The notes below the pieces were generated by a model. That model was not told where the DNA came from. It did no database searches and saw only the letters and a list, made by a program, of their open reading frames with translations. This document shows, one piece after another, positions 1-64,000 of a DNA stretch of 64,000 nt. Within the stretch, counting starts at the first letter, position 1. Every line of letters begins with the position of its first letter. Made by a program: the position numbers and the translations under genes. Source of the stretch: Caballeronia cordobensis (lineage in GTDB: Bacteria; Pseudomonadota; Gammaproteobacteria; Burkholderiales; Burkholderiaceae); contig NZ_FCNY02000001.1 in assembly GCF_001544575.2 (NCBI RefSeq), positions 186,001 to 250,000 on the forward strand, given 5' to 3'.

Positions 1-175
1 GCAGCGCTTTCCGGGCTGGCGTGCCTATGTGCTCACCTCGGACCGCAAGCTTCCGGGCATGCTGCGCCTGCGCGAGTCGACGAAAACGCCGCTCTTCAAC
101 GGCGCGCTCGAATGCCGCCTGTTCCGCTTCGACCTGATCGCGGGCAGCGTGCGCAACCGCCCCGCCGACGAATAA
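1..175 (+). CDS. rlmL: C-terminal end of an RlmL-like 23S rRNA guanine-N2 methyltransferase (5' truncated by window)
   Basis: Only the last 57 codons are inside the window, read in the frame starting at base 2 and ending with TAA at 173-175. The peptide contains LFNGALECRLF followed by FDLIAGSVR, which resembles the end of THUMP-domain class I SAM-dependent rRNA methyltransferases (RlmL/YpsC group, m2G2445 of 23S rRNA). The methyltransferase motifs lie upstream of the window, so the assignment rests on the C-terminal signature alone. Another THUMP-family RNA methyltransferase is possible. The next gene (pepP) is 170 nt downstream on the same strand. Confidence 0.6.
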   Translation, partial: QRFPGWRAYVLTSDRKLPGMLRLRESTKTPLFNGALECRLFRFDLIAGSVRNRPADE

Positions 176-345
176 GCGCCGCCTTCGAAACGAGTATGCA
201 GCGGCGGCGCGCCTGACGCCATTCGGCCAAATGGCATAAGCAAATTGCACGAATCGCAGCCGACACGGCGTCGCCCTTTCATGTGTTTCGGCCTATGCCG
301 AACGGCCGAGTGTCGGCGGGTGAGAGCCGGCGCTACAATCGGCGC

Positions 346-1743
346 ATGAACTCACCGACCGAACTCGCCAGTCCCATCGCCGTCGATATCTACCGCGCGC
401 GTCGCGAGCGCGTGCTCGCCGCGCTGCGTGCGCAAGGCGGCGGCGTCGCCATCGTGCCGACCGCGCCGGAAGTCATGCGCAATCGCGACACGGACTACCC
501 CTTCCGTCACGACAGCTACTTCTACTATCTGACGGGCTTCAACGAACCCGAGGCAACGCTCGTGCTGAACGCGAGCGCTCAAGACGGCGAGCCCGCATCG
601 CTGCTGTTTTGCCGCGAGAAGAACGCGGAGCGCGAGACGTGGGAAGGATTTCGCTTCGGCCCGGACGCCGCGCGCGACGCCTTCGGTTTCGATGCCGCCT
701 TGCCCATCACCGCGCTCGACGAGGAAGTCCCGCGCCTGATCGCCGACAAGCCCGCGCTGCATTACGCGCTCAGCACCTCGGCGGAACTGGATGCGCAAGT
801 GCGCGGTTGGCTCGCCGCCGTGCGCGCGCAGAGCCGCAGCGGCGTGCGAGCGCCCACCCGCGCGGAAAATCTGCTGCCGATTCTCGACGAAATGCGCCTC
901 GTGAAAGACGCGCATGAAATCGCGATCATGCGCCGCGCCGCTTCGATTTCCGCCGAAGCGCACCGCCGCGCAATGCGCGCCTGCCGCCCCGGCATGCGCG
1001 AGTTCGAGATCGAAGCCGAACTGCTGTACACGTTCCGCCGACACGGTGCGCAGGCGCCGGCGTACGGCTCGATCGTCGCGGCGGGCGCGAACGCTTGCGT
1101 GCTGCACTATCCGGCGGGCAACGCGGTCGCGCGTGACGGCGATCTGATTCTCATCGACGCCGCGTGCGAGCTCGACGGCTACGCGTCCGACATCACGCGC
1201 ACCTTTCCCGCGAGCGGCCGCTTCACGCCTGCCCAGCGCGAGCTTTACGACATCGTGCTTGCCGCGCAGGCCGCGGCGGTCGAGGCGACACGCCCCGGCG
1301 TCAGCTTCGACGCGCCGCATCAGGCCGCGTTGAAAGTCCTGTCGCAAGGTTTGCTCGACACCGGCATTCTCGACAAGTCGAAGTTCGGCAGCGTCGACGA
1401 CGTTCTCGCGCAACGCGCCTACGCACGCTTCTACATGCATCGCACGGGACACTGGATCGGCATGGACGTGCATGACGCGGGCGAGTATCGCGACGCCGAA
1501 GGCCCGCTCGACGAGCAAGGCGCGCGTCCCTGGCGCACGCTCGTGCCCGGCATGGCGCTCACGGTCGAGCCGGGACTCTATGTGCGCGCCGCCGAGGACG
1601 TGCCGGAACGGTATTGGGATATCGGCATCCGCATCGAGGACGACGCCGTCGTCACGGAAAACGGCTGTGAGCTGCTGACACGCGAAGTGCCCGTCGCCGC
1701 CGACGAAATCGAAGCGCTGATGCGCGAAACGAACGCAAACTGA
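346..1743 (+). CDS. pepP: Xaa-Pro aminopeptidase (aminopeptidase P, M24B)
   Basis: Cytosolic metallopeptidase that removes N-terminal residues preceding proline; 465 aa. An N-terminal AMP_N-type domain is followed by the pita-bread catalytic fold. The five dinuclear metal ligands are visible: Asp in LIDAACELDGYASD (two Asp), His in HRTGHWIGMDVHD, Glu in LTVEPGLYV and Glu in GIRIEDDAVV. An upstream ATG at 283 is in frame, but the ATG at 346 preceded by CTACAATCGGCGC fits the family start (MNSPTELASP) better. It ends 2 nt before the UbiH-family gene, so the two are probably co-transcribed, the usual pepP-ubiH pairing of proteobacteria. Confidence 0.95.
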   Translation: MNSPTELASPIAVDIYRARRERVLAALRAQGGGVAIVPTAPEVMRNRDTDYPFRHDSYFYYLTGFNEPEATLVLNASAQDGEPASLLFCREKNAERETWEGFRFGPDAARDAFGFDAALPITALDEEVPRLIADKPALHYALSTSAELDAQVRGWLAAVRAQSRSGVRAPTRAENLLPILDEMRLVKDAHEIAIMRRAASISAEAHRRAMRACRPGMREFEIEAELLYTFRRHGAQAPAYGSIVAAGANACVLHYPAGNAVARDGDLILIDAACELDGYASDITRTFPASGRFTPAQRELYDIVLAAQAAAVEATRPGVSFDAPHQAALKVLSQGLLDTGILDKSKFGSVDDVLAQRAYARFYMHRTGHWIGMDVHDAGEYRDAEGPLDEQGARPWRTLVPGMALTVEPGLYVRAAEDVPERYWDIGIRIEDDAVVTENGCELLTREVPVAADEIEALMRETNAN

Positions 1744-1745
1744 CC

Positions 1746-2936
1746 ATGAACGACGTTCAAGGCGCCGAGGCGCACTTCGACTACGACATCGCCATCGTCG
1801 GTGCGGGGCCGGTCGGGCTCGCGCTGGCCGGATGGCTCGCACGGCGCAGCGCGACCTCGCGGCTGTCGGTCGCGCTCATCGACGCACGCACGCCCGAATC
1901 CGCCGCGAACGACCCGCGCGCGCTCGCGCTCTCGCACGGCAGCCGCGTGATGCTCCAGCCGCTCGGCTTTCCCGCCGATGCCACGCCCATCCGCCGCATT
2001 CACGTTTCGCAGCGCGGGCACTTCGGCCGCACGCTGATCGAGCACGACGAACACGAGTTGCCCGAGCTGGGTTATGTCGTGCGCTACGGCTCGCTGGTCG
2101 GCGCGCTCGCCGAGGCCGTGCGCGCGACCCGCACCGACTGGCTCACCGATACTTCCGCGCTCGCCCCGCTGCAGGATAACGACGGCGTCACGCTGCCGCT
2201 GCAATCGGCAGTTGGCGAGCGCGCGATCCGCGTGAAGGTGCTGGTGAATGCGGAAGGCGGCCTGTATCAGAAAGGCGAGTCAGCCGACGATCGCCGCGCG
2301 CGCGATTACGGCCAGACGGCCATCGTCGGGACGGTGAGCGTCTCCGATCCGCGCGCGAACGTCGCGTGGGAACGCTTCACGAACCAGGGGCCGATCGCCC
2401 TCTTGCCGTGCGGCGGCCAGCGCCACGCCGACTATTCGCTCGTCTGGTGCTGCTCGCCCGAAGAAGCCGCGCGCCGCACGCAACTCGACGACGACACGTT
2501 CCTCGCCGAACTCGGCGCCGCCTTCGGCACGCGCATGGGGCGCTTCACGCACATTGCCGGGCGCGCCGCGTTCCCGCTCGGGCTGAGCGCGCTCGATGTG
2601 CTCGTCGACCGGCGCACGGTGGCGATCGGCAATGCCGCGCAGACGCTGCATCCGGTCGCGGGACAGGGCCTGAACCTCGGCCTGCGCGACGCGCTCGCGC
2701 TCACCGACGCCCTTTCCGCCGACGGCGCCGGTCCGCTCGCGCTGGCGCGCTTCGCTCAACGCCGCGCGCTGGACCGGCGTCTGACGATCGGCGCCACCGA
2801 CACGCTCGCGCGCATTTTCACGGTCGATTTCCCGCCGTTCGCCGCGATGCGCGGCCTCGCGCTGACCGCGCTGGAATTCCTGCCGCCGGTAAAAACGGCG
2901 CTCGCCCGCCAGATGATGTTCGGCCAGCGGCGCTGA
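1746..2936 (+). CDS. ubiH: UbiH/Coq6-family FAD-dependent ubiquinone biosynthesis hydroxylase
   Basis: Flavoprotein monooxygenase of ubiquinone ring hydroxylation; 396 aa. The N-terminal Rossmann dinucleotide motif reads IVGAGPVGLALAGWLAR at about residues 16-32. The second FAD motif, GNAAQTLHPVAGQGLNLGLRDA, at about 297-318 is the hallmark of the UbiH/UbiF/VisC/COQ6 family. The ATG follows the pepP stop by 2 nt, implying translational coupling. Within this family the regiospecificity (C6, C5 or C1 hydroxylation) cannot be decided from sequence motifs alone; pepP linkage favours UbiH. Three more ubi genes (ubiE, ubiJ, ubiB) lie about 47 kb away in this window. Confidence 0.9.
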   Translation: MNDVQGAEAHFDYDIAIVGAGPVGLALAGWLARRSATSRLSVALIDARTPESAANDPRALALSHGSRVMLQPLGFPADATPIRRIHVSQRGHFGRTLIEHDEHELPELGYVVRYGSLVGALAEAVRATRTDWLTDTSALAPLQDNDGVTLPLQSAVGERAIRVKVLVNAEGGLYQKGESADDRRARDYGQTAIVGTVSVSDPRANVAWERFTNQGPIALLPCGGQRHADYSLVWCCSPEEAARRTQLDDDTFLAELGAAFGTRMGRFTHIAGRAAFPLGLSALDVLVDRRTVAIGNAAQTLHPVAGQGLNLGLRDALALTDALSADGAGPLALARFAQRRALDRRLTIGATDTLARIFTVDFPPFAAMRGLALTALEFLPPVKTALARQMMFGQRR

Positions 2937-3158
2937 GCCGGCACGGCTAGCACGGAAAAAGGGCAATCGTCTGCGCTGAAGTCAGGAACTTATCCTCTAT
3001 GAACGCGCGCTCTTTCATAGAAGATTTAAAGACTTGCATGAGATTGCTCTTAAATTCAGCAGCCTATTCGCGCTAAAATACGCGTTTCCCTTTCAGCAAT
3101 GTTGCATCCGCCGGACGCGGCGTCACCGCGTGACGACCGAGCGGATCCTTTAGCCTTT

Positions 3159-4253
3159 ATGCCCACCATCGGTTCACACGTCCTGCGCAATAACCTGTTC
3201 GTCGCCCCGATGGCAGGCGTCACCGATCGCCCGTTCCGGCAACTGTGCAAACGCATGGGCGCGGGCTACGCGGTGTCGGAGATGGTCGCGTCGAACGCGC
3301 AGCTCTGGAAAAGCGAGAAGACGATGCGCCGCGCGAACCACGCGGGCGAGGTCGAGCCGATTTCGGTGCAGATCGCAGGCGCCGACCCGCAGATGCTCGC
3401 GCAAGCCGCGCGGCACAACGTGGCGAACGGCGCGCAGATCATCGATATCAATATGGGCTGCCCGGCCAAGAAGGTCTGCAACGTCGCGGCGGGGTCCGCG
3501 CTGCTTCAGAACGAACCGCTCGTCGCGCAGATCGTGACGGCGGTGGTGCAGGCGGTCGGCATCGGGCCGGACGCGGTGCCCGTCACGCTCAAGATTCGCA
3601 CGGGGTGGAACCGCGAGAACAAGAACGCGCTCACCATCGCCAGGATCGCCGAGGACGCCGGCATTGCCATGCTCACCGTCCACGGCCGCACGCGCGCCGA
3701 TCTCTACAAGGGCGACGCGGAGTATGAAACCATCGCGGCCGTGAAGGCGTCGGTGAAAATTCCCGTCGTCGCGAACGGCGACATCACCACGCCGGAAAAA
3801 GCGCGCGAGGTGCTCGCCGCCACGCACGCCGACGCCATCATGATCGGCCGCGCGGCGCAGGGCCGTCCGTGGCTGTTCCGCGAGATCGACTATTTTCTGC
3901 AGACGGGCGAGCGCCTGCCGCCGCCGCGCATCGACGAGATCCAGCAGGTGATGAACGAGCACCTGGAAGATCACTACGCCTTTTACGGGGAATTCACGGG
4001 CGTTCGGACTGCGCGCAAGCACATCGGCTGGTACACTCGCGGCCTTTCCGGCGCCAACACCTTCCGGCACCGGATGAATACGCTGGACACGACCAAAGAA
4101 CAATTGCTCGCTGTCAACGAATTCTTTGACGCACAAAAGGCGTTGTCGGACCGTCTCGTCTATGTGGACGAATGCGGTGACGCCGAAGATGCGGACGGGG
4201 AAGAATCGTGTGGCGGGCACAACAATACGACAGACCGACTGATTGCCGCATGA
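3159..4253 (+). CDS. dusB: tRNA-dihydrouridine synthase B
   Basis: FMN-dependent enzyme reducing uridine to dihydrouridine in tRNA; 364 aa. The TIM-barrel start LRNNLFVAPMAGVTDRPFR and the catalytic cysteine in NMGCPAKKV (about residue 107) are present, as is the FMN-phosphate region VANGDITTPEKA. An in-frame ATG at 3099 would add 20 residues unlike the family; ATG 3159 gives the normal N-terminus. The stop TGA overlaps the ATG of fis (ATGA), the classic dusB-fis operon. The upstream 220 bp are AT-rich and hold an 8-bp dyad (see findings). Confidence 0.95.
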   Translation: MPTIGSHVLRNNLFVAPMAGVTDRPFRQLCKRMGAGYAVSEMVASNAQLWKSEKTMRRANHAGEVEPISVQIAGADPQMLAQAARHNVANGAQIIDINMGCPAKKVCNVAAGSALLQNEPLVAQIVTAVVQAVGIGPDAVPVTLKIRTGWNRENKNALTIARIAEDAGIAMLTVHGRTRADLYKGDAEYETIAAVKASVKIPVVANGDITTPEKAREVLAATHADAIMIGRAAQGRPWLFREIDYFLQTGERLPPPRIDEIQQVMNEHLEDHYAFYGEFTGVRTARKHIGWYTRGLSGANTFRHRMNTLDTTKEQLLAVNEFFDAQKALSDRLVYVDECGDAEDADGEESCGGHNNTTDRLIAA

Positions 4254-4483
4254 GCAGACATAACATCGAACAATGCGTCCGCCAGAGCCTCGACAACTAC
4301 TTTCAGGACCTGGACGGCTCCAACCCGCACGACGTGTACGACATGGTGATTTCGTGCGTGGAAAAACCGATGCTCGAAGTCGTGCTCGAGCAGGCGGGCG
4401 GAAATCAATCGCTCGCGGCCGAGTATCTCGGCATCAACCGCAACACGCTACGCAAGAAGCTTCAGCAGCACGGATTGATTTGA
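4250..4483 (+). CDS. fis: Fis-family nucleoid/transcription factor
   Basis: Small DNA-bending protein, 77 aa, shorter at the N-terminus than the 98-residue E. coli Fis, as is common in Burkholderiales. The C-terminal helix-turn-helix reads GNQSLAAEYLGINRNTLRKK, the Fis/NtrC C-terminal HTH. The four-base ATGA overlap with dusB means translational coupling. It likely acts on rRNA promoters and DNA topology as in other proteobacteria. The shorter N-terminal arm leaves open whether the inversion-stimulating function of enteric Fis is kept. Confidence 0.93.
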   Translation: MSRHNIEQCVRQSLDNYFQDLDGSNPHDVYDMVISCVEKPMLEVVLEQAGGNQSLAAEYLGINRNTLRKKLQQHGLI

Positions 4484-4547
4484 TTCATCGGACTGAGGCG
4501 AGCGCCTTGGTCCGGCCTGGTTTCCCTTTTCGGTTTCAGTGTTCATC

Positions 4548-6113
4548 ATGATCAAGCAAGCGCTCCTCTCCGTTTCCGACAAATCCGGCATCGTCGATTT
4601 CGCCAAATCGCTGTCGGCGCTCGGCGTCAAGCTCCTTTCGACCGGCGGCACGGCGAAACTGCTCGCCGACGCAGGCCTGCCCGTGACCGAAGTCGCCGAC
4701 TACACCGGCTTTCCGGAAATGCTCGACGGGCGCGTGAAGACGCTGCATCCCAAGGTTCATGGCGGCATTCTCGCGCGCCGCGACTTGCCCGAGCACGTGG
4801 CTGCGCTCGAAGAACACGACATTCCGACCATCGACTTGCTGGTCGTGAATCTGTATCCGTTCGTGCAGACGGTCGCGAAGCAGGAAAGCTCGCTGGAAGA
4901 CGCGATCGAGAACATCGATATCGGCGGGCCGACCATGCTGCGCTCGGCGGCGAAGAATCATCGCGACGTGACGGTGATCGTCGATCCGGCCGATTACGCC
5001 ACCGTGCTCGACGAAATGCGCGCGAACAGCAATAGCGTCGGCTACACCACGAAATTCCGTCTCGCGACGAAGGTCTTCGCGCACACCGCGCAGTACGACG
5101 GCGCGATCACGAACTATCTGACGAGCCTGACCGAGGCGCTTCAGCACTCGGACCGCAATACGTATCCGGCCACGTTCAATCTGGCGTTCGAGAAGGTGCA
5201 GGACCTGCGCTACGGCGAGAACCCGCACCAGAGCGCAGCGTTCTATCGCGACGTGTCGGTGCCCGCCGGCGCGCTCGCCAACTACGAACAGTTGCAGGGC
5301 AAGGAGCTGTCGTACAACAACATCGCCGATTCGGACGCCGCGTGGGAATGCGTGAAGACGTTCGACGCGCCCGCGTGCGTCATCATCAAGCACGCGAATC
5401 CGTGCGGCGTGGCGCTCGGCGCGAATTCGCTCGAAGCGTACTCGAAGGCGTTCCAGACCGATCCGACTTCCGCGTTCGGCGGCATCATCGCGTTCAATCG
5501 CGAAGTGGACGAAGCCGCGGCGCAGGCCGTCGCGAAGCAGTTCGTCGAAGTGCTGATCGCGCCGGCGTTCAGCGTTGAGGCGCGCGCCGTCTTCGCGGCG
5601 AAGCAGAACGTGCGCCTCCTGCAAATCGCGCTCGGCGACGGTCACAACACGTTCGACCTGAAGCGCGTCGGCGGCGGCCTGCTGGTGCAATCGCTCGATG
5701 CGAAGAACGTGCAGCCGCACGAACTGCGCGTCGTGACCAAGCGCCATCCGACGCCGAAGGAAATGGACGATCTGATGTTCGCGTGGCGCGTGGCGAAGTT
5801 CGTGAAGTCGAACGCCATCGTGTTCTGCGCGAACGGCATGACGATGGGCGTCGGCGCGGGCCAGATGAGCCGCGTGGACTCGGCGCGCATCGCGGGCATC
5901 AAGGCGCAGAACGCCGGTCTGACGCTGAACGGCACGGCGGTGGCTTCGGATGCCTTCTTCCCGTTCCGCGACGGCCTCGATGTCGTCGTGAACGCGGGCG
6001 CGACGTGCGTGATCCAGCCGGGCGGCTCGATGCGCGACGACGAAGTGGTCGCCGCCGCCGACGAGCACAACATCGCCATGATCTTCACCGGCACACGTCA
6101 CTTCCGTCATTAA
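4548..6113 (+). CDS. purH: Bifunctional AICAR formyltransferase / IMP cyclohydrolase
   Basis: Catalyses the last two steps of de novo IMP synthesis; 521 aa. The N-terminal IMP cyclohydrolase (MGS-like) domain begins [18 protein letters not shown] and includes [11 protein letters not shown] and [14 protein letters not shown]. The AICAR transformylase half contains the KHANPCGVA motif with catalytic Lys and His. ATG 4548 is chosen over the in-frame ATG 4539 because it gives the family start MIKQALLSV. It lies 64 nt after fis and is closed by a strong terminator at 6137-6178. Confidence 0.97.
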
Positions 6114-6136
6114 TTCGCGTATTTCCAGATAACATG

Positions 6137-6178
6137 GGCCTGTTTGCGCTGAGCACGGCGCAAACAGGCCTTATGTTT
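6137..6178 (+). terminator. Rho-independent terminator of purH
   Basis: Perfect 13-bp stem GGCCTGTTTGCGC (6137-6149) and GCGCAAACAGGCC (6158-6170) with an 8-nt loop, followed by TTATGTTTT. It sits 24 nt after the purH stop and separates purH from ruvCAB. Confidence 0.85.
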
Positions 6179-6202
6179 TGAACCAGCGTAAAACGCGAAC
6201 GA

Positions 6203-6745
6203 ATGAGAATACTAGGCATCGATCCCGGCCTGCGCGTGACCGGCTTCGGCATCATCGAGAAGCACGGGCACACGCTCCATTACGTGACGAGCGGCGTCAT
6301 CAAGACATCGGACGCCGATCTGCCTTCGCGTCTCAACACGATTTTCAGCGGCATTTCCACGCTCGTCGCGCAGCACAATCCGGATCAGGCCGCGATCGAA
6401 AAAGTCTTCGTCAACGTCAATCCGCAATCGACCCTGCTGCTCGGGCAGGCGCGCGGCGCCGCGATCTGCGGGCTCGTCGCGAGCGGCGTGCCGGTTGCCG
6501 AGTACACCGCGCTTCAATTGAAGCAGGCGGTCGTCGGCTATGGACGCGCGACCAAGGAACAGATGCAGCAGATGGTCGTGCGGCTCCTGAACCTGTCCGG
6601 CGTGCCAGGCACCGACGCCGCCGACGCGCTCGGCATGGCGATCTGTCACGCGCACGGCGGCACGGGGCTCGCAGCGCTCGGCGGCATCGCGCCGTCGCTT
6701 GCGAAGAAAGGCTTGCGCGTGCGGCGCGGGCGTCTCATCGGTTAA
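6203..6745 (+). CDS. ruvC: Holliday junction resolvase RuvC
   Basis: Crossover junction endonuclease that resolves four-way junctions made mobile by RuvAB; 180 aa, normal length. The catalytic carboxylates are in place: Asp in [13 protein letters not shown] (residue 7), Glu in AAIEKVFVN (about 66) and the C-terminal acidic pair in [14 protein letters not shown] (about 138-150). It starts the ruvC-ruvA-ruvB group, with ruvA 21 nt downstream. Confidence 0.97.
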
Positions 6746-6766
6746 CACTTCTCTTAAGCTCGAACT

Positions 6767-7348
6767 ATGATCGGTCGCATTGCCGGCGTTCTGCTGGAAA
6801 AAAATCCGCCGCATCTGCTCGTCGACTGCAACGGCGTCGGCTACGAAATCGACGTGCCGATGAGCACGTTCTACAACCTGCCGAACGCCGGCGAGAAAGT
6901 CGTGCTGCTCACGCAGTTGATCGTGCGCGAGGATGCGCATCTGCTGTATGGCTTTCTCACCGCGCAGGAACGCTCGACGTTCCGCGAGTTGCTGAAGATC
7001 AGCGGCATTGGCGCGCGCATGGCGCTGGCCGTGCTCTCGGGCATGAGCGTGCACGAACTCTCGCAAACCGTCACCACGCAGGACGCCGCACGCCTCACGC
7101 GCGTGCCGGGCATCGGCAAGAAGACGGCGGAGCGCCTTTTGCTCGAACTGAAAGGCAAGCTCGGCGCGGATCTCGGCGCGATCGCGGCGACAGTTTCGCA
7201 GTCGGATCACGCGTCGGATATTCTCAATGCGCTGCTCGCGCTCGGCTATTCCGAGAAGGAAGCACTCGCTGCGATCAAGAACGTGCCTTCGGGAACGGGC
7301 GTGTCGGAAGGCATCAAGATGGCGTTGAAGGCGCTGTCGAAAGGGTGA
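6767..7348 (+). CDS. ruvA: Holliday junction branch migration subunit RuvA
   Basis: Tetrameric junction-binding protein that loads the RuvB motor; 193 aa. It has an N-terminal OB fold ([20 protein letters not shown]) and two helix-hairpin-helix motifs, [18 protein letters not shown] and [19 protein letters not shown]. The C-terminal domain III, which contacts RuvB, ends in a family-like [13 protein letters not shown]. Its partner ruvB is not adjacent: a lipoprotein gene of different character lies between them. Confidence 0.97.
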
Positions 7349-7419
7349 CACTTGAAGCGGCGACTGGCGCGTCCGGCCGCCGCGGCAATCCGGAATCACA
7401 ACAACGCAGTTAGAAAATC

Positions 7420-7911
7420 ATGAAGTTTGCCGTCACCGCAGTCTGCGCCCTCACGCTCCTCGCGGGCTGTAGTTCGTTAGGACAAGCCTATCCGTTCCCG
7501 ACCAGGGAAGACGCTTTCGCATCGCTCCAGGCTCAGGGAAGATCTCTGTATCTGCTGACGTTCGACGAGAATGGCTGTTATGCAGGAAAGACTCGCTTGC
7601 AACCCGACGCAGCGTTCACGCCAGTGAGAGTGGTGCCGAACCAGCGCCTCGTCATCGAATCCGACAATGTGATCGTGATGACAGTAGCTTTCACGCCGCG
7701 TGAGAAGGGTCGCTATTGGCTCACATCGGTCGAAGGTCCCGTTCAGCGCGATCCCGACGAAACGTTTTTCCAGGCGATCACGCGCGGCGAGAAGCGGCAG
7801 GTCATCATTGGAGTGACCGAAATGGACGACGCCACGCAGCAACTGAAGCCCGTGAAACTGGTAAAACTCTATCCTCGTCACAAGTCCGCTTTGTGCATTA
7901 AGCTCGACTAG
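7420..7911 (+). CDS. Putative lipoprotein of unknown function inserted between ruvA and ruvB
   Basis: 163 aa, not recognised. A lipoprotein signal is clear: short basic start MKFAV, hydrophobic core and lipobox LLAGC with the lipidated cysteine at residue 17. The mature part (about 147 aa) is predicted mostly beta, with two further cysteines (NGCYAG and the near-terminal ALCIKLD) that could form a disulfide. It begins 71 nt after ruvA and ends 65 nt before ruvB on the same strand, with no convincing Shine-Dalgarno. Codon use includes AGG, AGA and TTA-like codons that neighbours avoid, which suggests later acquisition. A role in recombination is not implied by position alone. Confidence 0.75.
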
Positions 7912-7976
7912 CGCTGCCCGCCGTAGTACGCCGGAGGCCCCGCGTGCCGGCGCGGGAGGCGAGTTACAATCGACCC

Positions 7977-9038
7977 ATGATCGAAACCGACAAACTCGCC
8001 GCCGAACGCGTCATCTCGGCCACGCCCGTCTCGCCGAACGAGGAAGCGTTCGAACGCGCGCTGCGTCCGCACAAGCTCGACGAATACATCGGGCAGGAGA
8101 AGGCGCGCGGCCAGCTCGAAATCTTCATCGAGGCGGCGAAGCGCCGTTCCGAAGCACTCGATCATGTGCTGCTGTTCGGGCCGCCGGGTCTCGGCAAGAC
8201 GACGCTCGCGCATATCATCGCGCGGGAAATGGGCGTGAATCTGCGGCAGACGTCGGGGCCGGTGCTGGAGCGCGCGGGCGACCTCGCCGCGCTGCTCACG
8301 AATCTCGAAGCGAACGACGTGCTGTTCATCGACGAAATTCACCGGCTTTCGCCGGTCGTCGAGGAAATCCTGTATCCGGCACTCGAGGATTATCAGATCG
8401 ACATCATGATCGGCGAAGGGCCGGCCGCGCGCAGCGTGAAGCTCGATCTTCAGCCGTTCACGCTCGTCGGCGCGACTACGCGCGCGGGCATGCTGACGAA
8501 TCCGCTGCGCGACCGCTTCGGCATCGTGTCGCGGCTGGAGTTTTACAACGCAAGTGAGTTGGCGCGCATCGTCGCGCGGTCGGCGTCGCTGTTGAAGGCG
8601 GATATCGTCAACGAGGGCGCGCTGGAAATCGCGAAGCGTTCACGCGGCACGCCGCGTATCGCGAACCGGCTGCTGCGGCGCGTGCGCGACTACGCCGAAG
8701 TGAAGGCGGACGGCATGATCACCGCCGACGTTGCCGATAAAGCGCTGAAGATGCTCGACGTCGATCCCGTCGGCTTCGACCTGATGGACCGCAAGCTGCT
8801 CGAAGCGATCCTGCACAAGTTCGACGGCGGGCCGGTTGGCGTGGACAATCTCGCCGCGGCCATCGGCGAAGAGCGCGATACGATCGAAGACGTGCTCGAA
8901 CCGTATCTGATCCAGCAAGGCTTTTTGCAGCGCACGCCGCGTGGGCGTGTCGCGACCATGCTCACCTATCGGCACTTCGGCCTCGCCGCGCCGGACGCGG
9001 GGCCCATCCGCGATCTCTGGGATACCAACAAGGGCTAG
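7977..9038 (+). CDS. ruvB: Holliday junction branch migration ATPase RuvB
   Basis: AAA+ hexameric motor of branch migration; 353 aa. The Walker A motif is [12 protein letters not shown], Walker B is LFIDEIHRL, sensor 1 is [18 protein letters not shown], and the C-terminal winged-helix region ends TYRHFGL. The family start is ATG 7977 ([12 protein letters not shown]), after TTACAATCGACCC; an in-frame ATG at 7944 is less likely. The stop overlaps by 4 bp the stop of the convergent phosphatase gene. Confidence 0.97.
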
Positions 9039-9685
9039 GCGCGCTTGCGCAGATTGTCGTCGTCGGTATCGGTCGAAAGATGCGCGATATCGCCCCACGA
9101 CACGACCGCCGCGCCGCCGTCCGCATAGTCCACTACGTTGACGCTGCAATTGAGGAGCGGCCAGTTGCGCGGCTCCTGCAGCGACAGCTTCTTCGCGAAT
9201 CGATACACGCAGTCGAGCACGCCGCCGTGCGCCACCACCGCGATGCGGCCGTCCGGATGCGCGGCGACGATCGGTTCCATCGCATGCACGATACGGTGAT
9301 AGAAGACGCGCTGCGATTCGCCGTCGCCGGGCGGCGCGAAACCGGGGTCGCGCGTCTGCCATTCGATGTATTCGGCGGGAAACTTGTCGTTGATCTCGTC
9401 GCTGTCGTGGCCCTGAAACGCGCCGTAGAAACGCTCGCGCAGGCTTTCCGACAGACGCAAGTCGAGACCGAGGGCATCCGCGAAAGGCCGCGCCGTCTGC
9501 TGCGCGCGTTGCAGGTCGCTGGAATAGACCGCATCGATCCGCCCTTCGCGCGCGAGCCGCTGACCGAGCTGTTCCGCCTGCAGCAAGCCATGCTCGGACA
9601 AAGGAATGTCGATATGCCCTTGAATGCGCTTGATGGCGTTCCAGCCGGTTTCGCCGTGGCGGATGAAGAGAACCTGAGTCGTCAT
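9035..9685 (-). CDS. Histidine phosphatase (phosphoglycerate-mutase-like) family protein
   Basis: 216 aa. The phospho-accepting RHG motif is in [11 protein letters not shown] (residues about 6-16), with the second catalytic histidine in [11 protein letters not shown]. The sequence [13 protein letters not shown] is typical of GpmB/CobC-like broad-specificity phosphatases rather than true glycolytic mutases. The substrate is unknown. It is the last gene of a tightly packed minus-strand set: its start overlaps the dtd stop by 4 nt, so it probably shares a transcript with tyrS and dtd. Confidence 0.88.
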
Positions 9686-10125
9686 GGTCGCACCTGAAGC
9701 CAGAAAGTCACCGGCCCGTCGTTGACGAGCGACACCTGCATTTCCGCGCCGAATTCGCCGGTCTCGACGATCGGATGCTTCGCGCGAGCTTGCTGGACGA
9801 AGTAGTCGAAGAGCCGTTTGCCTTCGTCCGGCGGCGCGGCCGGCGTGAAACTCGGGCGCAGGCCGCTGTTTGTGTCGGCGGCGAGCGTGAATTGCGAGAC
9901 GAGCAGCAAACCGCCGCCGGTGCTTTGCACCGAGAGATTCATCTTGCCCGCTGTGTCGCTGAACACGCGGTAGGAGAGCACTTTGGCGAGGAGCTTGTCG
10001 GCGGCGGCTTCGTTGTCGTCGCGTTCAGCGCAGACGAGCGCGAGCAGGCCCGCGTCGATTGCGCCGGTCACGCGTTCGCCTACGCGCACATCGGCGCGCT
10101 TCACGCGTTGAATCAGCGCGATCAT
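9682..10125 (-). CDS. dtd: D-aminoacyl-tRNA deacylase
   Basis: Hydrolyses D-aminoacyl-tRNAs (and Gly-tRNA-Ala), protecting translation; 147 aa. It has the N-terminus [15 protein letters not shown], the catalytic region LLVSQFTL and the cross-subunit Gly-cisPro equivalent NDGPVTFWL near the C-terminus. The ATG at 10125 overlaps the tyrS stop (ATGA), which suits a functional pairing because TyrRS mischarges D-Tyr. The reading frame stays open upstream, but sequence before this ATG is the tyrS shadow. Confidence 0.95.
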
Positions 10126-11369
10126 GCCGTCAACGTCACGCGCGCGAAGCGGCGCTTGCCCACCTGCACGATGAACTCGCCCGCTTCGATCTTCAGCGCC
10201 TTGTCGGAAACGGTCGCGCCGTCGATCTTCACGCCGCCCTGCTCGATGTTGCGCAGCGCTTCGCTCGTCGACGGCACGAGGCCCGCCTGCTTGAGCAACT
10301 GGCCGATCGCAAGCGGCGCGCCGGCGAGCGTCACCGAGGGAATGTCGTCCGGCACGCCGCCCTTCGCGCGATGGTTGAAGTCGTCGAGCGCGCGCTCCGC
10401 GTCCGCCGACGAATGGAAGCGCGCGACGATTTCCTGCGCGAGCATCACCTTGAAGTCGCGCGGATTGCGCCCGCCTTCGGCTTCGCTCTTGTAGCGTTCG
10501 ATCTCGCTCATCGGACGGAACGACAGCAGTTCGAAATAACGCCACATGAGCGTGTCCGAAATGCTCATCAGCTTGCCGAACATCTCGGTCGGCTTCTCGC
10601 TGATGCCGACGTAGTTGTGCTTCGACTTCGACATCTTCTCGACGCCGTCGAGGCCTTCGAGCAGCGGCATCGTCAGAATGCACTGCTGCTCCTGGCCGTA
10701 CTGCTTCTGCAATTCACGGCCGACGAGCAGGTTGAACTTCTGGTCCGTGCCGCCGAGTTCGAGGTCCGAATTCAGCGCGACGGAGTCGTAACCCTGCATC
10801 AGCGGATACAGGAATTCGTGGATCGAGATCGGCACGCCGCCCTGAAAACGCTTGGTGAAATCCTCGCGCTCGAGAATGCGCGCGACCGTATAGCGCGAAG
10901 CGAGCTTGATCATGCCGTCGGCGCCGAGTGGCATCGACCATTCGCTGTTGTAGCGAATCTCGGTTTTTTCGCGGTCGAGCACGAGCGACGCCTGCTCGAA
11001 ATACGTCTTCGCGTTCATTTCGATCTGTTCGCGCGTGAGCGGCGGGCGCGTCGCGTTGCGGCCGGACGGATCGCCGATCAGCGACGTGAAATCGCCGATC
11101 AGGAAAATGACGTGATGGCCGAGGTCCTGCAACTGGCGCATCTTGTTCAGCACGACCGTATGGCCGATGTGAATATCGGGCGCGGTCGGATCCAGACCGA
11201 GCTTGATGCGCAGCGGCTTGCCCGTGGCGGCGCTCCTCGCGAGCTTCTGCGCGAATTCGTCTTCGATCAGCAGTTCGTCGCAGCCGCGTTTGGCGATGGC
11301 GAGCGCGCTCTTCACGTCATCGGTGATCGGGAAGCGCTGCGCGGCGGAGGCGTTGGAATCAGTGGTCAT
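10122..11369 (-). CDS. tyrS: Tyrosine--tRNA ligase
   Basis: Class I synthetase, 415 aa, TyrRS of the shorter (TyrZ-like) type. The HIGH motif is [14 protein letters not shown], the KMSKS motif is [12 protein letters not shown], and a C-terminal S4 RNA-binding domain ends in [13 protein letters not shown]. The start is placed at ATG 11369 ([15 protein letters not shown]); sequence further upstream is open but lacks family similarity. It is the first gene of the tyrS-dtd-phosphatase group; anmK diverges from it about 290 bp upstream. Confidence 0.96.
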
Positions 11370-11641
11370 GCTTGCGGCTTGTGAAGTCAAAAGGGTTCGA
11401 TGACTGGCGAGGTGGCGGCAGGCGCCGTGCCGGAAGGAAGGCCGCTCAGTCGAGCGGCGCGCGCCGAAAATCGCGCGCAATTGCTTGTTCAGGCTGAGGA
11501 TTTTACGCGATGACGCGCCTGTTCGCGCCGTTTTGCGCTGTGTTAGCGCGCCACCCATCCCGTTCACCGCTGGAAATTCTTAACGATTCGATCCTTAACG
11601 CGGATAATCGCCGCTTGAGCGAAAACCGGCAGCACCGCATC

Positions 11642-11650
11642 GAAGAGGAG
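11642..11650 (+). promoter_or_regulatory. Ribosome binding site deciding the GTG start of anmK
   Basis: The purine-rich run CGAAGAGGAG ends 6 nt before GTG 11657. No comparable site precedes the upstream in-frame ATG at 11510. Confidence 0.7.
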
Positions 11651-11656
11651 AGCAGC

Positions 11657-12808
11657 GTGGGAAAGAAAACCGAAGCATTGGAAACCGGCAAGTGGGACGG
11701 CGTGTACTTCGGTTTGATGTCGGGCACCAGCATGGACGGCGTCGATGGCGTCGCGGTCCAGTTCACGACCGGCAAACCGCCTGTCGTGCTCGGCGAGGCG
11801 CACGTGTCTTTCTCGAAAGGCCTGCGCGATGCGCTCTTCGAGCTGCAATCGCCCGGCGAGAACGAAATCGAGCGCGAAGCCCTCGCCGCCAATGCGCTCG
11901 CGACGCGCTACGCCGTCTGCTGTCACGAATTGCAGAGCATGAGCGGCTATTCGGCGTCGAAAGTGCGCGCGATCGGCGTGCACGGGCAAACGGTGCGGCA
12001 TCGGCCGGAAAAGGGCTACACGCGGCAGATCAACAACCCCGCGCTGCTCGCGGAAATGACCAGCATCGACGTGGTCGCGGATTTCCGCAGCCGCGATGTC
12101 GCCGCGGGCGGCCAGGGCGCGCCGCTCGTGCCGGCGTTTCACGCGACGGTGTTCGGCGCGCCGAACGAGACGCGCGTTCTGTGCAATCTGGGCGGCATCA
12201 GCAACATCACGATTCTCGCGGCAAGCGGCGAAGTGCGCGGCTTCGATTGCGGGCCGGCGAACGCGCTCATCGATGAATGGGCTTTGCGTCACACGCAGCG
12301 TGCCTACGACGATGGCGGACAGTTCGCGGCGCAAGGCCGGATCAGCCAGCCGCTTCTGAACGCCTTGCTCGACGAACCGTTTTTCGATCTCGCGCCGCCG
12401 AAGAGCACGGGCCGCGATCTGTTCAATCCGGCCTGGATGGACACGAAGCTCGCGGCCTTCGCGGGTCTCGATCCCGCCGATGTTCAGGCGACGCTCACCG
12501 CGCTCACCGCGACGACGGTCGCCCGCGAAATCGCGCGCCACGCGTCCGACACGCGCGCCGTGTACGTGTGCGGCGGCGGCGCGCGAAATCCGGTGCTGAT
12601 GCAGATGCTTCAGCAGGCGCTCGAAGACAATGCGGTGCCGGGCGTGCCCGTCATGACGACCGAAGCGCTCGGCGTGCCGCCGCAGCAGGTCGAAGCGCTC
12701 GCTTTCGCGTGGCTTGCGATGCGCTGCGTCGCGCGCGAGCCGGGCAATCTGTCCGCGGTGACGGGCGCAGCGGGCGCGCGCGTGCTCGGTGCGATCTACC
12801 CGCGGTAA
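11657..12808 (+). CDS. anmK: Anhydro-N-acetylmuramic acid kinase
   Basis: Phosphorylates and opens 1,6-anhydro-MurNAc during cell wall recycling; 383 aa from the chosen start. The ATPase phosphate-binding motif [14 protein letters not shown] stands near the N-terminus, with [12 protein letters not shown] toward the C-terminus. GTG 11657 is chosen because GAAGAGGAG ends 6 nt before it, giving a strong ribosome site, and because the resulting length fits the family (E. coli about 369). The open frame reaches back to 11510, but those residues look unrelated. It is followed by a terminator shared with the convergent erpA. Confidence 0.93.
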
Positions 12809-12810
12809 AC

Positions 12811-12840
12811 GAAAAACGGAGCCACCGAGGCTCCGGTTTC
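12811..12840. terminator. Bidirectional terminator between anmK and erpA
   Basis: Stem CGGAGCC (12817-12823) / GGCTCCG (12829-12835) with a 5-nt loop. The A-run at 12812-12816 gives a U-tract for minus-strand erpA transcripts; GTTTC follows on the plus side for anmK. Confidence 0.75.
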
Positions 12841-12861
12841 CACTGCGCCAAAAACGCGCGC

Positions 12862-13227
12862 TTAAACCGAGAACGACGAACCGCAACCGCAGGTGGTCGT
12901 GGCGTTCGGATTCTTGATGACGAACTGGGCGCCGTTGAGGTCGTCCTTATAGTCGATCTCCGCGCCGACGAGGTACTGGTAGCTCATCGAATCGACGAGC
13001 AGTTGCACGCCCGCCTTGTCCATCACGGTGTCGTCTTCGTTGACTTCCTCGTCGAACGTGAAACCGTACTGGAAACCCGAGCATCCGCCGCCCTGCACGA
13101 ACACGCGCAGCTTCAGATCCGGATTGCCTTCTTCGTCGATCAATTGCTTGACCTTGTCCGCGGCCGCGTCGGTGAAGACGAACGGCATCGGCATTTCGGT
13201 CGTGGGGGTGTCGCTGACAGCGCTCAT
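12862..13227 (-). CDS. erpA: Iron-sulfur cluster insertion protein ErpA
   Basis: A-type Fe-S carrier of 121 aa that delivers clusters to apoproteins. The three cluster-binding cysteines are present: [10 protein letters not shown] and the C-terminal TTCGCGSSF (CxC). A GGAG ribosome site lies 8 nt before the ATG at 13227. It lies downstream of rpsI on the same strand, separated by a strong terminator, so it is a separate transcript. A TACAAT at 13258-13263 (minus strand) may be its -10 element. Confidence 0.95.
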
Positions 13228-13351
13228 TCGAATTCTCCAATTAAGCTTCTTACCGCTATTGTAGGGCTGATCTCAATATCGTGCCGAATGTCCATGGAAT
13301 CAATGGGCTATATGAAAATTCGACATCGTTCAGCCAGCGCGCGCCAAAACG

Positions 13352-13385
13352 AAAAAGCCGCCGGCACAGAGTGCGGGCGGCTTTT
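13352..13385 (-). terminator. Terminator of the rplM-rpsI operon
   Basis: Inverted repeat AAAAGCCGCC (13353-13362) / GGCGGCTTTT (13376-13385), extended inside by GCAC/GTGC. On the minus strand the stem is followed by a U-run from 13352-13356. It starts about 54 nt after the rpsI stop. Confidence 0.85.
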
Positions 13386-13438
13386 GCGGCAGTTTCGCTC
13401 CGATCCGGCAGACCAGCCCAGAGCGATGCCCCAAGCGC

Positions 13439-13831
13439 TTAACGCTTCGAGAACTGCTTCCGGCGGCGTGCCTTGTGGAAACCGACCTTCTTACGTTCCA
13501 CTTCACGCGCGTCACGCGTCACGAAGCCAGCGTTCGACAGTTGCGACTTAAGCGTTGCGTCGTAGTCCATCAGCGCACGGGTGATGCCGTGGCGAACCGC
13601 GCCTGCCTGACCCGTTTCGCCGCCGCCCGACACGTTGACCTTGATGTCGAACGTGGTGCCGTGGTTCGTGAGTTCCAGCGGCTGACGCACGATCATCAGC
13701 GACGTTTCACGCGAGAAGTAGTCGGCGATGGGCTTGCCGTTGACGACGATCTCGCCCTTGCCCGACTTGATGAAGACACGAGCGACCGCGCTCTTGCGGC
13801 GGCCCGTACCGTAGTTCCAGTTACCGATCAT
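13439..13831 (-). CDS. rpsI: 30S ribosomal protein S9
   Basis: 130 aa, standard length. The N-terminus [16 protein letters not shown] and the basic C-terminal tail RRRKQFSKR, whose last residues reach the P-site tRNA, are both typical of bS9/uS9. It lies 11 nt after rplM in the conserved rplM-rpsI operon. Confidence 0.98.
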
Positions 13832-13842
13832 GTGGGCTCCCC

Positions 13843-14271
13843 TTAGATCTCGAGCGACTTCGGCTGTTGCGCCGAGTGCGGATGCGTAGCTTCGGCGTAG
13901 ACCTTCAGCTTCTTGATCATCGCGTAGCCGAGCGGACCCTTCGGAAGCATGCCCTTGACAGCCTTCTCGAGCGCACGGCCCGGGAAGCGCTCTTGCATCT
14001 TGCCGAACGTCGTTTCGTAGATGCCGCCCGGGTAGCCCGAGTGACGATAGTACTTCTTGTCCGTGGTCTTGTTGCCCGTGACCTTCAGCTTGCCGGCATT
14101 GACGATGATGATGAAATCACCGGTGTCGACGTGCGGAGTAAATTCAGGCTTGTGCTTGCCGCGAAGACGGCGTGCCACTTCGCTGGCGACACGGCCGAGA
14201 ACCTTATCCGTCGCGTCAATCACGTACCATTCGCGCGTCACCTCTTCGGCTTTTGCGGAAAACGTCTTCAT
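13843..14271 (-). CDS. rplM: 50S ribosomal protein L13
   Basis: 142 aa, uL13 family: [20 protein letters not shown] at the start and [16 protein letters not shown] in the middle are diagnostic. It is the first gene of the rplM-rpsI operon, expressed from a strong promoter at 14415-14444, giving a leader of about 135 nt. Confidence 0.98.
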
Positions 14272-14414
14272 GATCGATCCAAAAAATTGAATTGCCCTTG
14301 AACTGATTTGAACGCTGCTCGGCCCTGCTTATATGGACGCCAGGATTCGTGAATCCGGCGCTTGCAGGCTCTCACAGGCCTCCCTCCGCGGGCGTAGGGC
14401 GAAGAGAACTTTGA

Positions 14415-14444
14415 ATTATAAAGGGATTTCCGCTGTCGCGTCAA
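14415..14444 (-). promoter_or_regulatory. Sigma70-type promoter of rplM-rpsI
   Basis: On the minus strand: -35 TTGACG (14444-14439), 18-nt spacer, -10 TATAAT (14420-14415). Initiation near 14408 would leave a 5' leader of about 137 nt before the rplM ATG at 14271. Confidence 0.8.
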
Positions 14445-14471
14445 AGATTTGATTTCGCGCGGCGTAGGGAC

Positions 14472-14535
14472 GAAAAAAAGCCCGGGCAGCTGTGGCTCGG
14501 GCTTAATCCACCAAAGGAGGAGGTGGAGGAGACAG
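14472..14535 (-). ncRNA. Predicted small RNA with an anti-Shine-Dalgarno-like loop
   Basis: An intergenic minus-strand transcription unit with all parts visible. The promoter is TTGCCT (14569-14564), a 17-nt spacer and TATACT (14546-14541). The predicted transcript is about 63 nt from near 14535. Hairpin 1 has stem CCACC (14526-14522) / GGTGG (14512-14508) and the 9-nt loop UCCUCCUUU. A short linker follows, then a terminator hairpin of 7 bp (14504-14498 with 14484-14478) and a run of seven U (14479-14473). The loop shares CCUCCUUU with the 3' end of 16S rRNA and could pair with AAAGGAGG ribosome sites. It resembles C/U-rich-loop double-hairpin sRNAs known in proteobacteria, but I cannot name a family. 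No credible ORF is present. Confidence 0.7.
14473..14504 (-). terminator. Rho-independent terminator of the predicted sRNA
   Basis: AAGCCCG (14504-14498 on the minus strand) pairs with CGGGCTT (14484-14478), directly followed by a run of T (14479-14473). There is no protein gene on this strand immediately upstream, so the terminator itself points to a short non-coding transcript. Confidence 0.8.
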
Positions 14536-14540
14536 AGACG

Positions 14541-14569
14541 AGTATAGGCACGGTCATGCTGCGAGGCAA
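14541..14569 (-). promoter_or_regulatory. Promoter of the predicted sRNA
   Basis: On the minus strand: -35 TTGCCT (14569-14564), exactly 17 nt, then -10 TATACT (14546-14541). About 14 nt further upstream lies the AT-rich dyad GTGAAA/TTTCAC (14583-14599). Confidence 0.7.
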
Positions 14570-14853
14570 GAAGATTTGCATGGTGAAAATGAATTTCACT
14601 ATTTGAAATATCGACTCGATCAAAGATTCACACTATTTTCTACGTAAATTCATATACTTACCCGTAATCTCCAGTCTCCGATCGCGAGCTTTCTACGTCT
14701 AGAGGATTCGCTCGAACGTCCGAAGAAAGAATCGCCACGTCGATTTCCGCTTCGTCAACCAGTGCTTGCTCGTAAGCAGCGCCAGAATCAAACGCAATGT
14801 GCCGCTACAATGGACGCCTCTGTAACGATGCGTCGAGCAGCTGGAGCCTGAGC
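14570..14853. other. AT-rich intergenic stretch upstream of the sRNA and the OsmC-family gene
   Basis: Clearly lower in GC than its surroundings, especially 14570-14680. It contains the dyad at 14583-14599 and TACAAT at 14806-14811, which may be the -10 of the OsmC gene although no good -35 is seen. I see no coding region. Confidence 0.5.
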
Positions 14854-15276
14854 ATGGAATGCAAAGTTAGCTGGATGGGACAAGACGGCATGGCCTTCGC
14901 CGCCGAAACGGGAAGCGGCCATCTCGTGAACATGGACGGCGCGCCTGAAGGCGGCGGTCGCAATCTCGCACCCCGCCCGATGGAAATGGTGCTGCTCGGC
15001 ACCGGCGGCTGCACCGCCTACGACGTCGTGATGATCCTCAAGAAGAGCCGTCAGGAAATCCAGGGCTGCTCCGTGACGCTCAAAGCGGACCGCGCGAGCG
15101 AAGATCCGAAAGTCTTCACGAAGATCCACTTCCATTTCACGGTGACGGGCAAGAACCTGAATCCGGCGACGGTCGAACGCGCGATCAACCTGTCGCACGA
15201 CAAGTACTGCTCGGCGTCGATCATGCTGGCGAAATCGGCGGAGCTCACGCATTCGTTCGAGATCGTCGAAGCGTAA
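14854..15276 (+). CDS. OsmC/YhfA-family protein
   Basis: 140 aa. OsmC-fold proteins are thiol-dependent peroxidases acting on organic hydroperoxides. The two reactive cysteines are recognisable in GTGGCTAYDVVMIL and DKYCSASIM. The sequence is closer to the YhfA branch than to OsmC/Ohr proper, so the substrate is uncertain. ATG 14854 (MECKVSWMG) is preferred to the in-frame 14797 because it gives the family N-terminus. It stands alone, closed by a strong terminator shared with rnpB. Confidence 0.88.
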   Translation: MECKVSWMGQDGMAFAAETGSGHLVNMDGAPEGGGRNLAPRPMEMVLLGTGGCTAYDVVMILKKSRQEIQGCSVTLKADRASEDPKVFTKIHFHFTVTGKNLNPATVERAINLSHDKYCSASIMLAKSAELTHSFEIVEA

Positions 15277-15297
15277 CGCTCGAAGCACGCGGGAAAC

Positions 15298-15337
15298 GAA
15301 AAGAGCCGGCGTCGCGAGACGCCGGCTCTTTCTTTTT
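15298..15337. terminator. Bidirectional terminator shared by the OsmC-family gene and rnpB
   Basis: A perfect 13-bp stem, AAGAGCCGGCGTC (15301-15313) / GACGCCGGCTCTT (15318-15330), with GCGA loop. On the plus strand TCTTTTT follows; on the minus strand TTTTCGTTT follows. Confidence 0.9.
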
Positions 15338-15344
15338 GAATGAC

Positions 15345-15760
<416 letters not shown>

Positions 15761-15774
15761 CTTCGATTTTACCA

Positions 15775-16581
15775 TCAGCGGTTGCGCCGGCCCGGGCGGA
15801 ACACGGACACGTCGTCATAAAAACCGGGCGACGCGTTCGCCGCCCACCAGCCCGGCACGCCCAGAACCGGCAGCGGCGCGAAGGCACGGCTCTCGAGCGG
15901 CTCGGCGAGAATGCCGTGCGCGATGCGCTCGTCGATGAGCGCGCGGCGGCCGGCATCGTCGAGCGTGAAATATTCCGCGGGAACGTCGACGATCCAGGCG
16001 TGGCCGGTGCACGCCTTGTACGGCGCGACGAGCTTTTCGAGCAGCGCATGGCCGAAGATGCGCGCCTCGCAGCGCACGCCCCACGCGGCGCGTTCGTCGA
16101 TGAACAGCGTGCGCCAGTCGAAGCCGCGCAGCGCACGTCCAAGCGATGCATCGGCGCAGGCGAAGAGCACCGCGTTTTCATCGAAGAGCGTGAGCGCGTC
16201 GCGTACGCCGCCGCGTGTCGGCCCGATGCCGTGCTCGTCGATCTGTTCCGCCTGGCGCGCGTTGAGCGCCGCCTTGATGCGCGGATACGCGAACCACATC
16301 GAACCGTTGAAGAAATCGTGGAGATTGTGGCGCGTCGGCACGCGGCCGCTCTGCGCGATGTGACCTTCGTAGGAAGCGCCCGCGGGCAGTTCTTCCTGCG
16401 CGATGAACGCAAGCGGCTGGCCACGGCCTGTGAGCAACCCGGCGGCGGACGCGTCTTCGTTCAGCGTCGCGAGATAGCCGCTGTAACCCGTGAGTGCAGC
16501 CGCCTGCCAGCGCCTGCCGCGCGTCTCGATCGGCGCGAGCCAGGGCCGCGCCCAGTCGATATCGGCGAAACCCGCGCTCAC
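15775..16581 (-). CDS. DUF3025 domain-containing protein
   Basis: 268 aa, function unknown. Conserved DUF3025 features include IDWARPWLAP near the N-terminus, RHNLHDFFNGSMWFAYPRIK at about residues 83-102, and VLGVPGWWAAN near the C-terminus. It has no signal peptide or membrane segment. It starts 10 nt after the pyrC stop, so the two are probably co-transcribed; its stop abuts the rnpB promoter region. Confidence 0.88.
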   Translation of the reverse strand: MSAGFADIDWARPWLAPIETRGRRWQAAALTGYSGYLATLNEDASAAGLLTGRGQPLAFIAQEELPAGASYEGHIAQSGRVPTRHNLHDFFNGSMWFAYPRIKAALNARQAEQIDEHGIGPTRGGVRDALTLFDENAVLFACADASLGRALRGFDWRTLFIDERAAWGVRCEARIFGHALLEKLVAPYKACTGHAWIVDVPAEYFTLDDAGRRALIDERIAHGILAEPLESRAFAPLPVLGVPGWWAANASPGFYDDVSVFRPGRRNR

Positions 16582-16591
16582 GTGCGTCGTA

Positions 16592-17656
16592 TCAATGCGC
16601 GTCGGAGAAACGCCAGCCGATCGACTCGCCGCCGCGCAACGGGACGATCGTCGCGTCGCCGGCGTTGAATTCGGCGGGCAGCGTCCACGCGGCGCGGTCC
16701 AGCGTCACCTTTTCCGCGCTGCGCGGCAGGCCGTAGAAGTCCGCGCCGTGGAAGCTCGCGAAGCCTTCGAGCTTGTCGAGCGCGCCGGCCTGGTCGAACG
16801 CTTCCGCGTAGAGTTCGAGCGCGTGCAGCGCCGTATAGCAGCCCGCGCAGCCGCACGCGTGCTCCTTCAGGCCCTTCGGATGCGGCGCGCTGTCGGTGCC
16901 GAGGAAGTAACGCGGATTGCCCGACGTTGCGGCTTCGACGAGCGCCACGCGATGCGTCTCGCGCTTGAGCACCGGCAGGCAGTAGTAATGCGGCCGCATG
17001 CCGCCGACCAGCATGATGTTGCGGTTATAGAGCAGATGATGCGCGGTGATCGTCGCACCGATCGGGCCATCGGCCTCGCGCACGTAGTCCGCGGCATCCT
17101 TCGTCGTGATGTGTTCGAACACGACCTTCAGCGCCGGAAAATCGCGGCGCAGCGGCGTCATCACGCGATCGATGAACACCTTTTCGCGATCGAACACGTC
17201 GATGTCGCCATCCGTCACTTCGCCGTGCGTGAGCAAGGGCATGCCCACTTCCTGCATCGCTTCGAGCGTTTTCGCGCACTTGCCGAGAAGATCCGTCACG
17301 CCCGCGTCGGAATTGGTCGTGGCGCCCGCCGGATAGAGCTTCACGCCGTGCACGAAGCCGCTTTCCTTCGCGCGGCGGATTTCGTCGGGCGGCGTGTTGT
17401 CGGTGAGATAGAGCGTCATCAGCGGCTCGAAGCGCGCACCCGCGGGCAGCGCCGCGAGAATGCGGCCGCGATACGCCGATGCCAGCTCGGTGGTCGTCAC
17501 GGGCGGCTTCAGGTTCGGCATGATGATTGCGCGGCCGAACTGGCGTGCCGTGTGCGGGAGCACCGCCGCGAGGGTCGCGCCGTCGCGCACATGCAGGTGC
17601 CAGTCGTCGGGGCGCGCGATCGTGAGCGATTGAGGCGAGGAAGAGGTAGCGGACAT
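16592..17656 (-). CDS. pyrC: Dihydroorotase (type II, PyrC)
   Basis: Zinc metalloenzyme of pyrimidine synthesis converting carbamoyl aspartate to dihydroorotate; 354 aa (E. coli 348). The metal-binding HxH is [10 protein letters not shown] near residue 17-26, later histidines are in LTHGEVTD and [20 protein letters not shown] is present, and the catalytic Asp is in [13 protein letters not shown] 17656 (MSATSSSPQ) is chosen; the frame is open upstream without family similarity. Confidence 0.96.
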
Positions 17657-17849
17657 GGCGAAATGACGGGAGACGTTGGAATGGCGCAAGTCCACGCGAA
17701 GAATGGGAAAAATCGCCGTGGAAAATCCACAACGCGCCCGCCTGGGAGCGCTCGCGCGATTTTTTCGCACTGACCTCGGTGATATGCTTGTCGGACGTAT
17801 TGTAACAACCAGGCCCTGAGCCGCTCCATTAGCCGCCCGCCCCAGCATC

Positions 17850-18752
17850 ATGTGCCAACTTCTTGGAATGAACTGCGCCGAACCCACGGACGTGACCTTC
17901 TCGTTCACCGGTTTCGCGGCGCGCGGCGGGGTGACGGATCATCACGCGGACGGTTGGGGCATCGCGTTTTTCGAGGACAAGGCCTGCCGGCTTTTCATCG
18001 ATCATCAGTCGTCCGCCAGTTCGCCGCTCGCGGACATGGTGAAGCGCTATCCGATCAAATCGAAGAACACGATCGCGCATATCCGCAAGGCGACGCAGGG
18101 GCACATCCTGCTCGAAAACTGCCATCCGTTCATGCGCGAGCTGTGGGGACGGCACTGGATCTTCGCGCACAACGGCGATCTCGTCGGCCATGCGCCGGAA
18201 CTCACGGGCGTGTATCAGCCGGTCGGCACGACGGACAGCGAACTTGCGTTCTGCGCGCTGCTGCAAGGCTTGCGCCGCGCGTTTCCCTGCTCGCAGCCGC
18301 CGCTCGAAGAACTCTTCGACGCGCTCGCCGAGCTCACGCGCGGCATCACGCAACACGGCGTGTTCAACTTCCTGATGTCGAACGGGCAGGCGCTCTTCTC
18401 GCACTGCTCGACGCATTTGTACTATCTGGTGCGGAGCTGGCCGTTCTCGACGGCGCATCTGATCGACGCGGACATGTCGATCGACTTCGCCAAGTACACG
18501 ACGCCGGAAGACCGCGTCGCGGTGATCGCCACGTCGCCGCTCACCGACAATGAAGTCTGGACACGCTTCGCGCCCGGCGATCTCGCCATGTTCCAGGGCG
18601 GCGATCTTGCGCGTTCGGTGAACATTCCGGTGCCGGAGGAAGTCGCGAAGAAGGCCGCGGTGCCGCTTGCGAAGGCGTGCGTCGGTTCGGCGTTGAAGAT
18701 CGACGAAATCCGCTCGACGGCGGCGGTGGAAAGCGAACTCGGTATTGAATAA
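17850..18752 (+). CDS. YafJ-type class II glutamine amidotransferase
   Basis: 300 aa. The N-terminal nucleophile cysteine follows the initiator Met (MCQLLGMNC), and [11 protein letters not shown] and [10 protein letters not shown] are the Ntn amidotransferase signatures. Stand-alone YafJ proteins are predicted gamma-glutamyl hydrolases or amidotransferases of unknown target. It is divergent from pyrC with about 190 bp between and convergent with the glt operon through a shared terminator. Confidence 0.9.
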
Positions 18753-18788
18753 AAAAACGGCGCTTCATTTCTTGAAGCGCCGTTTTTT
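18752..18788. terminator. Bidirectional terminator between the YafJ gene and gltL
   Basis: A 15-bp stem, AAAAAACGGCGCTTC (18752-18766) / GAAGCGCCGTTTTTT (18774-18788), with a 7-nt loop. The A/T arms supply U-tracts in both directions. Confidence 0.92.
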
Positions 18789-18800
18789 CCTGCAACGAGA

Positions 18801-19526
18801 TCAGTGCAGGATTTTCGCCAGAAAATCCTTCGCCCGGTCGGACTTCGGATTTGCGAAGAACGCTTCCTTCTGATCGTCCTCCACGATCAACCCGCGGTCC
18901 ATGAAGATCACGCGGTTCGCCACTTTCTTCGCAAAGCCCATTTCGTGCGTCACGCACATCATGGTCATGCCTTCCTGTGCGAGTTCGACCATCACGTCGA
19001 GCACTTCGTTGATCATTTCGGGATCGAGCGCGGACGTGGGTTCGTCGAAGAGCATCGCGATCGGGTCCATCGACAGCGCGCGCGCAATCGCCACGCGCTG
19101 CTGCTGACCGCCCGAAAGCTGGCCCGGAAACTTGTCCGCATGCGCGCGCAGGCCGACGCGATCGAGCAGCTTCATGCCCTTTTGCGCGGCTTCGTCGTTC
19201 GAACGGCCGAGCACCTTGACCTGCGCGAGCGTCAGGTTCTGCGTGATCGTCAGATGCGGAAACAGCTCGAAGTGCTGAAACACCATGCCGACCTTCGAAC
19301 GCAGCTTCGACAGATTCGTCTTCTTGTCGGTGAGCGACTGGCCGTTGATCGTGATCTCGCCCTTCTGGAACGGCTCCAGGCCGTTCACGGTCTTGATGAG
19401 CGTCGACTTGCCCGAACCCGACGGGCCGCACACCACGACGACCTCGCCCTTCTTCACTTCGGTCGTGCAGTCCGTCAGCACCTGAAACTGCCCGTACCAC
19501 TTGGAAACATTCTTGATAGAGATCAT
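18801..19526 (-). CDS. gltL: Glutamate/aspartate ABC transporter ATP-binding protein
   Basis: 241 aa, the same length as E. coli GltL. Walker A is GPSGSGKST, the ABC signature is [15 protein letters not shown] and Walker B is [16 protein letters not shown] 19526 ([12 protein letters not shown]) overlaps the gltK stop by 4 nt. It is the last gene of gltIJKL. Confidence 0.93.
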
Positions 19527-20200
19527 CTTGCGACCTTTTTCTGAAGACTTTTGACGAGGGCCGACGCCACCACGCAGATCACGAAATAGCACGCGCCCGC
19601 GAACAGGATCATCTCGACGGATGTGCCGTCGCGGTCCCCGATGTTCGTCGCCGTGCGGAAGAAGTCCGCGAGACTGATGACGTACACGAGCGACGTATCC
19701 TGGAACAAGACGATGGCCTGCGTGAGCAGAAGCGGCACCATCGCGCGGAACGCCTGCGGCAGCACGACGAGCTTCATCGCCTGGCCGTAGGTCATGCCGA
19801 GCGCGAACGCCGCGTTCACCTGGCCGCGCGGCACCGCCTGAATGCCGGCGCGGATGATTTCCGAATAGTACGCGGCTTCGAACAGCGAGAACGCGACCAT
19901 CGCCGAGGCGAGACGGATGTCGATATCCGCCGAGAGCCCGAGCACGTTCTGCAGCAGCTGCGGCACGATCAGGAAGAACCACAGCAGGACCATCACGAGC
20001 GGGATCGAGCGGAACAGTGTGACATACGCGCTCGCGAACCATTGCAGCGGCTTCACGCCCGACAGCCGGAAAAGCGCGAGCACCGTTCCCCAGATGATGC
20101 CGACCACGATGGCGAGCACGGTGATCTGCAGCGTGATCTTGGCGCCCGTCATCAGCGTGGGCCACTGCGTGAGAATGTCACTCCAGTTGAACTGATGCAT
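19523..20200 (-). CDS. gltK: Glutamate/aspartate ABC transporter permease
   Basis: 225 aa polar amino acid permease with about five hydrophobic segments. The HisM-type EAA loop is [24 protein letters not shown] at about residues 134-155. The N-terminal MHQFNWSDI matches GltK proteins. It overlaps gltJ by 1 nt and gltL by 4 nt, giving strict co-expression. Confidence 0.92.
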
Positions 20201-20940
20201 TACTTGCCTCCGATGTAGCCAGGCAGCCGCGTCTTCGCCTCGACCCAGCGCATGAGCTGCATCACGACGAGGTTGATGATCATGTAGGCGATCGTCACCG
20301 CGATGAACGACTCATACGTCTGCGCCGTGTAGTCCACGAGCTGGCGCGCCTGCGCGGACAGATCGAGCAGACCGATGGTCGATGCCACCGCCGAGTTCTT
20401 GAACACGTTGAGGAATTCCGACGTGAGCGGCGGCACGATGATGCGGTACGCGACCGGCATCAGCACATAGCGATACGTCTGCCATTGCGTGAAGCCCATC
20501 GCGAGGCCCGCGTTGCGCTGTCCGCGCGGCAGCGCGTTGATGCCCGAGCGCACCTGTTCGCACACGCGCGCGCCGGTGAAGAGCCCGAGACAGATGATCG
20601 ACGACGAAAAGAACTGCGCGGAAGGCGGCAGTTGCTTGAACCAGTTGCCCCACGAGACGGGCAGCAGTTCCGGTATCACGAGATACCAGACGAAGAACTG
20701 CACGATCAGCGGAATGTTACGGAAGATCGCGACGTAGACGGTGCCGATGCCTGCCAGCGTGCGATTCGGGACCGTGCGCAAGATGCCGAACAACGAGCCG
20801 ACCACGAGCGCGATCACCCACGCCGCGAGCGACACGGTAATCGTCACCCAGAAGCCGGAGATCAGCCAGCCGAGATAAGTGGTGGGCTCGCCGGTCGAAA
20901 CCGGACTCAGCAGTACGCCCCAGTTCCAGTGATAAGACAT
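20200..20940 (-). CDS. gltJ: Glutamate/aspartate ABC transporter permease
   Basis: 246 aa membrane protein. N-terminal [11 protein letters not shown] and the GVLLSP...[12 protein letters not shown] region are typical of GltJ. The EAA loop is [20 protein letters not shown]. It forms the channel with GltK. A hairpin with U-tract separates it from gltI. Confidence 0.92.
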
Positions 20941-20951
20941 GGACTCACTCC

Positions 20952-20986
20952 AAAAAGAAACGGAAGAAGCAAGCTCCTTCCGTTTC
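20952..20986 (-). terminator. Intra-operon hairpin (partial terminator) between gltI and gltJ
   Basis: A 10-bp stem, GAAACGGAAG (20957-20966) / CTTCCGTTTC (20977-20986), followed on the minus strand by TTTTT (20956-20952). It lies between the gltI stop and the gltJ start, where partial termination would favour the binding protein over the permease. Confidence 0.75.
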
Positions 20987-21008
20987 GTCTGTTCGATTAC
21001 CGAACCGG

Positions 21009-21902
21009 TTAGTCGATTGCCTTGTCATTCGGGCTCTTGTAGAGAGCCTTCATGTCGTCACTTTCAGGGAAGTTGAGGTTGAGACCCTTCGGCGGGATCG
21101 GGCTTTCGAACCACTTCTTGTAGATCTTGTCCGCTTCGCCCGACGTTTCGACCTTGGCGATCGCGTCGTCGACGACCTTCTTGAATTCCGGATCGTTCTT
21201 GCGGATCATGCAGCCGTACGCTTCATGCGATTGCGGCGCGCCGACGATCACGAAATCGTTCGGGTTGTTCGACTTGGCGCGCTCGCCGGCGAGCAAGGCG
21301 TCGTCCATCATGAACGCGACGGCGCGGCCGGTCGACAGCGTCAGGAACGATTCGCCGTGATCCTTCGCGCTGATGATGTTCATGCCCATGTTCTTGTCCT
21401 GATTCATCTTGCGAAGCAGGCGCTCGGACGTGGTGCCGGCGGTCGTCACGACGGTCTTGCCCTTCAGGTCGGCCCAGTCCTTCACGCCGGAATCCTTCTT
21501 GGTCATGAGGCGCGTGCCGATGACGAAGATCGTGTTCGAGAAGGAAACCTGCTGCTGGCGCTCGGCGTTGTTCGTGGTCGAGCCGCACTCGATATCCACG
21601 GTGCCGTTCTGCACGAGCGGAATGCGGTTCTGCGAGGTGATCGGCGTGAGCTTCACCTTCAGGTCCTGCATGCCGAGCTTCTGCTTGACCGCTTCCACGA
21701 CTTTCAGCGCGAACTCGTGCGAATAGCCGACGACGTTCTGCTTGTCGTCATAGTAGGAAAACGGAATGGACGATTCGCGATGCCCCAGCGAGATCACACC
21801 CGTGTCCTTGATCTTCTTGAGCGTGCCGGCGTCCTGAGCGTAAGCGCTCGTTGCGATGAACCCGAGCGCGGCGACGAGCAGCGCAGCCTTTTTAATCTTC
21901 AT
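21009..21902 (-). CDS. gltI: Glutamate/aspartate ABC transporter periplasmic binding protein
   Basis: 297 aa with a Sec signal peptide (MKIKKAALLVAALGF) cleaved after AYA near residue 22. The bacterial solute-binding family 3 region includes KDTGVISLGHRESSIPFSY and NGTVDIECGSTTNNAER, typical of GltI/DEBP. An AGGAG site lies 8 nt before the ATG. It is first in gltIJKL. It captures glutamate and aspartate in the periplasm; the adjacent gdhA suggests use as a carbon/nitrogen source. Confidence 0.94.
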   Translation of the reverse strand: MKIKKAALLVAALGFIATSAYAQDAGTLKKIKDTGVISLGHRESSIPFSYYDDKQNVVGYSHEFALKVVEAVKQKLGMQDLKVKLTPITSQNRIPLVQNGTVDIECGSTTNNAERQQQVSFSNTIFVIGTRLMTKKDSGVKDWADLKGKTVVTTAGTTSERLLRKMNQDKNMGMNIISAKDHGESFLTLSTGRAVAFMMDDALLAGERAKSNNPNDFVIVGAPQSHEAYGCMIRKNDPEFKKVVDDAIAKVETSGEADKIYKKWFESPIPPKGLNLNFPESDDMKALYKSPNDKAID

Positions 21903-22092
21903 TGTTCGATCTCCTGTGGCAAAAAACGGGGCAAGTTTAGCAGGGTAATTATTCTGAAAGAATGATTGTTAACCCACGTCGTCTTATTTGCGAGACGGTC
22001 GGTGCAACCCGCTGCGAGCGCGCATATTACTGGCGTTTTAACGCAGATGCTTGACCGAATACAGCTAGGCCGCCGACCTGTAGTTTTAATGC

Positions 22093-22135
22093 AAATGCGG
22101 GCGGCATTCCCGTGGGAATACCGCCCGCATTTTTA
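22093..22135. terminator. Long hairpin terminator downstream of gdhA
   Basis: AAATGCGGGCGG (22093-22104) pairs with CCGCCCGCATTT (22121-22132), extended inside by ATTCC/GGAAT around a CGTG loop with one mismatch. TTTTT follows on the plus strand; the minus-strand tail is weaker. The rest of 21903-22199 holds the gltI promoter region. Confidence 0.7.
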
Positions 22136-22199
22136 AAGGGCGCGATCGCAGCCCGCTTGCCGCGAGCTGCTCGCCGGACACGCTTCGAAGCGCATCGGA

Positions 22200-23513
22200 T
22201 CAGGGATACAGACCGCGCATTTCGCGCGCCTGCAGGATCCGCGTACACGCGACGATGAACGCCGCCGTGCGCACCGACACCTGGTGCTCGCTCGCGACCT
22301 GCCACACGCCGGCGAACGCTTCGCGCATCACGCGCTCGAGACGCTGGTTGATCTCGTCCTCGGTCCAGAAGAAGCTGGAGAAATCCTGCACCCACTCGAA
22401 GTACGACACGGTCACGCCGCCCGCATTCGCGATCACGTCGGGAATGACGAGGATGCCCTTGTCGGTGAGGATGTCGTCCGCCGCGGTCGTGGTCGGGCCG
22501 TTCGCGCCCTCCACGACGATCTTCGTGCGAATCTTCGCCGCGTTCTTCTCGGTGATCTGATTTTCCAGCGCCGCCGGAATCAGGATGTCGCTTTCGATCA
22601 TCCAGAATTCTTCCGCCTGCACCGGGTCCGCGCCCGCGAAACCGCCCACGCCGCCGTTCTTCGCAACGTGATCGAGCAGCGCGATGGTATCGAGGCCCTT
22701 CGAGTTATGAATCGTGCCCGTGTGATCCTGCACGGCGATCACCTTCGCGCCCGCTTCCTGGAACAGCTTCGCCGCGATGCCGCCGACGTTGCCGAAGCCC
22801 TGCACCGCGATGCGTGCGCCTTCGATTTCCATGCCGATGCGCCGCGCCGCTTCCGTGCCGACGACGAACACGCCACGCCCCGTCGCTTCCTTGCGGCCGA
22901 GCGAACCGCCGAGCGAGATCGGCTTGCCGGTCACGACGCCCGTCGCCGTCTGGCCCTGGTTCATGGAGTACGTGTCCATCATCCACGCCATGATCTGCTC
23001 GTTCGTGTTCACGTCCGGCGCGGGAATGTCCGTGTTCGGCCCGATGATGATGCCGATCTCGCTCGTATAACGACGCGTCACGCGTTCGAGTTCGCCACGC
23101 GACAGCGTGCGCGGATCGACGCGGATGCCGCCCTTCGCACCGCCGTACGGCACGTTCACGGCCGCGTTCTTCACCGACATCCACGCGGACAGCGCCATCA
23201 CTTCGGAGAGCGTCACATCCTGGTGGTAACGCACGCCGCCCTTGCCGGGACCGCGCGACGTGTTGTGCTGCACGCGATAGCCTTCGAAGTGCGCGACGGT
23301 GCCGTTATCGAGTTCGATGGGGCAATCGACGACGAGAATGCGCTTCGGGCGCTTGAGCGTTTCGAGCCAGCGGGAGAGCGAACCGAGATACGGGGCGACG
23401 CGGTCGACCTGCTGCAGATAGTTTCCCCACGGTCCGAGATCGTCGGCATGGAGATACGACGGAATGGCGTGTTTTGCGTCCGGCGCTTGCACAGGTTGCT
23501 TCGAGGCAGACAT
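22200..23513 (-). CDS. gdhA: Glutamate dehydrogenase (Glu/Leu/Phe/Val dehydrogenase family)
   Basis: Oxidative deamination of glutamate to 2-oxoglutarate and ammonia; 437 aa hexameric type. The catalytic lysine region is [11 protein letters not shown], the substrate-binding region is [13 protein letters not shown], and the NAD-binding motif is [14 protein letters not shown]. It is adjacent to the glutamate importer on the same strand but separated by about 300 bp and a terminator, so it is a separate transcript. A LysR gene lies 108 bp upstream on the same strand. Cofactor preference cannot be read with certainty. Confidence 0.93.
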
Positions 23514-23621
23514 TGAGGCTCCAGCGGTGAAGGAATGCGCTCATTGTCGAAAAACGGCGTTTCCAAATCCAATGCCGTTTGGTCATCCCATCATGCATTT
23601 TGTGCATAACGTCGGAGCGCC

Positions 23622-24593
23622 TTACGCGGCGGGCTTTTCCGCGGATTCCTTCTGCAATTCCTCGCCGACGGCATCCCAGAGCGCGCGCATCAACGCCTGA
23701 CGTGGCTCCTCGCCGGCGGCGGCGAGCTTGTCCCGATAAAGCCGGATTTCCATGGTCAGCGTGAACTGGCCGGCGGGCGTGCCGCGCGTGCCGCGATCGA
23801 GGCGCACGAGCCGCCCCTCTTCCACCGCGTCCTCGACCGCGCTGTGCGGCAGAAACGCGACGCCGTGGCCCGCGAGCGCCATCGCTTTCAGTCCTTCGGC
23901 CATATCGGTTTCATAGACCTTGTCGAGATAGAGCCGCGCGGGCGCGGTCGCGATGATCACTTCCGTCATGCGCCCGAGATACGCGTTCGGCGTGTACGAC
24001 AGATACGGCGCCGGCGACTCGGCCGTCGCGGGCAGCGTGAAGCGCGCGCGGCCGCCTTTCGTGACCGCCGAGAACGGGCTGATCGGCTCCGCGCCGAGCG
24101 TGAGCATGTCGTAGCGCGCGGGATCGAGTGCGACCGGATGACTCGGATGGTGATAGCCCATCACGAGATCGCAGCCGCCTTCGACGAGCGACAGCACCGC
24201 ATCGTGCACGTTCAGCGCGCGCAACCGCGTGCGGATGCGCCCGAGCCGCGCCTCGATGTGTTCGAGCCAGCGCGGAAAGTACGTGAGCGAAAGCGTGTGC
24301 GGCACGGCGAATTCGATGGTCGCCGACGGCACGCCGCCCTGCCCGCGCAGCAGCGTGCGCGCCTCGTGGAACTGCGAGAGCATCGCGAGCGCCTGTTCGT
24401 AGAACACGTTGCCGGCTTGCGTGAGGCGCGTCGGATACACGGAACGGTCGATGAGCTCCGTGCCGAGCCACGCTTCCAGCGCCTGGATGCGTCGCGAGAA
24501 TGCGGGCTGCGTGATGTGCCTCAGTTCGGCGGAGCGGCTAAAGCTGCGCGTCTCCGCAAGCGAGACGAAGTCTTCCAGCCATTTGAGTTCCAT
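23622..24593 (-). CDS. LysR-family transcriptional regulator
   Basis: 323 aa. The N-terminal winged HTH is FVSLAETRSFSRSAELRHIT followed by QPAFSRRIQALEAWLG, and a LysR effector-binding domain makes up the rest. ATG 24593 (MELKWLEDF) gives the family start. It is divergent from the NarK-like transporter gene (266 bp apart) and upstream of gdhA, so either may be its target; the divergent arrangement favours the transporter. Confidence 0.92.
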   Translation of the reverse strand: MELKWLEDFVSLAETRSFSRSAELRHITQPAFSRRIQALEAWLGTELIDRSVYPTRLTQAGNVFYEQALAMLSQFHEARTLLRGQGGVPSATIEFAVPHTLSLTYFPRWLEHIEARLGRIRTRLRALNVHDAVLSLVEGGCDLVMGYHHPSHPVALDPARYDMLTLGAEPISPFSAVTKGGRARFTLPATAESPAPYLSYTPNAYLGRMTEVIIATAPARLYLDKVYETDMAEGLKAMALAGHGVAFLPHSAVEDAVEEGRLVRLDRGTRGTPAGQFTLTMEIRLYRDKLAAAGEEPRQALMRALWDAVGEELQKESAEKPAA

Positions 24594-24858
24594 GTCGATG
24601 CGCGCGTGAGGACCAAGACCGCACATTCTAGCGGGCGCATGAACCGTGCGAAGGCGCGGCGCACCAACGCCAGGCGGCGACGCACACGCGCGGTGCTCTC
24701 GTGTCCGGACGACTCCGCCCGGGCTTTCGCTCGCGTGCCGCGTCAGCGCTGGCGCGACATGTCGCATCGCTCGAATGGGCATTCCATTGGCATGATGCTT
24801 GCAATTTTCAGGGCCGTCGCGTGCCGGTTCGGCAGCGCGCGCATTCACGGTACATGCA

Positions 24859-26247
24859 ATGTCCAATCTGATCGCATCGCTCAAGAGCGGCAACTGGCGC
24901 TCGCTGCTCGCCTGCTTCCTTTACTTCGACACGGGCTTCACCGTCTGGGTGTTGTACGGACCGCTCGCGCCGTTCATCGGCCGCGACGTGACGATGTCCG
25001 CCGCGCAACAGGGCTTTCTGGTCGCGGTGCCGGTGCTCGCCGCGGCGATCCTGCGCGTGACGCTCGGCAATCTCTATCAATCCGCCGACGGACGGCGCGT
25101 CGCGCTGATGGGCGTCGCGCTGTCGTCGATTCCATCGATCGTGCTGCCGCTCATGTCCGGCGCGCCGTCGTATTCGCTTCTGCTCGTGCTCGGCGTGTTT
25201 CTCGGCATGGGCGGCGCGAGCTTCGCCGTTGCGCTGCCGATGGCCGGCAGCAACTATCCGCCGAAGGTGCAAGGACTTGTGCTCGGTCTCGCCGCCGCAG
25301 GCAATATCGGCGCGGTGCTCGACGGCTTCCTGTTCCCGCATCTCGCCGATGCCTTCGGCTGGCGGATGTCGACCGCCGCCGCCTTGCCGCTGCTCGCGAT
25401 CACGGCGGTCGCGCTCTACGCGTGGGCGGCGGATGCGGGCGAGAAAACCGGCAGCACGATGCGCGCGCTGTCCAGCTTCGCGGTGACGCTTTTCAGCCTG
25501 ATCGTGCTCGTGCTCGCGGTGCACGGCGGCGTGTTCGGCGGCGGCAGGGCCGGCGTGCTGCTGTTGCCTGTGATTGGCGCGCTGATCGCCATCGCGGTGC
25601 TGCCGCGGCGCTACCGGTCGGTGCTGCGCGAACGCGATACGTGGGTCGTCATGCTCATCTACAGCATCACGTTCGGCGGGTTCGTGGGGATGTCGTCGTA
25701 TGTGACGCTCCTGCTCACGTCGCTGTATCAGATGCCGAAGCTCGAAGCCGGCCTCTTCATGTCGCTGCTCGCGTTTCTCGGCGCGATCGTGCGGCCGTTC
25801 GGCGGCTATGTCGCGGATCGCGTGACGGGCGTGCGCGCGCTGCTCGTGCTGCTCGCCGCGATTGCCGCCGGCGACTTCGCGTTCGCGATCTTCATGCCGC
25901 CGGTTGCGGGCGGTCTCGCGATCCTCGTTTGCCTGTATATCGCGTTCGGGCTGGGCAACGGTTCGACGTTCCAGCTCGTGCCGCATCGCTGGAAGGGCAA
26001 GACGGGGCTGCTGTCGGGGATCGTCGGTGCGGCGGGCGGGATCGGCGGGTTCTATCTGCCGGTGATCATGGGCATCGCCAAGGAAAGCACCGGCAGCTAT
26101 CAGATGGGCTTCGCCACTTTCGGCGTGCTCGCGACCTGCGCGTTCGGCGCCTTGTTCGTGCTGCGCGGGCAGTGGCTGCGCTGGTCGTCGACTTCGTCGC
26201 ATGCGCACGATGGCGTCGCGATCGGCGGGGCGCACGCGATGGAGTGA
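24859..26247 (+). CDS. MFS transporter, nitrate/nitrite porter (NarK/NNP)-like
   Basis: 462 aa with about 12 hydrophobic segments. The sequence GGASFAVALPMAGSNYPPK, then GLAAAGNIGAVLDGF, resembles the glycine-rich NNP signature of NarK/NasA transporters. ATG 24859 (MSNLIASLKSGNW) is chosen; the in-frame 24799 start would add an unrelated stretch. No nitrate or nitrite reductase gene is in the window, so the substrate is inferred only. It is divergent from a LysR regulator, a common local-control arrangement. Confidence 0.8.
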   Translation: MSNLIASLKSGNWRSLLACFLYFDTGFTVWVLYGPLAPFIGRDVTMSAAQQGFLVAVPVLAAAILRVTLGNLYQSADGRRVALMGVALSSIPSIVLPLMSGAPSYSLLLVLGVFLGMGGASFAVALPMAGSNYPPKVQGLVLGLAAAGNIGAVLDGFLFPHLADAFGWRMSTAAALPLLAITAVALYAWAADAGEKTGSTMRALSSFAVTLFSLIVLVLAVHGGVFGGGRAGVLLLPVIGALIAIAVLPRRYRSVLRERDTWVVMLIYSITFGGFVGMSSYVTLLLTSLYQMPKLEAGLFMSLLAFLGAIVRPFGGYVADRVTGVRALLVLLAAIAAGDFAFAIFMPPVAGGLAILVCLYIAFGLGNGSTFQLVPHRWKGKTGLLSGIVGAAGGIGGFYLPVIMGIAKESTGSYQMGFATFGVLATCAFGALFVLRGQWLRWSSTSSHAHDGVAIGGAHAME

Positions 26248-26415
26248 GGCAGTCGCTCATGGGCTGCGCGACATATTGTCGGCGAACCAATATGGATGGG
26301 AGTTTTCTGGTTATCTGATTTGTCCGTTCTCGATAGATTGGCCGATGCAGCGAACAGGCCCCGCATTCATTGCTCGTTCGCCGCAGACCAATCCATACAA
26401 GGCGAATCAAATCAA

Positions 26416-27519
26416 ATGCGCATCGTCAAAACATTACGCATCGTGGCGCTCGCCGCGATGCTTGTTTCCGTTTGCTCGGGCAACGCTTCCGCCGCGTCGG
26501 CCACGACCGGAGGACAGCCCAAGAGTCTGATGATCCAGGTATCAACATGGAGCACTTCAACGAGCGATCTGGTCTCGAAGATGAACTACGTTTGCTCGGA
26601 GCATCGCAATCCCGCCAATCCGGGCCTGATTCAGAACCTCGTGCTGACCGATGTCGCGTCCGCCGATCCGAACGCTTCGCCGCTGGAAACCACGCCGACG
26701 GCCAATGACGTTCTGCTAACCGATAGGCTCAACGCGTTGCTGCCTTACTTTCCGGGCGGCAACGGGCCATGCAATTTCGATAACGTCTTCGTCGGAACGA
26801 TCGATCTGAACGGCGCGAAGCCTGCGGGTGCGGGCGATTCGTGGATCACGTATCGCGAGGGCATCAAAGATCCGAACTTCCGCACGAACATGCTGCAGCG
26901 CTCGCTGAAGGTCGCACAGGCCTTTCAGGACTATGTGAGCAAATCGAACAACCCGAAGGTGCTCTATCACTGGTATGTCTCTCAGGAAAGCCTGCTCGAC
27001 TTGTTCACCGATCCCGCTGTCGAACAAGGCTACGAGGCCTTCATGATCGAGCACATCAAGGATCTGTCGAGCGTGGCGCCCAATCGCGCGTTTGTCTGGT
27101 CGCCCGGTTTTCAGGTGTTGCCCTACAACGTGACTGCTTCAGACAAAACCTTGCTGGAGAGCCACCTCAAAACCTTCTTCAACGCCGTGCGAGCAGGTGT
27201 GCATCCGTTCAATTCCTATCACGCGAACGACGGCGGCCCGATCTGGCTTCATATGCAGGATCACGTCGGCTCGATGGCCAGCTCCTCGCCAACCATGACT
27301 AAGGAGGACGCCGCGAACTGGTATTTCTTCCTGAACGGCCTGTATCCTTTCACGATGCTCGGCATGAACGTCGGACAGTACACGACCATCAACGGCAATT
27401 GCTGCTTCGCAGCCGATTCCGATGAGCTGATGAGCCGCGAGCAATATTACTTGCAGCAAAAGATCGGGTTGGGCGCGGCATTCGAGCTTCGGTACTGGTA
27501 TTCGAACAACCATCCGTAA
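26416..27519 (+). CDS. Secreted protein of unknown function, possibly DUF4434-like TIM barrel
   Basis: 367 aa with a Sec signal peptide (MRIVKTLRIVALAAMLVSV) and likely cleavage after NASA near residue 26. The mature protein has spaced motifs YHWYVSQE, FVWSPGF, GGPIWLHMQDHVG and a C-terminal AFELRYWY. The order WY-x-x-E, W-x-P, QDxVG recalls DUF4434-type putative glycoside-hydrolase barrels, but this is pattern resemblance only. It is less GC-rich than its neighbours, has its own AT-rich upstream region (26248-26415) and no operon partner. It may be lineage-specific or acquired. Confidence 0.7.
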   Translation: MRIVKTLRIVALAAMLVSVCSGNASAASATTGGQPKSLMIQVSTWSTSTSDLVSKMNYVCSEHRNPANPGLIQNLVLTDVASADPNASPLETTPTANDVLLTDRLNALLPYFPGGNGPCNFDNVFVGTIDLNGAKPAGAGDSWITYREGIKDPNFRTNMLQRSLKVAQAFQDYVSKSNNPKVLYHWYVSQESLLDLFTDPAVEQGYEAFMIEHIKDLSSVAPNRAFVWSPGFQVLPYNVTASDKTLLESHLKTFFNAVRAGVHPFNSYHANDGGPIWLHMQDHVGSMASSSPTMTKEDAANWYFFLNGLYPFTMLGMNVGQYTTINGNCCFAADSDELMSREQYYLQQKIGLGAAFELRYWYSNNHP

Positions 27520-27543
27520 AGCAGACAGCGCACGCGACCGGTT

Positions 27544-29433
27544 CTACACGCCCGCAGTGTGCGCGTGCTCGGTCGCTGCACTGTTGTGCGCCTCTACCGC
27601 CCGTTGCTGCTGCAACGCCCACATCTGCGCAAACAACCCGCCCGCGCTCAGCAATTCCGCGTGCGTGCCGCGCTCCACGATGCGTCCGTGATCCATCACG
27701 ATGATCTGCTGCGCGTGCACGACCGTCGAAAGCCGGTGCGCGATGATGAGCGTCGTCCTCTCGCGCGCGATCGAATCGAGTTCGCGCTGAATCGCGCGCT
27801 CGGATTTCGAATCGAGCGCGGACGTGGCTTCGTCGAAAATCAAAATGGGCGGATTCTTGAGCAGCGTGCGCGCGATCGCGACGCGCTGCTTCTCGCCGCC
27901 CGACAGCTTCAGCCCGCGTTCGCCGACCGCCGTGTCGTAGCCCGCCGGCAGCGCCTCGATGAACTCGTGGATATGCGCCGCGCGCGCCGCCGCAATGACT
28001 TCCTCGCGGCTCGCCGACGGCCGTCCGTACGCGATGTTGTAGTAGATCGAATCGTTGAAGAGCACCGTGTCCTGCGGCACGATGCCGATTGCCGTGCGCA
28101 ACGAATCCTGCGTCACGTCGCGAATATCCTGCCCGTCGATCGTGATGCTTCCGCCCTGCGCGCGATCGAGATCGTAGAAGCGAAAAAGCAGGCGGCCGAG
28201 CGTCGATTTGCCGGAACCGCTGTGTCCGACCACCGCGGTCGTCGTACCGGCCGGAATCGTGAAATCGACGCCATGCAGAATCTGCCGCGCCTTCTCATAC
28301 GCGAAGCTCACGTTCTCGAAACGCACTTCGCCGCCACGCACGGCGAGCGGCGGCGCGTTCGGCGCATCGGGCACTTCGCGGCCCGCGGATAGCAGCGTGA
28401 ACATGCGATCCATGTCGGTCAGCGCCTGCTTCAGTTCGCGATACACCACGCCTAAAAAATTCAGCGGGATATAAAGCTGCAGCATGAACGTGTTGATGAG
28501 CACGAGATCGCCGAGCGTGAGCCGCCCCGCCATCACGCCCTGCGTCGCGCGCCACAGAATGAACACGAGCCCGAGGCCGATGATCGTCTGCTGCCCGAAA
28601 TTCAGCATCGACAGCGAGCGCTGCGACTTGATCGCCGCCGTGCGATAACGCTGCAGGTTTTCATCGTAACGGCGCGCTTCCCACGCTTCGTTGCCGAAGT
28701 ACTTCACGGTCTCGTAGTTGAGCAGCGAATCGATCGCGCGCGAGTTTGCCTTCGAATCGAGATCGTTCATCGTGCGGCGAAAGTGCGTGCGCCACTCGGT
28801 CACTTTCACCGTGAACACGATGTACGTCACGAGCGCAACGAACGTGACGATGGCGTAGTACGCCTCGTATTTCGTCACGAAGAACGCGAGCACGAGCCCG
28901 ACTTCGACGAGCGTCGGCAAGATGCTGTACAGCGAATACGAGACGAGTTGCTGAATGCCGCGCGTGCCGCGTTCGATATCGCGCGACATGCCGCCCGTCT
29001 GCCGCTCCAGATGAAAACGCAGCGACAGCGAATGCAGATGGCGAAACACCTGCAGCGCGAGTTGCCGCACGGCGCTTTCGGTGACTTTGGCGAAGAGCAG
29101 TTCGCGCAGCTCGGTAAAGAGCGAAGTCGACAGCCGCACGCCCGCATACGCGACCACCAGCAGCCCGATACCGCCGATGAGGACGATGCCCGGCGCATCG
29201 TTCGCGCGCCCGAGCGCGGTGAGATGCTGCACGGAGGCGAGACCATCGACGATATGCTTCATCACGATCGGCACGCCGAGATTCGCGACCTTCGCGCCGA
29301 TCAGGCAGGTCAGCGCGAACGCGACGCGCCATTTGTACGTGGTGAGATAAGGCAGCAGCGAGCGGATCGTCTGCCAGTCGTTGCGCGGGCCCTGGGGCAT
29401 GGGCCCGGGCTCGCTGTTGGAATAGCGGCGCAT
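27544..29433 (-). CDS. Atm1/HMT1-like ABC exporter (fused membrane and ATPase half-transporter)
   Basis: 629 aa. An N-terminal six-helix exporter domain (about residues 30-330) is followed by an ABC domain with Walker A GHSGSGKST, signature LSGGEKQRVAIART and Walker B ILIFDEATSALD. The pattern LLNYETVKYFGNEAWEARRY in the membrane domain is typical of the Atm1/ABCB7 family, which exports glutathione-linked sulfur or metal conjugates. ATG 29433 is preferred over the open frame upstream. Convergent with the secreted protein gene; divergent from the thioesterase gene. Confidence 0.88.
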   Translation of the reverse strand: MRRYSNSEPGPMPQGPRNDWQTIRSLLPYLTTYKWRVAFALTCLIGAKVANLGVPIVMKHIVDGLASVQHLTALGRANDAPGIVLIGGIGLLVVAYAGVRLSTSLFTELRELLFAKVTESAVRQLALQVFRHLHSLSLRFHLERQTGGMSRDIERGTRGIQQLVSYSLYSILPTLVEVGLVLAFFVTKYEAYYAIVTFVALVTYIVFTVKVTEWRTHFRRTMNDLDSKANSRAIDSLLNYETVKYFGNEAWEARRYDENLQRYRTAAIKSQRSLSMLNFGQQTIIGLGLVFILWRATQGVMAGRLTLGDLVLINTFMLQLYIPLNFLGVVYRELKQALTDMDRMFTLLSAGREVPDAPNAPPLAVRGGEVRFENVSFAYEKARQILHGVDFTIPAGTTTAVVGHSGSGKSTLGRLLFRFYDLDRAQGGSITIDGQDIRDVTQDSLRTAIGIVPQDTVLFNDSIYYNIAYGRPSASREEVIAAARAAHIHEFIEALPAGYDTAVGERGLKLSGGEKQRVAIARTLLKNPPILIFDEATSALDSKSERAIQRELDSIARERTTLIIAHRLSTVVHAQQIIVMDHGRIVERGTHAELLSAGGLFAQMWALQQQRAVEAHNSAATEHAHTAGV

Positions 29434-29669
29434 GAGTCGTATTGTGTGAGCGCGTCGCGTGGGGGCGCGGCGTCGGGGACGCTTATAGTCGAAGCGGGAG
29501 CACGTCGGCCACATGCTTTCCCGTACAATTTACTGGAAGCCCCTGGCGCTTTCGAGGTCATTGCCTCGCGCCCGCGGGCCTCTTCATAAATAGGCATTGT
29601 CGCAGAAGCTTCAAGGGGCCGCTTGGCGCCGCGAGCCTCGGCCCATGCCGCGCAAACCGGACTCTCTTC

Positions 29670-30065
29670 ATGGCCGAACCATCGACACTTCCCGACAAGC
29701 ACGTCGCGCTGCGCGTCGTGCCCCAACCCAGCGACGCCAACGTCCACGGCGACGTCTTCGGCGGCTGGATCATGGCGCAAGTGGATATCGCCGGCGCCAT
29801 TCCGGCGAGCCGCCGCGCGAATGGCCGCGTCGCGACCGTCGCGGTGAATTCGTTTCTGTTCAAACATCCGGTGTTCGTCGGCGATCTGCTGAGCTTTTAC
29901 GCCGATATCGTGAAGACCGGCAACACGTCCGTGACGGTATCGGTCGAGGTGTATGCGCAGCGCATGAGCCTCGCCGAAGAAGTCGTCAAGGTGACGGAAG
30001 CCACGCTCACCTACGTCGCGACCGACCGCGACCGCCGTCCGCGCGTGCTGCCGTCGCTCGACTGA
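29670..30065 (+). CDS. YciA-like hotdog-fold acyl-CoA thioesterase
   Basis: 131 aa. The hotdog signature DANVHGDVFGGWIMAQVDIAG carries the catalytic Asp/Asn-His-Gly region of YciA/BACH-type thioesterases, followed by VAVNSFLFKHPVFVGD. It hydrolyses acyl-CoAs; chain preference is not readable. It is a single gene, ending 6 bp from the convergent c-di-GMP gene, so there is no room for a separate terminator. Confidence 0.92.
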   Translation: MAEPSTLPDKHVALRVVPQPSDANVHGDVFGGWIMAQVDIAGAIPASRRANGRVATVAVNSFLFKHPVFVGDLLSFYADIVKTGNTSVTVSVEVYAQRMSLAEEVVKVTEATLTYVATDRDRRPRVLPSLD

Positions 30066-30071
30066 AGAGAC

Positions 30072-33000
30072 TCAGTGAGGCAGTACGCCTTGCTGTAGCA
30101 GGCCGGGAATCGCCTCGTGCGGCATCGGGCGCGAGAACAGATAGCCTTGCATCTCGTCGCAATCGCGCTCGCGCAGGAAGTCGTGCTGCGCGTGCGTTTC
30201 CACGCCTTCCGCGATCACCTGCAATTCCAGCGAATGCGCGAGCGCGATGATCGCCGACGTGATGGTTTCGTCGTCGCTCGACGCGCCGATATCCGCGACG
30301 AACGAGCGGTCGATCTTCAGCCGATGCACCGGAAAGCGCTTCAGATACGAAAGGCTCGAATAGCCCGTGCCGAAGTCGTCGATGGCAATGCCGATACCCA
30401 GCGCCGATAGCTCCGAAAGCATCGTGATGGCTTCCTCGGCGTTGCGCATGATCGCGCTTTCGGTGAGTTCGAGTTCGAGATAGCGCGGCGCGAGGCCGGT
30501 CTCTTCGAGCACGGACGTCACGAGCCGCGCAATGTTGCGCTGCTGAAAATGCCGCGCCGACAGATTCACCGAAACCCGCGCCGGCGGCAGTCCCGCATCC
30601 TGCCACGCCTTGTTCTGCCGGCACGCCTCGCGCAGCACCCATTCGGACAGCGGCCCGATCAGCCCGCTCTCCTCCGCCACCGGAATGAACGACGCCGGCG
30701 AGACCAGTCCCTGCTCGGGATCGTGCCAGCGCACGAGCGCCTCGATGCCGACGATCGCGCGCGTCGTCATGTCCACCTGCGGCTGATAGTGCAGCAGGAA
30801 CTCGCCGTCGCGCAGCGCGCGGCGCAGGCGGCGTTCGAGATTCATGCGCGCGCCGACGCTCGCGTTCATCTCCGGCTGATAGAACTGGTACGTATTGCGG
30901 CCCATGTCTTTCGCGCGGTACATCGCGAGATCGGCCTTCTTCATGACGGTTTCGGCATCGTCGCCGTCTTGCGGGAAGAGACTCGCGCCCATGCTGCAGC
31001 CCACGTACAGCTCGGTGTCGTCGAGCCAGACCGGTTCGGAGATCGCCGCGCGCGTGCGCTCCATCCACGCGATCAGGCCGGCTTCGTCGGTGAGATCGGG
31101 CAGCACGACCACGAACTCGTCGCCGCCGTGACGCGCCACGGTATCGCTCGACCGCGCCGAGCGTGCGAGCCGATCCGCGATCACCGCGAGCAGCCGGTCG
31201 CCGACGCTGTGGCCGAGGCTGTCGTTCACGTTCTTGAAGCCGTCGAGATCCATGAACACGACGGCGATCTTCGTCTCGCGCCGCCGCGCCGTCTCGATCG
31301 CATGCTGCAGCCGGTCGCGCAGCAGATTGCGGTTCGGCAGGCGCGTGAGCGTGTCGTAATTCGCCTGATATTCGAGCTCTTCCTGATAGCGCATCAGGTC
31401 GGTCACGTCGTTGATGATGCCGATGTGATGCGTGGTCAATCCCTGCGCGTTCGGCACGGGCGCGACGAAAAGCTGATTCCAGAAAAGCGCGCCGTCCTTG
31501 CGATAGTTGCGCACCACGACGCTCGCCTCGGTGTTGACGGCGAGCGCGCGGCGAATTGCGGTGAGCCCGTCCTGATCGCCGTCCGGTCCGTGCAGGAAGC
31601 GGCAATCGTGGCCGATGACCTCGCTCGGGTCATAACCGGTGATGCGCTTGAACGCCGGATTCGCGTACTCGATCACGTTCGCGCCGTCGACCACGCCCGT
31701 AATCAGGATCGCGTTCACGCTCGCGTCGAGCGCACGGCTTTGCAGGCGCAGCGCGAGCTCGGCGCGCTTGTGATCGGTGACGTCGTGATACGAGCCGAGT
31801 ATGCCGATCGTCTGGCCTTCGCCATCGAGCAGCGGCAGCTTGCTGGAGACCACGGTGCGCAACTCGTCGCCCATCACGATGTCGCGCTCGTGATGCATCT
31901 TCGGCACCGTCGTGACGATGACTTCTTCGTCGTCGGCGCGCACGACATCCGCGAGCGCGCTCCACGGCAGTTCGTAATCCGTCTTGCCGATGACCTGCTC
32001 GTTGTACGCAAGACCCGCGTCGCGCGCGAACGCGTTGTTGCAGCCGAGATAGCGCAACTCGCGGTCTTTCCAGAACACGCGCTGCGGAATATTGTCGATG
32101 ACCGCTTCGAGCATCTCGTTCGAGCGGCGCGCCTCGGCTTCCGCGTTGATGCGATCCGTGACGTCGTTGGCCAGCATGAAGATGCCGGGCCGGTTCGAAT
32201 AGGCGAGCGCGTGATGCGACACATCGGCGCTGACGATCGAGCCGTCCTTGCAGCGATAGCGCCACACGCCCGCCGGGCCTTGTCCGGAGATCGCCGACAT
32301 CGGCCCGTCGCCCGTTTCGCGGCCGCTGCGCGCGAGCCGCGCGGCGAAGCTGTCGAAGTCGTCGGCGTGGTGCAGATCGCGCAGCGTCATGTTCATGAAC
32401 TCCGGCTCGTTGAAGCCGAAGCGTGCGATCGCGGCCGGATTCACGGCGATGAAGCGCATCGTTTCGCGATCGACGATCCACATCGGCACGGGATGCGCCT
32501 CGAACATGCCGCGAAAGCGTTCGTTGCTGCGCTGCCTCGCGCGCACGACGCCGAGCTTTTCGCGCGACTGGCGCTCGTGGCTCGCAAACAGATAGATGAG
32601 CACGCCGCTGCCCGCGAGCATCGTGAAGACGAGCAGCAGCATGGTGCCGCTCGACGCCTGCGCGGACTCATCGAGCGCGCTGATCGTCGCGTTGTCGATG
32701 CGCGTGCGCATGGCGGCGATTTCTTCGTCGACGGCCTGCTGATCTTCGCCCAGCGTGACGAACGCGGCATCGGCCCAGGCGCGGGAGTCGTCGGGGCGGG
32801 CGTGCTTCGCTTTCTCGAACGCCTGATCGGCGTCACGGCGCATCACGGCGGCGCGTGCGGCGAGCGCATCGAAGGCGGCGCTCAGGCCGGGCTCCATCGC
32901 GAATTGCGCGCGCAGGCCGCTTTCGAGCGCATCGAGATGCGCGACGCGCTCCTGATGGCGCGCTTCGGTGTCGGCGATGCCGGTCGCTTCGAAACGGCTC

Positions 33001-33194
33001 AGTTGCGTGAGCGATTCGCCGAGCGAGCCGCGATACGCCGCGAGATCGCGCAGGAGGCTCATCGAGCGCAACGTGCGGGCGTCGCTGTCGCGCAATCCGC
33101 CGATGCGTTCGCACGCGACGAACGCATTCGCGCCGAGCGCGGCCAGAACGACGGCGATGTTGACGAGCAAACCTCTGGAGAGGAATCGGGTCAT
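30072..33194 (-). CDS. Membrane PAS/LOV-like-GGDEF-EAL c-di-GMP signalling protein
   Basis: 1,040 aa. TM1 is at about 8-26, a mostly helical periplasmic sensor follows, and TM2 is at about 183-203. Three PAS domains follow (about 225-340, 355-480, 485-605), then GGDEF and EAL. The cyclase motif GGDEF (690-694) and an RSSD inhibitory I-site (681-684) are intact, and EALVRW (818-823) opens the phosphodiesterase domain, so both activities are possible. PAS3 is LOV-like: GHDCRFLH with Cys531, NYRKDG and FWN. The upstream open frame to 33278 lacks similarity; ATG 33194 gives a basic start before TM1. It stands alone. Confidence 0.92.
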   Translation of the reverse strand: MTRFLSRGLLVNIAVVLAALGANAFVACERIGGLRDSDARTLRSMSLLRDLAAYRGSLGESLTQLSRFEATGIADTEARHQERVAHLDALESGLRAQFAMEPGLSAAFDALAARAAVMRRDADQAFEKAKHARPDDSRAWADAAFVTLGEDQQAVDEEIAAMRTRIDNATISALDESAQASSGTMLLLVFTMLAGSGVLIYLFASHERQSREKLGVVRARQRSNERFRGMFEAHPVPMWIVDRETMRFIAVNPAAIARFGFNEPEFMNMTLRDLHHADDFDSFAARLARSGRETGDGPMSAISGQGPAGVWRYRCKDGSIVSADVSHHALAYSNRPGIFMLANDVTDRINAEAEARRSNEMLEAVIDNIPQRVFWKDRELRYLGCNNAFARDAGLAYNEQVIGKTDYELPWSALADVVRADDEEVIVTTVPKMHHERDIVMGDELRTVVSSKLPLLDGEGQTIGILGSYHDVTDHKRAELALRLQSRALDASVNAILITGVVDGANVIEYANPAFKRITGYDPSEVIGHDCRFLHGPDGDQDGLTAIRRALAVNTEASVVVRNYRKDGALFWNQLFVAPVPNAQGLTTHHIGIINDVTDLMRYQEELEYQANYDTLTRLPNRNLLRDRLQHAIETARRRETKIAVVFMDLDGFKNVNDSLGHSVGDRLLAVIADRLARSARSSDTVARHGGDEFVVVLPDLTDEAGLIAWMERTRAAISEPVWLDDTELYVGCSMGASLFPQDGDDAETVMKKADLAMYRAKDMGRNTYQFYQPEMNASVGARMNLERRLRRALRDGEFLLHYQPQVDMTTRAIVGIEALVRWHDPEQGLVSPASFIPVAEESGLIGPLSEWVLREACRQNKAWQDAGLPPARVSVNLSARHFQQRNIARLVTSVLEETGLAPRYLELELTESAIMRNAEEAITMLSELSALGIGIAIDDFGTGYSSLSYLKRFPVHRLKIDRSFVADIGASSDDETITSAIIALAHSLELQVIAEGVETHAQHDFLRERDCDEMQGYLFSRPMPHEAIPGLLQQGVLPH

Positions 33195-33404
33195 GAGCGG
33201 CGGGCTGAATCCTTGGATGCGCGTCGGACGCGCATCAAGGCCTGAGCGCGTCCACGCGAATGCGCGGCGTGAAAGCATTCCACGCCGCGATTAATGGATA
33301 ACGCCCAATAACGGCACCGCTCGCCCTATATTTAGGGCTTGTCCGCAAATAATCCGACTAAAGCGCACGCTTAACGTTTGCGTGCCCTGCTCCCGGTGTG
33401 CGGA

Positions 33405-33884
33405 TCAGTCGGCGAGGCCGAATTCGCGCATCGCGGGCAGAAAGTCGTGATTGACCTTGTCCGTGTTGCGCGAGAGTTTCGCGAGCGCATAGCGCTGGAA
33501 ACGGTCGAGCTTGCCCCAGCCGTCGAGGCTCGGCGCGCTGATGCCGCACAGGCTGCTTTGCCGGATCACGGCTTCCGGCACGGCGTCGGCATGCGCCCAG
33601 ACGGGCTCGGGATCGCGCTCGATCTGCTCGGGCGCGGCGTTGGCATGCGTCTTCATCATCTCTTCGAGCGCGAGATCGAAGTTCTTTTCGAGTTCGGCGT
33701 CGTCTTCGACCGGAAAGCGCGCGAGCAGCACGCGATCGGCGTGCGGAAGCTGCTGCCATTGGTCGAGCGTGATGCGCATGCCGAAGCGATCGAGATTGAA
33801 ACGCACGGCGAGCGGAATGAAGCGCAGATTGTCCGAGGATTCGACTTCGAATCCAAAGAGACGGGCGGCGTCGTAGAGTCCCAT
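33405..33884 (-). CDS. Nitrate reductase-associated protein family
   Basis: 159 aa. The run LFGFEVESSDNLRFIPLAVR followed by FNLDRFGMRITLDQWQQL matches the small nitrate-reductase-associated family found near assimilatory nitrate reductase genes in cyanobacteria and proteobacteria; its biochemical role is unknown. ATG 33884 (MGLYDAARLFGF) is the family start. Divergent from fdhD, with 199 bp between. No reductase gene is present here. Confidence 0.8.
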   Translation of the reverse strand: MGLYDAARLFGFEVESSDNLRFIPLAVRFNLDRFGMRITLDQWQQLPHADRVLLARFPVEDDAELEKNFDLALEEMMKTHANAAPEQIERDPEPVWAHADAVPEAVIRQSSLCGISAPSLDGWGKLDRFQRYALAKLSRNTDKVNHDFLPAMREFGLAD

Positions 33885-34071
33885 AACAAGCCTCGTTGGA
33901 TTGCGCGGGGTGCGCGGCGCGCATTGCCCGCTTAAGTTATTGTAGGGCCTAGGATCTGGCTGGAACCATTGCAATCTAGCCGCTGTTCGCGGTTCGATGC
34001 GTGCGGACAGCAACCGAACAGCAACAATAGGCAGCAAGTCACATACCCGACTTTACTCGAAGTGCGCGGTC

Positions 34072-34076
34072 AGGAG
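34072..34076 (+). promoter_or_regulatory. Ribosome binding site deciding the GTG start of fdhD
   Basis: AGGAG lies 7 nt before GTG 34084. The in-frame ATG at 33997 has no such site. Confidence 0.75.
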
Positions 34077-34083
34077 CATTGAA

Positions 34084-34911
34084 GTGAACCAACTCGAAAC
34101 CGACGATCAACCCGGCTTCGTCGAGCGCCAGGTGCGCCGGCACCGTCACGGCGAGAGCGCGATCGCGGCGGATAACGTCGGTCAGGAATGGCCCGTCGCG
34201 CTCGTGTACAACGGCATCTCGCACGCGGTGATGATGTGCACGCCGCGCGATCTCGAAGCCTTCGCGGTGGGCTTTTCGCTGACCGAAGGCATCGTCGAGC
34301 GCGGCAGCGATATCCACGATATCGAAGTCTATTTCCGCGACGACGGCGTCGCCTTGCCGCATGCCGAAGTGCATCTGCAGGTCGTGCAGCAGGCGTTCGC
34401 GGCACTCAAGGACAAGCGGCGCGCGCTCGCGGGCCGCACGGGTTGCGGCGTGTGCGGCATCGAGAGCATCGACTTGCTGGATCTTCAGCCCGAGCGCGTG
34501 CCGGACACGGGCTTCTTGAACCGTCTCGCGCCCGATGCCATCGAGCGCGCCGCGCGCGAATTGCCCGCGCATCAGCGGTTGACGAAGCTCACGGGCGGCC
34601 TGCACGCCGCCGCGTGGTGCGACGAGACCGGCGCCGTGCGCCATGCGTTCGAGGATGTCGGACGCCACAACGCGCTCGACAAGCTCATCGGCCAGCTGAT
34701 CCTCGCGCGCGAGGACACGACGCAGGGCTTCGTGTTCCTGTCGAGCCGCGCGAGCTACGAGCTCGTGCGCAAATCGGCGCGCGTCGGCGTGCCAATGATC
34801 GCGACGATCTCCGCGCCGACCTCGCTCGCCATCGCGATTGCGAAGCAGGCGAGCCTGCGGCTCGTCAGCTTCGCGCGCGAAAACAGCTTCGTCGAATACG
34901 ACGTGGAATGA
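34084..34911 (+). CDS. fdhD: Formate dehydrogenase accessory sulfurtransferase FdhD
   Basis: 275 aa. Transfers sulfur from IscS to the molybdenum cofactor of formate dehydrogenase. The essential CxxC is in GRTGCGVCGIES, and the C-terminal GVPMIATISAPTSLA is typical. The start is GTG 34084 (read as Met, MNQLETDDQ): AGGAG at 34072-34076 is 7 nt upstream, and no family similarity exists before it. The formate dehydrogenase itself lies outside the window. Confidence 0.94.
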   Translation: MNQLETDDQPGFVERQVRRHRHGESAIAADNVGQEWPVALVYNGISHAVMMCTPRDLEAFAVGFSLTEGIVERGSDIHDIEVYFRDDGVALPHAEVHLQVVQQAFAALKDKRRALAGRTGCGVCGIESIDLLDLQPERVPDTGFLNRLAPDAIERAARELPAHQRLTKLTGGLHAAAWCDETGAVRHAFEDVGRHNALDKLIGQLILAREDTTQGFVFLSSRASYELVRKSARVGVPMIATISAPTSLAIAIAKQASLRLVSFARENSFVEYDVE

Positions 34912-34917
34912 CGCGGC

Positions 34918-35682
34918 TCATTCGAACTGGCTGAAGTTCGGCTTGCGCTTGTCGAAGAACGCCTGAAACGCCTCGCGCGCTTCCGGCGCGACGAGCATCC
35001 GCGCGAAATGCCCGGCTTCGTCTTCCATGCGCGCGGTCACTTCGCCGGCTTGCGCGCTTTTCATCAGCGACTTGGTCACGCGCAGCGACGACGCCGGCAG
35101 CAGCGCAAGCCGCTTCGCCTTGTCGAGCGCGTAGGCATCGAGCCCGGCGGCATCGATCGCGCCGTTGACGAAGCCCATGCCGATCGCTTCGTTCACGTCG
35201 AACGCTTCGCCCAGCAGGAGCTTTTCCGCCGCGCGCTGATAGCCCGCCGTGCGCGGCAGCAGCAGACTCGACGCCGCTTCCGGACACAGCCCGAGCTGCG
35301 AGAACGGCAGCGAGAATTTCGCGTTCGCACTCGCGTAGACGATGTCGCAATGCAGGAGCATCGTCGTGCCGATGCCCACGGCCGTGCCCGCCACCGCCGC
35401 CACGATCGGCTTCGGGAAAGCGGCGATGCGCCGCAGGAACTGGAACACGGGCGCGTCCAGCCCTTTCGGCGGATCGTTCAGGAAGTCGTCGAGATCGTTG
35501 CCCGCGCTGAACGTCGTGCCGATGGCGCGGATCAACACCGCGCGCACCGTCGGGTCCATCTCGGCTTCGTAGAGGCCATCGGCCATTTCCTGATACATCG
35601 CCGCGGTGATCGCGTTCTTCTTCTCCGGACGGTTGAGCACGATGCTCAGCACGCCGTCCGCGCGTTCGATCTGAATCTCCAT
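34918..35682 (-). CDS. Enoyl-CoA hydratase/isomerase family protein
   Basis: 254 aa crotonase-fold protein. IVLNRPEKKNAITAAMYQ is near the N-terminus; the oxyanion-hole regions are TTFSAGNDLDDFL and AAVAGTAVGIGTTMLLHCD. It has an Ala/Asn-type rather than an obvious Glu-Glu catalytic pair, so it could act as hydratase or isomerase. It is downstream of thiolase on the same strand, the last gene of the beta-oxidation set. ATG 35682 gives the family start. Confidence 0.9.
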   Translation of the reverse strand: MEIQIERADGVLSIVLNRPEKKNAITAAMYQEMADGLYEAEMDPTVRAVLIRAIGTTFSAGNDLDDFLNDPPKGLDAPVFQFLRRIAAFPKPIVAAVAGTAVGIGTTMLLHCDIVYASANAKFSLPFSQLGLCPEAASSLLLPRTAGYQRAAEKLLLGEAFDVNEAIGMGFVNGAIDAAGLDAYALDKAKRLALLPASSLRVTKSLMKSAQAGEVTARMEDEAGHFARMLVAPEAREAFQAFFDKRKPNFSQFE

Positions 35683-35738
35683 CCGCTGTCTCCTGTATTG
35701 CGTCCACGCGCCTTTGCCGACGCGTGGACGCGCCTCGA

Positions 35739-36941
<1,203 letters not shown>

Positions 36942-36955
36942 TCTGTGCTCCGCGA

Positions 36956-39385
36956 TTAGTTACGCACCGGCTTGCCGGTCTGCAACATGCCCATGATTCG
37001 CTCTTGCGTCTTCTGCGTGCCGAGGAGGTCGACAAACGCGCGGCGCTCCAGCGCCAGCAGCCATTCCTCGTCGACGAGACTGCCCGCTTCGACCTCGCCG
37101 CCGCACATTGCTTCAGCGATGCGGCTCGCGATTAGATAGTCGTGATCGCTGATGAAGCGGCCATCGCGCATGTTGACGAGCGACGCCTTGATGGTCGAGA
37201 TCGCCGAGCGGCCCGCGACGGGCACCTGCTTCACGCGCAACGGCGGCCGATAGCCCGATGCGGCGAGCGCGCGCGCTTCCTTCTTCGCGATGTCGAGCAA
37301 CTCGTGCACGTTAAAGACGATCGTGTCGGACGGCTTTAGATAGCCCATCGCGCGGGCGTCGAATGCGGACGACGAGACCTTCGCCATCGCCGCGTTTTCG
37401 AAAGACTTCTGCAGGAACTTGAGCAGGTCGCTCGTGGCGTTGACGGCGCTCGCGGCTTCCGCTGCGCGCAACGCGGCTTCCTTGAGACCGCCGCCCGCCG
37501 GCACGAGACCCACGCCCACTTCGACGAGCCCGATATAGCTTTCGACATGCGCGACACGCTTCGCCGATTGCAGCAGCAATTCGCAGCCGCCGCCGAGCGC
37601 AATGCCCGATACCGCCGACACGACCGGCACATTCGCGTATTTCACGCGCAGCATGCCTTGCTGGAATTTCGCGACGAACGGCTCGATGCCCTTCGCGCCG
37701 CCCATCATGAACGCGGGCATGGCTTCTTCAAGGTTGGCGCCCGCCGAGAACGGGCCGCCCGGCGCGCCGAGCTGCAGCGACGTCGGCTGCCAGATCACGA
37801 CGCCCGCGTACGCCTTCTCGGCGAGTTCGATCGCTTGCGTGAGGCCGTCGATCACGCCGGGACCGATCGTGTTCATCTTCGTCTTGAAGGACACGATGAC
37901 GACGTCGCTCTGATCGTCGTCCAGCCATGCGCGCACGTTTTCGGTTTCGAAGAGCGTCTTGCCGAAGGTCTTCGGATCGGCGCCCGACTCACCTTCGAGC
38001 GGCGCGCGGAACACTTGCTTCTCATACACGGACAAGGTCGAACGCGGCATGAAACGGCGCGCGGCGGGCGACCACGAGCCTTCGTTCGTGTGCACACCGT
38101 TCGCCTGCGCGACGGGACCGTCGAGCACCCACGCGGGCAGCGGCGCGTTCGAGAGCGCCTTGCCTGCATCGATATCTTCCTGCACCCACTGCGCGACCTG
38201 CTGCCAGCCCGCCGCCTGCCAGCTTTCGAACGGCCCCTGATTCCAGCCGAAGCCCCAGCGGATCGCGAGATCGACATCGCGTGCGTTGTCGGCGATCGAT
38301 TCGAGATGCACCGCGATGTAATGGAACACGTCGCGGAAAATCGCCCAGAGGAACTGTGCCTGTTTGTTGTCGGTTTCGCGCAGGAGCTTGAAGCGCTCCG
38401 CAGGCGGACGCTTCAGAATGCGGCCGATGAGTTCGTCGGCTTTCGCGCCGCCATCGACATAAGAAGCCGTCTTCGCGTCGAGCACCTTGATCGCACGGCC
38501 TTCCTTGCGATAGAAACCGGCGCCGGTTTTCTGGCCGAGCGCGCCGTTCTTTACGAGCGCTTCGAGCACGGGCGGCGTCTTGTAGACCGCGAAGAACGGA
38601 TCGTCGGGCAGGTTGTCCTGCATCGTCTTGATGACGTGCGCCATCGTGTCGAGACCGACGACATCCGCCGTGCGGAAGGTCGCGGATTTCGCGCGGCCCA
38701 GGCGCGCGCCGGTGAGATCGTCGACTTCGTCGAAGCGCAGGCCGAACTTTTCCGCTTCGGCGATCACCGCGAGGATCGAAAACACGCCGACGCGATTCGC
38801 GATGAAGTTCGGCGTGTCCTTCGCGCGCACGACGCCCTTGCCGATCACGCTCGTCAGGAAGGTTTCGAGCTGGTCGAGGATGTCGTGTTGGGTTTGCGCG
38901 GTCGGGATCAGTTCGACCAGGTGCATATACCGCGGCGGGTTGAAGAAATGCACGCCGCAGAAATGCGCCTTGAGTTCATCGGAGAAACCGTTCGACAGTT
39001 CCGTGATCGACAGGCCCGATGTGTTGCTCGCGAAGATCGCGTGCGGCGCGATATGCGGCGACACCTTCTTGTAGAGATCGTGCTTCCAGTCCATGCGCTC
39101 GGCGATGGCTTCGATCACGAGATCGCATTCTTTCAGCTTCTCGATGTCGTCGTCGTAGTTGGCTGGTTCGATGTAGTGGGCGTCGTCTTTTGTCCCTAGC
39201 GGTGCTGGGGAGAGCTTCTTGAGGTTTTCTATCGCCTTCAGCGCGATGCCGTTCTTCGGGCCTTCCTTGGCTGGAAGGTCGAAGAGCATGACCGGGACGC
39301 GGGCGTTGGTGAGATGGGCAGCGATCTGCGCGCCCATTACGCCTGCGCCGAGGACGGCAACTTTCTTGATTGTCAGATTGCTCAC
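36956..39385 (-). CDS. 3-hydroxyacyl-CoA dehydrogenase / enoyl-CoA hydratase fusion (FadN/FadB-like)
   Basis: 809 aa. The N-terminal NAD-binding domain is KKVAVLGAGVMGAQIAAHL, with the dehydrogenase region HFCGVHFFNPPRYMHLVEL. A C-terminal crotonase domain has GGPFSAGANLEEAM and SGIALGGGCELLL. The order (dehydrogenase first) is the reverse of E. coli FadB. The start is GTG 39385 (read MSNLTIKKV): AGGAG lies about 10 nt upstream, and the open frame beyond runs into an intergenic repeat, so the upstream ATG 39583 is rejected. Confidence 0.92.
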   Translation of the reverse strand: MSNLTIKKVAVLGAGVMGAQIAAHLTNARVPVMLFDLPAKEGPKNGIALKAIENLKKLSPAPLGTKDDAHYIEPANYDDDIEKLKECDLVIEAIAERMDWKHDLYKKVSPHIAPHAIFASNTSGLSITELSNGFSDELKAHFCGVHFFNPPRYMHLVELIPTAQTQHDILDQLETFLTSVIGKGVVRAKDTPNFIANRVGVFSILAVIAEAEKFGLRFDEVDDLTGARLGRAKSATFRTADVVGLDTMAHVIKTMQDNLPDDPFFAVYKTPPVLEALVKNGALGQKTGAGFYRKEGRAIKVLDAKTASYVDGGAKADELIGRILKRPPAERFKLLRETDNKQAQFLWAIFRDVFHYIAVHLESIADNARDVDLAIRWGFGWNQGPFESWQAAGWQQVAQWVQEDIDAGKALSNAPLPAWVLDGPVAQANGVHTNEGSWSPAARRFMPRSTLSVYEKQVFRAPLEGESGADPKTFGKTLFETENVRAWLDDDQSDVVIVSFKTKMNTIGPGVIDGLTQAIELAEKAYAGVVIWQPTSLQLGAPGGPFSAGANLEEAMPAFMMGGAKGIEPFVAKFQQGMLRVKYANVPVVSAVSGIALGGGCELLLQSAKRVAHVESYIGLVEVGVGLVPAGGGLKEAALRAAEAASAVNATSDLLKFLQKSFENAAMAKVSSSAFDARAMGYLKPSDTIVFNVHELLDIAKKEARALAASGYRPPLRVKQVPVAGRSAISTIKASLVNMRDGRFISDHDYLIASRIAEAMCGGEVEAGSLVDEEWLLALERRAFVDLLGTQKTQERIMGMLQTGKPVRN

Positions 39386-39464
39386 GAGGGGGTCACTCCT
39401 GATGTTCGTGAAAATTTTGATTCTGCTTTTTTCGTGAAATTCTGTTTTCGGGGAATCCTGATTT

Positions 39465-40044
39465 CGTGTCGGTCTATTGGCTCTGCCCCTCCCCGGGGCG
39501 GGGGTAACTTTCTTTGCTGCTGCAAAGAAAGTCACCAAAGAAAGCAGCTTCTCACCGCCCGCGGTCACACGCAGTTTGGCCACTCTTCTCCTCGGGGAAC
39601 GGCCCTCGCCTAAAGAGTGCCCTCAAAGGCCCAATCGGGCTTGGATCGCGCACGGTCCGTCACATCGCACCGCTTAACGAACCGGTACAGCCATATCAAG
39701 CTCCAGCCCGCTTCGCGGCCGATGGGAAGAGCGGGTTTGCGTGCGCCTTCGTGTTCCGTTGGTTTCCCTCGCATACCCCGCGGCAGCGCGCAGCGCTGTG
39801 CCGAAGCTATTTCGTGCTGAACCAGCGCTTTCAAAGTTATGGCGTGTCAGACCGTGTGCGATCCAAGCCCGATTAGTCCTCCGAGGGCGACACTTAGGCG
39901 AGTGCCGCTGTGGGCTGGCAAGCATGGTCAAACTGCGTGTGACCGCGGGCGGTGAGAAGCTGCTTTCTTTGCCTACTTTCTTTGCAGCAGCAAAGAAAGT
40001 AGGTGCCGCCCCGCACAGGGGCAGCGCTGATAAACCGACACGAT
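39465..40044. repeat. Long imperfect inverted repeat with internal CTTTCTTTGC hairpins
   Basis: Fills the 680-bp gap between the fadB-like gene and the acyl-CoA dehydrogenase gene. The left arm (about 39465-39665) and the right arm (about 39845-40044) are recognisably reverse complements, sharing CACCGCCCGCGGTCACACGC and GGGCTTGGATCG with scattered differences. Each arm carries an 11-bp hairpin ACTTTCTTTGC/GCAAAGAAAGT (39508-39533 and 39975-40000). Similar hairpin repeats are common between genes in Burkholderiaceae. Both arms create spurious ORFs translating as KLRVTAGGEKLLSL. No transposase is present. Confidence 0.85.
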
Positions 40045-40067
40045 CACAAGATCCGCCGAAAAAAACC

Positions 40068-41855
40068 TTAAAACAACGCTTCGTCGTAATCCATCATCGG
40101 CTTGGCACCTGCACGAGCGGCCCGAATCGTCGAAGCCGTCTCCGGCAAAAGCTTGGCAAAGTAGAACCGCGCAGTCGCCAGCTTGGCGACATAAAACGCA
40201 TCCCCAGAGGCTGCGCCATCAAGCGCAACCCGCGCCATCCGCGCCCAGAAGTAAGAGAACACGAGATGCCCGACGGTCCGCAAATAAGGCACCGCAGCCG
40301 CCCCGACCTCGTCGGGATTCTGCATGGCCTTCATGCCGATCTCCATCGTGAGCTTCTGCACCTTCCCACCAATATCGGCGAGCGGATTGATGAACTCCTG
40401 CATCTCCGGCTTCACGCCTTCCTGCTCGACGAAATCCGACACGAGCTTGCCGAAGCGCTTCAGCTTCGCCCCCATGTCGCCGAGAATCTTGCGGCCGAGC
40501 AGATCCAGCGCCTGAATCGAGTTCGTGCCCTCGTAGATCATGTTGATGCGCGCATCGCGAACGTATTGCTCCATGCCCCACTCGGAGATGAAGCCGTGCC
40601 CGCCGTAAATCTGCATCCCCATGTTCGTGCCTTCGAACGCGTTGTCCGTCAGAAAGGCCTTGATGACCGGCGTGAGCAGCGCGACGAAATCGGCGGCCTC
40701 CGCGCGCACGGCTTCGTCCGCGTGCGAGAGTTCCTTGTCGATGTTCAACGCCGCCCAGTACGTGAACGCGCGCCCCGCTTCGGCGTAGGCTTTCTGCGTG
40801 AGCAGCATGCGGCGCACATCCGGATGCACGATGATCGGATCGGCCGCCTTCTCGGGCGCCTTCGGACCCGTGAGCGCGCGCATCTGCAGACGCTCCTTCG
40901 CGTACACGAGCGAGTTCTGATAGGCGATCTCGGTCAGCCCGAGCCCCTGCATGCCGACGCCCAGGCGCGCGGCGTTCATCATCACGAACATCGCGTTCAA
41001 GCCCTTGTTCGCCTCGCCGACGAGCCAGCCCTTCGCGCCGTCGAGATTCATCACGCAGGTCGCATTGCCGTGAATGCCCATCTTGTGCTCGATCGAGCCG
41101 CACTTGATGTCGTTGCGCGAGCCCACCGCGCCGCTCGCGTCAGGCACGAACTTCGGCACGATGAAGAGCGAAATGCCCTTCGTGCCCATCGGCGCACCCG
41201 GCAGACGCGCGAGCACCAGATGAACGATGTTCTCCGCCATGTCGTGCTCGCCGCTCGAAATGAAGATCTTCGTGCCGGTGAGCGCGTACGAACCATCGGG
41301 GTTCGGCTCGGCCTTCGTGCGCAACATGCCGAGGTCCGTTCCGCAATGCGGTTCCGTGAGGCACATCGTGCCGGTCCACTCGCCCGAGACGAGCTTCGGC
41401 AGATACGTGGATTTCTGTTCGGGCGTGCCATGCGCGTGCAGACATTCGTACGCGCCGTGCGAGAGGCCGGGGTACATCGTCCAGGCCTGATTCGCCGAGT
41501 TCAGCATTTCGTAAAGCGCATTGTTCACGAACGCGGGCAAGCCCTGGCCGCCGTACTCGGGATCGCACCCGAGCGCGGGCCAGCCTGCATCGATGTACTG
41601 GCGGTAAGCTTCCTTGAAGCCGGCGGGCGTCTTCACGACGCCGTCGCCCTCGTAAGTGCAGCCTTCGCGATCGCCGCTCTGGTTGAGCGGAAACACGACT
41701 TCCGAGCAGAACTTGCCGGCTTCTTCGAGCACCTGATTGATGGTGTCCGCGTCGAGGTCGGCATGCCTGGGCATGCTCTTCAATTCGGCTTCGACCTTCA
41801 GCACTTCGTGCAGCACGAACTGCATGTCGCGAAGGGGGGCGGCGTACTGTCCCAT
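40068..41855 (-). CDS. Acyl-CoA dehydrogenase with C-terminal extension (DmdC-like)
   Basis: FAD-dependent first step of beta-oxidation; 595 aa, longer than classical 380-residue acyl-CoA dehydrogenases because of a C-terminal extension. Signatures are MCLTEPHCGTDLGMLRTKA and the MIYEGTNSIQALDLLGRK region, whose Glu is the usual catalytic base. ATG 41855 (MGQYAAPLRDMQF) is the family start; it lies 71 nt after the TetR gene on the same strand, suggesting regulator-first co-transcription. Confidence 0.94.
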   Translation of the reverse strand: MGQYAAPLRDMQFVLHEVLKVEAELKSMPRHADLDADTINQVLEEAGKFCSEVVFPLNQSGDREGCTYEGDGVVKTPAGFKEAYRQYIDAGWPALGCDPEYGGQGLPAFVNNALYEMLNSANQAWTMYPGLSHGAYECLHAHGTPEQKSTYLPKLVSGEWTGTMCLTEPHCGTDLGMLRTKAEPNPDGSYALTGTKIFISSGEHDMAENIVHLVLARLPGAPMGTKGISLFIVPKFVPDASGAVGSRNDIKCGSIEHKMGIHGNATCVMNLDGAKGWLVGEANKGLNAMFVMMNAARLGVGMQGLGLTEIAYQNSLVYAKERLQMRALTGPKAPEKAADPIIVHPDVRRMLLTQKAYAEAGRAFTYWAALNIDKELSHADEAVRAEAADFVALLTPVIKAFLTDNAFEGTNMGMQIYGGHGFISEWGMEQYVRDARINMIYEGTNSIQALDLLGRKILGDMGAKLKRFGKLVSDFVEQEGVKPEMQEFINPLADIGGKVQKLTMEIGMKAMQNPDEVGAAAVPYLRTVGHLVFSYFWARMARVALDGAASGDAFYVAKLATARFYFAKLLPETASTIRAARAGAKPMMDYDEALF

Positions 41856-41926
41856 GTATTTCTCCAGTTTCCTCGGGCTTCTGGTTTGCGCGCCGCCGAA
41901 CCACCTTGTCGATGCGAACGGCGCCG

Positions 41927-42601
41927 CTAACGGCTGTCGGTTTGATGCGAAGTCACGTTCGTCGCCCCATTCGGCGCGGGTTGCGGCGCGCCCACTTCGG
42001 CGTTCGCATTCGGCGTCTGATAGGACACGATCGTCTTCTCCAGCGCGTCCCGCGTCAGTTGCACCGCCTCCGGCAGATGCAGGAAGCGCGCGTCGTGATG
42101 CAGGCCGAGCGTGAAGCTGTACAACTCGAAAAGCATCAGATGCGGATCGGTCTCCGCCTTCAGATGCCCTTCGTCCTTCGACTGGCGGATCGCGCGCAAC
42201 AGCGCTTCGCGCCACATGCTCACGCTGTGCACCAACTGCTCGCGCACGGCGCTCGCGGCGCGGTCGTCGTACTCCACCGCTCCGCTGATGTAGATACAAC
42301 CCGTGGTCACTTCCTGGATGCGCTTCTCCATCCAGCGATTCATCATCGCGCGCAATCGCGGCAAGCCGCGCGCTTCGCGCAGGCTGGGGAAGAACACTTC
42401 ATCCTCGAAGCGCCGGTGGTACTCGCGCACCACTTCCACCTGCAAATCCTCTCGCGAGCCGAAATGCGCAAACACACCGCTCTTGCTCATCTGCATCCGT
42501 TCGGCCAACAGGCCGATCGTCAGCCCTTCAAGACCGTCACGGCTCGCCAATTCCAGTGCTGCGTCGAGAATCGCGGCCCGCGTCTGTTCGCCTTTTCGCA
42601 T
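41927..42601 (-). CDS. TetR-family transcriptional regulator
   Basis: 224 aa. The N-terminal HTH region is RAAILDAALELASRDGLEGL followed by TIGLLAERMQMSKSGVFAHF. The C-terminal part ends in a flexible polar tail. It heads the beta-oxidation cluster and probably represses it in response to an acyl-CoA; the ligand is inferred. A perfect palindrome GAACGGCCGTTC (42637-42648) lies 36 nt upstream of its ATG, a good autoregulatory operator candidate. Confidence 0.92.
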   Translation of the reverse strand: MRKGEQTRAAILDAALELASRDGLEGLTIGLLAERMQMSKSGVFAHFGSREDLQVEVVREYHRRFEDEVFFPSLREARGLPRLRAMMNRWMEKRIQEVTTGCIYISGAVEYDDRAASAVREQLVHSVSMWREALLRAIRQSKDEGHLKAETDPHLMLFELYSFTLGLHHDARFLHLPEAVQLTRDALEKTIVSYQTPNANAEVGAPQPAPNGATNVTSHQTDSR

Positions 42602-42636
42602 GATGTCCCTACCGTTCTTATGTGACCCGTAAAATC

Positions 42637-42648
42637 GAACGGCCGTTC
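42637..42648. promoter_or_regulatory. Palindromic operator candidate upstream of the TetR gene
   Basis: Perfect 12-bp palindrome GAACGGCCGTTC in an AT-rich context, just upstream of the TetR start at 42601. TetR proteins commonly bind such sites to repress their own operon. Confidence 0.5.
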
Positions 42649-42870
42649 TATTATTGTGGCCGAACGTTGGTGTTACAAGCAAAATTTTAGATACGCGTTT
42701 CTAAAACGCAGGGCTTGTATGTAGGATAAATCTCAATAATGCCCGCAGCCATTGTCTCGTTTTTATATACGGACTGCCTGTAAGTGACTGCCCGAGTTCC
42801 CATTTCATGGGAGGTCGCGCTTGCGTCAGCTCGCCGCCATTATCTTGCGCAGTGTGAGTGTTTTGCCAGA

Positions 42871-44163
42871 TTAATCGTACTGACCGATCGTGATCATTTT
42901 CATCATCAGACGATAGCTGTTGTAGGCCAACCAGTTAAGCGCCCGCTCCGTAATCGGCCGCGAAGCATAATGCTTTTCGTCGATGGGACGCCCTTCGTCG
43001 AAGGCCTGGAGAATGGCGTCGTGCAGCCCGGCGATCTCCGGATGATTGACGAGCACCATGTTGGCCTCGTTGTTGAGCACGAGCGAGAGCGCATCGAGGT
43101 TCGACGAGCCGATCGTCGCCCAGTCCGCGTCCACGACCGCGACCTTGCCGTGAAGCATCGTCTTTTCGTATTCGGCGATGCGCACGCCGTGCTTGAGCAG
43201 GTTGCCGTAGAGAAAGGGCGTTGCGTAATCCAGCGCAACGAACTCCTTGCGACCGATGACGAGCGACACGCGCACCCCGCGCTGCGCCGCATAAACGAGC
43301 GCACGCCGCAGCTTGCGCCCCGGCATGAAGTAAGGATTCGCAAGCAGCACTTCACTCTCGGCATGCGCGATGGCGCGCAGATACGCCTTCTCGATGGCGC
43401 GGCGATTCAGCAGATTGTCCCGCGCGACGAACGCGATGCACGGCCTGTCGACCGCGTGGATCTCCCCGAGCCGCGCGCGCCGTCGCGCCAGCATCGCGCG
43501 GCGGGCGTTCCAGCGGCCCGGCGCGCGCTCGTCTTCCTGCTGCGGCTCGCAGCCCGGCTGTGACGGCTGACGCGGCTTCACGCCGAGACGAATGCGTTGC
43601 CATTGCAGGTCGAACGCCTCGCGCACGTCCTTGACGACGGGGCCTTGCGCTTCCATCGCGAAATCCCAGCGCGGCCGTTCGAGGCGCGTGCCGTTCTGAT
43701 CGTAGTCGTCGACGATATTGATGCCGCCGCAGAACGCGTAGATTTCGTCGATCAGCGCGAGCTTGCGATGCGTGCGCGACCAGCCTTGCGGTCCGAACAG
43801 CAGATGCGGGTTGTAGATGCGATGCTCGACGCGGCGCTCCTGCCACAGCTTGAACATCGGCAGATTGCTTTCGGTGCCGATGCCATCGGTGATCACGCGC
43901 ACCGCGACGCCGCGCTCGGCCGCGCGCACGAGCGCATCGGAGACGGCGCGGCCGATGTCGTCGTTGGCGAAGATGTAGGTTTCCAGCGACACCGACTGCT
44001 TCGCGTTGTCGATGCGCTCGATCAGGGCCGGAAAAAACTGCTCGCCGTTCTTGAAGAGCCGAACATGGTTGCCGGACGTGAAGCAGAAGCGCAGCGGCCG
44101 GCGGCCCGAGAACAGCGCCTGACGCAGCCGCTTGAAACTGCGCCGCGGACGCAGTCCGATCAT
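42871..44163 (-). CDS. clsB: Cardiolipin synthase B (phospholipase D superfamily)
   Basis: 430 aa membrane-associated enzyme. Two HKD motifs, HRKLALID (with CGGINIVDDY) and HGKVAVVDADWATIGSSNLD, form the active site that transfers phosphatidyl groups to make cardiolipin. A basic N-terminus (MIGLRPRRSFKRLRQ) replaces membrane helices, as in ClsB. Its ATG overlaps the nudB stop by 4 nt. Confidence 0.92.
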   Translation of the reverse strand: MIGLRPRRSFKRLRQALFSGRRPLRFCFTSGNHVRLFKNGEQFFPALIERIDNAKQSVSLETYIFANDDIGRAVSDALVRAAERGVAVRVITDGIGTESNLPMFKLWQERRVEHRIYNPHLLFGPQGWSRTHRKLALIDEIYAFCGGINIVDDYDQNGTRLERPRWDFAMEAQGPVVKDVREAFDLQWQRIRLGVKPRQPSQPGCEPQQEDERAPGRWNARRAMLARRRARLGEIHAVDRPCIAFVARDNLLNRRAIEKAYLRAIAHAESEVLLANPYFMPGRKLRRALVYAAQRGVRVSLVIGRKEFVALDYATPFLYGNLLKHGVRIAEYEKTMLHGKVAVVDADWATIGSSNLDALSLVLNNEANMVLVNHPEIAGLHDAILQAFDEGRPIDEKHYASRPITERALNWLAYNSYRLMMKMITIGQYD

Positions 44164-44636
44164 CGGCTATGCGCCGCGAGGCGCTCGGGCAGTTGCAGGA
44201 TCGCTTCCCGGTTCGACCACGAGAAGCACCGGTCGGCTGCCTCGCGAAACGGCAGCCACAAGTGTGCGGTGTGTTCGCGCGGCGCGAGTGTCACTTCGAG
44301 ACAATGCGGCACGCAAAGGCTGAACTGGTGTTCGGTGTTCTGCACGACGCCTTCCGCATACCGATGCCGCCACTGCGGATAGATCTCGTACTGAATGCTG
44401 TGATGCCAGTCGATGAGCGCTTTCTCTGGCACGAGCGCGCTGCCGATCACGATGCCCGTCTCTTCCTGCACCTCGCGCGTGGCGGTCTCGGTGAACGGCT
44501 CGTCGATGCGATCCTTCGAGCCCGTCACCGATTGCCAGAAGCCTTGGTGATCCGCGCGTTCGATGATGAGCACGTCCAGGTCCGGCGTATGGATGACAAC
44601 GAGTACGGATTCGGGAATTTTCGGCGGCTTGAGCAT
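44160..44636 (-). CDS. nudB: Dihydroneopterin triphosphate diphosphatase (Nudix)
   Basis: 158 aa. Removes pyrophosphate from dihydroneopterin triphosphate in folate synthesis. The Nudix box is GSKDRIDEPFTETATREV followed by QEETG, with six rather than five residues between the first Gly and Glu. ATG 44636 (MLKPPKIPESVLVV) is chosen; an in-frame GTG at 44669 would add 11 residues and neither has a convincing ribosome site. It overlaps clsB and follows aspS by 108 nt across a terminator. Confidence 0.88.
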   Translation of the reverse strand: MLKPPKIPESVLVVIHTPDLDVLIIERADHQGFWQSVTGSKDRIDEPFTETATREVQEETGIVIGSALVPEKALIDWHHSIQYEIYPQWRHRYAEGVVQNTEHQFSLCVPHCLEVTLAPREHTAHLWLPFREAADRCFSWSNREAILQLPERLAAHSR

Positions 44637-44697
44637 GTCGTTTGGAACGCGCGTTTTCTTTGTCTGCACTTTGCCAAAGACTGTAACGCAAAAAACG

Positions 44698-44722
44698 AAA
44701 AAGGCGCACCCGGCGCCTTTTT
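44698..44722 (-). terminator. Terminator downstream of aspS
   Basis: AAAAAGGCGC (44698-44707) / GCGCCTTTTT (44713-44722) with a 5-nt loop. Minus-strand transcripts end in a U-run. It lies 22 nt after the aspS stop and upstream of nudB. Confidence 0.85.
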
Positions 44723-44744
44723 CATCACGACAAACCGAACGCGC

Positions 44745-46547
44745 TCAGTGCGCCTTCTGCTCCGGCTGACGCAGGCGAATGTGCAACTCGCGCAACTGGC
44801 GTTCGTCGACTTCGCTCGGCGCTTGCGTGAGCAGATCTTGCGCACGCTGCGTCTTCGGGAAGGCGATGGTGTCGCGGATCGAATCGGCGCCGGACATCAG
44901 CGTGACGATACGGTCCAGGCCGAACGCGATGCCGCCGTGCGGCGGCGCGCCGTACTGCAGCGCGTCGAGCAGGAAGCCGAACTTCAGACGCGCTTCTTCC
45001 GCGCCGATCTTGAGCGCGCGGAACACCTTGCTCTGCACGTCTTCCTGGAAGATACGCACCGAACCGCCGCCGATTTCCCAGCCGTTCAGCACCATGTCGT
45101 ATGCCTTCGCGAGGCAGCGGGCCGGATCGGTTTCGAGGTATTCGAGGTGCTCGTCCTTCGGGCTCGTGAACGGATGATGCGCGGCCACGAAGCGGTTTTC
45201 GTCTTCGTCGTATTCGAACATCGGGAAGTCGATGACCCACAGCGGCTTCCAGCCGGTTTCGAGCAGACCGTTCGCCTTGCCGAACTCCGAATGACCGATC
45301 TTCAGACGCAGCGCGCCGAGGCTGTCGTTGACGACCTTCGCGCGATCCGCCGCGAAGAAGATGATGTCGCCGTCTTCCGCCGCCGTGCGCTCGAGAATCG
45401 CCGCGATCGCCGCGTCATGCAGGTTCTTGACGATCGGGCTTTGCAGGCCGTCGCGACCCTTGGTCTTGTCGTTGACCTTGATCCACGCGAGGCCCTTCGC
45501 GCCATAGATGCGCACGAATTCCGTATAACCGTCGATGTCGCCACGCGAGAGCTCGCCGCCCTTCGGCACGCGCAACGCAGCCACGCGGCCGTCCTTCGAA
45601 TTCGCCGGCATGCTGAACACCTTGAAGTCGACGTCCTTCACGGCATCCGTGAGATCGGCGAATTCGAGCTTCACGCGCAGGTCGGGCTTGTCCGAACCGA
45701 AGCGGCGCATGGCTTCCGAGTACAGCATGACCGGGAATTTCGCGGGCAGTTCGACGTCCATCGTCTCCTTGAAGACGTGCTGGATCATCGCTTCGAACAG
45801 ATCGCGAATTTCCTGTTCGGTCAGGAACGAGGTTTCGCAGTCGATCTGCGTGAATTCCGGCTGACGGTCGGCGCGCAGGTCTTCGTCGCGGAAGCACTTG
45901 GTGATCTGGTAGTAACGGTCGAAGTTCGCGACCATCAAAAGCTGCTTGAAAAGCTGCGGCGATTGCGGCAGCGCGAAGAACTGGCCCGCGTTCACGCGCG
46001 ACGGCACGAGGTAATCGCGCGCGCCTTCCGGCGTGCTCTTGGTGAGCATCGGCGTTTCGATGTCGATGAAGCCTTGCGCGTCGAGATATTTGCGCACTTC
46101 CATCGCGACGCGATAGCGCAGGCGCAGATTCTTTTGCATCTGCGGACGGCGCAGGTCGAGCACGCGATGCGTGAGGCGCGTGGTTTCGGAGAGGTTGTCG
46201 TCGTCGAGCTGGAACGGCGGCGTCACCGACGCGTTCAGCACGTTCAGCTCATGGCACAGCACTTCGATCTTGCCGCTCGTCAGATTGGCGTTGATGGTGC
46301 CTTCGGGACGATTGCGCACGACGCCCTTCACCTGCACGCAGAACTCGTTGCGCACGCCTTCGGCCACCTTGAACATCTCGGCGCGGTCCGGGTCGCAGAC
46401 GACCTGAACGAGCCCTTCGCGATCGCGCAAGTCGATGAAGATAACGCCACCGTGATCGCGGCGGCGATGCACCCAGCCGCACAGCGAGACGGTTTCGCCC
46501 AGACGGGCCTCGGTCACCAGACCGCAGTATTCAGATCGCATCGACAT
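44745..46547 (-). CDS. aspS: Aspartate--tRNA(Asp/Asn) ligase
   Basis: Class IIb synthetase, 600 aa, bacterial type with GAD insertion domain. The N-terminal OB fold is [20 protein letters not shown]. Motif 2 lies around [19 protein letters not shown] and motif 3 around [20 protein letters not shown]. Whether it is discriminating (Asp only) or not depends on gatCAB presence outside the window. It belongs to the conserved FmdB - DUF502 - aspS - nudB order. Confidence 0.97.
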
Positions 46548-46638
46548 GATGTTGTGTCTTTCGTTGTTCGTTGATCAACGGCTCGCGCGTTCGGGTCTCG
46601 CTCTTTCTTCGGCAGACTCTCGAATGCGCGCGCCGGCA

Positions 46639-47301
46639 TTACATCGGCGGCTCGGTGGGGCGGCGGGCGGGCGCAACCGATGCCGGCGCGCTCGGCGCGG
46701 GAGCCACCACGCCCATCGAGACGATGTACTTCAGTGCGGCGTCGACGGTCATGTCCAGTTCGACGACTTCGCTTTTCGGCATCATCAGGAAAAAGCCGGA
46801 CGTCGGATTCGGCGTCGTCGGCACGTAGACGCTCACGTGATCTTCGTCGAGATGATTCAGCACGTCGCCGCCCGGGATGCCCGTCAGAAAACCGATGGTG
46901 TACGAGCCCTTGCGCGGGTATTCGATTAATAGCGCTTTTCTGAAGGCGTTGCCGCTCGAAGACAGCAACGTGTCCGACACCTGTTTCACGCTGGTGTAAA
47001 GCGGCCCGACCACCGGGATATGACGCAGGATCGCGTCCCACCATTTCACGAGCTTCTGGCCGACGAAATTCTGCGTCAGCAATCCGACGATGAAAATGAA
47101 CGCGAGCGTGAGCACCGCGCCCACGCCCGGCAGATGAAACCCGACGACGCGCTCGGGCTGCCACGACTGCGGCAGGAGGAGCAGCGTCTGGTCCATCGTC
47201 CCGATGACGAGGCCCAGCACCCACAACGTGATGGCGAGCGGCACCAGCACGAGCAGGCCGGTGAGGAACACGGATTTCAGCGTAGTCTTTTTCGTCGTCA
47301 T
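46639..47301 (-). CDS. DUF502 family membrane protein
   Basis: 220 aa. Two hydrophobic segments (LKSVFLTGLLVLVPLAITLW at about 8-27, and VGAVLTLAFIFIVGLL at about 60-75) precede a conserved cytosolic domain with HIPVVGPLYTSVKQV and VPTTPNPTSGFFLMMP. The C-terminal tail is Pro/Ala-rich and variable. Function unknown. It stands 91 nt before aspS and 140 nt after the FmdB gene on the same strand. Confidence 0.92.
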   Translation of the reverse strand: MTTKKTTLKSVFLTGLLVLVPLAITLWVLGLVIGTMDQTLLLLPQSWQPERVVGFHLPGVGAVLTLAFIFIVGLLTQNFVGQKLVKWWDAILRHIPVVGPLYTSVKQVSDTLLSSSGNAFRKALLIEYPRKGSYTIGFLTGIPGGDVLNHLDEDHVSVYVPTTPNPTSGFFLMMPKSEVVELDMTVDAALKYIVSMGVVAPAPSAPASVAPARRPTEPPM

Positions 47302-47441
47302 TTACACGGGGCGAAGGCTGCGCCGGCTCTCGGCTGCATGGGAGATTCGGCTTGGGCGGGCCGCGCTGGTTTCACGCGCGGTCGGCGATGGCATCTGCAG
47401 CATCTGCAATATGCGGCCGGACGAGCCGGCCGTCTTGCGCT

Positions 47442-47810
47442 TCAGGCGGCGCCCGACGAGGCGGACGCGCCCGTGGCGGGCTTGGCTGCCTCCGGCGAGG
47501 ACGTGCTTGCCGGCGCCGCGCTGTCGCCGCTATTCGAGCTGGCGGGGCTGGCGGAACTGGAAGAAGCCTCGTCCGATTTCGCTGCCGGCGCGTTCGACGC
47601 GTTGCTCGCATCTTTCGATGCGCTGTTGCCGCCACGGAAATCGGTGACATACCAGCCCGAACCCTTCAATTGGAATCCGGCGGCGGTCACTTGCTTCGAA
47701 AACGTGTCCTTTCCGCAGGCAGGACATTGCGTGAGCGGCGCATCGCTCAGTTTTCGAAGCACGTCTTTTTCGTGGCCGCAGTCTGCGCAGCGGTACGCGT
47801 AAATCGGCAT
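47442..47810 (-). CDS. FmdB-type zinc ribbon protein with Ser/Ala-rich tail
   Basis: 122 aa. The first 60 residues are a zinc ribbon with two CxxC pairs (YRCADCGHE and TQCPACGKD), the FmdB regulatory family. From about residue 62 the sequence is a low-complexity run of Ser, Ala, Pro and Asp, unlikely to fold. ATG 47810 (MPIYAYRCADCG) is the family start. Function unknown. Confidence 0.9.
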   Translation of the reverse strand: MPIYAYRCADCGHEKDVLRKLSDAPLTQCPACGKDTFSKQVTAAGFQLKGSGWYVTDFRGGNSASKDASNASNAPAAKSDEASSSSASPASSNSGDSAAPASTSSPEAAKPATGASASSGAA

Positions 47811-47959
47811 GGCACTCTTCCTACAATTATCTGTCGACGCTTGCAAAGCCTTGAATTATAGCCGCAAACCAATATTGACCCGCGATTTTCGGGATTCCCG
47901 ACGCAAGTTTGATCGCGGATTATTTCAGGGCGCAGTCGGCGAATTTCAAGCCGCGCCGG

Positions 47960-48577
47960 TCAAATTCGCCGCCAGGTCATCCAGCGTTCGCGGCCAGCGA
48001 AGACGGGTAGCGAGCCGCTCACCTCGCGGTCATCGACGAGTTCGAAGCGCGACGACAGCAACGCGTCCAGTTCGTCGCGCGCGATGCCGAACGGCGGTCC
48101 TTTCGGCGTCGATCCGATAAAAAAGAAGCCCGCGAGCAGCGCGCCCGGCTTGAGGATCGCCGCCATGCGGTCGGCGTAGTCCTGCCAGCGGCTTTTCGGC
48201 AATGCACAGAGAAACGCGCGCTCATACACCCAGCCGGGCGCAAAAGGCGGTTCGTAGGTGAAAAAATCCGCCTCTTCGACGATACCCGCGTGCGCACCCA
48301 GTTGCGCGCGCGCCACCTCGACCGCGCCCGCCGCGAAATCGATCGCGCGGACCGGCCAGCCGCGTTCGGCCAGATAAAGCGCTTCGTAAGCGCTGCCGCA
48401 GCCGGGAATGAGAACGTTCAGCGGTTGCCGCCCGGCGACGAAAGTCTTGAACATCTCCGGCACGCCGGCCTGATCCCACGGTGTGAATCGATGCTCGAAG
48501 CGCTCGTCCCAGAACCCCGGCGAATTCGGATCGCGGTTCTCGAAATCGGGCACGTCGGGATTCGTCGGATCACTCAT
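47960..48577 (-). CDS. Class I SAM-dependent methyltransferase, TPMT family
   Basis: 205 aa. FWDERFEHRFTPWDQAGVP and the SAM motif VLIPGCGSAYEALYLAERGW are characteristic of bacterial thiopurine-methyltransferase-like enzymes, some of which methylate selenium or tellurium compounds or thiols; the substrate is not decidable here. It lies 13 nt after ubiB, so possibly at the tail of the ubi transcript, but a role in ubiquinone synthesis is not implied. Confidence 0.88.
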   Translation of the reverse strand: MSDPTNPDVPDFENRDPNSPGFWDERFEHRFTPWDQAGVPEMFKTFVAGRQPLNVLIPGCGSAYEALYLAERGWPVRAIDFAAGAVEVARAQLGAHAGIVEEADFFTYEPPFAPGWVYERAFLCALPKSRWQDYADRMAAILKPGALLAGFFFIGSTPKGPPFGIARDELDALLSSRFELVDDREVSGSLPVFAGRERWMTWRRI

Positions 48578-48590
48578 GGTGCGGATGTCC

Positions 48591-50165
48591 TCAGGGATGA
48601 ACGAACCACCACTGCGCGATCACGACGCCCACGCCCGCAATGGCGACGAGGCCGCCGACGAGCAGCGTCACGAGCAGACGGTTCGTGCGTTTCTGCTCGG
48701 CGAGCAAAAGACGCATGAGTTCGTCGCTGCCGCTTTTCGGCGCGTCGTGGTGCTCAGCCAGAATGTGGTGAATGAGCCGCGGCAACTGCGGAATGGTCTT
48801 GCTCCATTGCGGCGCTTCCATTTGCAGTCGCTCGTACCAGCCGCGCCAGCCGATCTGCTCGTTCATCCAGCGCTCGAGATAAGGCTTGGCCGTTTTCCAG
48901 AGATCGAGTTCCGGGTCGAGCGAGCGCCCGAGCCCTTCGACGTTGAGCATCGTCTTTTGCAGCAGCACGAGCTGGGGCTGAATCTCGACGTTGAAGCGGC
49001 GCGACGTCGAAAAAAGGCGCATCAGCACTTGCCCGAGCGAAATGTCTTTCAGCGCGCGATCGAAGTACGGTTCGCAGACGGCGCGAATGGAGCTTTCCAG
49101 TTCCTCGACGCGCGTGCTCGGCGGCACCCAGCCGGATTCGAGGTGCAGCGTCGCGACGCGATGATAGTCACGCTTGAAGAACGCGAGAAAGTTCTGCGCG
49201 AGGTAGTTTTTATCGAAGTCCGACAGCGCCCCGACGATCCCGAAATCCAGCGCGATATACCGCCCGAACGTCGCCGGATCGAGGCTGACCTGAATGTTGC
49301 CGGGGTGCATGTCGGCGTGGAAAAAGCCGTCGCGAAACACCTGCGTGAAGAAAATCTCGACGCCTTCGCGCGCGAGCTTCGGAATATCGACGCCGGCCGC
49401 GCGCAAGGTATCGACCTGGCTGATCGGCACGCCGACCATGCGTTCCATGACGAGCACCGTCGGCGCGGACAGATCCCAGTACATTTCCGGCACGAGCAGC
49501 AGATCGAGCCCCTGAAAATTGCGGCGCAACTGGCTGCCGTTGGCGGCCTCGCGCATCAAGTCGAGCTCGTCGTGCAGATACTTGTCGAATTCGGCGACCA
49601 CTTCACGCGGCTTCAGACGCCGGCCGTCCGCCCACAAGCGCTCGGCCCAGATCGCGATATCGCGCAGCAGCGCCAGATCGGAATCGATCACCGGCAGCAT
49701 GCCCGGGCGCAGCACCTTCACCGCGACGGGCTTGCCCGCATGCTCGCCGGTCTTGATCTTCGCGAAATGCACCTGCGCGATCGAGGCGCTCGCCACCGGC
49801 ACGCGCTCGAAATCGTCGAACAGGACGTCGATCGGCGCGCCGAGCGATTTTTCGATGATCGACACGGCCACCGCGGAATCGAACGGCGGCACGCGATCCT
49901 GGAGCTTCGCGAGTTCGTCGGCGATATCGACGGGCAACAGGTCGCGCCGCGTCGACAGCACCTGGCCGAACTTCACGAAAATCGGGCCGAGACTTTCCAG
50001 CGCGAGCCTGAGCCGAATGCCGCGCTCGATGTTGAAGCTGCGGCCGAACGTCGTGATGCGCATGAGAAAGCGCACACGGCGATCGTCGATGCCGCTCATC
50101 ACGAGCTCGTCGAGCCCGAAGCGGACGATCGTGAAAAAAATCTTGAGGAAACGCAGAAAACGCAT
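48591..50165 (-). CDS. ubiB: Ubiquinone biosynthesis protein UbiB (atypical kinase-like)
   Basis: 524 aa ABC1/ADCK family, E. coli UbiB-like. The KxGQ motif is [19 protein letters not shown]-type regions follow and the metal-binding [11 protein letters not shown] loop is intact. The C-terminus has one or two membrane helices ([20 protein letters not shown]). It is an ATPase supporting UbiI/UbiH-type hydroxylations. It is 21 nt after ubiJ. Confidence 0.95.
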
Positions 50166-50186
50166 GTTCGGGTTCGCTTCAGCTCG

Positions 50187-50891
50187 TTATTTGTGCGAGT
50201 CGCGCACGGACTCGCCACCGGTTCGCGCTGAAGCGCCGCGACCCGGTCTTGATTGATCAGCGTTTTGCTCGATTCGCTCGATGCGCTTTTCGACACGCGC
50301 CAGCGCATCGCGCGCCTTCGACAGTTCGGCGTTGAACGCGTCGAGCGCGCTCTTGCGCACGAGTTGCGGACGCTCGTCGAGGAAATATTCGGTGAATGTG
50401 TCCAGCAGATTACGGCCGGTGCGCTGCGCCTGCTCCTGCACCGCGCGCGCGATGAGCCCGACGCGATGCGCGGGCGCGTCCCCGATCACGCGTGCAAGGT
50501 CTTCCTCCGGGTCCCAGCGCAGATGTTCGGCCAGCTTGGCAAGCGTGGTCGCGAATTCGGCGTCGCCCTCGATGCGAACGTGCTTCATCACGGCCGCCTG
50601 ACCGCCTTGCAAAAACGCGGGCAGCGCGTCGAGCGGCACGGCGATGGTGACGTCGAACTCGCCGGCTTCCGCGGCGGTGGTCGCGGCGAAAAGTCCCTCG
50701 GGTTGCACCACGAGCGCGATCGAAACCGGCGTGCACGACAGCTTGACGCGCTTGCCGGCGTACGGCTTCACGCGTTCACGAGCCCACGGCTCGCGCACGA
50801 GCAGATGATTCACGGCGGCCGCGAACCCACTGGACGCGGTCTTCAAGGCGGGATTTGCTGCGGAACGGGCGGATTCGTCTGCGTTCGTCAT
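50187..50891 (-). CDS. ubiJ: Ubiquinone biosynthesis accessory factor UbiJ
   Basis: 234 aa. The N-terminal SCP2 lipid-binding domain (about 20-130) includes VALVVQPEGLF-like strands and DALPAFLQGGQAAVMKHVRI; a C-terminal coiled coil (AELSKARDALARVEKRIERI) matches UbiJ, a scaffold of the soluble ubiquinone-synthesis complex. The start codon is 14 nt past a terminator-like hairpin, with no good ribosome site visible, so its expression is probably controlled. Confidence 0.9.
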   Translation of the reverse strand: MTNADESARSAANPALKTASSGFAAAVNHLLVREPWARERVKPYAGKRVKLSCTPVSIALVVQPEGLFAATTAAEAGEFDVTIAVPLDALPAFLQGGQAAVMKHVRIEGDAEFATTLAKLAEHLRWDPEEDLARVIGDAPAHRVGLIARAVQEQAQRTGRNLLDTFTEYFLDERPQLVRKSALDAFNAELSKARDALARVEKRIERIEQNADQSRPGRGASARTGGESVRDSHK

Positions 50892-50904
50892 CGGCTATGA
50901 GATG

Positions 50905-50936
50905 AAAAAACCCGCGCGAGAAGCTCGCGCGGGTTT
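50905..50936 (-). terminator. Terminator-like hairpin between the Tim44-like gene and ubiJ
   Basis: A 13-bp stem, AAACCCGCGCGAG (50908-50920) / CTCGCGCGGGTTT (50924-50936), with 3-nt loop, then TTTTTT on the minus strand (50910-50905). It lies in the ubiJ 5' region, only 14 nt from its start codon. Confidence 0.85.
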
Positions 50937-51040
50937 CTATTCTAACGCCGCAGCCGACGATCACACTGACGGTTGCCGGCTGCTGGCCATTCGACCAGGG
51001 GCGGGACGCCGGAGCCTTGCACTCCGGCGCGCGGCCACGC

Positions 51041-52054
51041 TCAACTGACTTGCTGAATACCCGCCAGCAGCCAGCCTTCGTTGCCCGCCTTCTGCTTCGA
51101 CAGGTTCCAGACCTCGACGAACGGTTCCGCCGCCGCACCTTCCGACTCGCGGATCAGGCCGTGGAAGCGCACGCTCGCGAGATACTCGGCCGGGCGATCC
51201 TCGACGCCGAGGACATCGGCGTTGAGTTGCACCACGTCCGTGCGATTCGGCGCGCTGCCGCGTGCGTCGACGTCGAGCTTCACTTCGGCGAACATTTCGG
51301 GCGTCGTGAACTCGCGGATGTCGTTGACGTTGCCGCGGTCCCACGCGTCCTGCAGCCGCACGAAGTAGACCTTCGCGTTACGCACGAACGCCTCGGTGTC
51401 GAAGCCCGCCGGCACGTTCGCCGGAACGGCCGGTTGCGCCGCGGACTCGATGTAGTTCGCGCCGAAACCCGTAGGCTGCTGCGGCACCTGAGGCGGGTCC
51501 TGATTCAGGCTCGTGCGCGCGGTCGCGCCGTACGGCGAGGCCGAGCCCGCGCCGGCATAGGCGGGCGTGTTGCTGGCCTGGTTGCCCTGACGCCTGCGCA
51601 TGATGAAGCGGAACAGCATGACGGCCGCCAGCACGATCAACGCGATCATGATCATGTTGGCCATCGCGCCGGCGAACGCCTCGCCGAGCCCGAAGTGCGA
51701 CAGCAGCGCCGCGATGCCCAGGCCCGCGGCGAGACCGGCGATCGGCCCGAGCCAGCGGTTGCGCGCGGGTTGCGCCGCGGCCGGGGTGGCCGGCGCGGGC
51801 TGCGCGCGCTGGGCCTGCGCGGCCTGTCCCGGCTGACCCTGCTGCATGGACTGCGACGGCGGCGTCGCCTGATGCTGCTGCGTCGCCGTGGCCGACTGAC
51901 GGCCCATGCTGCGGCCGCCGCCCATGCGCTTGGCTTCCGCCGTTTCCGCGAAGATTGCGCCAGCCGCAATAACGCCAGCCAGCGCCAAGATTCCGGCCTT
52001 CCTGAAGAAGATGTTCAGGAAACCCCGGGATTGGGGTTTGCGCGAATCGAACAT
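51041..52054 (-). CDS. Tim44-like domain membrane protein
   Basis: 337 aa. An N-terminal hydrophobic signal or anchor (KAGILALAGVIAAGAIFA, about 19-36), a Gln/Pro/Ala-rich linker (about 50-100), two membrane segments (LGPIAGLAAGLGIAALLSHF and MIMIALIVLAAVMLFRF), and a C-terminal Tim44-like domain (about 215-335) ending WLLAGIQQV. Function in bacteria is unclear. It stands 25 nt after ubiE and is followed by a strong hairpin. Confidence 0.88.
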   Translation of the reverse strand: MFDSRKPQSRGFLNIFFRKAGILALAGVIAAGAIFAETAEAKRMGGGRSMGRQSATATQQHQATPPSQSMQQGQPGQAAQAQRAQPAPATPAAAQPARNRWLGPIAGLAAGLGIAALLSHFGLGEAFAGAMANMIMIALIVLAAVMLFRFIMRRRQGNQASNTPAYAGAGSASPYGATARTSLNQDPPQVPQQPTGFGANYIESAAQPAVPANVPAGFDTEAFVRNAKVYFVRLQDAWDRGNVNDIREFTTPEMFAEVKLDVDARGSAPNRTDVVQLNADVLGVEDRPAEYLASVRFHGLIRESEGAAAEPFVEVWNLSKQKAGNEGWLLAGIQQVS

Positions 52055-52079
52055 ATCGAATCCTTTGAAGAGTGGAACA

Positions 52080-52811
52080 CTAAAATTTGGTCCCGACGTG
52101 TAACGCTACCACGCCACCTGACAAATTGTAATATTCGACTCGATCCAGGCCCGCTTGTTCCATCATCGTTTTTAAAGTTTCCTGGTCCGGGTGCATGCGG
52201 ATGGACTCGGCAAGGTACCGGTAGCTCTCCGCATCTTTGGCTACTTTTTCGCCAAGCCACGGCAAAATCTTGAAACTGTAGATATCGTACGGCTTCTTCA
52301 GCGGTTCCCACACTTTTGAGAATTCCAGCACCAGCAGCTTGCCGCCCGGCTTGATGACGCGCGTCATTTCGGCCAGCGCGCCGTCCTTGTGGGTCATGTT
52401 GCGCAAACCGAAGGCAACCGTAACCACATTGAAATAATTGTCCGGGAACGGAATCTTCTCGGCGTCGCATAGCAGCGTGGGCGTCAGCACGCCTTTGTCG
52501 ATCAGCCGGTCGCGGCCCACGCGCAGCATCGATTCGTTGATGTCCGTGTGCCACACCTCGCCGGTCTCGCCCGCCTGCTTGGCGAAGGCCATGGCCAGGT
52601 CGCCCGTGCCGCCCGCGATGTCCAGCACCTTGTAGCCCGGCCGCACCTTGGCCTGCCCGATCGTGAAGTGCTTCCAGATCCGATGCAGTCCGCCGGACAT
52701 CAGGTCGTTCATCAAGTCGTAGTTGCTCGCGACGGAGTGGAACACGCCCGCCACTTTCTTCGCCTTGTCCTGCTCGTCGACCGTTTCGTATCCGAAGTGG
52801 GTCTTGCTCAT
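52080..52811 (-). CDS. ubiE: Ubiquinone/menaquinone C-methyltransferase UbiE
   Basis: 243 aa. The SAM motif is [15 protein letters not shown]; the family marks are [20 protein letters not shown] and [19 protein letters not shown]. It methylates C2 of the benzoquinone ring. It lies downstream of the DUF971 gene, 92 nt away, and upstream of the Tim44-like gene, in the usual betaproteobacterial order. Confidence 0.96.
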
Positions 52812-52903
52812 CGCGCTTCTTCCTCGCCTGTTTTGTTCGTTCTAGTGTGCGCAATCATCGCGCCGGCTGTGCGGCGTTATGCCGCATCGATATTGTTGGA
52901 TGC

Positions 52904-53314
52904 TCAGTGGCAATGCCCGCCGCCGGACGGCTTCGCGGCCATCGGCGTATCGCGGTCCACGCCCGCGGCTTGCAGCTTCGCCAGATACTCGCTCCACAAC
53001 GCGTCCTGACGCGTCGCCAGGTCGTGAAGGATGTCCCAAGAATAGATGCCGGTATTGTGACCGTCAGAAAAATTGAGTTGCAACGCGTAATGCCCGACCG
53101 GATCGATGCCGATGATCGTCACTTCGCGCTTGCCGGTTTGCAGCGTTTCCTGTCCCGGCCCGTGCCCCTGCACTTCCGCCGACGGCGAATAGACGCGCAG
53201 CAACTCGAACGGCACGCGATACGACGTGTCGCCGTATTGCAGTTCGAGCACACGGGATTTCGAATGCACGACGACGCCGGTGGGAATCGGCGTCGTGGAG
53301 GTGAGTCCGCTCAT
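52904..53314 (-). CDS. DUF971 (gamma-butyrobetaine hydroxylase-like N-terminal) protein
   Basis: 136 aa single-domain protein: LELQYGDTSYRVPFELLRVY and REVTIIGIDPVGHYALQLNF, then SDGHNTGIYSWDIL, are diagnostic. Cysteine/histidine-rich end SGGGHCH. Function unknown; it lies directly upstream of ubiE and 12 nt after the HIT gene. Confidence 0.92.
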   Translation of the reverse strand: MSGLTSTTPIPTGVVVHSKSRVLELQYGDTSYRVPFELLRVYSPSAEVQGHGPGQETLQTGKREVTIIGIDPVGHYALQLNFSDGHNTGIYSWDILHDLATRQDALWSEYLAKLQAAGVDRDTPMAAKPSGGGHCH

Positions 53315-53326
53315 GATGGAATGGTC

Positions 53327-53761
53327 TTAGTGAGTGCCGAACGCCTGGTTCAGCTCGTTGCGCACCTGTTCGCGCAAAAGCGTGGCCTGCGCGCGCCGCT
53401 TCGAGAGCTGCGACTCGGAGACCGTGCGCTGGCGCGGCGCCCAGATCGGCAGAGGAAAGCGGGAATCGTTGGAAAAACGCGGAATGACGTGCCAGTGAAC
53501 GTGCGGCACCTGATTGCCGAGGCTCGCCAGATTGATCTTCTCGGGCACGAGCACGCGGCGCATCGCGCGCTCGACGCCGTTGACGGCGGTCATCACGCGC
53601 GCGCGGTCGCCGTCCGCCATATCGGACATTTCGGCGACGTGCGCGCGCCAGATCACACGGCAAAAGCCCGGCCAGTCGGGCTCGTCGGCGAGGACGACGC
53701 GCAATGCGTCGTCCGACCACAGCACTTCGCCGCCGTCTTCACGGCAAAACACACAGTCCAT
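53327..53761 (-). CDS. HIT family nucleotide-binding hydrolase
   Basis: 144 aa. The histidine triad is HVHWHVIPR (HxHxHxx), and the N-terminal CVFC pair may bind zinc. HIT proteins hydrolyse dinucleoside polyphosphates or nucleoside phosphoramidates; the exact substrate is unknown. It lies 36 nt after the large FAD/Fe-S gene and may share its transcript. Confidence 0.93.
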   Translation of the reverse strand: MDCVFCREDGGEVLWSDDALRVVLADEPDWPGFCRVIWRAHVAEMSDMADGDRARVMTAVNGVERAMRRVLVPEKINLASLGNQVPHVHWHVIPRFSNDSRFPLPIWAPRQRTVSESQLSKRRAQATLLREQVRNELNQAFGTH

Positions 53762-53797
53762 CTCGTACCTCTAGCGAATCAAACCTCGATTTCGCTA

Positions 53798-56700
53798 TTA
53801 CACCAGCACGCGCTCGATACCGCCATTGTTCGCGCGTTCGACGTACTGTTCCATCCAGTTTTCGCCGAGCACCTTGCGGGCGATTTCCACGACGATATAG
53901 TCCGCCTCGACGTTGGCGTCCTCGTTGTAGCGCGAGAGGCCTTGCAGGCAGGACGGGCAGCTCGTCAGGATTTTCACGTCGGCGCCATTGGTCTGAGGAC
54001 CGTCGCCGGCCTTCAGCACGGAACCGGGCTGTGCGCCCGCCGCACCCGCCGACGCGTTCGCGAGATTGATCGCGTTCGCGCCCGCTTCCGCGACGAGCGG
54101 AATGCCGCGCAGCTTGGCCGCGCCCTTGCGGATCTCTTCTTCCTTGCGGAAGCGCACCTGCGTCGAGATATCCGGACGCGTCACCGCGAGCGTGCCCGAT
54201 TCGCCGCAGCAGCGATCGTTCTTCTCGATCTTGTAGCCGTCGTTTTCCGAACCCATCAGCTGATTGACGAGCTTGACCGGGTCCATCGTCTTGATCGGCG
54301 AGTGGCACGGGTCGTGATACATGTAGCGCGTGCCCTTCACGCCTTCGAGCCTGATGTTCTTTTCCAGCAGGAACTCGTGAATGTCGATGATCCGGCAGCC
54401 CGGAAAGATCTTCTCGAATTCGTAGCCCGCGAGCTGGTCGTAGCACGTGCCGCACGACACGACCACGGTCTTGATATCGAGATAGTTCAACGTATTCGCG
54501 ACGCGGTGGAACAGCACGCGATTGTCCGTGACGATCTGCTCGGCCTTGTCGTACTGGCCCGAGCCGCGCTGCGGGTAGCCGCAACACAGATAGCCCGGCG
54601 GCAGCACGGTCTGCACGCCCGCTTCCCAGAGCATGGCTTGCGTCGCGAGTCCGACTTGCGAGAACAGGCGCTCCGAGCCGCAGCCGGGGAAATAGAACAC
54701 GGCTTCCGAATCGACGGTGGTCGTCTGCGGATTGCGGATGATCGGGACGATCTTGTTGTCCTCGATATCCAGCAGCGCGCGCGCCGTCTTCTTCGGCAGA
54801 TTGCCCGGCATCTTCTTGTTGACGAAGTGAATGACCTGCGTCACGACCGGCGGTTTGCCGACCGTCGCGGGCGGTTTCGCCGTCTGCTTCTTCACGACCT
54901 TCTTCAGCAATTCGTTGCCCAGACGCTGCGCCTTGTAGCCGACGCCCATCATCGCGGTGCGCGCGAGGTTGATCGTCTGCGGATTCGTCGCGTTGAGGAA
55001 GAACATGCCGGCCGCGTTGCCCGCGTTGAACTTCTTCTTGCCCATCTTGCGCAAGAGATTGCGCATGTTCATCGTGACGTCGCCGAAATCGATCTTCACC
55101 GGGCACGGCGTCACGCACTTGTGGCAGACCGTGCAGTGATCGGCGACGTCGTTGAATTCGTCCCAATGTTTGATGGACACGCCGCGGCGCGTCTGCTCCT
55201 CGTACAGGAACGCTTCGACCAGCAGCGACGTGGCGAGAATCTTGTTGCGCGGGCTGTACAGCAAATTCGCGCGCGGCACGTGCGTGGCGCACACCGGCTT
55301 GCACTTGCCGCAGCGCAGGCAGTCCTTGATGGAATCGGAAATCGCGCCGATATCCGACTGCTGCATGATGATCGACTCGTAGCCCATCAGGCCGAACGAC
55401 GGCGTGTACGCGTTGCGCAGGTCCGCGCCATCGAACAGCTTGCCCTTGTTGAAGCGCCCGTGCGGATCGACGCGCTGCTTGTACGCGCGGAAATCGCCGA
55501 TTTCCTCTTCCGTCAGAAACTCCAGCTTCGTGATGCCGATGCCGTGCTCGCCCGAGATCACGCCATCGAGCGAACGCGCGAGCTTCATGATGCGCGCGAC
55601 CGCGTGATGCGCGTCCTGGAGCATCTCGTAGTTATCGGAGTTGACGGGGATGTTCGTGTGCACGTTGCCATCGCCCGCGTGCATGTGCAGCGCGACGAAC
55701 ACGCGGCCGCGCAGCACTTGCTTGTGGATGGCCTGCGCCTCGTCGAGGATCGGCTTGAACTCGCCGCCGTTGAAGATCTGACGCAGTTCCGCGCGAATTT
55801 CCTGCTTCCACGAAATGCGCACGGTGCGGTCCTGCGCAACGTGAAACACGTTGGCGTCCGGCTGCACGTCGACGCGATCCGCGAATTTCTCCGCCAGCGC
55901 TTCGTAGCCGAGATTCACGAGATAGTGCTGCGCCTCGCGCAAGGACATGTCGAGCTTGTCGCCGACGAAAGTCCAGCGCTCGCGCACGCGCTTCAACAAA
56001 TCGAGCGCCTGCGTCACGCGGTCTTCGAGCAGTTCCGCGCTCGGAATTTCGTTGGCGTCGTCGGTCTTGCCGAGCGGCAGCTTGCCGGTGCGGAAAAACG
56101 CTTCGAGCGCATCGACCAGTTGCAGCTTGTTCTTGATCGACAACTCGATGTTGATGCGCTCGATGCCGTCCGTGTATTCGCCCATGCGATCGAGCGGAAT
56201 CACGACGTCTTCGTTGATCTTGAACGCGTTCGTGTGCTTGGCGATGGCCGCCGTGCGCGAGCGGTCGAGCCAGAAACGCTTGCGCGCCTCGGCGTTCACC
56301 GCGACGAAGCCTTCGCCGCTCTTGCCGTTCGCCATGCGCACGACTTCCGATGTGGCCGAGGCGACGGCATCGGCGTCATTGCCGACGATATCGCCGATCA
56401 GCACCATCTTCGGGAACGCGTTGCGCTTGCTTTTCGTCGCATAGCCGACCGCGCGCAGATAGCGCTCGTCGAGGTGTTCGAGACCGGCGAGGATCGCGCC
56501 GCCCTGCTTCGACGTCTCGAACAGATAGTCCTTGATCTCGACGATGCTCGGAATCGCGTCGCGCGCCTGGCCGAAGAATTCGAGGCAGACGGTGCGCGTG
56601 TGCGCGGGCATCTTGTGCAGAATCCAGCGCGCGGACGTGATGAGGCCGTCGCAGCCTTCCTTCTGCACGCCGGGCAGACCGGCGAGGAATTTGTCGGTGA

Positions 56701-57892
56701 CGTCTTTCCCGAGGCCTTCCTTGCGGAACGTGCGGCCCGCGATGTCGAGCGTTTCGGTGCGCAGGAGCTTCTCGCCCGGCGGACGATTGCCGTCGAACCA
56801 GTCGAGCCGGAAGCGCGCCACTTCGACGTCGTGAATCTTGCCGCAGTTGTGATCCAGACGCGTGACTTCGAGCCAGTTGCCTTCGGGATCGACCATGCGC
56901 CACCACGCGAGATTGTCGAGCGCCGTGCCCCACAACACCGCTTTCTTGCCACCCGCGTTCATCGCGACATTGCCGCCGACGCACGATGCATCGAGCGAAG
57001 TCGGATCGACGGCGAACACGAAGCCCGCCTGCTCCGCGGCTTCGGTGACGCGCCGTGTGACCACGCCCGCGCCCGAGAAAATCGTCGCGACCTTGTGATC
57101 GACGCCCGGCAGATCCGTCATTTCGACCGGACCGAGCTGTTCGAGCTTTTCCGTGTTGATGACGGCCGAGAACGGCGTGAGCGGAATCGCGCCGCCGGTG
57201 TAGCCGGTGCCGCCGCCGCGCGGGATCACGGTCAGGCCGAGTTCGAAGCACGCCTTGATCAGGCCGGCGATTTCGGCTTCGCTGTCGGGCGTCAGCACGA
57301 CGAACGGATATTCGACGCGCCAGTCCGTGGCGTCCGTGACGTGCGCGACGCGCGAGAGACCGTCGAACTTGATGTTGTCCTTCTGCGTTTCCTTGCCCAG
57401 CACGCGCGATGCGCGGCGGCGCAAGTCGGACATGTGGCCGAATTCGGCGGCGAAGTCGTCGACGGCGCGGCGTGCTGCGGCGATCAGCAATTGCACGCGC
57501 CCGGCGCGCTCGCGGCTGCCGGCTTCGTCGCTGTGCGCGGAAAGATCGGCGCTGCGGCGTTTCTCGATTTCGGCGAGACGGTGATTCAGTGCTTCGACGA
57601 GAAGCGCGCGGCGCTTCGGATTGTCGAGCAGGTCGTCCTGCAGATAAGGATTGCGGCGCACGACCCAGATATCGCCGAGCACTTCATACAGCATGCGCGC
57701 CGAGCGGCCCGTGCGGCGCTCGTTGCGCAGTTCGTCGAGCACGGCCCAGGCTTCGTCGCCCAGAAGCCGCATGACGATTTCGCGATCGGAAAACGACGTG
57801 TAGTTATAGGGAATTTCGCGCAGACGGGGCTCGTTATCGAGCGCCAAGGCGGCATGGGCGCCGTTCGGATCGAAGGCTTGAGGTGCGTTCAT
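53798..57892 (-). CDS. DUF3683 FAD-linked oxidase / Fe-S oxidoreductase fusion
   Basis: 1,364 aa. An N-terminal DUF3683-type region (about 20-165), a PCMH FAD-binding domain ([18 protein letters not shown] near 225; [17 protein letters not shown] near 300), and a GlcD-like C-terminal oxidase domain (to about 820). Two [4Fe-4S] motifs follow: C858, C861, C864, C868 and C920, C923, C926, C930. Two cysteine-rich CCG domains ([22 protein letters not shown]) resemble GlcF/LutA. It therefore combines GlcD and GlcF functions and likely oxidises a 2-hydroxyacid such as D-lactate or glycolate, passing electrons to quinone. ATG 57892 ([11 protein letters not shown]) is chosen. Confidence 0.93.
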
Positions 57893-58388
57893 GTTCGACG
57901 GTTCGGTGTGCCGGCCTTCGCGCTTCGAAAAGCGGAAATGCCGGCGATGCGCGTGGGGGCGCAAATTTTCGAATGAGACTTATCTTGGCGAAGGCCGCCG
58001 GGGCTCATCACGGCGCCTTCGGTGTGCCCTGGATCAACGCCACGATCGCGCGTGGCGCGCATGCTTTTCCGCCGCGGGATGCAACCCGCGGGAAACATGC
58101 GCCAGAAAATCGATCCGAAGCTGCCGGTGCATCTGCCGATCCTGATTGCTGATTCGTAAAAGGAAATTCTAACCCATCGCGATGGCGCGCGTCGGCGGAC
58201 GCTAGCAGCCAGAAGGGGCTTTTGCGTGCATATTCGCGACGCGTTCATGTCATTTTCGACACTTTTTTGCACGACCGTCCGGACGGTCGAACCACACGGC
58301 GCATCCGGAAACCGCGCGGTTGGCGCTATCATTGATGCTTTCGCCCTCAAAAACCCGCGCGCGTCGCTGCCGCGTGACGATTTCTCGC
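57893..58388. other. Intergenic region between divergent FAD/Fe-S oxidoreductase and ilvA genes
   Basis: 496 bp serving two divergent genes. It holds an 18-bp perfect palindrome (58272-58289), a small GC stem CCGCGGG/CCCGCGG (58072-58091), and a doubtful 32-codon ORF (58061-58159). I see no clear sigma70 promoter. Confidence 0.5.
58272..58289. promoter_or_regulatory. Perfect 18-bp palindrome, operator candidate
   Basis: CGACCGTCCGGACGGTCG is fully self-complementary, shaped like a TetR-type operator, and lies 100 bp before ilvA and 380 bp before the divergent gene. No regulator gene lies adjacent. Confidence 0.5.
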
Positions 58389-59912
58389 ATGACACATCCC
58401 GACTACCTGAAGAAAGTGCTGACCGCGCGTGTGTACGACGTCGCGCGCGAAAGCGAGCTGGAGCCCGCGCACAACCTGTCCGCGCGTCTGCACAATTCCG
58501 TGTTCCTGAAGCGCGAGGACAATCAGCCGGTTTTCTCGTTCAAGATTCGCGGCGCGTACAACAAGATGGCGAACCTCACCGCGGACGAACTCGCGCGCGG
58601 CGTGATCACGGCGTCGGCGGGCAATCATGCGCAGGGCGTGGCGCTCTCGGCGGCGCGGCTCGGCTGCCGCGCGGTCATCGCCGTGCCGACCACGACGCCG
58701 CAAGTGAAAATCGACGCGATCCGCGCGCACGGCGGTCCGACGGTCGAAGTGGTGCTTGCGGGCGAATCGTACAGCGACGCCTACGCGCGCGCCGTGCAGC
58801 TTCAGGAAGAGCGTGGCCTGACCTTCGTGCATCCGTTCGACGATCCCGATGTCATCGCCGGGCAAGGCACCGTGGCCATGGAAATCCTGCGGCAGCATCA
58901 GGGCCCGATTCACGCGATATTCTGCCCGATCGGCGGCGGCGGGCTGGCGGCGGGCGTCGCGGCGTACATCAAGGCGGTGCGGCCCGAGATCAAGGTAATC
59001 GGCGTGCAGACCGAGGATTCCTGCGCGATGGCGCAGTCGATCAAGGCGGGCGAGCGCGTGACGCTCTCCGAAGTCGGCCTGTTTTCGGACGGCACGGCGG
59101 TGAAGCTCGTCGGCGAGGAAACCTTCCGGCTGTGCAACGAACTGCTCGACGAAGTCGTCACCGTCGATACCGATGCGCTCTGCGCCGCGATCAAGGACGT
59201 GTTCCAGGACACGCGCAGCGTGCTGGAGCCCGCCGGTTCGCTCGCGGTCGCGGGCGCGAAGCTGTATGCGGAGCGCGAGGGCATCGAGGGCAAGACGCTC
59301 ATCGCGGTGACGTCCGGCGCGAACATGAACTTCGACCGCATGCGCTTCGTCGCGGAGCGCGCGGAAGTCGGCGAGGCGCGCGAGGCCGTGTTCGCCGTGA
59401 CGATTCCCGAAGAGCGCGGCAGCTTCCGGCGCTTCTGCGAACTCGTCGGCACCCGCAGCGTGACGGAGTTCAACTACCGCATCGCCGATGAGCACGCCGC
59501 GCATATCTTCGTCGGCGTGCAGATCAAGGCGCGCAAGGAAACGGCGCAGATGATGTCGGCGTTCATCGAACACGGTTTCGCGACCGTCGATCTTTCGCAC
59601 GACGAGCTCTCGAAGCAGCACATCCGCTATATGGTCGGCGGCCGTTCGCCGCTCGCGCGCGACGAGCGCCTGTTGCGCTTCGAGTTTCCCGAGCGTCCGG
59701 GCGCGCTGATGAAGTTCCTGTCGTCGATGGCGCCGGACTGGAACATCAGCCTCTTTCACTATCGGAATCAGGGCGCGGACACCAGCTCGATTCTCGTCGG
59801 CATTCAGGTGCCGCAGTCGGACAACGCGGAGTTCGAGCGCTTTCTCGCGACGCTCGGCTATCCGTGGTGGGACGAGCAGGCCAATCCGGTCTACAAGCTG
59901 TTTCTGGCTTGA
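58389..59912 (+). CDS. ilvA: Threonine ammonia-lyase, biosynthetic
   Basis: 507 aa PLP enzyme, first step of isoleucine synthesis. The PLP lysine is in FSFKIRGAYNKM, the phosphate cradle is IGGGGLAAGVA, and two C-terminal ACT-like domains (SFRRFCELVGTRSVTEFNY and RLLRFEFPERPGALMKFL) allow isoleucine/valine feedback, which marks it as biosynthetic rather than catabolic. The ATG 58389 begins MTHPDYLKKVL; upstream open frame rejected. The nucleotidase gene starts 3 nt after its stop. Confidence 0.96.
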   Translation: MTHPDYLKKVLTARVYDVARESELEPAHNLSARLHNSVFLKREDNQPVFSFKIRGAYNKMANLTADELARGVITASAGNHAQGVALSAARLGCRAVIAVPTTTPQVKIDAIRAHGGPTVEVVLAGESYSDAYARAVQLQEERGLTFVHPFDDPDVIAGQGTVAMEILRQHQGPIHAIFCPIGGGGLAAGVAAYIKAVRPEIKVIGVQTEDSCAMAQSIKAGERVTLSEVGLFSDGTAVKLVGEETFRLCNELLDEVVTVDTDALCAAIKDVFQDTRSVLEPAGSLAVAGAKLYAEREGIEGKTLIAVTSGANMNFDRMRFVAERAEVGEAREAVFAVTIPEERGSFRRFCELVGTRSVTEFNYRIADEHAAHIFVGVQIKARKETAQMMSAFIEHGFATVDLSHDELSKQHIRYMVGGRSPLARDERLLRFEFPERPGALMKFLSSMAPDWNISLFHYRNQGADTSSILVGIQVPQSDNAEFERFLATLGYPWWDEQANPVYKLFLA

Positions 59913-59915
59913 GCA

Positions 59916-60830
59916 ATGCCCAAGTTCACGCTCGAAGACAAGCTCGTCGTCGCGATTTCGTCGCGCGCGCTGTTCGATTTCGAGGACGAGAACCGCGTCT
60001 TCGAAACCGGCGATCTGGCGCGCTACGAAGCGCTGCAGCGCTCGCGGCTCGACACGCCCGCGAAGCCGGGCGTCGCGTTCGGTCTGATTCGCAAGCTGCT
60101 CGCGCTGAACGCGGGCGCGCAGCGCGTGGAAGTGGTGATTCTGTCGCGCAGCGATCCGATCAGCGGTCTGCGCGCGTTTCATTCGTGCCGTGAGCATGGG
60201 CTCGCGATCGAGCGCGGCGTGTTCACGCGCGGCCGCTCGCCGTTTGCCTATCTGAAGCCGCTGCATGCGTCGCTGTTTCTGTCGGCGAATCCGGACGATG
60301 TGCGCGACGCCCTCGCCGCCGGATTTCCCGCCGCGCGCGTGCTGCCGGAAACGCCGCGCGCGGCGAGCCGTTACGCCGACGAGATCCGCATTGCGTTCGA
60401 TGGCGACGCCGTGCTCTTCTCCGACGAAGCCGAGCGCGTATTTCAGAGCGATGGGTTGAGCGCGTTCGTCGGTCACGAGACGACCAGGCGCGAAGAGCCG
60501 CTGCCGGGCGGGCCGCTGAAGCCGCTGCTCGCGGCGCTGAACAAGCTGCAACGCATTGCCGACGACACCGAGCGCAAGTCGCCGATGCACATCCGCACCG
60601 CGCTCGTCACCGCGCGCTCCGCGCCCGCGCACGAGCGCGCAATCCGCACGCTGATGGCCTGGGACATCGAAATCGACGAAGCGATGTTTCTCGGCGGACT
60701 GGACAAGGGCGAATTCCTGCGTGAATTCGAGCCCGACTTTTTCTTCGACGATCAAATTCGCCACTGCGAATCGGCTCGCGTCGTGACCGCGACCGGGCAC
60801 GTTCTCAGCGGCATAGCGAACGCATCATGA
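59916..60830 (+). CDS. Cytosolic 5'-nucleotidase family protein
   Basis: 304 aa. Conserved blocks are [50 protein letters not shown] and [18 protein letters not shown], which match the single-domain bacterial 5'-nucleotidase family related to cN-I. It dephosphorylates nucleoside monophosphates; the preferred base is unknown. It lies between ilvA and queF with a 3-nt gap and a 4-nt overlap, so the three are probably one transcript. Confidence 0.88.
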
Positions 60831-61651
60831 CACCCGATCAATCTCCGCTCGGCAAGCCCGTCCATTACACCGAACAGTACGATGCGTCGCTGCTGTTTCC
60901 GATCGACCGCAAGCGCGCGCGCGATGCGATCGGCGTGCCTGCGCGCCTGCCCTTCTTCGGCACGGACATCTGGAACGCTTACGAGCTGTCGTGGCTGAAC
61001 GCGCGCGGCAAGCCGCAGATCGCCGTCGCGACGTTCTTCGTGCCGGCGGATTCGCCGAACATCGTGGAGTCGAAGTCGTTCAAGCTCTATCTCGGTTCGT
61101 TTGCGCAGACGCAGTTCAATTCGATCGATGACGTGCGCGCCGCCATCAAGCGCGATGTTTCCGCGATTTGCGGCGCGACGGTGTCGGTGCAGCTTTCTGC
61201 GCCGGGCGATTTCGGCAAGCTGGTCATGGAAGAATTCGATGGCTTGTCGCTGGACCGGCTCGATCTCGATTGCGAGGTTTTCTCGCCGGACCCGTCCTTG
61301 TTGAAGGCGGCGCACGATGAAGTGCCCGTCGACGAGACGCTGTTCTCGAATCTGCTGAAATCGAATTGCCCGGTAACCGGGCAGCCCGATTGGGGCAGCG
61401 TGCAGATCCGCTATTACGGCGGGCAGATCGATCATGCTTCGCTGCTGCGGTATATCGTGTCGTACCGCGGGCATACCGGCTTTCATGAGCAATGCGTCGA
61501 GCGCATTTTCATGGATGTCATGCGCGAATGCCGGCCGGAGCGGCTCGCCGTCTACGCGCGATACACGCGACGCGGCGGGCTCGATATCAACCCGTTCCGC
61601 ACGAATTTCAACTTGCCGATGCCGGATAACGCGCGGCTCGCGCGGCAGTAA
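60827..61651 (+). CDS. queF: NADPH-dependent 7-cyano-7-deazaguanine reductase
   Basis: 274 aa, the long two-domain (YqcD/E. coli-like) QueF. Reduces preQ0 to preQ1 in queuosine synthesis. The catalytic cysteine is in [15 protein letters not shown], the QueF motif is [11 protein letters not shown] and the C-terminus has [11 protein letters not shown]. It overlaps the nucleotidase stop by 4 nt. Confidence 0.96.
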
Positions 61652-61745
61652 GCACTACCACACTCTTTTACCGTTTGACCGCCTGCGCTCGGGATAATGC
61701 GGCCCAGCCTCGTCCGAGGCCGCTTATCCATCGCAGGAGCCTTGC

Positions 61746-63632
61746 ATGACCTCTCGCCCGCGCGCCTTCCTCGCAGGAAGTTTCGGCGCAACACTGTCCA
61801 GCTTCACCTTGCTCGCGGCGACGCATACATTCGCCGCGCTGCAGCCCGTCTCCGAAGCGCCGCTCGCACTCGACCAGCGCGCAGAATGCCGCTTTCTCGC
61901 CGATGGCGCCACGGAATGCGTCAACACCTTCCGCTACACGATTCTCACCGACGCCGGGCGCGAGGCGCTCTCACGCATCGATATCGATTTTCCGGAAACG
62001 GATACCGTCAAGATCGAAAAGGCCGAGCTTGTACAGCCGGGGCAGAAGCCCGTCGCGCTGACGAAATCGCAAATCGAAACGCGCACGGCGCCCAATCCTG
62101 CGCAGGGTTTCTCCAGCGACAAGCAGATATCGTTGGCATTCCCGAACTTGCGCGTCGGATCGACGGCCGTGTACAGCGTGCGGCAGCGCAATACGCCTGT
62201 GCCCTTCGCCACGCAGTTCCACTTTTCGCAGGCGTTCGCGCCGTCGGCGATCCGCTACGACCGCTTCCACGCGGAATTCAGCGCCGAGCGGCCGATCAAA
62301 TATCGCAGCGACAAGATGGAGGATTTCACGATCACGCCATCCGCCGATGCGAAGAAGCTCACCATCGACCTGAAGGCGCCGCGTTTTCAGAGCTACGTCA
62401 ACGAGCCGGCCAGCGGCGCCGTGCGCCGTTATCCGCGTCTGGAACTCGGCAGCTCGCTCGACTTGCAGGAAAACATCGGGCCGTTTGCAAAGCGCTATAA
62501 CGCGCTGCTCGCCGCGCCCCTGCCCGCGCGCGCCGCGGCGGTCGTGACGAAGACGAAAAGCCTTGCGCCGCGCGAGCGCGTCAGCGCGTTCATGCAATAT
62601 CTGAATCAGAACTTCCGCTATCTGAACGACTGGCGCGCGAGCGAGCGCGGCATCGTGCCGTTCTCGCTCGCCGAAATCGAGCGGCACGGTTACGGCGATT
62701 GCAAGGACTTGTCGATGCTCCTCACCGCGATGCTGCGCGCATCCGGCATCAAGGCCGAGCCGGTCTGGCTGGAACGCGGCAGCTACGCTGCGCCGCTGAT
62801 CGCGCCGAGCATCTACGCGGTGAATCACGTCATCGTGCGCGCGGAAGTCGATGGCGCCGTCTGGTGGCTCGATGCGACCAATCCCGTGTTCGCGCCCGGC
62901 ATCGCGATGCCGGACATTCAGGACCGCTGGGTGCTCGTCATCGGCGCCGATGGCGTCGTGCGGCAGGACGCGATTCCGCTCGCCGCGCCGCGCACGAACC
63001 TCGACGTAACGATGAAGATGCGTTTCACGAACGGCGATCAGGGCGACGTGGATGCCGCGCTCGCACTGAGCGGCAACCCGCTGATGGACCTGACGGTCGC
63101 CGATCGCAACGACGGCAAGAGCGCGAGCGACACCGTGATCTGCAATATCGTCGCGACCGAGCCCGGCCGCTGCGATGTGCAGCGTCAGGCGACCGGCTTC
63201 CTCATTCCGGAGCAATACAAGACGAAAGCGCGCGTAGTCGATCTGCGGGCAGTCGAGACGCGCGGAAACCAGTATTCGTTCAGCCGTCCGGGCATGCTGG
63301 AGCTCTGGGATTCCCTCGCGCGCTACAAGCGCAACGGCCAGTTATCGGACATTTATCTGGGCGCGCCGGAAACCACGAAGGCGGATGTCACGCTCGTCGC
63401 GAAACGCACGGATGGACAAGCGCGCGAATGCGCGGTGCACAACCGCTGGTTCGATCTCGAACTGTCGGGCAAGCCGTCGTCCGATGGTTATCGCTATCGA
63501 TACAGCCTGACGCGCAAGGTGGCGTGGCTCGCGCACGACGAGATCGTCAGCGCGGAATTCCAGAAGATGGTCGAACAAAGCCGCGCTTGCGTGAGCGGGC
63601 TTCAGTTCGCGGTGCAGCCGTTGAAGGGATAA
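61746..63632 (+). CDS. DUF3857 and transglutaminase-like exported protein
   Basis: 628 aa with a Sec signal peptide (ATLSSFTLLAATHTFA, cleavage near residue 31). DUF3857 occupies about 40-210. A transglutaminase-like domain has the Cys nucleophile in HGYGDCKDLSML, His in NHVIVRAEV and Asp in WWLDATNP. A C-terminal DUF2569-like or unassigned beta domain follows. Probably periplasmic; function unknown. No partner gene in operon distance. Confidence 0.9.
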   Translation: MTSRPRAFLAGSFGATLSSFTLLAATHTFAALQPVSEAPLALDQRAECRFLADGATECVNTFRYTILTDAGREALSRIDIDFPETDTVKIEKAELVQPGQKPVALTKSQIETRTAPNPAQGFSSDKQISLAFPNLRVGSTAVYSVRQRNTPVPFATQFHFSQAFAPSAIRYDRFHAEFSAERPIKYRSDKMEDFTITPSADAKKLTIDLKAPRFQSYVNEPASGAVRRYPRLELGSSLDLQENIGPFAKRYNALLAAPLPARAAAVVTKTKSLAPRERVSAFMQYLNQNFRYLNDWRASERGIVPFSLAEIERHGYGDCKDLSMLLTAMLRASGIKAEPVWLERGSYAAPLIAPSIYAVNHVIVRAEVDGAVWWLDATNPVFAPGIAMPDIQDRWVLVIGADGVVRQDAIPLAAPRTNLDVTMKMRFTNGDQGDVDAALALSGNPLMDLTVADRNDGKSASDTVICNIVATEPGRCDVQRQATGFLIPEQYKTKARVVDLRAVETRGNQYSFSRPGMLELWDSLARYKRNGQLSDIYLGAPETTKADVTLVAKRTDGQARECAVHNRWFDLELSGKPSSDGYRYRYSLTRKVAWLAHDEIVSAEFQKMVEQSRACVSGLQFAVQPLKG

Positions 63633-63637
63633 GGCGC

Positions 63638-63669
63638 GCGGCTGCGCGGCGGGTCCGCCGCGCAGCCGC
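63638..63669. terminator. Perfect GC hairpin between convergent genes
   Basis: 15-bp stem 63638-63652 / 63655-63669 (GCGGCTGCGCGGCGG and its complement). No U-tract follows on either side, so it is a hairpin terminator candidate or a transcript end stabiliser. Confidence 0.5.
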
Positions 63670-63687
63670 CTGATTCCGCTGACGCAA

Positions 63688-64000
63688 TCAGGCAGACGCC
63701 TTCTTGTAAGCCACGCAATCCACCTCGACCTTGCAGTCGATGACCATCGACGAGACCACGCAAGCGCGCGCCGGCGGATTTGCGCCGAAGTACTCCTTGA
63801 ACACCTTGTTGAACGACGCGAAATCGCGCGGATCGTCGAGCCACACGCCGCAGCGCACGACGTGCTCCGTGCCGTAACCCGCCTCTTTCAAAATGGCGAT
63901 GACATTCTGAATCGCCTTGTGCGATTGCTCGACGATGCCGCCGTTGATCACTTCGCCGTCTTCCATCGGCGTCTGGCCCGATACGAACAGCCAGCCGTCC
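63688..64000 (-). CDS. RidA-family protein (5' end outside window)
   Basis: The last about 104 codons are visible; the reading frame continues past 64000 (SGQTPMEDGEVINGG upstream of the visible ATG). RidA-type features are SGQTP, GIVEQSHKAIQNVIAIL and the Arg of PARACVVSSM, which binds the substrate carboxylate. These proteins hydrolyse reactive enamine/imine intermediates; the subgroup is unclear. Confidence 0.9.
   Translation of the reverse strand, partial: DGWLFVSGQTPMEDGEVINGGIVEQSHKAIQNVIAILKEAGYGTEHVVRCGVWLDDPRDFASFNKVFKEYFGANPPARACVVSSMVIDCKVEVDCVAYKKASA

Follow-up and report, generated by a model that had tools for sequence, protein, structure and literature searches.

The minus strand of the window (the whole stretch of 64,000 nt of Caballeronia cordobensis DNA that was analysed) carries at positions 14472..14534 a small RNA (sRNA) gene of 63 nt which is linked to rplM and which, by its Rfam match and fold, is a new member of the already described family RF02278. 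We consider it probable that this sRNA, which likely corresponds to NcS27 of Burkholderia cenocepacia, represses nutrient-uptake and catabolic genes through pairing of its 5' tail at their ribosome-binding sites. An sRNA supposed to be unnamed has thereby received a name, and the part of it to be tested has been identified.

The sRNA gene, its family and its locus

Analysis of the minus strand revealed promoter-like boxes (14541..14569), TTGCCT at 14569-14564 and TATACT at 14546-14541 with a spacer of 17 nt, followed from 14534 by the tail UGUCUCCUCC (14525..14534, nt 1-7 unpaired and the last three in the stem), a first stem-loop (14507..14527) and a terminator hairpin with a run of seven U (14473..14504). 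The -10 box ends 6 nt before the tail, with no 5' leader. The complete non-coding gene of the preliminary description was thus found in all its parts, except that its first stem, given there as 5 bp, is formed by UCCACC/GGUGGA and is 6 bp long around the described 9-nt loop UCCUCCUUU (14513..14521). The minimum free energy of the fold of 14534-14472 was -22.6 kcal/mol (z -3.74) and was equalled by none of 200 shuffled sequences. The CCUCCUUU that the loop was said to have in common with the 16S rRNA is real, since the 16S rRNA of this genome includes GGATCACCTCCTTTCTCGAG at its 3' end.

The first description had found no named family for the sRNA, while the search of the whole window against Rfam matched RF02278, 'Betaproteobacteria toxic small RNA', to 14472-14534 over model positions 1-64 of 64 with a score of 69 bits (cut-off 50; E 7.7e-12), which is more than chance. 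Membership of two other families was rejected, as the scores of 22.7 bits for the RF02877 NmsRb model (cut-off 52) and of 22.0 bits for RF02837, anti-hemB (cut-off 49.5), were too low. The NmsR siblings of Neisseria (RF02877) are arranged in tandem but resemble the window sRNA in their C/U-rich unpaired stretches, which PMC5688073 describes as complementary to ribosome sites in metabolic genes. RF02278 has several dispersed copies in beta-proteobacterial hosts, and six matches, five of them over the cut-off, were found in the 8.2-Mb genome of the window. The own-genome copies L001, L002, L004 and L005 have the same tail and two-hairpin plan; the sixth and weak copy (L006, 1501-1566; 35.2 bits, under the cut-off) has an intact tail and a different first hairpin. 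At E <= 0.001 a match was obtained in all 58 same-genus genomes, in 57 of them above the cut-off, and in none of the 14 control genomes.

The minus-strand frames next to the sRNA fit rplM (13843..14271, named from its sequence and in the earlier note) and rpsI (13439..13831), so that the sRNA does lie just upstream of rplM-rpsI as stated there. The window rplM is 98% identical to that of named Caballeronia, and 593 related loci were found with it. Among the best 80 of these 593, all of them named, 46 carried the sRNA upstream of rplM on the same strand: 41 were found by a sequence pattern and rest on it, and five (L010, L011, L015, L018 and L061) by Rfam scoring, which was applied to the 39 pattern-negative loci only. 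Some of the remaining 34 loci end at contig edges. A model of our own, constructed from the 46 rows and the window, matched 48 of the 80 named loci at E <= 0.05, two of them weakly, and of the same-genus rplM loci fetched, the window's own among them, 29 of 30 carried the sRNA.

The shared strand and the position upstream of rplM in many genera would also suit a leader or attenuator that acts in cis on rplM-rpsI instead of a trans-acting sRNA, all the more as the rplM leader contains GGAGGGAGG (read as CCTCCCTCC on the plus strand at 14379-14387, about 108 nt before the rplM start), which is a candidate for partial pairing with the C/U runs of the sRNA. However, the sRNA has its own terminator, after which a separate promoter-like site of rplM, TTGACG-18-TATAAT, can be read in the sequence (14415..14444, minus strand, not part of the sRNA); sRNA and rplM lie between 135 and 928 nt apart in the 46 loci, and other family copies are not located at rplM. 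A cis-acting leader was rejected because of the own terminator and the variable distance, and we regard it as hardly tenable. The link to ribosome supply that the neighbourhood had suggested was also rejected, since neither the tail nor the loop motif is present at the start sites of rplM and rpsI; the promoter-like site of rplM and the family copies elsewhere argue in the same direction.

An RNase P RNA (class A, 288 bits) is located beside the sRNA at 15344-15756 of the minus strand, and RNase P RNA also occurs upstream of the sRNA in L010, L011, L015 and L018. In L015, a locus of the Burkholderia cepacia complex (Bcc; Burkholderia aenigmatica), the sRNA lies 666 nt from rplM and is itself preceded by the RNase P RNA, an order shared with the window.

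NcS27 of B. cenocepacia J2315 is like the window sRNA a RF02278 'double-hairpin RNA' with two hairpins and C/U-rich unpaired parts. It is reported to lie between the genes BCAL3348a and BCAL3349 (minus strand), BCAL3348 being a ribosomal protein gene (PMC4603805, PMC5688073). This place fits the rplM-linked copy of L015, one of the 46 loci above, and its equation with the window locus is deduced from the gene names in these papers. NcS27 is described as 92 nt long and processed to a short form (PMC5688073), whereas the window copy is leaderless and predicted to be about 63 nt long. The 30-nt leader of L015, counted from the expected start, and the 62 nt that follow give 92 nt, as published for NcS27. 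Since the leader of about 30 nt is absent from the window, its sRNA was filed under RF02278 and is likely the NcS27 counterpart by position only.

Conservation of the structure, the tail and the loop

The model-fitted alignment comprised 55 matches in 47 distinct rows, including other family copies and the two weak matches. Both stems covary: the covariation score was 0.355 against a shuffled mean of 0.136, a value reached in none of 500 shuffles and by none of the slid versions, in an alignment which was fitted to the structure under test and is hence biased towards it. Paired states were found in 97.4% of cells and changes on both sides in 11 of 14 pairs, and further pair types numbered 21 against 16.9 in shuffles (4 of 500 as high). 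Helix 2, that of the terminator, supplies the bulk of this evidence, while helix 1 has changes on both sides in just one to three rows per pair. The covariance for which the preliminary description had proposed a test of both stems was therefore found, mostly in helix 2.

The tail GUCUCCUCC (GTCTCCTCC) was intact in 46 of 47 rplM-linked rows, in all 29 same-genus rplM copies and in all 33 other copies, while the loop CCTCCTTT was intact in 27 of 47, 8 of 29 and none of 33, respectively. The loop core CTCCTCC was found in 35 of 47 rplM-linked rows, 28 of 29 same-genus copies and 29 of the 33 other copies, and CCTCC in the loop of 43 of 47 rplM-linked rows. The other copies (34 looked for, 33 counted, L089 not being found) are not independent because a single 32-nt sequence accounts for 29 of the 33; in this commonest type the loop repeats the tail and lacks the 16S-like CCUCCUUU. 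As CCTCCTTT is missing from so many copies in which core and tail are retained, it is the exact identity with 16S that varies; the C/U core is preserved, and the tail most of all. The copies ncS03, ncS05, ncS62 and other members of RF02278 have the same tail and two-hairpin plan as the window sRNA but occupy other loci.

The preliminary description had proposed that the loop copies the 16S 3' end and pairs with AAAGGAGG sites as a broad repressor of translation, perhaps tied to ribosome supply. The two-hairpin structure and the sRNA are conserved in relatives as it had anticipated, and the C/U-rich unpaired parts suit pairing with ribosome-binding sites; the conserved 16S-like loop it had expected was found in a part of the copies only. 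In favour of this proposal stand the common CCUCCUUU, the well kept CTCCTCC and CCTCC of the rplM-linked rows and the toxicity reported for relatives cloned in E. coli (PMC4603805, PMC5688073), while the few same-genus copies with CCTCCTTT, and its absence from the other copies, with 29 of 33 of one sequence type, argue against it. Since the core is so well kept, the loop may matter more than the tail-based explanation allows.

Ribosome-site words and candidate target genes

Target words were counted in 1.2 Mb of the genome (three contigs of 400 kb each, both strands), a target being a word before an ATG with 80 open codons. GGAGACA, a target of the tail, stood before ATG frames in 43 of 75 occurrences and ranked first of the 64 GGAGNNN words (median 7), followed by GGAGACG (36 of 168). 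The tail target AGGAGACA preceded an ATG frame 16 of 25 times, a share about equalled by a few other words, for example GCA after AGGAG (6 of 9). On the contrary, AAAGGAGG occurred four times and never before an ATG with 80 open codons in the same 1.2 Mb. A simple frame caller (967 frames) recovered nine AGGAGACA ribosome sites as compared with 16 by the direct count of motif, ATG and 80 codons, and direct counts were therefore used. The frequency of GGAGACA before starts may have causes other than the sRNA. In these three contigs (L191-L250), in which GGAGACA leads the GGAGNNN words, 8-nt matches to the 16S tail were rare.

Over the whole genome AGGAGACA-N0-9-ATG was found in 127 places against two for the reversed pattern, GGAGGAGACA-N0-10-ATG in 12 places (11 sites) against none, and AAAGGAGGAG-N0-10-ATG in one against none; two or more places may represent one site with two ATGs. 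Complements were counted over the 13,605 candidate ATGs in all frames of the 1.2 Mb. Within the 25 nt upstream, 27 starts had a perfect 8-nt complement to the tail, one to the loop and three to the 16S tail; a 7-nt complement was found at 93 starts for the tail and 37 for the loop, and a 6-nt complement at 262 for the tail, 216 for the loop and 195 for the 16S tail. The ribosome sites of this genome do not favour long anti-Shine-Dalgarno matches.

These counts bear on the pairing of the loop. The 6-nt and 7-nt loop complements do occur, though the tail has more of both, but AAAGGAGG-type mRNA leaders, the targets first proposed, were found before no ATG frame in the 1.2 Mb and AAAGGAGGAG with its ATG only once in the genome. 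A loop decoy was rejected because AAAGGAGG starts are so few. The anti-Shine-Dalgarno copy is thus there as a CCUCCUUU common with 16S, while as the working part it is neither the best-kept stretch nor provided with many matching targets, and we judge a broad repressor acting through the loop to be decidedly unlikely.

A further alternative, which we consider unlikely, gives tail and loop equal weight as joint pairing sites on every target. A prediction of this kind has been published for ncS03 and BCAL3043, with both regions placed in one duplex by the figure legend (PMC5688073). Both parts are C/U-rich and mostly kept, and Sites 1, 2 and 3 are described for S17 of Bordetella pertussis (PMC11722255); however, the long perfect complements at 8 nt favour the tail, and the own-genome copies L004 and L005 have no CCTCC in their loops.

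The preferred reading is that the tail UGUCUCCUCC would pair with AGGAGACA-type ribosome-binding sites, that this pairing would block ribosome entry and that nutrient-uptake and catabolic genes would be turned down, with the C/U-rich loop probably serving as a secondary and less important site. The word AGGAGACA gives a list of likely targets. Pfam analysis indicated that 23 of 58 AGGAGACA genes encode MFS or solute-binding proteins as compared with 7 of 60 genes with other AGGAGNNN sites (one-sided P 0.0004; group counts tallied by hand). The transporter category was defined once the first batch (13 of 28 against 4 of 30) had been examined, and it was fixed before the second (10 of 30 against 3 of 30). 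Of the 127 AGGAGACA places, 70 were sampled from 100 listed; two of 30 loci and six of 40 were dropped as they had no 80-codon frame, and the first 30 of the remaining 34 were scanned. The controls came from three contigs and the targets from many, and within contigs C39 and C42 the excess was 6 of 23 against 4 of 40 (one-sided P 0.09). The other AGGAGACA genes included some for acyl-CoA dehydrogenases and one for a hydroxyphenylpyruvate dioxygenase.

By analogy, these transport and catabolic genes agree with the published effects of NcS27 and with the pairing of S17. The targets predicted for NcS27 lie in transport and carbon metabolism (PMC5688073, PMC10987360); its overexpression is reported to slow growth and its silencing to speed growth (PMC5688073), and a review lists slower growth of the overexpressing strain on phenylalanine, tyrosine, glycerol and galactose (PMC10987360). 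Both ncS03 and ncS27 are named among 14 core detrimental fitness genes of two host models (PMC12013268). S17, compared here by its description, resembles the window sRNA in its short form of 67 nt, in the pairing of its 5' end and first loop and in the transporters among its targets; the 5' end (Site 1) pairs with 9 of the 11 tabulated targets, and for one target direct repression is backed by compensatory changes (PMC11722255). Unlike the window sRNA, S17 lies between BP3151 and coq7 and arises from a 190-nt RNA by RNase E cleavage; it is described as non-toxic to exponentially growing E. coli BL21 (PMC11722255). Expression, processing, growth effects and direct target repression are taken from these papers on relatives, and the same would be expected by analogy in Caballeronia cordobensis.

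The 5' leader and the upstream element

The leader was assessed in the Bcc, Paraburkholderia and Pandoraea rows and in the 29 same-genus loci. A leader of about 30 nt between the -10 box and the tail, mostly starting like CATTGGTTG, is present in Bcc, Paraburkholderia and Pandoraea rows and is kept in 8 of the 29 same-genus loci, while in the other 21, the window included, it is missing and the -10 box ends about 6 nt before the tail. This absence in same-genus rplM-linked copies is a new detail. A limited literature search, carried out mostly outside the subscription journals, gave no account of the Caballeronia copy or of leader loss among the matches listed. Since the 5' leader is absent, the primary transcript of the window is predicted to start at the tail and, with about 63 nt, to be already the short form.

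Upstream of the sRNA promoter the minus strand carries TTTCA-N5-TGAAA-N5-TTTCA (14584..14608), which with its three half-sites 10 bp apart looks like an operator. It is the sole match in the genome at up to one mismatch; a regulon of the element was rejected, and no co-regulated gene is proposed, because of this single genomic place. The close form TTTC[AG]-N5-TGAAA-N5-TTTCA was found in 15 of the 21 leaderless same-genus loci and the piece TTTCA-N5-TG in one of the 8 leader-bearing loci. The 21 leaderless loci showed a mean identity of 0.80 to 0.92 from -80 to the tail as compared with 0.46 further up.

The phylogenetic tree constructed using 840 nt of rplM-rpsI DNA from 36 rows (L014 being left out by its start pattern and L118, which has no sRNA, included without a label) indicated that the leaderless copies cluster, with two changes against 11.2 in shuffles and none of 500 as low. 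The eight leader-bearing same-genus rows were placed inside the leaderless rows with weak support (82/97), so that the tree is compatible with a single loss as well as with a loss followed by regain. It is possible, and we propose it tentatively, that the Caballeronia lineage shed the leader hairpin, that the short form is made at the promoter and not cut from a precursor, and that a brake on carbon uptake came under transcriptional instead of processing control through the three-half-site operator. Leader-bearing and leaderless copies at one locus in one genus provide a natural comparison for the role of processing in this family. The leader-bearing same-genus copies upstream of rplM, each with a 5' leader hairpin, are L120, L122, L123, L124, L125, L127, L130 and L141.
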